33,820 bases of DNA from Chitinophagales bacterium (GTDB lineage Bacteria; Bacteroidota; Bacteroidia; Chitinophagales; Saprospiraceae), in NCBI GenBank assembly GCA_013297745.1, contig JAAFIM010000038.1:1-33820 (forward strand), in the 5' to 3' direction. A program made the position numbers and the translations under genes. This document shows positions 1-33,820 of the stretch, piece by piece. Numbering within the stretch: the first letter of the stretch is position 1; every line of letters starts with the position of its first letter. The notes under the pieces were generated by a model. The model was not told where the DNA came from. It did no database searches and saw only the letters and a list, made by a program, of their open reading frames with translations.

Positions 1-104
1 CCCCAAATTTCTTCAGCAGCCGCTTGAGCCTGCATTTGGCTACCCAACAACCCAGCCCCAAGCAAAGCCAACAAGCCCAAAATAGCGGGTATATATTTAT
101 TCAT
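1..104 (-). CDS. Exported protein, N-terminal fragment (cut by window edge)
   Basis: Only the first 34 residues are inside the window. The translation begins MNKYIPAILGLLALLG and continues with a hydrophobic stretch up to an Ala-rich MQAQAAA region, which is a clear Sec signal peptide with a probable cleavage site near residue 27. The start is the ATG at 102-104. It lies 25 bases downstream of the stop of the minus-strand TPR gene, so the two could share a transcript. The mature part is missing, so no function can be given. Confidence 0.6.
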   Translation of the reverse strand, partial: MNKYIPAILGLLALLGAGLLGSQMQAQAAAEEIW

Positions 105-129
105 AATAAAAATATAGATAAAAAAATAA

Positions 130-1161
130 TTAATTATAATTCAAACTCCGCACAGCCTTAATATAAGCAAACAGCCGTTCAGTAAATTCAGGGGTTAGAT
201 AATAAGCCAAAGAAGGCTGTTCTACCAAAACAATCTCATACATAATATATTCTTCCAACATTTCGTTATCCAAAGCTGTTTCCAGAGCGCGAATAGCAGG
301 ATAAATTTTCTTATCCGCCTCTTCCAATTTAGAATAGGTCATATAAGTACCCAAAACCGCCTCCATTTCTTGATGAAATAAGTAATCCGATACCGCTTGT
401 TTGGATTTAATGTACAAATAATCAGGCTCGTACTCCCAAACCGCTTTATACATAGCATAAGTCAACCAAATACCTTCAGCCCGCACGATGATATTCCCCT
501 TGTCTCTATAATTTTGATATAGCGGGCTAAAATTCCAAGCGTGTTCGTAACTAAATCCATACCGCAGATACAAATCCCTCATTCTCAACAACAAACGGGG
601 TTGATTTCTATTGTATAAATGCGCCAAAGTGATAATTTGTAAAGCCGAATCGGTTTGGTTTTGCAACAATAAAATCTCCCCCAACTGCCAACGCGCTATA
701 TAATCTATAGGGTTGATTGATATGGCTTTTTCAAACGCTATTTTGGCTTTATCGTAATTTTGTTGTTGAAAATAAGCCTCTCCCAACAAAGTATAAATTT
801 GAGCGTTTTGAGGATGATTTTTGAGCGATTTATCCAACAATTTGATAATTTTTTTGTAGTTGGGTTTTTCCGTAGCCAGCAAAATTTTGGCCTCAGCAAG
901 GTTTTTTTCCGCTTCACAGCTCAATTCGTACATATATTCAAACGTGTAGTCTTTATTGTTGTGTGTTTGCACAAAAGCCCCGTGAGGCAATACGATATTA
1001 GGGCGGGCTTGCATTTTGCCAGAAAAAGTCTCTATCTCGTATTTTGTACCAGAAGCCTGCATAAAAGTTAAAATTTCCAACGGCGTACTCAACCTATTTT
1101 GGGCTTTTATGTTTATGATACCTATACATAACAAAAAAAATAATATAAGTTTTTGTCTCAT
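130..1161 (-). CDS. Secreted TPR-repeat protein
   Basis: The 343-residue product starts with a signal peptide (MRQKLILFFLLCIGIINIKAQ, cleavage probably after A20). Around residues 85-185 there are at least two tetratricopeptide repeats, seen as alternating helices with the LLGEAYFQQQNYDKAKIAFE type of consensus (G/A-Y-x(2)-Q-x-Y-x-K-A). The C-terminal half is helical and aromatic-rich and matches nothing I recognise. It is probably a periplasmic or outer-membrane-associated scaffold. The exported-protein gene at the window edge follows it on the same strand. A divergent gene starts only 31 bases from its ATG, so the two promoters must be crowded or overlapping. Confidence 0.75.
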   Translation of the reverse strand: MRQKLILFFLLCIGIINIKAQNRLSTPLEILTFMQASGTKYEIETFSGKMQARPNIVLPHGAFVQTHNNKDYTFEYMYELSCEAEKNLAEAKILLATEKPNYKKIIKLLDKSLKNHPQNAQIYTLLGEAYFQQQNYDKAKIAFEKAISINPIDYIARWQLGEILLLQNQTDSALQIITLAHLYNRNQPRLLLRMRDLYLRYGFSYEHAWNFSPLYQNYRDKGNIIVRAEGIWLTYAMYKAVWEYEPDYLYIKSKQAVSDYLFHQEMEAVLGTYMTYSKLEEADKKIYPAIRALETALDNEMLEEYIMYEIVLVEQPSLAYYLTPEFTERLFAYIKAVRSLNYN

Positions 1162-1192
1162 AGCCTTATTCTATAATTTTAAATCCATAATT

Positions 1193-1651
1193 ATGAAAAA
1201 AATACATATACAAAATTCAGTAGAATTGATTGATTTTTTGAAAAGCCAACTTAATCCCTACCATTACCAATTTGACGAAAGTCAAGAGCGCAGTTTTTTT
1301 TGGAAACAAATCAAGCAAAACGATTTACGCAGCCAATATGCTTTTAGCTTGGTATTAATTACCATTTTAGACCACAGCATAACTATAGAAGGGCTAAATG
1401 AACCCAGACTACGCCGCGCTATACAAGCAGGCTTGATAGAAATAGAATCGGCAGAGGATTTGGACGAGCTAAAAGAGTTGGTTTTTGAGGCAGATTTGGA
1501 CGAATTGGAGCGTTTGCAAGCCGTTTTACCATTTTTTGAAGAACAGCTAAGCATAATCGCTAGCCAACCCATACATTCTGAAAGCTATAAACGCGCTTTG
1601 TCCAACATAGAATTGCTGGTAGAAGCCAGTAATGATGTAAGTTGGGAGTGA
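1193..1651 (+). CDS. Acidic protein of unknown function
   Basis: The protein has 152 residues and begins MKKIHIQNSVELIDFLKSQ. The reading frame is open further upstream, but that part lies antisense to the TPR gene, and the ATG at 1193 is preceded by an A/T-rich leader like other starts in this window. It is predicted to be all-helical and strongly acidic, with an E/D/L-rich central segment (about residues 80-125, where short ELDE/DLDEL motifs recur). There is no signal peptide or membrane segment, so it is probably cytoplasmic. No family is recognised. A GAAA-loop hairpin terminator follows the stop by 26 bases, which supports a single-gene transcript. Confidence 0.6.
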   Translation: MKKIHIQNSVELIDFLKSQLNPYHYQFDESQERSFFWKQIKQNDLRSQYAFSLVLITILDHSITIEGLNEPRLRRAIQAGLIEIESAEDLDELKELVFEADLDELERLQAVLPFFEEQLSIIASQPIHSESYKRALSNIELLVEASNDVSWE

Positions 1652-1677
1652 AATAAAGGCAAAATTATAGGTTTTTT

Positions 1678-1697
1678 GGGCGAAAGCCCTTTTTTTT
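1678..1697 (+). terminator. Intrinsic terminator after the acidic protein gene
   Basis: A GGGC-GAAA-GCCC hairpin with a GNRA tetraloop is followed directly by eight T residues. The stem is short (4 bp), but the tetraloop and T-run make termination plausible. Confidence 0.55.
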
Positions 1698-1722
1698 GCT
1701 TAAATTTATATCTTTTTTTATT

Positions 1723-1749
1723 TTTGTTTAATCTTTTTAATTAGTTTTG
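1723..1749 (+). promoter_or_regulatory. Likely promoter of the carotenoid operon
   Basis: TAGTTTTG at 1742-1749 fits the Bacteroidota -7 consensus TANNTTTG. A TTTG lies at 1723-1726, but the 15-base spacer is shorter than the usual 19-21, so the -33 assignment is weak. The transcript would start about 65 bases before crtI. Confidence 0.4.
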
Positions 1750-1820
1750 CACTTTCTTTTAAACAAAAATATGTTTTTTTTGTTTAGAGAGCGTTTTTAT
1801 TATATAAAGAAAGCACTAAA

Positions 1821-3293
1821 ATGGCAAAGAAAGTAATTGTTATAGGGGCAGGTTTTGCGGGTTTGGCTACAGCAGCCAGCTTAGCACAAGCAGGGTTTGA
1901 GGTTACAGTATTGGAAAAAAACGATTCGGTAGGCGGCAGAGCGCGCAAGTTTGAAACTCAAGGCTATACTTTTGATATGGGGCCAAGTTGGTATTGGATG
2001 CCAGAAGTCTTTGATAATTTTTTTGCCAAATTTGGGAAAAAAACCAGCGATTTTTACACCCTCAAAAGATTAGACCCAGCTTATAAGATAATTTTTGGCA
2101 AAGAAAACGAATTGGTTGTGCCTGCTGAGATGTCGGCACTCAAAGATTTATTCGAGCGATACGAGAAAGGCAGCAGTGCCAAATTAGAGCAGTTTTTGAA
2201 AGAAGCCGCTTACAAATATGAAGTGGGTATGAATGAATTTGTGTTCAAACCCAGCCATAATATCTGGGAATTTATGGATTGGCGCGTGGTCAAATCGCTA
2301 TTTCGGCTACAAATGCTCACCTCTATGTCGTCTTATGTGGATAAAATGTTTGAAAATCGCTATCTGCGCGAACTGTTGAAGTTCCCTGTGCTGTTTTTGG
2401 GCGCGACCCCAGAAGACACCCCCGCTATGTACAGCCTGATGAACTACGCCGACCTCGCTTTGGGCACTTGGTATCCTGAAGGGGGTATGTTCAAAATAGT
2501 AGAGGCTATGGATAAATTGGCTAAAATGCAAGGCGCAACTATACATTGCAGCCAAGAAGTAAAGCAAATCATTAGCAAAAATGGCAAAGTTACCCACGTA
2601 GTTACCGCTTCGGGCAAGTATGAAGCCGATGTAGTGGTAGCGGGTGCGGATTACCACCACGTAGAGCAGGAAGTTTTGGACCAAAAAGACCGCGTTTATG
2701 ATGAAAAATACTGGGATAAGCGGGTAATGGCGCCCTCTTCGCTGCTGTTTTATGTGGGTGTGAACAAAAAATTGGACAATTTGCTACACCACAACCTATT
2801 TTTTGACGAAAGTTTCCAACAACACGCTCAGGACATCTACAAAAAGCCAAAATGGGCGGAAAAACCCCTGTTTTATGCCTGTTTGACCTCAAAATCAGAC
2901 CCGACTGCAGCACCAGAAGGGCACGAAAATCTATTCCTGTTGATACCTACAGCCCCCGATTTGGAAGATACGGAGGAAACCCGCGAGCATTTTTATAATG
3001 TGGTGATGGAAAGGTTGGAAAAATTGACCAATCAATCCATACGCCCGCACGTAGATTACAAAAGAAGTTACGCGCACAGCGATTTTAAGCAAGATTATCA
3101 CGCCTACAAAGGCAATGCTTACGGCTTGGCCAACACTTTGACCCAAACAGCCTTCCTAAAACCAAAGCTCAAATCAGCTAAATTATCCAATTTCTACTAT
3201 ACAGGGCAACTAACCGCCCCAGGACCAGGAGTTCCACCCTCTTTAATTTCGGGGCAAGTCGTTGCCAATGAGATTATAAAACATTTTAAATAA
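1821..3293 (+). CDS. crtI: Phytoene desaturase (CrtI)
   Basis: This FAD-dependent enzyme of the bacterial CrtI family introduces double bonds into phytoene to give lycopene (or a less desaturated product) at the membrane. The 490-residue length is typical. The N-terminus carries the Rossmann dinucleotide motif G9-x-G11-xx-G14 (VIGAGFAGLATA), followed by an acidic residue at the end of beta-2 (LEKN) and the GGRA motif. Next comes the MGPSWYWMP segment common in Bacteroidota CrtI. Near residue 468 is the GPGVPPSL motif of the C-terminal FAD-binding region. It is the first gene of a tight operon: crtB starts 41 bases later. Related CrtD or CrtN desaturases cannot be fully excluded, but the pairing with crtB favours CrtI. 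Confidence 0.92.
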   Translation: MAKKVIVIGAGFAGLATAASLAQAGFEVTVLEKNDSVGGRARKFETQGYTFDMGPSWYWMPEVFDNFFAKFGKKTSDFYTLKRLDPAYKIIFGKENELVVPAEMSALKDLFERYEKGSSAKLEQFLKEAAYKYEVGMNEFVFKPSHNIWEFMDWRVVKSLFRLQMLTSMSSYVDKMFENRYLRELLKFPVLFLGATPEDTPAMYSLMNYADLALGTWYPEGGMFKIVEAMDKLAKMQGATIHCSQEVKQIISKNGKVTHVVTASGKYEADVVVAGADYHHVEQEVLDQKDRVYDEKYWDKRVMAPSSLLFYVGVNKKLDNLLHHNLFFDESFQQHAQDIYKKPKWAEKPLFYACLTSKSDPTAAPEGHENLFLLIPTAPDLEDTEETREHFYNVVMERLEKLTNQSIRPHVDYKRSYAHSDFKQDYHAYKGNAYGLANTLTQTAFLKPKLKSAKLSNFYYTGQLTAPGPGVPPSLISGQVVANEIIKHFK

Positions 3294-3334
3294 CTTTTTC
3301 CAACCTTTCTTTAGCACAAAACTTTTGACCAACT

Positions 3335-4177
3335 ATGAATCATCTCCAACTTTACCACAAAACTTGTGGAGAATGTAGCGAACTCATCACCAAACGCTAC
3401 AGCACCTCTTTTTCGCTGGGCATAAAAATGTTTGATAAACATTTTCGCTCACCCATTTATGCAGTTTATGGTTTTGTACGTTTTGCGGATGAAATTGTGG
3501 ATACTTTTCACACCCACAACAAACAAAGTTTATTAGACCGCTTTCGCGCCGACACTTATCGCGCTATAGAGGAAAAAATTAGCCTTAATCCCGTTTTGCA
3601 CAGTTTTCAGGCCGTAGTCAACGAATATCAAATAGATAAAGAGTTGATAGACGCGTTTTTATTCTCTATGGAAATGGATTTGCAGTTTCATCGCTATGAG
3701 GATAGTTTATACAAAAAATATATTTATGGTTCTGCAGAAGTGGTGGGATTGATGTGTTTGAAAATTTTTTGCGCCAAGCAGCCCGAACTTTATAACAAGT
3801 TGAGAGAAGATGCTTGCGCGTTGGGAGCAGCTTTCCAAAAGGTCAATTTTTTGCGCGATATGAAATCCGATTATGCTGAACGCGGTCGGGTATATTTTCC
3901 AGAAGTCAACTATTTGGATTTCAACAACCAAACCAAAAAAGAGATAGAAGCTGATATTCAGCAAGATTTTGACAACGCTTATCGCGGCATTTTGGGCTTG
4001 CCTGCTGGCTGCCGTTTTGGGGTTTATGTAGCGTATAAATACTATCTAAAACTGTTCAACAAGATAAAAGCCTCACCAGCCTCAGCCCTTGCCGAGCGCA
4101 GAATAAGGGTCAATAACGGCAATAAAATGTTTATTTTATTCAAATCAGCTTTGCGCGCTACTTTCAACTTTTTATAA
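3335..4177 (+). CDS. crtB: Phytoene synthase (CrtB)
   Basis: This enzyme condenses two geranylgeranyl diphosphates head to head to form phytoene, the committed step of carotenoid synthesis. The 280-residue protein has both Asp-rich metal-binding motifs of squalene/phytoene synthases: DEIVD at residues 52-56, just after the YGFVRFA segment, and RDMKSD at 174-179 within a longer stretch ending RGRVYFP. The length matches short bacterial CrtB proteins. The gene lies between crtI and the lycopene cyclase gene, whose ATG follows the crtB stop after 3 bases, so translation of the two is probably coupled. Confidence 0.93.
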   Translation: MNHLQLYHKTCGECSELITKRYSTSFSLGIKMFDKHFRSPIYAVYGFVRFADEIVDTFHTHNKQSLLDRFRADTYRAIEEKISLNPVLHSFQAVVNEYQIDKELIDAFLFSMEMDLQFHRYEDSLYKKYIYGSAEVVGLMCLKIFCAKQPELYNKLREDACALGAAFQKVNFLRDMKSDYAERGRVYFPEVNYLDFNNQTKKEIEADIQQDFDNAYRGILGLPAGCRFGVYVAYKYYLKLFNKIKASPASALAERRIRVNNGNKMFILFKSALRATFNFL

Positions 4178-4180
4178 ATT

Positions 4181-5047
4181 ATGAATAACGGTTCTAACCC
4201 GCACATAGCAAAAAACTTTGCACTCGTTCTAATCGGCTTGCTAATCCCAAGCCTTTTTTTATGCTATCAAATCAGCCTCCACGACATCTATTTTGATACA
4301 GAATTTGCCAAAATAGTGGATAAATTGGGTTGGCAATGGGCGTGGAGCGAAAACGACAATTGGTATTTATGGGTGAATTTTGGGGTGATAATTTTCCCCT
4401 TTTTGCTCTCTTTTGATAAAAAAGTAGCCTTTTATCGCCGCTGGAAGTATTTATTCCCCGCTATTTGCTTCAATGCCGCTTTTTTCATCGCTTGGGACGT
4501 TTATTACACCCATTTGGGCGTTTGGGGGTTTAATGAGCGGTATTTTCAAAACACTTATTTGGGCTTGCCTGCGGGCGAATGGTTGTTTTTTATCAACGTG
4601 CCTTACGCTTGCGTGTTTGTGCATCAATGTTTGCGCGATTATTTCCCCAAAGATATATTCTATAATTGGGACGCGGTTATCAGTTGGGGGTTAATTATCA
4701 TCTTTTTGGGCGTGGGGGTTTATTGCTATGATAAAATTTACACCGCTTGGGCGTTTTTATTATCTGGGGGGGCTTTATTAGCACATTATTTATTCGTCAA
4801 AAACACATATAGAACCCATTTTTACCGCGCTTATTTGGTCTGTTTAATCCCATTTTTGATAACAAACGGAATTTTGACGGGTTCGGTCAATCAAGAGCCT
4901 ATAGTTATTTACAACGATACGCATAATCTAACCTCTTTGCTCAATGCGCGGATAATCACTATCCCTTTTGACGATTTGGCTTATGGTTTTTTGCTGTTGT
5001 TTGTACCCATTTTTATCTATGAAGAATTGCAACAGAAACCTGAATAG
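4181..5047 (+). CDS. Lycopene cyclase, fused CrtYc-CrtYd type
   Basis: This 288-residue integral membrane protein has about seven hydrophobic helices and is predicted to cyclise lycopene to beta-carotene. It contains two copies of the heterodimeric-type (CrtYc/CrtYd) cyclase domain in one chain. The first has the LPAGEWLFF motif at about residues 129-137. The second has the related IPFDDLAYGF motif at about 261-270. Each includes the acidic pair expected in the Pro-x-x-(E/D) signature. Actinobacteria usually encode the two halves as separate genes, whereas fused forms occur in Bacteroidota, archaea and (with CrtB) fungi. Its place as third gene of the crt operon supports the call. No crtZ or other carotenoid-modifying gene is in the window. 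Confidence 0.85.
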   Translation: MNNGSNPHIAKNFALVLIGLLIPSLFLCYQISLHDIYFDTEFAKIVDKLGWQWAWSENDNWYLWVNFGVIIFPFLLSFDKKVAFYRRWKYLFPAICFNAAFFIAWDVYYTHLGVWGFNERYFQNTYLGLPAGEWLFFINVPYACVFVHQCLRDYFPKDIFYNWDAVISWGLIIIFLGVGVYCYDKIYTAWAFLLSGGALLAHYLFVKNTYRTHFYRAYLVCLIPFLITNGILTGSVNQEPIVIYNDTHNLTSLLNARIITIPFDDLAYGFLLLFVPIFIYEELQQKPE

Positions 5048-5062
5048 TTAAAGTTTTATACA

Positions 5063-5098
5063 AAAAAAAGCCTTCACCGTACAGTGGAGGCTTTTTTT
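5063..5098. terminator. Bidirectional terminator between crt operon and hutU
   Basis: The hairpin GCCTTCAC (5070-5077) / GTGGAGGC (5084-5091), with one T-G wobble and a 6-base loop, is flanked by an A-run on the left and a T-run on the right. It can therefore terminate both the carotenoid operon (+) and the convergent hutU (-). Confidence 0.85.
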
Positions 5099-5111
5099 AT
5101 AAAAGAAATTT

Positions 5112-7136
5112 TTAGAACAAATTAGCTAACAAATCATCATCAGCCAAATTCGGCAAGGTAACTTTTAGCGCGGGATTGCGCTCCATTTCCCTTTTTATAG
5201 CCGCTATTGCCCCCTCATTTCTTGCCCAACTACGGCGGCTAATGCCGTTATTTACGTCCCAATGCAGCATAGAGGTAAGTTTTTCTTCGGCTGCTTTCGT
5301 CCCGTCCAAAACCAACCCAAAACCGCCGTTGATAACCTCGCCCCAACCCACGCCGCCGCCGTTGTGGAGAGAAACCCAAGTTGCGCCCCGCGCTGCGTCC
5401 CCCACAAAATTTTGTACAGCCATATCCGCCGTAAAAGCTGAACCGTCGTAAATGTTGGAAGTTTCGCGATAAGGCGAATCTGTTCCCGATACGTCGTGGT
5501 GGTCGCGGCCTAAAATTATGGGCGCGGAAATTTTGCCTTCTGCTACCGCTTTGTTAAAGGCTTTGGCTAATAAAATCCGCCCTTCGCTATCAGCGTACAA
5601 AATCCGCGCTTGAGAACCGACCACCATTTGGTGCTGGTCGGCGGTTTTTATCCAATGTAAATTATCAGCTATTTGTTGGCTAATATCTTCGGGAGCTTTT
5701 GCTAACATTTCCGCCAAAATTTCTGCCGCCAAAGCATCCGTTATAGCCAAATCTTCGCTTTTGCCGCTCGCACAAACCCATCTAAAAGGGCCAAAGCCAT
5801 AATCAAAACACAAAGGTCCTAAAATATCCTGCACATAAGACGGGTATAAAAAATCCCCTTTGCTATCCGCTATCGCTGCTTGGGCATTGTCGCGGGCTAC
5901 TTTCATAAAAGCGTTGCCATAATCAAAAAAGTACATTCCAGCGGCTGCGAGTTGGTTGATAGCGGACACGTGTCGGCGCAAAGTGTTGTGAATTTCAGCC
6001 TTAAACTGTTCGGGATTGTTCGCCATTAGCTCGTTGCTCTGTTCAAAACTCAACCCAACGGGATAATAACCCCCAGCGTAGGGATTGTGTAAAGAGGTTT
6101 GGTCTGAACCTACCTCAATTTGGGCGTTTTGAGCAGCCAAAAATTCCCATAAATCCACCACATTCCCCACATAAGCGAGCGAAACCGCTTCTTTATTGGC
6201 GCGGGCGAGTTGGGCGCGTTGCCAAAGTGGTTCTAATTCATAAAATAACTCATCCACCCAACCTTGAGAATGGCGTTTGACCGCCGCTTTGGGGTTGATT
6301 TCGGCTACTATACCTATAGCTCCAGCGATAACCGCCGCTTTGGCTTGTGCGCCCGACATACCACCTAAGCCCGCCGTAACGAAAATTTTGCCCGCTGTGG
6401 GATGCTCTCCCGCTTTGGCGCGCATACGCAGGGCATTTAATACGGTTATAGTTGTGCCGTGTACGATACCCTGTGGCCCAATATACATAAAAGAGCCAGC
6501 AGTCATCTGCCCATATTGGGTAACTCCGAGCGCGTTAAATCGCTCATAATCAATCCCTTTCGAGTAGTTGGGTATCATCATCCCATTGGTAACAATAACG
6601 CGGGGCGCATTGGGCGAAGAAGGGAACAATCCCAGCGAATGCCCAGAGTATAAAACCAGCGTTTGTTCGTCCGTCATCGTGGCTAAGTACTGCATAGCGA
6701 GCCGATATTGCGCCCAATTTTGGAAAACAGCCCCATTTCCCCCGTAAGTTATCAACTCGTGCGGGTGTTGGGCGACCGCGTGGTCTAAATTATTATGCAA
6801 CATCATCATAATACAAGCCGCTTGCACACTTTTGTGGGGATAATCTTGGTAAGAACCTGCTTTTATCGCATAAGTGGGGCGAAAACGCTGCATATAAATA
6901 CGCCCGTATCGGCGCAATTCGTCGGCAAATTCCAACGCCAAAGCCTTATGCAACGATTTATCAAAATAACGGAGTGCGTTGCGCACCGCCAAACGCTTTT
7001 CTTCTGCGTTCAACACCTCTCGGCGAACGGGTGCGTGGCTTATCGTATCGTCGTAAGCTGGCATTTCGGGGAGAAAATTGGGAATACCGCGCAAAATTTC
7101 CTCGCGCATTTGGGTAGTCATAGAAATAGTGGACAT
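5112..7136 (-). CDS. hutU: Urocanate hydratase (urocanase)
   Basis: This cytosolic NAD+-dependent enzyme converts urocanate to imidazolonepropionate, the second step of histidine degradation. The 674-residue length matches the long urocanase form (as in animals and many Bacteroidota) and not the ~555-residue Pseudomonas type. Visible family segments include VTAGLGGMSGAQAKA (NAD-binding region, about residue 260), AGGYYPVGLSFEQSN, FDYGNAFMKVARDNA, FDYGFGPFRWVCASG around the family's conserved Cys, and the Gly-rich SLHNGGGVGWGEVINGG near the C-terminus. No hutH, hutI or hutG lies in the window, so the pathway genes are dispersed. The leucine-rich-repeat gene ends 70 bases upstream on the same strand. 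The start is the first ATG; an internal Met at residue 6 is an alternative. Confidence 0.95.
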   Translation of the reverse strand: MSTISMTTQMREEILRGIPNFLPEMPAYDDTISHAPVRREVLNAEEKRLAVRNALRYFDKSLHKALALEFADELRRYGRIYMQRFRPTYAIKAGSYQDYPHKSVQAACIMMMLHNNLDHAVAQHPHELITYGGNGAVFQNWAQYRLAMQYLATMTDEQTLVLYSGHSLGLFPSSPNAPRVIVTNGMMIPNYSKGIDYERFNALGVTQYGQMTAGSFMYIGPQGIVHGTTITVLNALRMRAKAGEHPTAGKIFVTAGLGGMSGAQAKAAVIAGAIGIVAEINPKAAVKRHSQGWVDELFYELEPLWQRAQLARANKEAVSLAYVGNVVDLWEFLAAQNAQIEVGSDQTSLHNPYAGGYYPVGLSFEQSNELMANNPEQFKAEIHNTLRRHVSAINQLAAAGMYFFDYGNAFMKVARDNAQAAIADSKGDFLYPSYVQDILGPLCFDYGFGPFRWVCASGKSEDLAITDALAAEILAEMLAKAPEDISQQIADNLHWIKTADQHQMVVGSQARILYADSEGRILLAKAFNKAVAEGKISAPIILGRDHHDVSGTDSPYRETSNIYDGSAFTADMAVQNFVGDAARGATWVSLHNGGGVGWGEVINGGFGLVLDGTKAAEEKLTSMLHWDVNNGISRRSWARNEGAIAAIKREMERNPALKVTLPNLADDDLLANLF

Positions 7137-7206
7137 ATTTAACCTTTTTTATATGAATATAATCTATAATTGATAACGGTTTAAACCCTAAAAATTGATT
7201 TTGGTT

Positions 7207-8682
7207 TTATAAAAAAATTTTTTCTTGCAGTTCAGGGTCAGTTTGTTGTTCTAAATGGTTGATAAATTCTTTTTTTATAGCTTCGGAGTTAAAAGCCCGT
7301 CTCAAAGTCAACCGTTCAAGGCTAGGCGGCAGGGGCAATATCCCCTCAAAAGAGGTTAGAAAATTATCGTCAAAACTTATACTCTTCACATTGGGCAACT
7401 TCGCCAATACGGCAGGATATTTTTTAAAATTATTATTATCTAAACTAAGCCGCTGCAAAGCGGGTAATAGTGCGAATTTCTCGGGCAGTTTTTCCACCAA
7501 ATTGCCCAAAAAGAATAGCGTTTGCAAACATTTTAGCCTGCTTATTTCTTCAGGAATAGCATTTATTAAATTATTGGCTGCCCAAATATAGTTAATTTTT
7601 TTGCAAGAGAGGATAAAAGGGGGGAATTTTTTCAACCGTTTCAACCCCTCCAAGGTCAAAACAGTTAGCGTTTTCAACTGGGAAAAATTGGCTGGAAATT
7701 GCTTAACGGGACAATAACAAACCGCTAAATTGTTCAAAGTGGGCAAAGGTACAATATCGGCGGGCAACATTTTGCGCTCGTATCCGTCTATAAATAGCGT
7801 TTTTAGCTGCTGACGAACCAGATTTGACACAGAAAAACTCCCAAAATCGCAATTTTTCAACACAATCGTATCCGCTTGGGGAATTTTGGATAAAAAATCC
7901 TCCAATAATTGCGCGTGGCTGATGTTGTGAAACTCCCAAGTGCTTATGTTTTTGAGGGTGGAAATATCTGGAATTTGAGCATTGGGCGGATAAGTGTCCA
8001 AGTCGTCGTCCCAAACAAAAATTAGCCGATTTAAACGGGTTAATTGGTGTAGTGGGGCGGGAATGGGCGTTGGCTGGGTGGGGAATGTAACCTCTAAATG
8101 CTCAATTTCGGATAATTCATACACAGCAGCGGGCAAAAACTGAAACTCGCAAAAGGGCAAAGATAGTTTAAAAGGGGTTGCCGATGACCAACTCACGGGC
8201 TTAAAACTGGCATTTTCGTACTCTGTTTTTCCCGATTGATAATACATTTTATCTTTTAATACCTGCACAAACAACTGATAATCAACTTGTTCAGATAGAT
8301 TTAATTCTAACACAAAAACCGCCCCAAAACCCGTAAAACGCATCAACGCGTTGGCTATATCTGGCAGCTGTAGGGTAGAATTATGCGCCGATAATTGTTT
8401 CCAATTGCTGTACAAAATGTTGATAATTTCCCTTTCTGAGTCAGGATGCAGCTCAAATGTAGCGGAAAAAAACAGGAAAAAATCATCATAAATATGGTTA
8501 AAATAGTTTCCAATCTGGGTTACTAAAACTGCATCATCACAAAACCAACCCGCTACCAACAACTCAGCCTCCAACAAATGGGCTATATTTTGAGCAATCG
8601 TTAGCTCCCAAGCCAAGTTCAAATTCTCTACTTCAGGGCTTGCCCACAACCTTTTCAAGGCGTTTAATTCGTTGATATTCAT
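7207..8682 (-). CDS. Leucine-rich-repeat protein
   Basis: The 491-residue product begins MNINELNALKRLW at the ATG complementing 8680-8682. A longer reading to 8727 would need a TTG start and would crowd the divergent promoter, so I reject it. The first ~180 residues are a helical domain without recognised motifs. From about residue 190 onward there are degenerate leucine-rich repeats of about 22-24 residues (LxxLxxLxLxxNxLxxLPxxIxxL pattern), clearest at the end: LQTLFFLGNLVEKLPEKF, LQRLSLDNNNFKKYP, LERLTLRRAF. No signal peptide or membrane helix is seen, so it is probably an intracellular protein-binding scaffold. Partners are unknown. Confidence 0.75.
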   Translation of the reverse strand: MNINELNALKRLWASPEVENLNLAWELTIAQNIAHLLEAELLVAGWFCDDAVLVTQIGNYFNHIYDDFFLFFSATFELHPDSEREIINILYSNWKQLSAHNSTLQLPDIANALMRFTGFGAVFVLELNLSEQVDYQLFVQVLKDKMYYQSGKTEYENASFKPVSWSSATPFKLSLPFCEFQFLPAAVYELSEIEHLEVTFPTQPTPIPAPLHQLTRLNRLIFVWDDDLDTYPPNAQIPDISTLKNISTWEFHNISHAQLLEDFLSKIPQADTIVLKNCDFGSFSVSNLVRQQLKTLFIDGYERKMLPADIVPLPTLNNLAVCYCPVKQFPANFSQLKTLTVLTLEGLKRLKKFPPFILSCKKINYIWAANNLINAIPEEISRLKCLQTLFFLGNLVEKLPEKFALLPALQRLSLDNNNFKKYPAVLAKLPNVKSISFDDNFLTSFEGILPLPPSLERLTLRRAFNSEAIKKEFINHLEQQTDPELQEKIFL

Positions 8683-8734
8683 AAAACAGAAGACATATTT
8701 TTGAAGATTATTATGCAAAGTTATCAATAATTGC

Positions 8735-8742
8735 TAATTTTG
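8735..8742 (+). promoter_or_regulatory. Candidate -7 element for the giant Ig-like protein
   Basis: TAATTTTG fits TANNTTTG and lies 40 bases before the chosen ATG at 8782. No TTTG or TTG is seen at the normal upstream distance. The element overlaps the TTG at 8731 that would otherwise be the first possible start codon, which argues for the downstream ATG. Confidence 0.4.
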
Positions 8743-8781
8743 CCCCGCTTTTTACCCCTCATTAACAAAAAACACAATTTT

Positions 8782-11700
8782 ATGCGATATTTTTTCCCCT
8801 ATCTATTACTATTTTATATATTTTTAACAGAAACCAAAGCCCAAATTTTATTCCAAGACATAGCAGATTACAGTATTAATTTGGGACAAGTAGCAAATTT
8901 TGATGCAGACGGCGATGGCGCAGCTGATTTATCCATATCGGGAAATTTTGCCAATTCTATGGGATTTTTTGTAATTTCTATCCCAAACGGCAACAGCGAC
9001 AGCCGCCATGTGCAAAGCCTTTCTAATGGTTTGAATGGGGTACAAAGGCTTAACTTTGGTCAAATAATATCAGCCAACAGCGGTAATTTTGTTAGCGCCC
9101 AAACCAATAGTTGTGTAGTTTGTATCAACAATACAGGCGATTGGCAAGGCGGAACAGCCGATACTTATGTAGGGTTTAGATTGGAAAAAAACAGCACGGG
9201 GCAAATACATTATGGCTGGCTAAGGGTGGCGGTAAGCAGCACGATTAATCAAATCACTATAAAAGAGATAGGTTTTCAACGCAGCCCTAGCATAAGCATA
9301 CAGGTTGGATTTGTACCAATCAATAACTTGACTATCAACGGTTTAGGCGGGGTTCAAACCATTAGCACAGACGACGGACAACTGCAAATACAAGCTCAAA
9401 TCAGCCCCCAAAACGCCAGCCTTCAGCAACTGAATTGGACTGTGGATAATCCCATTTTAGCGAATGTAGATGCCAACGGTTTATTAACCGCTTTGGCTGA
9501 CGGTTCGGTTTTGGTAAGGGCAGAAACCAACGACGGCAGCAGCATTTGGGACACAACTCGGGTGATAATTAGCAATCAAATCGTAAACGTGAACCAAATA
9601 GAGGTTAGTTACAACAACCCCATCCCCGAAATCAACAGTATGAACGGCACGCTGCAAATGACCGCCAACGCTTTACCTACTTATGCCAATAATAGGAATG
9701 TGAATTGGTCTGTTGATAATAAAGCCATAGCAAGTATTGATGCCAACGGGTTGCTTACCGCCAAACAGAACGGAACTGTGCGAGTAGTGGCCACTTCAGC
9801 TGACGGGGGGCGAGTTTCGGGGTACGAAACGGTACAAATTAACGGGCAATTTGTTTTTATAAGCGGACTTAGCATACAAGGCGGCAACAATATCAACTCC
9901 CCCAACGGCACTTTGCAACTTTCTGCGCTCATAAGCCCCAGCAATGCGAACGCGCCACTCGTAGCTTGGCAAGTAGATAGCCCCAAAATCGCTGAAATAA
10001 ACGCAGCAGGAGAGTTATTAGCCCATAGAAATGGAACTGTGCGTGTTACCGCCAAAGCTACAGACGGTAGCGGGGTAGAAAATACCACAATTATCAACAT
10101 CAGCAATCAATTCATACCCGTACAAAACATAACTGTAACGGGTGCAAGCGGTAATTCTATAAGTACAGACAACGGGATTTTACAAATGTTGGCTACAGTG
10201 CAACCAAGTAATGCCGATAATCGCAATTTTCATTGGCAAGTAGATAGCCCCCATATAGCCGAAATACGCCCGAACGGGCAACTTTTAGCCAAAACCAACG
10301 GAATTGTGCGAGTGTATGCTGTAGCTCAGGATAATTCTGGGATAATAGGTTCTAGAACTGTACAAATTAGCAACCAAATCATCAAAACCCAAACCTTACA
10401 GATACAGCCTACAAGCGGTTCTACAGCGATAAACTCGCCTTTTGGCAGTTTGCAACTAATACCCATTTTTACCCCACAAAATACCAGCAATCAGGACGTA
10501 GTTTGGACGGTTGATAATCCCAATTTAGCGGATATTTCCAGTACGGGGCTATTATTTGCTAAACAAAACGGTACTATCGTGGTCAATGCAATCAGCCAAG
10601 ACGGCAGCGGTGTAACAGGCAGTATAAATATCAACATTTCGGGGCAACCTACAGTGATGAACAGCTTACAAATACAGGGAAATTCAAGCATTTCTACCCC
10701 TTATGGCACAAGCCAACTATCCATTCTGTTCAGTCCCAGCAGTGCCACCAACCCGAGTGTAGTTTATACCTGCGATAGACCCAATATAGCGGTGGTTTCG
10801 CCTCAAGGTTTGGTGCAAGCGTTAGCGAATGGAACCGCGACCATCACCGCCACCGCCCAAGACGGGAGCGGGTTAAGCGCAAGTTTTTCTATTCTAATCA
10901 GCAATCAGGAGGTTTTAATCAATAATTTATCCGTGCAAAGCGGTAGAGGCACATTTTCTATCAACCAAGAACGGGACACACTACAGTTATACTCAATCTT
11001 TTCCCCCAGCAACGCCAGCAACAGCAACGTTTTTTGGGCAAGTAGCAACCCTTTAATCGCCACTATCACCAATAGCGGGTTGGTTAGCGCAGTAAGCAAT
11101 GGCAGCGTAACCATAACCGCCCATAGCCAAGACGGTAGCGGTTGGGTGGGGCAAGCGGTTATCAACGTTAGCAATCAGTTGATACCCGTACAAAATATAA
11201 GCATAAGCGGGCAAGCGGGCGCAAACAGCATCGGCACAGCCCTTGGAGAATTGCAATTATCGGCAAATATAAGCCCTAGCAACGCCAGCAATCAGCGCAT
11301 AGTTTGGAGTGTGGACAGCCCCCAAATTGCTTTTTTAAATCCTAATGGGGTTTTAATAGCTAGACAGAATGGAAATGTCAACGTAATAGCCCAATCTATA
11401 GACGGGAGCAACACCTTAGGCACAGCCAATTTTGCGATAAGCAACCAACCTATAGCCGTAAATCGGGTAAAAATTCTATCCAGCCGCAATTTTATCAACA
11501 ACAACGCCGATACTTTACACCTGTTCGCAAACGTTAGCCCCAGCAATGCTAACAATTCTAATATAATTTGGGTTTGTAACCCGCAAAATATCGCCACTAT
11601 CTCACAAAATGGGGTTTTAACCGCCCAAAATAATGGAGTTGCGCAAATCATAGCCCTAAGTCAAGATTTTAGCGGAGTAAGTGATACTTTTTTAGTTAAT

Positions 11701-14700
11701 ATCTCCAACCAAAACACAGCAGCAATAAGCCTTTCGGTAGTTTCCCAATCTGGTAATTACCAACTCAATACCCCCAACGAACAACTACAATTTATAGCGA
11801 ATTTTAGCCCAATTTCAGCCACCGCACCGAGTATTTTTTGGTCTGTAGATAATCCCAGCATAGCCCGCATCAACCCCAACGGGTTACTAACCGCCCTAAG
11901 CGATGGAATAGTAACCATTACCGCCCGCGCACAGGACGAAAATCGCAGTTTTGCCACCACTACAGTAACCGTAAGCGGTCAAAGCGTGCTGATTAGCAAC
12001 CTAGAATTAAACGGTTCTGGGGGTGTGAACGGGATAAACACCTTGAGAGGCAGTTTACAACTAATTCCAACCATAAATCCCAGCAATGCAACCAACACTA
12101 ACCTTGTGTTTAAAAGCCTTTCGGCGAATATAGCCCAAGTTACCCAAACGGGGAATGTGTTAGCTTTTTCTAACGGAATTGCGCAAATTGTAGCTTATAC
12201 TCAAGACGGTAGCGGTATTTGCGATACGATTGATATAACCATTAGCAACCAATTTGTACCCGTCTCCAATATAAGCGTGCAGGGAGTGGGGGGAATTACC
12301 TTTATCAACACAGCAGGGGGCAATTTACAACTACAAAATACGATTTCTCCCCTCGCTGCCACAGTTCAAAACGTGGGTTGGAGTGTAACTGACACCAATT
12401 TAGCGACAATTTCCGCACAAGGGCTGTTAAAAGCCAAATCCAACGGCATAGTTCGCGTACTTGCCCACGCCTTAGACGGTTCAAACGTGAGCGGATTTAT
12501 AGATATAGACATCACCAACCAACCCATTTGGGTACAAACTATCCAAGTACAGGGGCAAGGGGGACAGAATTTCATCAATATAGACAACCAAACGCTGCAA
12601 ATGGAGGCTATAGTACTGCCAGCTAACGCAAGCAACCCCGCTATTCGTTGGCAATTAGTGGGCGGGGGTACAGGTTGGGCTGCTATAAACGCAACTTCGG
12701 GCGTATTAACCCCAAGACACAACGGCACAATCACCATTAGAGCAACCTCTCAAGACGGTTCGTTAGTTTATGGGGAGACTACTATTACTATTAGCAACCA
12801 AACCAGCCCTACACTTTCTATAACCAGTGTGAGCCTAAACGCAGCCAATAACTTCATCAACACGGACAAAGGACGTTTACAAATCACCGCAACTTTATCC
12901 CCCAACGCAGCGAATAGAAACCGAACTTGGAGCGTAAGCCCAGCGCATTTGGCGAGTATAGACCAACGCGGGATTTTACAAGCTATCAACAACGGAACAG
13001 TTACGGTTACCGCCACTTCATTTGTTGGCGGATTGAGCGACGATTTTATAGTAACAATCAGCAACCAATACCAACCCGTTCAAAACATCAACTTAAGCAC
13101 AATCAGCGGCTCTACCAACATAACCGTTCCCAACGGCACGGACAGGTTGCAAACCAACATACAACCCACTAACGCCAGCAATTCAGCGATTTTCTACAGC
13201 CTAAATCCTAGCAATTTGGCGCATATTAGCACATCGGGGGAAATTACCGCTTTTGCAAACGGAACTATCACCGCTACGGCTTTCAGTTTGGACGGCTCTA
13301 ACCAAAGAGAAGCGATTATTATCAACATCAGCAACCAACGCCAAGAAATCAGCAGCTTGAGTATAAACAGCCCCAGCAGCGCGATAAACACAGCTTTCGG
13401 AGAATTAGCAATTTCATTTACGAGTAGCCCCAATTTGGTAAATGTAGCTTACAGCGTCAGCGACAACAGCATCGCCCAAATCAACCCACAAGGGATTTTG
13501 ACCCCAATCGCCAACGGCAGCGTTTGGGTAAGAGTTCGCGCTTTGGATGGTTCCAACCTTAGCGATAGCGTGCAAATTTCTATCAGCAATCAACCCGTTC
13601 TTATCAACGCAATAAGCGTAAGCGGCTCAAATTTTATCAACCAAACCAGCGGACAAGCCCAACTTACCGCCAGCATTAGCCCCAGCAACGCCAATAATCA
13701 AAACATAATTTGGGCTGTAAATGACGAAAATTTAGCGACTATTTCCGCACAGGGCATATTAACCGCCAAAAATAACGGCATTGTACAAATTTACGCACTA
13801 AGTCAAGACGGCAGCGGAATTACAGGAAATTTTTCCATAACGGTTAGCAACCAAAACATAGCAGCCAGCAGCTTGAGTATTTCCAGCAGCACAGCACAAA
13901 ATCAAATCAATACAGCGTTTGGTGCTCTACAAATGTTGGCTAACTTCTCCCCTGCCAACGCCAGCAACCAAAATGTCATCTGGTCTGTTGATAATCCCCT
14001 ACTCGCTTTCATACAACCCAACGGTAAACTGTACGCCATAAGCAACGGAACGGTTATAGTGCAAGCGCACAGCCGCGATGGAGCGAACCTTTTAGCCAGC
14101 TTTTCCGTGTCTATCCAAAATCAACTGATAAAAGTGCAACAAATAGGGCTTAGTTTTTCAAATAATACTATCGCCATTGATAAAGGTACATCACAAATTA
14201 GCTACAGCACCAACCCTATCGGGAATAATAATGTATATTTTCAGTCTCAACAGCCCACTTTAGGCAATATCAATCAGTACGGGCTAATCACTGCCATTCA
14301 GAATGGTTGGTTATTGCTGAAAGGATACGCTCAAGACAGCTCAGGAGTTACCATTTTAGACTCTATTTTTATCAATAATCAACACCAACTCGCTACTGCC
14401 GCGCAAATCTCCACCATAGGGAATATATTTGAAATAAATCAACCCTTTGGAACCCTACAACTCACTGCCACAGCCATTCCCAGCAGTACAATACCTACAG
14501 CATTCCAATGGACGAGCAGCAACCCCGGCATAGCACAAATATACCCCAACGGGCTTTTGGTGGGTAGAAATAACGGGGTGGTTACGATAACAGCGCGCGC
14601 CTTAGACGGTAGCAATGTTTTCACCACTCAAAATGTAACAATTAGCAACCAATCAATAGTCGCTACAGGGCTAAATTTGACCTCTTCTACAGGCGCAAAT

Positions 14701-16314
14701 ACGATAACTACCACCAACGGCAGCCTACAGATGCTCTGCGCCGTACAACCAGCCAACGCAAGCATTCAAAACGTGTATTTTTTCACCAATAATCCAGCCA
14801 TTGCTACCATAAATCAACAAGGTTTGCTCATAGCGAGGGGCAACGGCATAGTCGCTGTACAGGTTCGGACTATTGACGGTACAAATTTAACCACAGCTTT
14901 TACCGTAACGATAACAAACCAACCCACATTGGTCACCAATTTAAGCATAAGCACGGTTAGCAATCAATACCTAATCAATACTTCAGAGGGGATATTACAA
15001 TTTACAAGCCATTTTATCCCCGCCACACCCAGCAATAATCGCCTCGCTTGGGCTGTAACCCCCAGCAATTTAGCTCATATAAACGAAAACGGGTTATTAA
15101 CAGCCTATCAGAACGGGGTTGTTAGCGTTTCAGCGCGCAGTTTGGACGGTAGCAACTTTGTAGCGACCCGCAACGTAACGATTAGCAACCAATCTATTTA
15201 TATTCACAGTTTCAACCCAACCGCAACTTCAGGCGGTCATCTTATCAACACCCGCTTTGGACAAAGTCAATTTGTAGCCAATCCCAGCCCCGCCAACGCC
15301 AGCAGCATTTCCAATATCTGGTGGTCTGACAATCCACAAATTGCATCGGTTTCAGATAACGGATTTGTGCGCGCACACCAAAACGGCAGCGCAAAAATCT
15401 ATTTACAAGCCTTAGATAGAGGCGAGCATTTGGATTCTTTGCTCGTAACGGTTAGTAATCAGCCCGTTATTTGCGATAGTTTGCATATTTTTGCACAAAG
15501 TCAGCTAAATTTTATCAATATATTTGCAGGAAATCGGAATATAATTGCTAACTTTGCCCCCGCTTTGATTAGCAACCCTAATCTTGCTTGGTTTATAGAT
15601 AAACCCAATTTAGCCCGTATTGATGCCAATGGACAAGTTACCGCTTTAGGTTTTGGAAATGACACCATAATCATAACAGCCCGAACCCAAGACCGAAGCG
15701 CAAAAACGGCAATTTGCAGCCTAATTTTATCCAATCAAATCCCCGTCAATGGCTATTTGGTGGAAGAAATTGAGGTTTTTAGCAACAACGCCAACAACAG
15801 TATTAGCCTCAATAACGGCACTTTGCAATTATTTACCAACATATTCCCACAATTCGCCAGCAATACCCAACTCAACTGGAGTGTAGAAAATCCCCAAATT
15901 GCGACTATAGACGCGCAAGGGCTAATTACAGCACACAGCGACGGCACAATGATGGCTTTTGCACACAGCAGCGACGGCGGGCGGGTTTCTGGTTTGTTGG
16001 AAATACAAGTTAGCAACCAAATTATAGCCGTACAAGAATTAACCACAGCAACAGAAGAAAATTTACACGTACAAATTTTTCCCAATCCTGTAAATGATTA
16101 TTTTAATTTGCGGGTGGAAAACGCAGCACTTGGCGAGCTACAACTATATATTTATAGCCTTGCAGGACAGCCAGTTTTTAGCCAGCAGTTATTTGTTAGC
16201 CAAAATCAAGAACAGTTTTTGGTAGAAAATTTACCCTTATTGCCTCCCGCTACTTATATATTGCGGTTGCAAAATGATAAAATAACAAAAACTGTGCTGC
16301 TCATCAAAAAGTAA
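8782..16314 (+). CDS. Giant Big_2-type Ig-repeat surface protein with T9SS sorting domain
   Basis: The 2,510-residue protein starts at the ATG at 8782, which gives a good signal peptide (MRYFFPYLLLFYIFLTETKAQ). Residues ~22-178 form an N-terminal domain with a FDADGDGAADL Ca-binding-like motif and a HYGWLRV segment. Residues 179-2419 are 25 tandem repeats of about 86-96 residues. Each has the pattern I-N/S-T-x-G-x-L-Q-L, then SPSNAS, W-x-V-x-x-P-x-I-A-x-I, G-L-L-T-A, N-G-x-V-x-V and S-Q-D-G-S-G, and closes with ISNQ; this is the Big_2 bacterial Ig-like fold. The last ~80 residues (FPNPVNDYF, YILRLQNDK) are a type A T9SS C-terminal domain. The protein should be exported through T9SS and attached outside the outer membrane, where it may act as an adhesin. 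The substrate is unknown. Confidence 0.9.
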   Translation: MRYFFPYLLLFYIFLTETKAQILFQDIADYSINLGQVANFDADGDGAADLSISGNFANSMGFFVISIPNGNSDSRHVQSLSNGLNGVQRLNFGQIISANSGNFVSAQTNSCVVCINNTGDWQGGTADTYVGFRLEKNSTGQIHYGWLRVAVSSTINQITIKEIGFQRSPSISIQVGFVPINNLTINGLGGVQTISTDDGQLQIQAQISPQNASLQQLNWTVDNPILANVDANGLLTALADGSVLVRAETNDGSSIWDTTRVIISNQIVNVNQIEVSYNNPIPEINSMNGTLQMTANALPTYANNRNVNWSVDNKAIASIDANGLLTAKQNGTVRVVATSADGGRVSGYETVQINGQFVFISGLSIQGGNNINSPNGTLQLSALISPSNANAPLVAWQVDSPKIAEINAAGELLAHRNGTVRVTAKATDGSGVENTTIINISNQFIPVQNITVTGASGNSISTDNGILQMLATVQPSNADNRNFHWQVDSPHIAEIRPNGQLLAKTNGIVRVYAVAQDNSGIIGSRTVQISNQIIKTQTLQIQPTSGSTAINSPFGSLQLIPIFTPQNTSNQDVVWTVDNPNLADISSTGLLFAKQNGTIVVNAISQDGSGVTGSININISGQPTVMNSLQIQGNSSISTPYGTSQLSILFSPSSATNPSVVYTCDRPNIAVVSPQGLVQALANGTATITATAQDGSGLSASFSILISNQEVLINNLSVQSGRGTFSINQERDTLQLYSIFSPSNASNSNVFWASSNPLIATITNSGLVSAVSNGSVTITAHSQDGSGWVGQAVINVSNQLIPVQNISISGQAGANSIGTALGELQLSANISPSNASNQRIVWSVDSPQIAFLNPNGVLIARQNGNVNVIAQSIDGSNTLGTANFAISNQPIAVNRVKILSSRNFINNNADTLHLFANVSPSNANNSNIIWVCNPQNIATISQNGVLTAQNNGVAQIIALSQDFSGVSDTFLVNISNQNTAAISLSVVSQSGNYQLNTPNEQLQFIANFSPISATAPSIFWSVDNPSIARINPNGLLTALSDGIVTITARAQDENRSFATTTVTVSGQSVLISNLELNGSGGVNGINTLRGSLQLIPTINPSNATNTNLVFKSLSANIAQVTQTGNVLAFSNGIAQIVAYTQDGSGICDTIDITISNQFVPVSNISVQGVGGITFINTAGGNLQLQNTISPLAATVQNVGWSVTDTNLATISAQGLLKAKSNGIVRVLAHALDGSNVSGFIDIDITNQPIWVQTIQVQGQGGQNFINIDNQTLQMEAIVLPANASNPAIRWQLVGGGTGWAAINATSGVLTPRHNGTITIRATSQDGSLVYGETTITISNQTSPTLSITSVSLNAANNFINTDKGRLQITATLSPNAANRNRTWSVSPAHLASIDQRGILQAINNGTVTVTATSFVGGLSDDFIVTISNQYQPVQNINLSTISGSTNITVPNGTDRLQTNIQPTNASNSAIFYSLNPSNLAHISTSGEITAFANGTITATAFSLDGSNQREAIIINISNQRQEISSLSINSPSSAINTAFGELAISFTSSPNLVNVAYSVSDNSIAQINPQGILTPIANGSVWVRVRALDGSNLSDSVQISISNQPVLINAISVSGSNFINQTSGQAQLTASISPSNANNQNIIWAVNDENLATISAQGILTAKNNGIVQIYALSQDGSGITGNFSITVSNQNIAASSLSISSSTAQNQINTAFGALQMLANFSPANASNQNVIWSVDNPLLAFIQPNGKLYAISNGTVIVQAHSRDGANLLASFSVSIQNQLIKVQQIGLSFSNNTIAIDKGTSQISYSTNPIGNNNVYFQSQQPTLGNINQYGLITAIQNGWLLLKGYAQDSSGVTILDSIFINNQHQLATAAQISTIGNIFEINQPFGTLQLTATAIPSSTIPTAFQWTSSNPGIAQIYPNGLLVGRNNGVVTITARALDGSNVFTTQNVTISNQSIVATGLNLTSSTGANTITTTNGSLQMLCAVQPANASIQNVYFFTNNPAIATINQQGLLIARGNGIVAVQVRTIDGTNLTTAFTVTITNQPTLVTNLSISTVSNQYLINTSEGILQFTSHFIPATPSNNRLAWAVTPSNLAHINENGLLTAYQNGVVSVSARSLDGSNFVATRNVTISNQSIYIHSFNPTATSGGHLINTRFGQSQFVANPSPANASSISNIWWSDNPQIASVSDNGFVRAHQNGSAKIYLQALDRGEHLDSLLVTVSNQPVICDSLHIFAQSQLNFINIFAGNRNIIANFAPALISNPNLAWFIDKPNLARIDANGQVTALGFGNDTIIITARTQDRSAKTAICSLILSNQIPVNGYLVEEIEVFSNNANNSISLNNGTLQLFTNIFPQFASNTQLNWSVENPQIATIDAQGLITAHSDGTMMAFAHSSDGGRVSGLLEIQVSNQIIAVQELTTATEENLHVQIFPNPVNDYFNLRVENAALGELQLYIYSLAGQPVFSQQLFVSQNQEQFLVENLPLLPPATYILRLQNDKITKTVLLIKK
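9316..16038 (+). repeat. 25 tandem coding repeats (about 270 bp each)
   Basis: These are protein-level tandem repeats inside the giant surface protein, counted by the ISNQ (or VSNQ, ITNQ, INGQ, ISGQ) block that closes each unit. Units are about 260-290 bp. They are diverged in DNA sequence, with only short near-identities such as the GACGGTAGCG and AGCAACCAA words, so the array is old and should be less prone to slippage than young identical repeats. The most degenerate units are numbers 19, 23 and 24. Confidence 0.85.
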
Positions 16315-16336
16315 AATCCTTAAAATTTATACCGTT

Positions 16337-16372
16337 AAGCGCTATTGTTGGGAAACGATTGCGCTTTTTTTT
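16337..16372 (+). terminator. Terminator after the giant surface protein gene
   Basis: AAGCGC (16337-16342) pairs with GCGCTT (16361-16366). After one T-T mismatch the stem extends with a second short helix around a GGGA loop. A run of T residues follows. Confidence 0.75.
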
Positions 16373-16421
16373 ATGTTTTTATAAAAAAATACGGTTTTAA
16401 TAGAAAAAAATTGTATAAAAG

Positions 16422-16452
16422 TTTGCAGGTTCAAAAAAATGACTTACCTTTG
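16422..16452 (+). promoter_or_regulatory. Promoter of rplU-rpmA
   Basis: TTTG (16422-16425), a 19-base spacer, then TACCTTTG (16445-16452) is an exact match to the Bacteroidota housekeeping promoter TTTG-N19-TANNTTTG. The leader to the rplU ATG is about 35 bases. Confidence 0.85.
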
Positions 16453-16491
16453 CGGCTCAATTGTTGAACGCAATATAAATATTTACAAAAA

Positions 16492-16800
16492 ATGTACGCA
16501 ATCGTAGAAATCCAAGGCAAACAGTTCAAAGTAAGTGAAGGTCAAAGCATCTTCACCAACCGTTTTGATGTGGAAGAGGGCAGCCAAGTTACCTTTGAAA
16601 AGGTACTCCTCGTTTCCAAAGACGGCTCGTTCCAAATCGGCGCACCCACAGTAGCGGGTGTATCAGTAAAAGCGACCGTTGTTCAACATCTTAAAGCCGA
16701 CAAAGTGTTAATTTTCAAGAAAAAACGTCGTAAAGGCTACCAAATTTTGAAAGGACACCGTCAAGCAATTTCAAAACTTGAAATCGGCGCTATAGGCTAA
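16492..16800 (+). CDS. rplU: 50S ribosomal protein L21
   Basis: The 102-residue protein binds 23S rRNA in the large subunit. It has the typical N-terminus MYAIVEIQGKQFKV and the basic L21 signature KKKRRKGYQILKGHRQ near residues 76-92. The length is normal. It is followed by rpmA after 42 bases, the order conserved across bacteria. The start is preceded by an A-rich leader with no Shine-Dalgarno sequence, as is usual in Bacteroidota. Confidence 0.98.
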   Translation: MYAIVEIQGKQFKVSEGQSIFTNRFDVEEGSQVTFEKVLLVSKDGSFQIGAPTVAGVSVKATVVQHLKADKVLIFKKKRRKGYQILKGHRQAISKLEIGAIG

Positions 16801-16842
16801 GCAATTTCCTTTTTTCCAAACACAACAAAAACATTCTAAAAA

Positions 16843-17103
16843 ATGGCACACAAGAAAGGTGTCGGTTCTACCGACAACGGCCGCGACAGCCACAGCAAGC
16901 GCTTGGGCGTTAAATTGTTTGGTGGTCAGCAAGCTATAGCTGGCAACATCATCATTCGCCAACGCGGCACCCGCTTCCACGCGGGCGAAAATACTTATTT
17001 GAGCAATGATTTTAGCATTCACGCGGCTGTAGCTGGTACGGTAACTTTTACCACAGGCAGAAAAAACCGCAAATTTGTGAACATCGTTCCTGCCCAAGCC
17101 TAA
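16843..17103 (+). CDS. rpmA: 50S ribosomal protein L27
   Basis: The 86-residue protein sits near the peptidyl-transferase centre. It begins [16 protein letters not shown], the unprocessed L27 N-terminus, without the cleavable extension seen in Firmicutes. It carries the L27 signature [15 protein letters not shown] around residues 43-57. It is the second gene of the rplU-rpmA operon and is ended by the first copy of a terminator that occurs three times in the next 1.9 kb. Confidence 0.98.
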
Positions 17104-17112
17104 TTTTAAGGC

Positions 17113-17153
17113 AATAAAAAAGCTGCTTTTCGTGATGAGAAGCAGCTTTTTTT
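17113..17153 (+). terminator. Repeated 41-bp terminator, copy 1 (after rpmA)
   Basis: The stem GCTGCTT/AAGCAGC is extended by T-G, T-A and C-G pairs to a GTGAT loop and by A-run/T-run pairing outside. The 41 bases are identical to the copies at 17745 and 18939. The conserved GC just before the repeat is shared with copy 3 only. Confidence 0.9.
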
Positions 17154-17194
17154 ATAGTTCTTTTATAATTTTATCTGATAAAAACTCAAAAAAT

Positions 17195-17749
17195 ATGAAA
17201 AATATAGACAAAAAAAGCCTCGAACGCGCTTATCAATTGTTTGAAACTGGAGATATAAACCGAATAGAAATTGGCACAACCAAAGGCTTACAACAAATAC
17301 ATAAGTATTTATTTGGAGATTTATATAATTTTGCTGGGCAAATTCGCAGCCAAAATATATCAAAAGGTGGATTTCGTTTTGCCACAGCTTTGTACTTACA
17401 CGAAATTTTAGTCAAAATAGAACAAATGCCAGAAACTAATTTTGAGCAAATTATAGCCAAATATGTAGAAATGAATATAGCGCATCCATTTATGGAAGGC
17501 AATGGCAGAACAATGCGAATATGGCTGGATATGATGTTAAAAACTCGGTTAAAAAAAGTAACTAATTGGCAATTTGTGGATAAAACCCTTTATTTACAAG
17601 CTATGGAACGCAGCCCTATCAACGCTTTAGAGCTTAAAACATTGATTTTTGCTCACTTGAGCGAAGATATTGATAACCGCGAAATTATCTTTAAAGGCAT
17701 AGAACAATCGTATTATTATGAAGGTTATCAAAAAGATGATAACGAATAA
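17195..17749 (+). CDS. fic: Class III Fic protein (AMP transferase)
   Basis: The 184-residue Fic-domain enzyme is predicted to transfer AMP from ATP to a target protein. The core motif [12 protein letters not shown] (residues 97-108) holds the catalytic H97, metal-binding E101 and R108. The C-terminal helix contains S172-Y-Y-Y-E176-G177, the (S/T)xxxE(G/N) inhibitory motif, placed C-terminally as in class III Fic proteins, whose Glu blocks productive ATP binding until it is displaced. From memory, the whole protein closely resembles Neisseria meningitidis NmFic, including the GGFRFA and YLQAMERSP segments. NmFic is controlled by oligomerisation and self-AMPylation and can modify DNA gyrase. 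The chosen ATG avoids a longer frame that would start inside the rpmA terminator. No separate antitoxin gene is adjacent, which fits a self-inhibited enzyme. Confidence 0.93.
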
Positions 17750-17785
17750 AAAAGCTGCTTTTCGTGATGAGAAGCAGCTTTTTTT
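17745..17785. terminator. Repeated 41-bp terminator, copy 2 (between fic and lipoprotein gene)
   Basis: This copy is identical to copies 1 and 3. The fic stop codon TAA (17747-17749) lies inside the repeat's leading AATAAA, so the repeat begins exactly at the end of the fic reading frame. It can act on both strands: for fic (+) and for the convergent collagen-like lipoprotein gene (-). Confidence 0.9.
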
Positions 17786-17803
17786 GTTAGGATTATTTTT
17801 TAC

Positions 17804-18361
17804 TTAGTTTTCTAATTCAAAAGTTTCTTTTATTTGTTGGTAGTCTTGCCAATTAACATCTGGATTAGCTTCCATTGCATAAGATTCAATTGTTACAATT
17901 TTAAATCTTCTTGTGCTGGTTGGTAAACCCGTTTGAGTATTATCGCTATCTTGTTTAGAAATTCTAACCACATTTAAGTTATAAGCAAAATTCCACTGGG
18001 TGAAATAAGCACTAGTAGTAATTTCTGTCCAAGGCATATTTAGCCAAGCACCAGCCAAAGTTGGGCTTTCCATAAAAACTTGCACGCTTCCATTATCTAA
18101 AATATCTTGAGTGATATTATAATCTGTAATGTCAGCGTAATAAATGGGATTAGATTGAACCCAAGCCCCTACAGGAACGTCCCAAGTGGTAGAAAAAACA
18201 TTAGCGTTACCATCTTGTCCGTCTGCACCATTTTGACCTGCTGGGCCTTGCTGCCCCTGCGCGCCAGTTGCACCTTGAGGGCCTGCTGGGCCTGTGTCCC
18301 CTTTTTTACAAGATTGCAAAACAACCAATAAAAGCAGTAAAAAAAACGTAATTTGCTTCAT
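17804..18361 (-). CDS. Collagen-like lipoprotein
   Basis: The 185-residue product begins with a lipoprotein signal peptide ending LQSC (C18 lipidated). Directly after it are 11 Gly-X-Y triplets (GDT GPA GPQ GAT GAQ through GNA, about residues 21-53), a short collagen-like stalk. The remaining ~130 residues form a Trp/Tyr-rich globular domain (TTWDVPVGAW, NMPWTEITTSAYFTQ) of the type often attached to such stalks in Bacteroidota; its function is unknown. It is probably anchored in the outer membrane. It is divergent from the Xre regulator gene, and the -7 elements of the two promoters sit only 6 bases apart, so the regulator may control it. Confidence 0.85.
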   Translation of the reverse strand: MKQITFFLLLLLVVLQSCKKGDTGPAGPQGATGAQGQQGPAGQNGADGQDGNANVFSTTWDVPVGAWVQSNPIYYADITDYNITQDILDNGSVQVFMESPTLAGAWLNMPWTEITTSAYFTQWNFAYNLNVVRISKQDSDNTQTGLPTSTRRFKIVTIESYAMEANPDVNWQDYQQIKETFELEN

Positions 18362-18396
18362 TTTAAAATTTTTTTGAAGTTTTTAAATAAAAAAAG

Positions 18397-18425
18397 TTGC
18401 CGATACAAAAATGTTTGTATCTTTG
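18397..18425 (+). promoter_or_regulatory. Promoter of the Xre-type regulator gene
   Basis: TTG at 18397-18399, an 18-base spacer, then TATCTTTG at 18418-18425 is close to the Bacteroidota consensus. Transcription would start near 18432, inside the opposing -7 element. Confidence 0.65.
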
Positions 18426-18431
18426 CGACTG

Positions 18432-18439
18432 CAAAAGTA
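18432..18439 (-). promoter_or_regulatory. -7 element of the collagen-like lipoprotein gene
   Basis: The minus-strand reading is TACTTTTG, matching TANNTTTG. No clear TTTG is seen at the -33 position. It faces the plus-strand -7 element, with 6 bases between them. Confidence 0.45.
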
Positions 18440-18526
18440 TAACAGTTTTAAGTTGTATTAAAGCGCGTTTTGGTTGTATTCGCTAATCAAATCATCACTA
18501 TTACTAAACTTTTTAAGGCGTTAATT

Positions 18527-18937
18527 ATGAAAATAGGCGATAAAGTAAAAAAAATAAGAGAAATTAAAGGTTTAACTCAAGAAGATTTGGCGCAAAAACT
18601 AAATATCACTTCTCAAGCCTACTCAAAATTAGAAAGAAATAAAACCAAAATGGACGAAGATAGATTAGAGCAAATCGCTGAAAATTTAGGCGTTTCTGTA
18701 GATATGATTAGAGCCTTTGAACCAAATAGTTTATTTATAAATTCGCTCCACGCTATAGGCGATAACGCAAAAACAGTTATCAATCACAATGAAAATCAAC
18801 AACTTATAGAAATTATCAGCAAAGCTAAAGACGAAATTATTGCCCAGCAAAAAGATACAATAACAAGACTACAAAGCGATAACGACTTCCTAAAAGCACA
18901 ATTGGAACAAATTACCAAGCTATTGAATAATAAATAG
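18527..18937 (+). CDS. Xre-family HTH regulator with coiled-coil tail
   Basis: The 136-residue protein begins MKIGDKVKKIREIKGLTQEDLAQ. A Cro/C1-type helix-turn-helix covers residues ~5-60 (GLTQEDLAQKLNITSQAYSKLERNKTK, then LEQIAENLGVSVD). The C-terminal ~50 residues (KAKDEIIAQQKDTITRLQSD and on) form a heptad-type coiled coil, probably for dimerisation. The ATG at 18527 is chosen because the longer frame starts at a TTG near the promoter and adds nothing homologous. The divergent neighbour with overlapping promoters suggests it regulates the collagen-like lipoprotein and itself. It could also be the regulator of a small mobile or accessory module with fic. Confidence 0.88.
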   Translation: MKIGDKVKKIREIKGLTQEDLAQKLNITSQAYSKLERNKTKMDEDRLEQIAENLGVSVDMIRAFEPNSLFINSLHAIGDNAKTVINHNENQQLIEIISKAKDEIIAQQKDTITRLQSDNDFLKAQLEQITKLLNNK

Positions 18938-18938
18938 C

Positions 18939-18979
18939 AATAAAAAAGCTGCTTTTCGTGATGAGAAGCAGCTTTTTTT
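18939..18979. terminator. Repeated 41-bp terminator, copy 3 (between HTH and caspase genes)
   Basis: The 41 bases are identical to copies 1 and 2. The copy starts one base after the HTH stop codon and reaches the first base of the stop codon of the convergent caspase gene, so it can serve both strands. Confidence 0.9.
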
Positions 18980-20172
18980 TATTTCTGAAAATAGAAATCG
19001 GATTCTATAGATGAATTTTCCCAAGGGATTTGTTTCCCGTTGCTGGCTTTGCGCACGCTGCTGCGTACTTTTTTGAAAATATCTTCCAATTTCAACCCTT
19101 TTTCTGGCAACACTTTTACCAACTCTTCAGTATAAAGTCCATTATTACCCGTTCCGTCTGAAGCTACAGCGTTGGGAGCGGTAGAAAACGCGATTAAAGA
19201 ATTGACGGGCGCATTTTGTACGAGGGTAAAACCCGTGTAATTTTTAGCTTTTTCCCCAAATTGGCTTTTGTAGGGATTATCGCGGCAAGCGTCCAAAATA
19301 ACGATATTCATAGGATTTTCGGCATATTCCAACTCCACAAACACCCGCCCCAAATCCAACGCTTCAAACTCTATATCTTGCGCCTTGCGGATATCGGCAT
19401 CTATAGGCAAAATATAATTTTTGGCATCAGCCTGAATCCCGTGTCCAGCGTAAAAGAACAAACCTATAGCTTTATTATCTTTCAACTGCTGCCCAAAATC
19501 GCGAATGGCTTGTTTCATATCCCGTTTGCTCGCATCCAAAAGTAGCCAAACTTCAAAACCCATTTTCTGTAGTTCTTTCGCCATAGCTGTGGCATCATTT
19601 TTGGGATTTTTGAGCGGTAATTTGCTGTAGCTGCTATTGCCGATGATGAGTGCGAAGCGTTTTTCGTTGGGAATAATCCCCCCTGTAGGGAATAAATGCT
19701 GTTGGTTGGCTTGAGATTGATTATTTTGTAACGGGTCGGGGCGGTTATTGCTTGCCGTATCCACATTGACCACTACAGCAGCTGTATCTTTTTTGACGGT
19801 TAAATCTTCTATCAATTTGCCCCCTTTAAACTTGCCGTGTACAATCCGCCCATCTTTATAATAGTATGTGCCTTCGCCCTCGCGCAAATCTTTGACATAC
19901 TCGCCTATGTACATTTCCCCAACTTTCCAAGTCATTGTGCCGTAGCCGTGTCTTTTCCCTTTTTTGAATTGCCCTTTATACAAATCCCCGCTAGCATAAG
20001 AATAAGCCCCACGCCCGTCAGGTTGGTTGGATTTAAACTCGCCTATATATTTGTCCCCATTAGGGAATAAATATCTACCTTTTCCGTTAGCACAATCTCC
20101 TGTGGTACATTTTTGGGCGGTAGAATGATGAACAAATAAGAAAAAAACAAACATTGCTAAAATAATTCTCAT
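18979..20172 (-). CDS. Exported MORN-repeat caspase-like peptidase (C14)
   Basis: The 397-residue protein starts with a signal peptide (cleavage after the HSTAQ near residue 20). Residues ~28-120 hold four MORN repeats (GKGRYLFPNGDKYIGEF, GRGAYSYASGDLYKGQF, GYGTMTWKVGEMYIGEY, GEGTYYYKDGRIVHGKF). After an Asn/Gln-rich linker, residues ~168-397 are a caspase/metacaspase-type C14 domain: RFALIIGNSSY at its start, catalytic His in FFYAGHG (H244) and catalytic Cys in ILDACRDNP (C296). Both residues of the dyad are present, so it should be active. The DACR context fits basic-residue specificity, but that is inference. The signal peptide places it outside the cytoplasm, unlike caspase-like effectors of CRISPR or gasdermin systems. 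Confidence 0.9.
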   Translation of the reverse strand: MRIILAMFVFFLFVHHSTAQKCTTGDCANGKGRYLFPNGDKYIGEFKSNQPDGRGAYSYASGDLYKGQFKKGKRHGYGTMTWKVGEMYIGEYVKDLREGEGTYYYKDGRIVHGKFKGGKLIEDLTVKKDTAAVVVNVDTASNNRPDPLQNNQSQANQQHLFPTGGIIPNEKRFALIIGNSSYSKLPLKNPKNDATAMAKELQKMGFEVWLLLDASKRDMKQAIRDFGQQLKDNKAIGLFFYAGHGIQADAKNYILPIDADIRKAQDIEFEALDLGRVFVELEYAENPMNIVILDACRDNPYKSQFGEKAKNYTGFTLVQNAPVNSLIAFSTAPNAVASDGTGNNGLYTEELVKVLPEKGLKLEDIFKKVRSSVRKASNGKQIPWENSSIESDFYFQK

Positions 20173-20269
20173 AATTGGATGAAGTTTGTATGATTAAGAA
20201 AAAAAGTTGAAAAATTGCGCAAAAATAGCTTTATTTTAAACAAAAAAAAGCAAAAAAGCAAAAAACTGT

Positions 20270-20277
20270 TATCTTTG
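20270..20277 (+). promoter_or_regulatory. Candidate -7 element for the SRPBCC-manC operon
   Basis: TATCTTTG fits TANNTTTG. The region at the -33 distance is A-rich with no TTTG. It lies 73 bases before the ATG at 20351. Confidence 0.4.
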
Positions 20278-20350
20278 CCCCCTCAATTAGCCTTTAAACA
20301 CGAACTTAGGGAAAAAATAGCCTATAAGTTTGCAGTCAATTTTTTTTGAA

Positions 20351-20908
20351 ATGGAAATTTTTTTTATAATAATAATTTTAATAGCCATCATTTTGGCGGT
20401 CATCGCTTTATTCACCAACCGCTTGCCCAACAATTGGACTATAGAAAAAGCTGTATTGGTCAAAGCCAGCCCACGACAAATCTATTCTATATTGGATAGT
20501 TTAGAAAATTGGCCAACTTGGACGGTTTGGAACAACCAAAATGAAGCTTCTTTATCATTTAGCTACCCTGCGCATCGGTCGGGGGTTGGGGCTGTACAAG
20601 TATGGCAAAGTGCGCGTTTGTCTGGTCATTTGACCCTAACCAAATCTAATTTAGATAGAGAAATTCAGTACGAATTTTTATTAAAACCATCCAATTTACT
20701 CATAAAAGGCACTTTTGCTATAGCTGCTGCTGATTTAGAATATACCCAATTGGCTTGGCGTTGTGTGCTATCGCCTGTACAAAGTATAAACCCAGTAACT
20801 CGCTATTTAGCCCATAATTTACGCAATTCATTTGATTTGGATATAACCGACAGTTTAAGCAATTTAGTAAGTATTTTTGAACCCGAAACCCAAAGAGAAG
20901 AAAAATAA
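20351..20908 (+). CDS. Membrane-anchored SRPBCC-family protein
   Basis: The 185-residue protein begins MEIFFIIIILIAIILAVIALF, a single N-terminal transmembrane helix. Residues ~33-180 resemble the START-like SRPBCC (polyketide cyclase/dehydrase) fold: VLVKASPRQIYSILDSLENWPTWTVWN is the characteristic start, with a final amphipathic helix near residues 155-178. Such proteins bind hydrophobic ligands; the ligand here is unknown. A frame extended to a TTG at 20330 is rejected in favour of the ATG. The gene ends 9 bases before manC, so the two are probably co-transcribed. Confidence 0.75.
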   Translation: MEIFFIIIILIAIILAVIALFTNRLPNNWTIEKAVLVKASPRQIYSILDSLENWPTWTVWNNQNEASLSFSYPAHRSGVGAVQVWQSARLSGHLTLTKSNLDREIQYEFLLKPSNLLIKGTFAIAAADLEYTQLAWRCVLSPVQSINPVTRYLAHNLRNSFDLDITDSLSNLVSIFEPETQREEK

Positions 20909-20917
20909 ATACCTAAA

Positions 20918-22015
20918 ATGAATAATCAAAACTATTATGTGGCGATAATGGCGGGAGGCGTAGGCAGTCGTTTTTATCCAAGCAGCCGCAGCCAATACCC
21001 CAAACAGTTTTTGGATATGCTCGGTTTGGGTAAATCTTTGCTTCAATTGACTGTAGAACGCTTCGCCCAATTAGTGCCTCGCCAACAGATTTTAATCGTT
21101 ACCAACGTTCAATATCGCGATATTGTTAAAACTCAACTACCAGATTTTGACCACTCGCAAATTTTGTGCGAACCCAGCCGCAATAATACAGCCCCTTGCG
21201 TAACTTATGCAGCTTTTCACATAGCCGCGCGCAATCCCAACGCCAATTTTATCGTTGCGCCCTCTGACCACGTGATTTTGAAAGAGGAAGAATTTATCCG
21301 CAAAATTCGCACCGCCTTAGATTTTACCGCCCAACATCAGGCTTTATTAACTTTGGGTATTCGCCCCCACTCGCCCAATACGGGTTATGGTTATATCCAT
21401 TTTGACAATCAAAAAGCAGCAGCCGAAAGCGTTTATAAAGTCAATCGCTTCACCGAAAAACCCAATTTAGCTACAGCTACAGAGTTTGTAAAAAGTGGCG
21501 AATATCTTTGGAATGCGGGGATTTTTGTGTGGAACGTACAGGCTATTTTAGCCGCTTTGCGCCAACACGCGGGCGATATTTACCAACTGTTTGAAAATGG
21601 AAAGGATTTTTTCGGCACTCCAGCAGAAACGGATTTTATCGCCAAAAATTATCCTTTGTCTCCAGATATTTCTATAGATTATGCGGTTATGGAAAAAGCC
21701 GACAACATTTACACCCTGCCCGCCGATATTGGTTGGTCTGATTTGGGAACTTGGGCGAGTTTGTACCAAGAGTTGGAAAAAGACGAAAAGGGAAACGCCT
21801 TCAGTTCGCTTCGCCACGAGCAGATTTTGTTAGAAAATTGCCAAAATAATCTAGTGCGCACTTCCCAAGATAAGGTTACGATTATCCGCGACCTGCAAAA
21901 TTATATCGTTGTAGATGAACCCGATGCGCTGCTTATTTATCCCCAATCTGCCGAACAGGAGATAAAAAAAGTCGTCGCCCAAATCGCAAAACAGTTGCCG
22001 CCTAAGTTTTTATAA
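20918..22015 (+). CDS. manC: Mannose-1-phosphate guanylyltransferase
   Basis: This cytosolic enzyme makes GDP-mannose from GTP and mannose-1-phosphate for envelope polysaccharide and glycoprotein sugars. The 365-residue protein has the nucleotidyltransferase signature MAGGVGSRFYPSSR near residues 12-25 (Gly-rich GTP loop) and the PKQFLD segment. It also has FIVAPSDH (metal-binding Asp), the FTEKP motif near 185, the YLWNAGIF motif near 200, and SIDYAVMEK plus IGWSDLGTW further on. The length corresponds to the GMP-only form, without the C-terminal phosphomannose isomerase domain of some ManC proteins. Confidence 0.93.
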   Translation: MNNQNYYVAIMAGGVGSRFYPSSRSQYPKQFLDMLGLGKSLLQLTVERFAQLVPRQQILIVTNVQYRDIVKTQLPDFDHSQILCEPSRNNTAPCVTYAAFHIAARNPNANFIVAPSDHVILKEEEFIRKIRTALDFTAQHQALLTLGIRPHSPNTGYGYIHFDNQKAAAESVYKVNRFTEKPNLATATEFVKSGEYLWNAGIFVWNVQAILAALRQHAGDIYQLFENGKDFFGTPAETDFIAKNYPLSPDISIDYAVMEKADNIYTLPADIGWSDLGTWASLYQELEKDEKGNAFSSLRHEQILLENCQNNLVRTSQDKVTIIRDLQNYIVVDEPDALLIYPQSAEQEIKKVVAQIAKQLPPKFL

Positions 22016-22017
22016 AT

Positions 22018-22054
22018 AAAAAAGCCCTTACCGAGTTGGTAGGGGCTTTTTTTT
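22018..22054. terminator. Bidirectional terminator between manC and the Toprim gene
   Basis: GCCCTTACC/GGTAGGGGC forms a 9-bp stem (one T-G wobble) with a GAGTT loop. It is flanked by an A-run and a T-run, so it can stop manC (+) and the convergent Toprim-like gene (-). Confidence 0.85.
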
Positions 22055-22754
22055 ATGTCGTTGTGTTGTACTCGGTTAATTTCGCGGCTAACTTGTTGTC
22101 TAACTCATCAATAAACCCAGCTAAACTTTCATTTTCTTTAGCAAATTTATGCAATTTTTGCTGTTGGTAATAAGATTCTGAAAGTCTTGTATAATTTACG
22201 TGCATTTTTTCTGGATTTCCCAGCGCATCGTAGCACTTTTTTATTTTGCTTTTATCCGTTTTAAGCTTTAGCAACTTTTCATTTGCGGGTAACAACCAAC
22301 ATTCTAATTCAGATACAGAAATCGCATAAATAATTTTAGATTGATTTTCTGTTAAAAATTCATCGCCAAAAGCAGCTTTAAATAAAATTTCAAATTTGGT
22401 TCGCGCTATTTCCATAACCTCTAAAACTGTCATTTCTTTAGTCGGGGTAAAATCTAAACGCAACTTTCGTTCATTAAAATGCCATTCGTGGGCGCAATCT
22501 GTATCTATTTGTATGACTATAAAATCGTGTGCCTGAAAAGCGGTTTGAAATGGTTGGCTTTGGCAATAATGAAATACTTTAGTCCAACCGCCGCCCTCTT
22601 GTTGCTTATTGGAAGCGTCCAAAAGTGGGCTTAAAGGTTCTACTTGGATAAAATCGCCGTCTGCATCTCCAAAATAACCAGATAAAATCGCTTCCAAAAC
22701 TGCTAAATCGGTTGCTCCTTCAGCAACACAAGCAAATTTAATCTTTTTAGGCAT
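22053..22754 (-). CDS. Toprim-like protein (DUF4276/RloB-type), partner of the ATPase
   Basis: The 233-residue protein has a Toprim-like motif order: VAEGATD at residues 10-16 (candidate catalytic E12), IQIDTD at 81-86 (D84, D86), and SELECWLLP at 148-156, the acidic-Trp-Leu block seen in DUF4276/RloB-type proteins. It probably binds Mg2+ and cuts nucleic acid, but the nuclease role is inference. It starts 3 bases after the ATPase stop, so the two form a tight operon. Similar ATPase + Toprim pairs occur in OLD/Gabija-, AbiL- and PARIS-type anti-phage systems. I cannot assign it to one of these by eye. Confidence 0.7.
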   Translation of the reverse strand: MPKKIKFACVAEGATDLAVLEAILSGYFGDADGDFIQVEPLSPLLDASNKQQEGGGWTKVFHYCQSQPFQTAFQAHDFIVIQIDTDCAHEWHFNERKLRLDFTPTKEMTVLEVMEIARTKFEILFKAAFGDEFLTENQSKIIYAISVSELECWLLPANEKLLKLKTDKSKIKKCYDALGNPEKMHVNYTRLSESYYQQQKLHKFAKENESLAGFIDELDNKLAAKLTEYNTTT

Positions 22755-22757
22755 AAT

Positions 22758-24119
22758 TTAGAAATTTTTGGGTAAGCCGCCAATATAACCGCGCATAAAT
22801 TTTTCCGATAGCTTGAGCGGCGTTCCATTTTCCATAATTTGTTGATTTTCAACCTGTTCTATTTTCGTTTTTCCTACCCTATTCCGTGACACCACAAAAA
22901 GCCGCTGCGCATCGTCTCGCAAATCCAAACCGTCCAAAATGGCTGGGTTGTGGGTCGTAATAATCGCCTGCTTGTTGTGTTCTTTGGCTAATTGGGCTAA
23001 AATCTCTATCAAACGACTGCCTAATTTCGGATTTAAACCCGTATCTATGTTGTCTATGGCAAAAAAAGTGGGCGTTTCCGCTCCCGTGAACAAAGTCAGA
23101 TAAAATAACAGCAATAAAAACCCCTCATTCGCACTTTTTTGGTCAAATAAAGTCGCTTCAGGCAAAAAACGGTCTTTGATATACAATTTGCGCTCCATAT
23201 TAGAACCCGTTATCTCAAAATACTCAAACCAATCCAATAACTCTCGCAAGTGGGCTTGTATTTTTGGGAGCTGCTCAAAGGCGGCTTTTTGGTTATTCAA
23301 AGTTTCACGCTCAACAAGTAAATCTCTTACTTGCAAAGCAATTTCCATTGAGGCTTGGAATATTTCATTGGTCTGGGATACTCCATAACCAATTTGTTTT
23401 AAGGCTTCCAAAAATTCTATTTCTTTGTTTTGGCGTTGTTCCTTAAATAAATTAGCATCAGTTTTCAATTTGTCATTTTGAGCATTCAATTTATCTTGTT
23501 CTAACATCTTAGCCTTGTATTTTTTTGCTATTCGTTTAGCTTGCGCAATAAACGTTTTTGGATTATGTCTTTCAGACAACAAAAAAAGGTTCCTTTGATA
23601 ATCAAATAATCCTTCTCCTCTTACGCCTAAGCCCTCAATTTGCCCTTCTTCTTCAAATTTTCTTAAAAAGGTATTTTCGGGGGCATAAAGTAGGAAATTG
23701 AGGTTACTAATGGCTTGTCTATGAGGATTTGCAGAAATCACTTGTCCACTAGATTTTGAAGCTGTAAAGCCTTTTAGTCTTATTATATCCACCTCTTCCA
23801 ACTGCCCTTTAACATTTTCATTTATTCTAAAATCTATACTTTCGCCGCTTTCTAAAATAAAATTTATAATAATATCTTCTTTCGCCTTTTGTTCGGCAAA
23901 GGCGGATTTCATAAATCTATTTTCGGTTTTTCTAATCCCACGCGCGAAGTAGTATTCATTATCCAATTTATCTTTTGCAGCAGCCACACCTATAGCAGCC
24001 GCTTCCAAAATGTTGGTTTTGCCACAGCCATTTTCGCCGATGAGGATATTGAGATTTCCGAGCGGCAAATCCATATTTTCTATAGATTTAAAATTTTCTA
24101 TGTGTAGATTGGTTATCAT
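22758..24119 (-). CDS. ABC-type AAA ATPase (OLD/RecF-like), probable defence ATPase
   Basis: The 453-residue protein begins MITNLHIENFKSIENMDLPLG, the typical start of SMC/RecF/OLD-type ATPases. It has Walker A GENGCGKT (28-35), a long central coiled-coil and helical insertion (about residues 195-300), a signature-like SANEG segment near 330, Walker B FFAIDNID (352-359) and the switch His in ITTHN (H390). In Walker B the usual catalytic Glu after Asp is Asn (N357), which may slow hydrolysis or be normal for this subfamily. A frame extended to 24218 runs through the tRNA gene and is rejected. It forms a two-gene operon with the Toprim-like protein and lies just beyond the tRNA-Phe 3' end, a common integration site. 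Confidence 0.85.
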   Translation of the reverse strand: MITNLHIENFKSIENMDLPLGNLNILIGENGCGKTNILEAAAIGVAAAKDKLDNEYYFARGIRKTENRFMKSAFAEQKAKEDIIINFILESGESIDFRINENVKGQLEEVDIIRLKGFTASKSSGQVISANPHRQAISNLNFLLYAPENTFLRKFEEEGQIEGLGVRGEGLFDYQRNLFLLSERHNPKTFIAQAKRIAKKYKAKMLEQDKLNAQNDKLKTDANLFKEQRQNKEIEFLEALKQIGYGVSQTNEIFQASMEIALQVRDLLVERETLNNQKAAFEQLPKIQAHLRELLDWFEYFEITGSNMERKLYIKDRFLPEATLFDQKSANEGFLLLLFYLTLFTGAETPTFFAIDNIDTGLNPKLGSRLIEILAQLAKEHNKQAIITTHNPAILDGLDLRDDAQRLFVVSRNRVGKTKIEQVENQQIMENGTPLKLSEKFMRGYIGGLPKNF

Positions 24120-24148
24120 AATCGCGAAAGATTGAATTTTGTACAAAT

Positions 24149-24180
24149 AAAAAAAGCTAACCTCGTGAAAGATTAGCTTT
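24149..24180 (-). terminator. Terminator after tRNA-Phe
   Basis: Read on the minus strand, AAAGCTAATCT pairs with AGGTTAGCTTT (11 bp, one wobble) around a TTCACG loop, followed by a T-run. It separates tRNA-Phe from the ATPase gene, whose ATG is only 29 bases further on. Confidence 0.8.
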
Positions 24181-24188
24181 GCAATGCG

Positions 24189-24261
24189 TGGTCTCGGGCG
24201 GGATCGAACCGCCGACACATGGATTTTCAGTCCATTGCTCTACCGACTGAGCTACAAGACC
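24189..24261 (-). tRNA. tRNA-Phe (GAA)
   Basis: The 73-base cloverleaf reads GGTCTTG for the acceptor 5' arm, which pairs with CGAGACC (one T-G). The D stem is GCTC/GAGC, and the anticodon stem ATGGA/TCCAT encloses loop CTGAAAA with anticodon GAA. The T arm GGCGG-TTCGATC-CCGCC is perfect. The discriminator is A, and CCA is not encoded. Confidence 0.97.
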
Positions 24262-24287
24262 ATCGTTCGGTTGCGTTTATTGCGGTG

Positions 24288-24318
24288 CAAAGGTACGACT
24301 GTTTTTTATTCTACCAAA
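24288..24318 (-). promoter_or_regulatory. Promoter of tRNA-Phe
   Basis: On the minus strand TTTG, a 19-base spacer and TACCTTTG match the Bacteroidota consensus exactly. The -7 element ends 26 bases before the mature tRNA 5' end. The rest of the intergenic stretch up to 24466 is A/T homopolymer-rich; I see no gene in it. Confidence 0.85.
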
Positions 24319-24466
24319 TTTTTTGGCAAAAAAAAGCGAAAAAAGTTGATTTTTTTTGCATTTTTTTTCATATTTTTTTTATCATAAAATATAAATCGTT
24401 GATAATTAACAACTTGTTAAAAAATCATTTTTTCGCTTTTTTGTATTTTTTGCCGTTTTTTTCAAA

Positions 24467-27445
24467 TTATTTTTTGGTCATTAGCGACTCGTAAATAATC
24501 TCGTGTATGCGCGGGCGGATGTTTTTGCCGTTTAACTTATTATTTTCGCTATCGGGAAAGGTGCGATTGGATAGAAAAATATAAACCAACTCATTGTCGG
24601 GGTCAGCCCACGCGCCTATGCCCGTAAAGCCCAAATGCCCAAAAGTGTTGTCGGAAGCCTGCCAAGCGACATTGACCGATTTTTTGTCCCCCTCGCCTTT
24701 TTCTTTCCTATCAAAACCCAAACCACGGCGCGGATTGCTGGTATAAGCTGACGTAAATTGTTTTATCGTTTCGGGTTTTAGATAGCGTTTGCCAAAAAAT
24801 TCGCCCTTGTTGACAAATAATTGCATAACAGCCGCCAACTCGTAAGCGGTAGAAAATAACCCCGCGTGTCCAGAAACGCCCCCTATCATAGCCGCGCCCA
24901 TATCGTGAACATCGCCGTGAACTGTCCCGTAGCGGAAATAATCGTCCTGTTCGGTGGGAACAATCCGCGTTTTGGGGATATTTCTATTCAATGGATTATA
25001 GCCAATTTGGGTTAAGCCCATAGGGGTGTAAAAATTATCGGCTGCGTATTTATCCAAACTTTTGCCGCTCACATTTTGCACCATTTTTGTAAATAGATAA
25101 AAACCCAAGTCGCTGTATTTGTAGCTGGTGGAAGACTCCATTTCTGCGTTGTAAATTTTCTGCCAAACGATACTATCTACAGCATTTTTATCAAAAAATA
25201 ACTTTTCAGTTACCCGCATAGCAAATTTTTCATCGGGGCGGGTTTTATAAAATTGCGCCATTGGCTTTTTCGCGCTGTCCAAAGTGCTGGTATAAAAAGG
25301 AATCCAGGGTTTAAGCCCAGCCTGATGCGCCATAATATCCCCAATTTGCAACTTTTCTTTATTCGTGCCTTTGAGTTCGGGGATGTAATCGCTAAGCGGT
25401 TTTTTAATATCAATTTTGCCCTCTTCGTACAATTTCATAATAGAAAGCGTAGCGGCGCATATTTTGGTAACAGAAGCCAAATCGTAAATATCATCGTAGC
25501 GAACCGCGCGGGTTTTGTCGTAAGTGTGGTGTCCGTAGCATTTGTGAAAAGCAATTTTGCCGTTTTTAACCACCAAAATCTGCGCACCTGCTGCCGCTTT
25601 GGCTGTAATCATCTCTTTGGCAACATTATCTATTTTTTGCAAGGTTTTGCTGTTCATTCCCACCACTTCGGGGCTGCTGGCATAAGCCATTCTTATCGGT
25701 TGGGTTTGTAATCCCGTGCCATATTTGAACATATTCCCCGCGCTAATCGGCAACATTCCCTCAAAGGGCAAACTTCCCACGACGGCTTGAGCGGTCAATT
25801 TTTCTATTTGGGCGGTTTCGCCGTAACTTACGATTACATTTTTTTGATTTTCAAACAATTGCGCAGCGTAAGGCGTTCCGAACAAGACCACCAACACTTT
25901 CGTTTTTTGGCTTAATTGTTGGATAAAATCTATAACCGATTGGGATATATTATGGTTATTGGCTGGGAGTTTATGAATGTTATAAATGCCCACAATTACC
26001 TGCTTATGCTTTTCCAACGGCGCGTATTTTTCCGCCTGCTTGCCCACGATGCTGCTGGGGGCTTGGTAGTGTGTGCTTATCCCAAAACGCTCCAATTCGG
26101 TTTGAAAGGTAGTTTTTTGGCTCGCGCCTATGCACAAAGTAGCCGTTTCCAAGCTGTTTTTAATCGGAACAATAGTATCTTTATTCGTTAGCAAAGTTAG
26201 CGATTTGGACAAAATTTCATCTTTCAACGCCTCGCCCGCGCCGCTGTTGAGTTCTGCCACTACTTTTTGCACATCTACAGGTTTATAAAAAGCCAAACCC
26301 GCTTTATATTTGGCGCGCAGTACTTTTTTCACCCTTTGGTTTAAGTCCTCCCAATCCAATTTTTTGTCCGCTATAGCTTTTTTCACCGCAGTAATTCCCC
26401 CCTCCAAATCTTGGGGCATCAACACCACATCATTGCCCGCTATCAGCGCGCGCACTGTGCTTTCGCTGCTGGTATAATGTTTGGCAACGCCCTGCATATT
26501 CATCGCATCGGTAAAAACTAAACCTTTATACTGTAATTTATCCTTTAATAATTTTTGTATAATGTTGTGTGAAAGCGTAGCGGGTTGATTTTTGACCGTA
26601 TCCAACGCGGGAATTTCCAAATGCGCCACCATAATACTCGCTATCTCTTTTTTGATAAGATATTTGAACGGTTGCAACTCCAAACTATCCAAACGGCTCG
26701 CAGAATGGGGGATTTTGGGCAAATCATAATGAGAATCTACATCCGTATCCCCGTGTCCTGGAAAATGCTTGGCACAGGCCAAAACGTTGGCTTCCTGCAT
26801 ACCGCGCGCGTAGGCTTCGCATTTTTCGCTCACATTTTGCACATTATCGCCAAAAGAGCGGTCGCCGATAACAGGATTATTTTTGTTATTATTGACATCG
26901 GCTACAGGGGCAAAATTGACGTGAATACCCAACATTTTAGCCTCTTTAGCCACTTGTTGCCCAAATTTATAGATTAAGTTATTGTCTCTAACCGCCCCCA
27001 TTGTGAGCTGGCGGGGATATACGACGGCAGAATCTACCCGCATAGACATCCCCCACTCGCCATCTATAGCCATCAAAAGGGGAACTTTGCTATTTTTTTG
27101 GTACAAATTGGTTAGATAAGCCAAACGGGTTGGGTTGGTTTTGAAAAAAATAAGCCCGCCAATTTGCTGTTTTTGTATAGCGGACAAAATTTTTGCTTCA
27201 TCTGCCACCCCTTGGTTGGGATAAGCCCCCAACATAAACAATTGGCTAATTTTTTGCTCTTCGGATAGGGTTTTGAACTGATTTTCTACCCAAACTTCCA
27301 TTTTTTGGTTAAATAATTCCATCGTATCAATTTCAGCAATATTGCCCGTTTCAGTTTTGGGGTTAGATTTTACCGCATCAGATTGGCAGGTGATAAACCC
27401 CAGCAGCAATAAACCAATTAGATAAAAATAAGCGTTTGTTTTCAT
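24467..27445 (-). CDS. GH3 glycoside hydrolase / serine hydrolase fusion, exported
   Basis: The 992-residue protein has an N-terminal signal with a possible, non-canonical lipobox ending at C20 (FITC). Residues ~45-400 are a GH3 domain of the NagZ/beta-N-acetylhexosaminidase type: the KHFPGHGDTDVDSHYDLP motif carries the Asp-His general acid/base loop, and the nucleophile is the Asp of VFTDAMNMQG (about residue 311). A GH3 C-terminal-like domain follows. From about residue 600 there is a beta-lactamase/DD-peptidase-type domain with SVTK (about 657), a YSD in place of the usual YxN, and HLGFTG. It probably acts on peptidoglycan fragments in the periplasm or at the outer membrane. This two-enzyme architecture is known in Bacteroidota. 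Substrate specificity cannot be read from sequence. Confidence 0.9.
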   Translation of the reverse strand: MKTNAYFYLIGLLLLGFITCQSDAVKSNPKTETGNIAEIDTMELFNQKMEVWVENQFKTLSEEQKISQLFMLGAYPNQGVADEAKILSAIQKQQIGGLIFFKTNPTRLAYLTNLYQKNSKVPLLMAIDGEWGMSMRVDSAVVYPRQLTMGAVRDNNLIYKFGQQVAKEAKMLGIHVNFAPVADVNNNKNNPVIGDRSFGDNVQNVSEKCEAYARGMQEANVLACAKHFPGHGDTDVDSHYDLPKIPHSASRLDSLELQPFKYLIKKEIASIMVAHLEIPALDTVKNQPATLSHNIIQKLLKDKLQYKGLVFTDAMNMQGVAKHYTSSESTVRALIAGNDVVLMPQDLEGGITAVKKAIADKKLDWEDLNQRVKKVLRAKYKAGLAFYKPVDVQKVVAELNSGAGEALKDEILSKSLTLLTNKDTIVPIKNSLETATLCIGASQKTTFQTELERFGISTHYQAPSSIVGKQAEKYAPLEKHKQVIVGIYNIHKLPANNHNISQSVIDFIQQLSQKTKVLVVLFGTPYAAQLFENQKNVIVSYGETAQIEKLTAQAVVGSLPFEGMLPISAGNMFKYGTGLQTQPIRMAYASSPEVVGMNSKTLQKIDNVAKEMITAKAAAGAQILVVKNGKIAFHKCYGHHTYDKTRAVRYDDIYDLASVTKICAATLSIMKLYEEGKIDIKKPLSDYIPELKGTNKEKLQIGDIMAHQAGLKPWIPFYTSTLDSAKKPMAQFYKTRPDEKFAMRVTEKLFFDKNAVDSIVWQKIYNAEMESSTSYKYSDLGFYLFTKMVQNVSGKSLDKYAADNFYTPMGLTQIGYNPLNRNIPKTRIVPTEQDDYFRYGTVHGDVHDMGAAMIGGVSGHAGLFSTAYELAAVMQLFVNKGEFFGKRYLKPETIKQFTSAYTSNPRRGLGFDRKEKGEGDKKSVNVAWQASDNTFGHLGFTGIGAWADPDNELVYIFLSNRTFPDSENNKLNGKNIRPRIHEIIYESLMTKK

Positions 27446-27475
27446 AAATAGTTATAAATCGCGTCAATAAAGGCG

Positions 27476-27483
27476 CAAAGTTA
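27476..27483 (-). promoter_or_regulatory. Candidate -7 element of the GH3 fusion gene
   Basis: The minus-strand reading TAACTTTG matches TANNTTTG, 31 bases upstream of the ATG. No TTTG is found at the usual -33 distance. Confidence 0.4.
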
Positions 27484-27506
27484 GCATTTTTTTGATAATT
27501 GGGGAT

Positions 27507-27548
27507 AAAAAAAAATTCCCAGCAGCCGCAGCCGATAGGAATTTTTTT
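27507..27548 (-). terminator. Terminator after the outer-membrane barrel gene
   Basis: AAAAATTCC and GGAATTTTT arms flank an 18-base G/C-rich interior, and a T-run follows on the minus strand. The large loop makes it less typical than the others in this window. Confidence 0.6.
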
Positions 27549-27572
27549 ATAAAAGATATTTTGTTGATAAAA

Positions 27573-28439
27573 CTACTCTTCTGAAGTAGCTCCAAATTTG
27601 TACACAAAACCAATTTGTATAGAAAGTGCAGAGAAATTAACTCTTGACGCCAACAAATCCTGTGCTTTGTTCACGTCAGGGGTTGGGTTGGTTGCTAATG
27701 AATTGCTAGTGCTGGTCAATTCATCCACAAAGTTAAACTCTTTGGATATTGTTACAATGTTAGGCAAGTTATCGGTAGTTCCAGCAGGAGAAACTGTTTC
27801 TGACTTCTCAAGAGCACCAGTACCAGTTTTTACGCGCAAACCAGTGTAGAGCAACTCACCTGTTAGCATCATATTATCATTCAACTCATAAGCTACACCG
27901 CCACCAGCTACAAAACCCAAAGAAGGCGCACCTTTTAGCACGGTTACGTTGGTTGTTGTAGTATTGAGAGAAGGCAATTTGGTAACTTCAGTTCTTGTCG
28001 TTTGTCCCCCAAGAGGAGCCACCAAACCAAAACGGGCGAAAGGTTGAACCTTACCGTGTCCTGTTTGTACGATAATAGTCGGCTGCAAGCGGAATTGGCT
28101 TGTTTTCACCTCACGGGTAAATTCACTCGCAGGGGTTACCGTTTTGCCAGCCAAATAGGTAGAACCCGCCATATAGTACGCGCCCAAATCAAAGCGGAAA
28201 TGAGGGTTGAAATAATAACCTAAATTGAGTTGGCCGGTGATACCACCACCATAAGTACCGTAAAGGTTGCTTTGGGTCACTTGACCTGTGCTGCTGGTGT
28301 TTTGGTCTATGCCCAATACATCATTGGTGGTCGCAAAACCATAACCAAAAGTAGCTCCTGCATAAAATTGAGCAGAAGTTTCCTGCGCGCCAAGCGCTAG
28401 AGCAGCCAATAAAGCAGCTTTGCTGATAAATTTTTTCAT
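27573..28439 (-). CDS. Outer-membrane beta-barrel protein
   Basis: The 288-residue product begins MKKFISKAALLAALALGAQETSAQ, a clear signal peptide, at the ATG complementing 28437-28439. A longer frame to 28493 runs into the bTHX terminator and is rejected. The mature protein alternates short hydrophobic beta-strands with polar loops (FYAGATFGYGF, LNLGYYFNPHFRFDLGAYY, APSLGFVAGGGVAYELN, MLTGELLYTGLRV) and ends with the aromatic strand LSIQIGFVYKFG. This is the pattern of the small porin-like outer-membrane barrels of Bacteroidota. A long Ser/Thr/Asn-rich loop is inserted before the last strand. Its function (structural, pore or adhesion) is not known. Confidence 0.8.
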   Translation of the reverse strand: MKKFISKAALLAALALGAQETSAQFYAGATFGYGFATTNDVLGIDQNTSSTGQVTQSNLYGTYGGGITGQLNLGYYFNPHFRFDLGAYYMAGSTYLAGKTVTPASEFTREVKTSQFRLQPTIIVQTGHGKVQPFARFGLVAPLGGQTTRTEVTKLPSLNTTTTNVTVLKGAPSLGFVAGGGVAYELNDNMMLTGELLYTGLRVKTGTGALEKSETVSPAGTTDNLPNIVTISKEFNFVDELTSTSNSLATNPTPDVNKAQDLLASRVNFSALSIQIGFVYKFGATSEE

Positions 28440-28481
28440 CGTTTTGATAGTTTTATAAAATTTTATTAAAAAAATTAAACT

Positions 28482-28510
28482 AAAAAAGCCCACCTTTGCG
28501 GCGAGCTTTT
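28482..28510 (-). terminator. Terminator after the bTHX gene
   Basis: On the minus strand AAAAGCTCGCC pairs with GGTGGGCTTTT (11 bp, two wobbles) around a GCAAA loop, followed by T residues. It lies between bTHX and the outer-membrane barrel gene. Confidence 0.75.
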
Positions 28511-28517
28511 GATAAAA

Positions 28518-28652
28518 TTAAGCGTTAACTTTAGCCGCGTCAGTAGTCTCCGTTTTAGGGGCTGTGCTATATTTCACTCGGTGAGCGCGATATTTGCCAT
28601 AAGAGCCAGCCATAATTTTGCCGCGACGCGTTTTTTTATCTCCTTTTCCCAT
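28518..28652 (-). CDS. 30S ribosomal protein bTHX
   Basis: This 44-residue gene is short and easily missed. It starts MGKGDKKTRRGKIMAGSYGK and continues with further basic residues (RAHRVKYS), ending in a Thr/Ala tail KTETTDAAKVNA. The first 13 residues match what I remember of the bTHX (Thx) family, a small basic peptide bound in the 30S head and widespread in Bacteroidota. It has its own perfect promoter and its own terminator, so it is a genuine single-gene unit. The C-terminal ~20 residues go beyond the core motif. Confidence 0.9.
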   Translation of the reverse strand: MGKGDKKTRRGKIMAGSYGKYRAHRVKYSTAPKTETTDAAKVNA

Positions 28653-28697
28653 TGGTTGAAAGTTTGATTGATTTTAAATTTGATGACATTAAGACCG

Positions 28698-28728
28698 CAA
28701 AGATACGATTATTTTTGTAGACAACAAA
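28698..28728 (-). promoter_or_regulatory. Promoter of the bTHX gene
   Basis: On the minus strand TTTG, a 19-base spacer and TATCTTTG match the Bacteroidota consensus exactly. The -7 element ends 45 bases before the ATG. Confidence 0.85.
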
Positions 28729-28795
28729 TTTTTTAGCTTTTTTTAGCTTTTTTTTTGATATTTTTTTTATAAAAGATAAAATTATAACCTTTAAA

Positions 28796-29746
28796 ATGAA
28801 TTTTTTGCAATTATCCCAGCAAATTTTATCTCAAGAAATTGCCGCTTTAGAATTATTATCCACCCGATTAAATAGCGAGAACTTAGAAAAATTTATATAT
28901 ATATTGTATGCGTGCAAGGGTAAAATTGTGATTTGTGGCATAGGAAAATCTGGGCTAATAGGGCAGAAAATTGCAGCTACTTTTTCTAGCACAGGCAGCC
29001 CAAGTATATTTTTGCAGGCTGCTGAAGCTTTGCACGGCGATTTGGGGATATTGACCCCGCAAGATGTGTTTTTATCCATTTCCAACTCGGGCGAAACGGA
29101 CGAGATTTTGCAACTTATCCCCTTTATCAAATCGTTGAAAATTACCCATTTGAGTTTGGTTGGGAACGAAAATTCTACTTTGGCCAAAAATGCGGATTGT
29201 TTTATCCATATCGGGGTTGAGAATGAAATTTCTCCAGTGCGGGCTGTGCCTATGGCTTCTTGTCTGACCACTTTGGCGGCTGGGGATATTTTGGCTACGG
29301 CTTTGATACATTTGAAAAAATTTAACGAAAAAGACTTCTCGCGGCTGCATATTGGGGGCAGTTTGGGGAGAAAATTGTTGACAAAAGTTGCCGATGCGAT
29401 GCAAACCCAGCCCTTGCCCGTCTGCGACCGAAACGATTTTATCAAAGATATTCTAATCCACATCAGCCGTTCGCAGTTGGGTTTAGTAGCGGTTTTGGAC
29501 GAGGGAAATTTGCTAGGAGTTGTTACCGACGGGGATTTGCGCAGGGCTTTGAACGATTATGAAAATGCCAACTTTTTCCAACTGCAAGCGCATAACTTAA
29601 TGAACCCAAACCCCAAAACTATAGCCGCCACAGCCAGCCTTTCCGAAGCAGAAAATCAGCTTATTTCGTTAAAAATCAACGCTTTATTAGTTGTAAATGA
29701 CGAAAATAAACTAGTGGGCGCAATCGCTAAACATCACATAAAGTAA
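28796..29746 (+). CDS. kdsD: Arabinose-5-phosphate isomerase (KdsD/KpsF/GutQ family)
   Basis: This enzyme converts ribulose-5-phosphate to arabinose-5-phosphate, the first step towards Kdo of lipopolysaccharide. The 316-residue protein has an N-terminal SIS domain (about 30-180) with CGIGKSGLIGQKIAATFSSTG, SISNSGETDEI and the RLHIGGSLGRKLL block, where the family usually has FHPGGSLG. The C-terminal half is a pair of CBS domains (about 200-316; GVVTDGDLRRAL marks the first). The length is normal. Its upstream region is T-rich and no clear -7 element is seen. With manC it is the second nucleotide-sugar or envelope-sugar gene of the window. Confidence 0.92.
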   Translation: MNFLQLSQQILSQEIAALELLSTRLNSENLEKFIYILYACKGKIVICGIGKSGLIGQKIAATFSSTGSPSIFLQAAEALHGDLGILTPQDVFLSISNSGETDEILQLIPFIKSLKITHLSLVGNENSTLAKNADCFIHIGVENEISPVRAVPMASCLTTLAAGDILATALIHLKKFNEKDFSRLHIGGSLGRKLLTKVADAMQTQPLPVCDRNDFIKDILIHISRSQLGLVAVLDEGNLLGVVTDGDLRRALNDYENANFFQLQAHNLMNPNPKTIAATASLSEAENQLISLKINALLVVNDENKLVGAIAKHHIK

Positions 29747-29770
29747 AAAAAGGCTAAAATAAAATTAAAA

Positions 29771-29801
29771 TTTAGCAATTACAAAAAAACTAATATATTT
29801 G
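29771..29801 (+). promoter_or_regulatory. Promoter of the restriction operon
   Basis: TTTA (29771-29774, one mismatch to TTTG), a 19-base spacer, then TATATTTG (29794-29801). The -33 element is part of a 6-bp inverted repeat GCTAAA...TTTAGC (29753-29776), a possible operator. Confidence 0.65.
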
Positions 29802-29838
29802 CGGCACTTTTCAATCACTCATCACACACTCGCAAAAA

Positions 29839-31044
29839 ATGAGCAATTCTCCCATCCAAAAAATCCTATTTGGTAGCCCTGGCACAGGCAAAAGCCATAG
29901 AATTACAACTGATTACGCCAAACCCAAAGACCAACTTGGCATAGACCCAACTAGTGAAAACTATATCGCTACTGTTTTTCACCCTGAATATACTTATGGG
30001 GATTTTATGGGTAAATTGATGCCTCTAACAAAAGAAAATAAAGTAGAATATAAATTTTATGCTGGTCATTTTTTAAAAGCATTAGCGCAAGCCTACAAAC
30101 AAATATTAATTTACAATTTAAAGAAAGCTGGTACACCACAAGACGTTGATACTGAAAATGATGATACAGAAAACAACAATACTTTGCAAAACAGCGATGC
30201 TCAAAACGATAATGCTCTCCAAAATGTATTACTTGTAATTGATGAAATAAATCGTGGCAATTCTGCCGCGATTTTTGGCACTGTTTTTCAGCTTTTAGAT
30301 AGAAATTCTAATGGCAGTTCCGAATATGGTGTAAATATTTCCGATTTGGAATTTTCCGAGTTACTGTTGTTGATTGGACTACGAGAAAAAACCAAAACTA
30401 CCCCTAACGATGATAACAATGAAACTATCACAATTACAAAAAAACATTCATTCAAAGCAAATTCTAAAACTTATAACAAGTCTTTAAGCGATTGGTTAGC
30501 TTTGCTACAAATTAAAAATAATCAAATCAAAATCCCCTCAAATCTTTCCATTATTGCCACAATGAACACATCCGACAACTCCATATACTTTATGGATAAT
30601 GCTTTCAAACGCCGTTGGGATTGGGAATTCATTGAAATTGAAGACGAAAAACAAAAAGCTTATGCTGCTGGCCACAAAATCATCATTAATGGCCAAAACC
30701 CAATAGATTGGGTGGGTTTTGTGGATAATCTTAATGCCTTCATAAGAAGCAAATATAAAGTTGTTCGCAAAATCGAAGATAAACAAATTGGTTATTGCTT
30801 CATTAACAAAAAAGAAATCTTAGAAGAAGACATAAAAAGCAAATTAATGTTTTTTGTGTGGGATAGTGTTTTTACTACAGATAAAAAACCCTTAGTAGAA
30901 CTACTATTTACCGATAAATTAATGTCTGATAGTGAAAAAAACTCTATCATATCCCAAAAAGAAAAAGACCTAATAACTTTTGGGCAGTTTTCCCATAAAA
31001 ACAATGTTATTAAATTTGTAAACGCAATTTTCAACTATGTTTGA
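29839..31044 (+). CDS. McrB-like AAA+ motor of a restriction system
   Basis: The 401-residue AAA+ protein resembles the NTPase domain of McrB/LlaJI-type motors, which translocate DNA and activate a partner nuclease. It has Walker A GSPGTGKS (12-19), Walker B LLVIDE (131-136) followed by the McrB-typical INRGN, and the ATMNTSDNSI segment (240-249) followed by the MDNAFKRRW arginine block (252-260). There is no N-terminal DNA-recognition domain: Walker A begins at residue 12, so target recognition must lie elsewhere. Residues ~101-129 are an Asp/Asn/Thr-rich low-complexity insert just before Walker B. The stop overlaps the start of the nuclease gene by 8 bases, so translation is coupled. Confidence 0.87.
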   Translation: MSNSPIQKILFGSPGTGKSHRITTDYAKPKDQLGIDPTSENYIATVFHPEYTYGDFMGKLMPLTKENKVEYKFYAGHFLKALAQAYKQILIYNLKKAGTPQDVDTENDDTENNNTLQNSDAQNDNALQNVLLVIDEINRGNSAAIFGTVFQLLDRNSNGSSEYGVNISDLEFSELLLLIGLREKTKTTPNDDNNETITITKKHSFKANSKTYNKSLSDWLALLQIKNNQIKIPSNLSIIATMNTSDNSIYFMDNAFKRRWDWEFIEIEDEKQKAYAAGHKIIINGQNPIDWVGFVDNLNAFIRSKYKVVRKIEDKQIGYCFINKKEILEEDIKSKLMFFVWDSVFTTDKKPLVELLFTDKLMSDSEKNSIISQKEKDLITFGQFSHKNNVIKFVNAIFNYV

Positions 31045-32674
31045 TATAAGCAAAATCCATTTTAAGAACGATGCGACACGAGATAATAGCACCTATTCTT
31101 TTGTTGGCTTACAAAAAAATAAAGAAACAGGAGAACTAGAGTTTTGGCTGCCTTTGGGATTTGATACATTCCCCAAAGACCCCAAGGACTTTGAAAGCAC
31201 AAAAAAATTCTTTTTCCGAATGTATCGTACTTTCCAAGTTTATCGCGATAGAAAACTGACCAACTATCAAGCCTCCTTAAAGGAATTTTTAACGAATGAT
31301 AGAGATGGTATTTTTGAGCAAAATGAAAAAGGTTTTAGTTTCATCAATAACAAAGATAACACTGAAACCGTTTTTTATGGCAAATTGAATGCCCTAGACA
31401 AAATCTTACATGGTTATGACGAATTGCGCATTGCTTCTTTAGAAAAAAAACAAGTTCGTTCGCACCAAATAGATTATTCCAAAATCTATAAATATATGCA
31501 TCAGGCTGTATTTTTGGAAGGCGATGTGATTTATTTGGACGAAATGAATATCTCTAAAAATATCATTTTGCAAGAAAGCCCTACTATTGTGCAAATGTTT
31601 TGCTTTATCTACACGGAAATCAAAACCGAATTAGAGGAAATTGATAGCGTTGCTAATCGTGTTCTGGAACTATCTGACCAATTCAAAGAAAAACATTTGC
31701 ATCCTCAAGGCGGTTTATTTGCAGAAGATACTTTTGCAGACACTATTGAAACGCTTAAGATATTGCTTGAAGAAATTGAAACCAAAACCACGTATAAAGA
31801 TGAGGACTTTTGGCATTTCTATGAAGCAGTAGAAGCATTTTTGTATGGCGAGAAGCAAGATGACAGCGATGGTATATATTTTGGCATTAGCAGTTTTGCT
31901 GATGTCTGGGAAGATATGTGCCAAAGTTATATGTTGGCGCAATCTGAAATTCAAGAAACCGTGCTTTTCGCTGATATTGATGGCTTCTTAAAAAATCGGA
32001 AGCATCTAGGTCTTCCCGAAATTTTGCAAAAAGAAGAAACAGATTTGAATCCATTTATGCTAACAATGGATGCCTCAGAACAAAAACGCTACTTACGTCC
32101 TGACTTGGTATATGTAGAAAAGAACAGAGAAATATCATTGTCAGCTCACGTAGATGACTACATAGATTGGAAGACAGAGCATTTCAATAAAATAAGGCAT
32201 AGTATAAAATACTATTCAGGTTACCCTGTAAATACCTCTATAAAAGATTCAATTTCAACACTCATAATAAACAAACAGAAAGAGTTGAAAAAAAACAATA
32301 AAAACCCAAATCTAACAGAAAAAGAAATCAGAAGTGATTTTGAAAGCTGGCAATCTTTATTCATTAAGGTGATTGACTACAAATATCTCCGTCTATCTGA
32401 CTATGAAAAGTACATTGATGGAAAAGGCGAAAACAAAATTAAAAGCGATATTGATAAGCAATTGATTTATGAATGGACTTTGCAACAAAATTTTGGAAAA
32501 TCCAAAACAAGTAGCGCATTTTGGATACCCTACTATCCTAACAATATAGACTCTACACAATCTACAAAAGATATTGCAAAACGTTGTATTTCAGACTTAA
32601 AAGACAGCCGTATTGAGGTTTTTCAAATCAATTTCAAAATTTTGCAGGCGCATTATGTCAAATTATCAACCTAA
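31037..32674 (+). CDS. McrC/LlaJI-like restriction nuclease subunit
   Basis: The 545-residue protein is predicted to be the nuclease partner of the AAA+ motor. The C-terminal region has a PD-(D/E)xK pattern: RPDLVYV (D356) and, about 90 residues later, VIDYKYL (D447, K449), the same order as the McrC nuclease. FADVWEDMC near 288-296 resembles the VWE motif seen before the nuclease core of LlaJI/DUF2357-type proteins. The N-terminal ~280 residues are unassigned and may hold the target-recognition or motor-binding part. I see no DNA methyltransferase gene, so it is more likely a type IV-like system (cutting modified or foreign nucleic acid) than a classic restriction-modification pair. The next gene starts 20 bases before its stop. 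Confidence 0.75.
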   Translation: MFDISKIHFKNDATRDNSTYSFVGLQKNKETGELEFWLPLGFDTFPKDPKDFESTKKFFFRMYRTFQVYRDRKLTNYQASLKEFLTNDRDGIFEQNEKGFSFINNKDNTETVFYGKLNALDKILHGYDELRIASLEKKQVRSHQIDYSKIYKYMHQAVFLEGDVIYLDEMNISKNIILQESPTIVQMFCFIYTEIKTELEEIDSVANRVLELSDQFKEKHLHPQGGLFAEDTFADTIETLKILLEEIETKTTYKDEDFWHFYEAVEAFLYGEKQDDSDGIYFGISSFADVWEDMCQSYMLAQSEIQETVLFADIDGFLKNRKHLGLPEILQKEETDLNPFMLTMDASEQKRYLRPDLVYVEKNREISLSAHVDDYIDWKTEHFNKIRHSIKYYSGYPVNTSIKDSISTLIINKQKELKKNNKNPNLTEKEIRSDFESWQSLFIKVIDYKYLRLSDYEKYIDGKGENKIKSDIDKQLIYEWTLQQNFGKSKTSSAFWIPYYPNNIDSTQSTKDIAKRCISDLKDSRIEVFQINFKILQAHYVKLST

Positions 32675-33110
32675 TCAACAACTGAAGCACAGCAGCCCAA
32701 GTGGAGTTTTGAGTGCTTATAACCCTATCGTTTCATTACCAACTGCTATAAAGCAAAAAGTAAATGATAAATTTATCAACCCAAAAATTGACGCTCTTTC
32801 AAAGAGCTTACGGCAGGAATTTAGGGAACTTGACCCTGATAAACTTCGCACAGAAATAGAATTTGAACACGAAGATAACTTCGTAAAAGATTATATTTAT
32901 CAAGAAATCATAGATGGAATTTTAAAAAATAAATCTGGCAAAGTTGAATTTGTACCTAAAATTGTCATTACATTTGATAAATCCTTATGCCCAGAACCGA
33001 TAGAAGACATATATTATGGAGCAATAAGGTTAGGCGAAAAACCTATATTATTCTACCTATACATTGATTTGCAGGAACTAATAGAGTTTATTAAAGAAAG
33101 AGCCTATTGA
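32655..33110 (+). CDS. Third restriction-operon gene, N-terminal part (probably frameshifted)
   Basis: The frame gives 151 residues beginning MSNYQPNQQLKHSS. The ATG at 32655 lies within the end of the nuclease gene, a normal coupled arrangement. After a polar N-terminus come mixed helices and strands (LRTEIEFEHEDNFVKDYIYQ, KPILFYLYIDLQELIEFIKE). No family is recognised. The frame stops at a TGA directly where the +1 frame opens into an uninterrupted stretch with a DUF2135-like domain and no ATG for about 200 bases. I think this is the first half of one ~350-residue protein; see the next entry. Confidence 0.6.
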   Translation: MSNYQPNQQLKHSSPSGVLSAYNPIVSLPTAIKQKVNDKFINPKIDALSKSLRQEFRELDPDKLRTEIEFEHEDNFVKDYIYQEIIDGILKNKSGKVEFVPKIVITFDKSLCPEPIEDIYYGAIRLGEKPILFYLYIDLQELIEFIKERAY

Positions 33111-33708
33111 AGAAACTTCCAAATCATCAGCCGACAACGCAAAACAAGAAACAGCAAAACAAGAAACAGAGGAAGAAAAACGCGATAAAGCTATTACAGA
33201 ACAACAAAGGCAACTATCTAAGCGCACTGATTTATCGGCAGAAGAAAAAGACATAAAAATAGAGCATTTGGAGAGGGTTAAGAATACCCCTATGCAAGGA
33301 CAAAGCGGCAAATTGCGCGTGCAATTAAATTGGTTTACAACAGATGATTTAGACTTGCATATTCAAACCCCGAATGGTGAAATATACTTTGGGAATAAAG
33401 CTATAACGCATAATAATATCACAGGTCATTTAGATATTGATGCCAATGCTGGGCAGCCTTTTAGTTCTTGCCCCGCTGAAAATATTTATTTTGATGCGAT
33501 GCCAGAAGGCAAACACGAAGTTTTTGTGAATTTGTACAACAACCGCGAAAACAAAGATGAACTAAATTTCACAATTCAAATATCTCCTGAAATAGGTGTT
33601 GGGAAAATATTTGATAGCAAGTTTACCAACAAAGAAAAACAACTTATTGCCATTTTTGAATACGACAAAGATAGTAAAGAACTTAAATTTCATAAAAAAA
33701 GCGAATAG
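33091..33708 (+). pseudogene. DUF2135-like C-terminal part of the third restriction-operon gene, likely separated by a 1-base frameshift
   Basis: The frame is open from 33085 to the TAG at 33706-33708. It reads a Lys/Glu/Gln-rich, probably coiled-coil linker (about 33100-33290) and then a beta-rich domain starting GKLRVQLNWFTTDDLDLHI, followed by PNGEIYFGN, LDIDANAG and EVFVNLYNN. This is the pattern of YfaP/DUF2135-type domains, often linked to vWA or secretion-like proteins. No ATG occurs before 33292, which lies at the start of the domain; TTG at 33268 is the only other reasonable start. Deleting one A from the AAA at 33097-33099 would join the frames as FIKEEPIEETSKS. A real reinitiating second gene is the alternative. 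Confidence 0.6.
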
Positions 33709-33731
33709 GACATTACCCATTCGCTTTTTTT
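33694..33731. terminator. Terminator of the restriction operon, overlapping its last codons
   Basis: AAAAAAAGCGAAT (33694-33706) pairs with ATTCGCTTTTTTT (33719-33731), 13 bp. The left arm includes the last sense codons and the first base of the TAG stop. The A-run and T-run make it usable by the convergent minus-strand gene as well. Confidence 0.85.
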
Positions 33732-33751
33732 ATTTTTTGGAAAATCAACTT

Positions 33752-33820
33752 TTATTGAGCAGCAAATTCCCACTCTTTATCATTGGCATCTTTGAGCTTC
33801 AATTTAGCATCTGTATTTTC
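33752..33820 (-). CDS. C-terminal end of a minus-strand gene (cut by window edge)
   Basis: The minus-strand frame is open from the window edge to a TAA at 33752-33754, giving 22 residues, NTDAKLKLKDANDKEWEF and a short tail ending AAQ. Its position, 20 bases beyond a bidirectional terminator that it faces, fits the 3' end of a convergent gene. It is too short to identify. Confidence 0.5.
   Translation of the reverse strand, partial: ENTDAKLKLKDANDKEWEFAAQ

Follow-up and report, generated by a model that had tools for sequence, protein, structure and literature searches.

A split ATPase and Toprim-like gene pair from a Saprospiraceae bacterium with a likely role in phage defence

Organisation of the locus

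The gene pair lies in a 33,820-nt stretch of DNA, here called the window, from a Chitinophagales bacterium of the Saprospiraceae (GCA_013297745.1, contig JAAFIM010000038.1). It forms an operon in which an ABC/OLD-type ATPase gene is followed by a gene for a smaller, Toprim-like partner (Table 1). The gap between the two genes is 3 nt (22755-22757) and the ATG of the ATPase stands 69 positions from the 3' end of a tRNA-Phe gene. ARAGORN and the translations thus reproduced the coordinates and both distances reported in the first-pass annotation, which had been made from the sequence alone. An in-frame GTG upstream, at 24218, is an alternative start for the ATPase; the methionine at the ATG is nearly invariant among 71 aligned homologues. 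A promoter scan at the locus was uninformative. The inverted repeat in the gap to the convergent gene is likely to be a terminator shared by that gene and the pair.

Table 1. Features of the ATPase-Toprim locus, in window coordinates
Feature	Position	Strand	Basis
ABC/OLD-type ATPase gene, 453 aa	22758..24119	-	Translation; PDC-M31A and AAA_15 matches; structure model
Toprim-like, DUF4276-like partner gene, 233 aa	22053..22754	-	Translation; profiles; model; fold matches
tRNA-Phe(GAA), neighbour outside the module	24188..24261	-	ARAGORN
Walker A motif GENGCGKT (ATPase)	24015..24038	-	Sequence; K34 in 71/71 rows
Signature-region motif NEG, residues 331-333 (ATPase)	23121..23129	-	Sequence comparison
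Walker B motif FFAIDNID (ATPase), catalytic Glu position = N357	23043..23066	-	Sequence comparison
Toprim E12-x3-D16 (partner)	22707..22721	-	Analogy with OLD: ligands of metals A and B
Toprim D84-x-D86 (partner)	22497..22505	-	65/65 each
ELECW block (partner)	22296..22310	-	E151 as counterpart of the OLD SxE metal-B Glu
Terminator-like hairpin between tRNA and ATPase start codon	24153..24180	-	Hairpin scan
Inverted repeat with A/T tracts, gap between pair and convergent gene	22018..22052	.	15-nt arms, 93% complementary

The proximity of the tRNA had led to the earlier suggestion that the pair was carried in at this site, which our results do not support. A genomic island inserted site-specifically at the tRNA-Phe 3' end would explain the 69-position spacing, the only point in its favour, but is very improbable, and we rejected integration here because both a duplicated tRNA end and an integrase are lacking. 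The tRNA 3' end occurs once in the genome, allowing up to 2 mismatches, and the hairpin separates the tRNA from the ATPase gene. Since 3 such hairpin sites were found against 2.8 expected in shuffles, it is the place of the hairpin and not its presence that forms the argument. Apart from the two genes, the stretch from 22053 to 24119 has no ORF that reaches 80 aa, and hence no integrase, and its GC content falls short of the window mean by about 1 sd. Among 81 other loci, many of which end early at contig ends, just one shows a tRNA gene at 1 kb or less from the ATPase. Upstream of the tRNA lies a gene that we take to be glycosidase/beta-lactamase-like; it has relatives at 29 loci besides the window's, and none has a tRNA within 1.5 kb. 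Neither gene of the pair was found within 1.5 kb at the 29 relative loci matching the tRNA, the weaker of which may be matches to other tRNAs. These comparisons did not demonstrate an empty site. The adjacency of the tRNA-Phe gene seems to be a coincidence.

The ATPase and its Walker B motif

The ATPase matches the PADLOC model PDC-M31A with an E-value of 9.7e-61 (204 bits) and AAA_15 with 2.5e-17; AriA is also among its profile matches, at the weaker value of 9e-24. The structure model (pLDDT 84.3) resembles SMC heads and PtuA, with Z scores of about 19. Together these matches bear out the initial description of an ABC-type ATPase. At the Walker B motif, asparagine replaces the catalytic glutamate in every family copy read, although in the 80 loci from the genome-contig search this is so by construction, as all contain the peptide FFAIDNID. 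The independent basis for the substitution is the set of loci L012-L017 from a whole-protein search (L012 being a match to the Runella copy, L020), the C75 relative, 11 PDC-M31A loci, three plasmid copies and 11 viral copies. All 11 PDC-M31A loci read carry the asparagine, as do the 11 viral copies, seven of which lack the peptide FFAIDNI. The asparagine is not unique to the PDC-M31-like family, as a general AAA_15 sample has EN in three of 11 readable motifs. In contrast, the other readable ATPases encoded beside DUF4276 proteins have glutamate here (DE or EE, 11 of 11), and the signature region, NEG in the window, reads SDG in 11 of the 13 other ATPases whose genes precede a DUF4276 match. 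The loss of the catalytic glutamate suggests, at the level of sequence, an ATP-bound latch rather than a cycling ATPase.

The partner protein

Partner and DUF4276 (PF14103) are related at the edge of detection: the protein scored 30.4 bits, just over the cut-off of 30.2, and the genome search gave 29.5, below it. The match to PDC-M31B was stronger, at E 1e-10. In profile comparisons the partner family matched 14 DUF4276 sequences with 95.8% probability over 31 columns, and the seven strongest of these with 80.2% over 118 columns, against 0.1% for reversed controls. Compared with the sequences of solved structures, the protein itself had no match and its profile gave a single match at chance level (E 0.93).

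The structure model of the partner has a mean pLDDT of 86.6 and its best structural matches include the C-terminal regions of OLD proteins (VIA Z 7.2, 6.0 and 5.9), a chain of the PARIS complex (Z 6.5, rmsd 4.4 over 166 residues) and GajA (Z 5.5). We take the matched PARIS chain to be AriB. All VIA Z scores are below 8 and the best Foldseek match, again OLD, has an E-value of 6.8e-3, with none under 0.001, and so the assignment of the fold leans also on the pattern of metal ligands. The residues singled out in the first reading (E12, D84-x-D86 and the ELEcW block) are present, and an alignment of 65 partner homologues shows them to be conserved. E12, G13, P43, D84, D86 and W153 are invariant, position 16 is D or E in all 65, position 151 is E in 64 and D in one, and C152 is nearly invariant. 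In the accessible part of the OLD study, metal A is held by E, D and D, and metal B by an acid at E+4 together with S/T-x-E (PMC7049728). On this description E12, D84 and D86 match the metal A ligands in 65 of 65 homologues, and two of the three metal B positions are kept. At the third, position 149, 36 of the 65 homologues have S or T, and 23, the window copy among them, have E. The earlier assignment of a Toprim partner therefore stands as far as the model, the OLD, PARIS and GajA matches and the ligands go, and is tempered by the Z scores of 5.5-7.2 and the Foldseek value. We regard the partner as DUF4276-like but divergent, with a fold predicted to be Toprim-like, and as probably a two-metal nuclease that cuts DNA or RNA.

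Co-inheritance and chromosomal context

The two genes are co-inherited across many phyla. Of 87 loci, 73 have a matching partner downstream of the ATPase, in 43 cases at a distance of 0-5 nt, which excludes chance ORFs. Of the 14 loci without a partner, seven lacked a downstream ORF of the set size and seven had one that did not match; in three of the 14 (L015, L028 and L040) the sequence breaks off no more than 410 nt past the ATPase stop. The C75 copy carries a split partner. Distances between ATPases and between partners correlate with r 0.821 over 62 pairs, a value that shared species history also raises, and the best of 1000 permutations reached 0.222. In a quick tree the ATPases track the phyla closely, with nine changes for eight groups against a minimum of seven, and the same downstream neighbour recurs at ten Microcoleaceae-type loci. 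Both features are unusual for fast-moving defence genes.

A PADLOC scan of nearest neighbours against controls did not find a defence-island context for the chromosomal copies. The neighbour set comprised 146 genes of up to 1200 aa, reduced to 144 by a size limit, and the control set was a random draw of 135 from 181 genes under the size limit, from 20 places chosen blind in genomes of the window's class. Among the first 25 families listed for each scan, the commonest PADLOC family was found in three of the 144 neighbours and three of the 135 control genes. The number of families was higher beside the pair (105 against 30, with at most three members each in both sets); these totals are hard to compare, because a few ATPase neighbours can match many models. 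The tandem pair at L049 is one such neighbour. There may be a weak enrichment of defence genes beside chromosomal pairs. By Pfam, the families most often encoded next to the pair are general ATPases and those of ordinary cell functions, and the 25 largest neighbour clusters contained no third gene at a fixed position by the pair across unrelated groups.

Relatives on plasmids and in viral contigs

Relatives of the pair are carried on small mobilizable plasmids and in viral contigs; these are relatives and not the window copy itself. ATPase relatives were found in eight of 72,556 plasmid records, one of them a plasmid of 5.8 kb with seven listed genes. Viral contigs gave 17 ATPase loci, 12 at E 6e-23 or better, and ten of the 12 are distinct loci with a partner match (L214 repeats L213, and L222 has no partner match). 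A search of 50,697 phage records returned a single partial match.

In four P2-like contigs the pair adjoins the portal, terminase and scaffold genes. These contigs end near the pair and so cover the portal side of the slot and not the gpA side. L211 and L220 are near-identical phages (portal 96.0%, terminase 99.5% and scaffold 97.8% identity) with different pairs (ATPase 45.8%, partner 31.0%), whereas L219 and L220 have almost the same pair (ATPase 94.0%, partner 98.1%) and more diverged portal (82.7%) and scaffold (78.9%) genes. We conclude that the pair is exchanged as a cassette. In E. coli P2-like phages the portal-side slot is described, in the part of the study available to us, as holding old and tin of P2 as well as further defence systems that have been tested (PMC9122126).

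Relationship to known systems

Comparison with PADLOC, proposed as a check in the first-pass annotation, matched both proteins to the A and B components of the candidate system PDC-M31. The prefix PDC presumably stands for 'phage defence candidate'. The window pair has the same two kinds of protein and the same Walker B asparagine as PDC-M31. However, its ATPase scores 204 bits where the ten strongest matches in the phylum score 528-648, and is 34-41% identical to those loci over BLAST segments. By these sequence measures the window pair is a separate branch, a relative rather than a core member of PDC-M31. The idea that the system may be new thus holds in part: the family is already a PADLOC candidate, and our searches of titles and abstracts found no paper on it and no assay of any member.

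Canonical DUF4276 pairs, perhaps the PADLOC system HEC-01, also consist of an ATPase followed by a DUF4276 protein, to which the partner is related by profile. They differ from the window family in that the genes overlap by 4 nt in ten of 13 loci with an upstream ORF, where the window family has mostly a small positive gap, and in having SDG and DE or EE in place of NEG and DN. PARIS (AriA-AriB), called a class 4 OLD system, likewise splits an ABC ATPase and a Toprim nuclease into adjacent genes, the Toprim fold being predicted in our case. The likeness extends to the predicted partner fold and to AriA among the ATPase matches, but AriA scores below PDC-M31A and no AriB model was found among partner matches up to E 1. 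With class 1 OLD proteins, including P2 OLD, the partner shares the ligand pattern of E, an acid at +4, DxD and x-x-E, as given in the accessible part of PMC7049728, and its relatives are found at the phage site that houses old in P2, following the available part of PMC9122126. OLD is nevertheless one fused protein where we find two genes, and the S/T of its S/T-x-E motif is replaced by E in the window copy.

Proposed mechanism and alternative explanations

A role in defence is likely, because the pair resembles the PADLOC candidate PDC-M31 and has relatives on small plasmids and in the portal-side 'defence slot' of P2-like viruses. Our preferred reading, held with moderate confidence, is that the two genes make up a compact anti-phage module and operate in the manner of PARIS and other split OLD systems. 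In this reading the ATPase would act as sensor and keeper and the Toprim-like protein as effector nuclease. The ATPase would bind ATP, oligomerise through its SMC/Rad50-like heads and keep the nuclease inactive, and it may remain ATP-bound because its Walker B glutamate is an asparagine. A phage-made trigger or a changed nucleotide state would open the complex, and the freed or activated nuclease would use two metals to cut nucleic acid, either tRNA or DNA, halting the infection and probably sacrificing the cell. We put forward a more specific version tentatively, and consider it less probable than not: a large family of split OLD-like defence modules in several phyla would lack the hydrolytic glutamate by descent, so that an ATP-trapped latch silences a two-metal Toprim nuclease and is triggered by a phage protein or by declining ATP, with ATP serving as sensor ligand and not as fuel.

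The pair could instead work as a direct, OLD-like nuclease, a permanent complex directed at phage or plasmid DNA, in which the nuclease is not kept in check and the cell does not die. The SMC/Rad50- and PtuA-like fold of the ATPase, the OLD matches of the partner (Z up to 7.2) and the conserved OLD metal ligands (from the accessible part of PMC7049728) all agree with this, and the present data do not separate a direct from a held nuclease. The missing Walker B glutamate speaks against a motor driven by ATP turnover, and we consider the direct mode unlikely. Co-inheritance and carriage on small mobilizable plasmids would also suit an addiction module, with the ATPase as antitoxin and the Toprim protein as toxin, that mainly maintains plasmids and prophages. 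Yet the order of ATPase and nuclease fits PARIS equally, and addiction would bring little benefit to chromosomal copies that occur singly beside conserved neighbours, which makes this explanation improbable. To a host housekeeping function in DNA repair or cell-cycle control we give a similarly low probability. In its favour are the phylum-following tree, the neighbours shared by Microcoleaceae-type loci, the ordinary genes nearby and the precedent of Cran1, an archaeal OLD-family protein for which the available part of the report describes a host role of the DNA-repair or cell-cycle type (PMC12796447). Against it, the ATPase is present in just seven of 395 genomes of the window's class (E 1e-40, own genome included) and the partner in one of 60 relatives, the source genome itself, and relatives of the pair reside on plasmids and are exchanged among P2-like phages.

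If the preferred reading of a split OLD-type defence module is right, a widespread and uncharacterised ATPase-Toprim family becomes directly testable through clear active-site mutants, and the natural exchange of alleles in near-identical P2-like phages offers ready comparisons. The Walker B asparagine would also uncouple the binding of ATP from its hydrolysis in this class, an issue of current interest for OLD-type systems; in Retron-Eco8, DNA cutting is reported to be independent of ATP hydrolysis in the part of the study available to us (PMC12887533).

Organisation of the locus

The window carries two reverse-strand genes, for an ABC/OLD-type ATPase of 453 residues and a partner of 233 residues, and we confirmed the 3-nt spacing between them reported in the first-pass annotation. 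The gene convergent with the pair appears, from our own reading of its translation, to encode a sugar-phosphate nucleotidyltransferase.

Coordinates of the pair, its flanking elements and other genes in the window
Feature	Positions	Strand	Location or content
tRNA-Phe(GAA)	24188-24261	-	
Hairpin then T-tract	24180-24153		between tRNA and ATPase start codon
ATPase gene	24119-22758	-	
Partner gene	22754-22053	-	
Inverted repeat	22018-22052		between pair and convergent gene
Long ORF	8731-16314		2527 residues
Fic/DOC gene	17132-17749		GC 0.316
HTH gene	18470		after Fic/DOC gene
Caspase-domain gene	18979-20172		with MORN repeats
Two overlapping genes	29839-32674		GC 0.325 and 0.336

The proposal that the pair was carried into the genome at tRNA-Phe found no support. 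The 3' end of the tRNA occurs once genome-wide, allowing up to two mismatches, and a tRNA lies within 1 kb of the ATPase at one of the 81 other loci (any tRNA at nine). The pair has a GC content of 0.365; windows of equal size average 0.404 (sd 0.037). The most plausible reading is that tRNA-Phe adjoins the pair by chance.

The ATPase lacks the Walker B glutamate

In Pfam the ATPase matches AAA_15 (2.5e-17), AAA_21 and SMC_N, and among the PADLOC models it matches PDC-M31A, the ATPase of candidate family PDC-M31, at 9.7e-61. Its structure model (pLDDT 84.3) is similar to SMC heads and to the PtuA ATPases found in Septu and retrons, with Z scores of about 19. The match to PDC-M31A scores 204 bits compared with 528-648 for the main clade, and in sequence terms the window copy is a separate branch.

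The Walker B motif reads FFAIDNID, with Asn357 occupying the position of the catalytic glutamate; at this position pairwise alignments place DEVD in SMC, DEPT in an ABC transporter and DEID in a retron ATPase. All 71 rows in our alignment of ATPase homologues have DN, of which 66 are uninformative because they are scan loci, every one holding FFAIDNID, where DN is present by construction. Free of this bias, DN was observed in six copies from a whole-protein search (one of them, from Runella, is shared with the scan), in the second copy of the window's genome, in 11 PDC-M31A loci from mainly closely related genomes, in three copies on plasmids and in 11 on viral contigs, of which seven are without the peptide used for scanning. 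Near DUF4276 matches the motif was readable at 12 of 19 loci; one is the window, and the other 11 all have DE or EE. The signature region also differs, being NEG in the window ATPase, SEG in the PDC-M31A clade and SDG in 11 of the 13 other ATPases that precede a DUF4276 match. Loss of the glutamate is not unique to the family, since in a general sample of AAA_15 proteins 3 of the 11 motifs that could be read are EN. The EN motifs of other AAA_15-type ATPases, at loci L189, L193 and L201, hint that the glutamate was lost more than once.

The partner has a predicted Toprim-like fold

Against DUF4276 the partner scores 30.4 bits as a single protein (cut-off 30.2) and 29.5 bits, just below the cut-off, in the genome search; it matches PADLOC PDC-M31B at 1e-10. 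When its profile was compared with that of 14 proteins of related genomes that match DUF4276, the probability was 95.8% in a 31-column stretch about the EGxT(D/E) motif; with the seven strongest DUF4276 proteins it was 80.2% over 118 columns, and with reversed sequences 0.1%.

VIA matched the partner model (pLDDT 86.6) to a P. horikoshii protein (Z 7.8, rmsd 4.1, 169 residues), the C-terminal region of B. pseudomallei OLD (Z 7.2, rmsd 4.8, 169 residues), chain A of the PARIS complex (Z 6.5, rmsd 4.4, 166 residues), X. campestris OLD (Z 6.0, rmsd 4.5, 159 residues) and GajA (Z 5.5, rmsd 4.9, 164 residues). We take the PARIS chain to be AriB, since chain B carries the name AriA. The predicted fold alone would not settle Toprim identity, because VIA also returned a TIR-STING chain at Z 6.1 and lumazine synthases at 5.9, and the best Foldseek E-value was 6.8e-3 (OLD); the residue pattern adds weight. 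E12 and D84-x-D86, picked out in the first-pass annotation, proved invariant among 65 homologues, and an acid occupies both position 16 (always D or E) and position 151 (64 E, one D) in every row. Excerpts of PMC7049728 give the metal A ligands of TsOLD and BpOLD as E, D and D, and those of metal B as an acid four residues past the metal-A glutamate plus an S/T-x-E pair. This layout is also present in the partner, whose S/T position holds one of these two residues in 36 of 65 rows and a glutamate in the window copy. The earlier assignment of a Toprim partner is thus favoured by the conserved acids and by OLD, PARIS and GajA among the fold matches, and tempered by their Z scores of 5.5-7.2 and the Foldseek value.

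Inheritance and mobile carriage

The partner was found in one of 60 relatives, the window's own genome; at E 1e-40 the ATPase is present in seven of the 395 class genomes, its own among them. Scanning 84,980 species with one genome apiece confirmed 119 stretches; the best 80 of these span Bacteroidota, Cyanobacteriota, Pseudomonadota and other phyla. Together with seven loci from the window's and related genomes, these 80 make up 87 loci, 73 of which have a matching partner after the ATPase, with a spacing of 0-5 nt in 43. ATPase and partner distances correlate (r 0.821, 62 pairs; largest of 1000 permutations 0.222). A quick-method ATPase tree (73 rows of 340-480 residues) tracks phyla, with 9 changes among 8 groups (7 would be the minimum, and shuffling gives a mean of 30.8). 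Support for the Bacteroidota branch is 58, and the window copy sits on a long branch whose position is unsure. Neighbouring genes are shared within each of three groups, the Microcoleaceae-type, Runella and Arcicella-type loci. Among the 25 largest clusters of 762 neighbour genes at 80 loci, none stays at one position relative to the pair in unrelated groups; the few that extend over several groups vary in position. Since the tree tracks phyla and neighbours are shared within groups, the chromosomal pair looks mostly old and locally inherited.

The window's genome has a second relative of the pair (L011, contig C75, 7679-9905), nearer PDC-M31A (279.6 bits). Its partner gene looks broken, since two separate ORFs correspond to the beginning and the end of one intact relative. 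At L049 (7320-10933) the pair occurs twice in tandem. The window's genome is rich in AAA_15-type ATPases, with 19 match places from the 26 scored of its 77 candidates, where 59 other genomes of the class have 0-7 apiece; it also has four DUF4276 matches.

Among 72,556 plasmid records, eight carry the ATPase and seven the partner, including a 5.8-kb Paracoccus plasmid with seven listed genes and a 10.3-kb plasmid of Acinetobacter lwoffii. On viral contigs, which are computed IMG/VR predictions, 17 loci were confirmed, and for 12 of them the E-value was 6e-23 or lower. L213 and L214 have the same sequence across 9.5 kb, and at L222 no match to the partner was obtained. An integrase gene lies near L217, L213 has repressor and CII-like genes, and a baseplate gene adjoins the pair in L215 and L221. 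In L211, L216, L219 and L220 the pair adjoins portal (phrog_68), terminase and scaffold genes, which we take to be the P2 layout (PMC9122126). Excerpts of that paper describe the gpA-gpQ stretch of E. coli P2-like phages as a hotspot of anti-phage systems, holding old and tin in P2 itself. L211 and L220 are alike in their phage genes (portal 96.0%, terminase 99.5%, scaffold 97.8%) and differ in their pairs (ATPase 45.8%, partner 31.0%), whereas L219 and L220 have similar pairs (94.0% and 98.1%) and less similar portal (82.7%) and scaffold (78.9%) genes. Cassettes therefore seem, from these identities, to be exchanged at one fixed place, of which the four contigs, ending near the pair, cover the portal side; two have an anti-repressor-like gene on the gpA side.

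Proposed working and standing of the family

Excerpts of PMC12409363 describe how PARIS restrains its Toprim nuclease by means of an ATPase; once a phage protein has been sensed, the nuclease cuts tRNA. As the gene layout is the same, we propose that the pair follows the same logic, with the ATPase restraining a Toprim-like nuclease. The holding state would be ATP binding, predicted from the Walker A motif, rather than turnover; every later step, trigger sensing and nuclease action included, is an inference.

The suggestion that the type may be new stands only in part, as PADLOC already lists the family as candidate PDC-M31. Our full-text search, covering few subscription papers, returned no paper on PDC-M31, on DUF4276, or on HEC-01 with PADLOC, and wider terms (phage defence candidates, PADLOC-DB, ATPase-Toprim) returned papers on other matters, going by titles and abstract openings. 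PARIS is class 4 of the OLD family in excerpts of PMC12796447 and PMC10568477; the former reports at least 11 uncharacterised OLD clades, among which this family may fall. A 2026 paper (PMC12839542) credits a 2020 survey of ABC-ATPases with the earlier description of Toprim-linked OLD-ABC operons.

Other genes in the window

The two overlapping low-GC genes, 5.7 kb from the pair, are possibly a restriction-type system by their sequences: we read the first as an McrB-like AAA_5 motor (PADLOC REase_II, 2.6e-32), and the second, of 545 residues, matches nothing in Pfam or PADLOC at the limits applied. The best PADLOC match of the Fic/DOC protein is PDC-S04 (4.9e-91). The long ORF seemingly contains many similar repeats, from our own reading of its translation.
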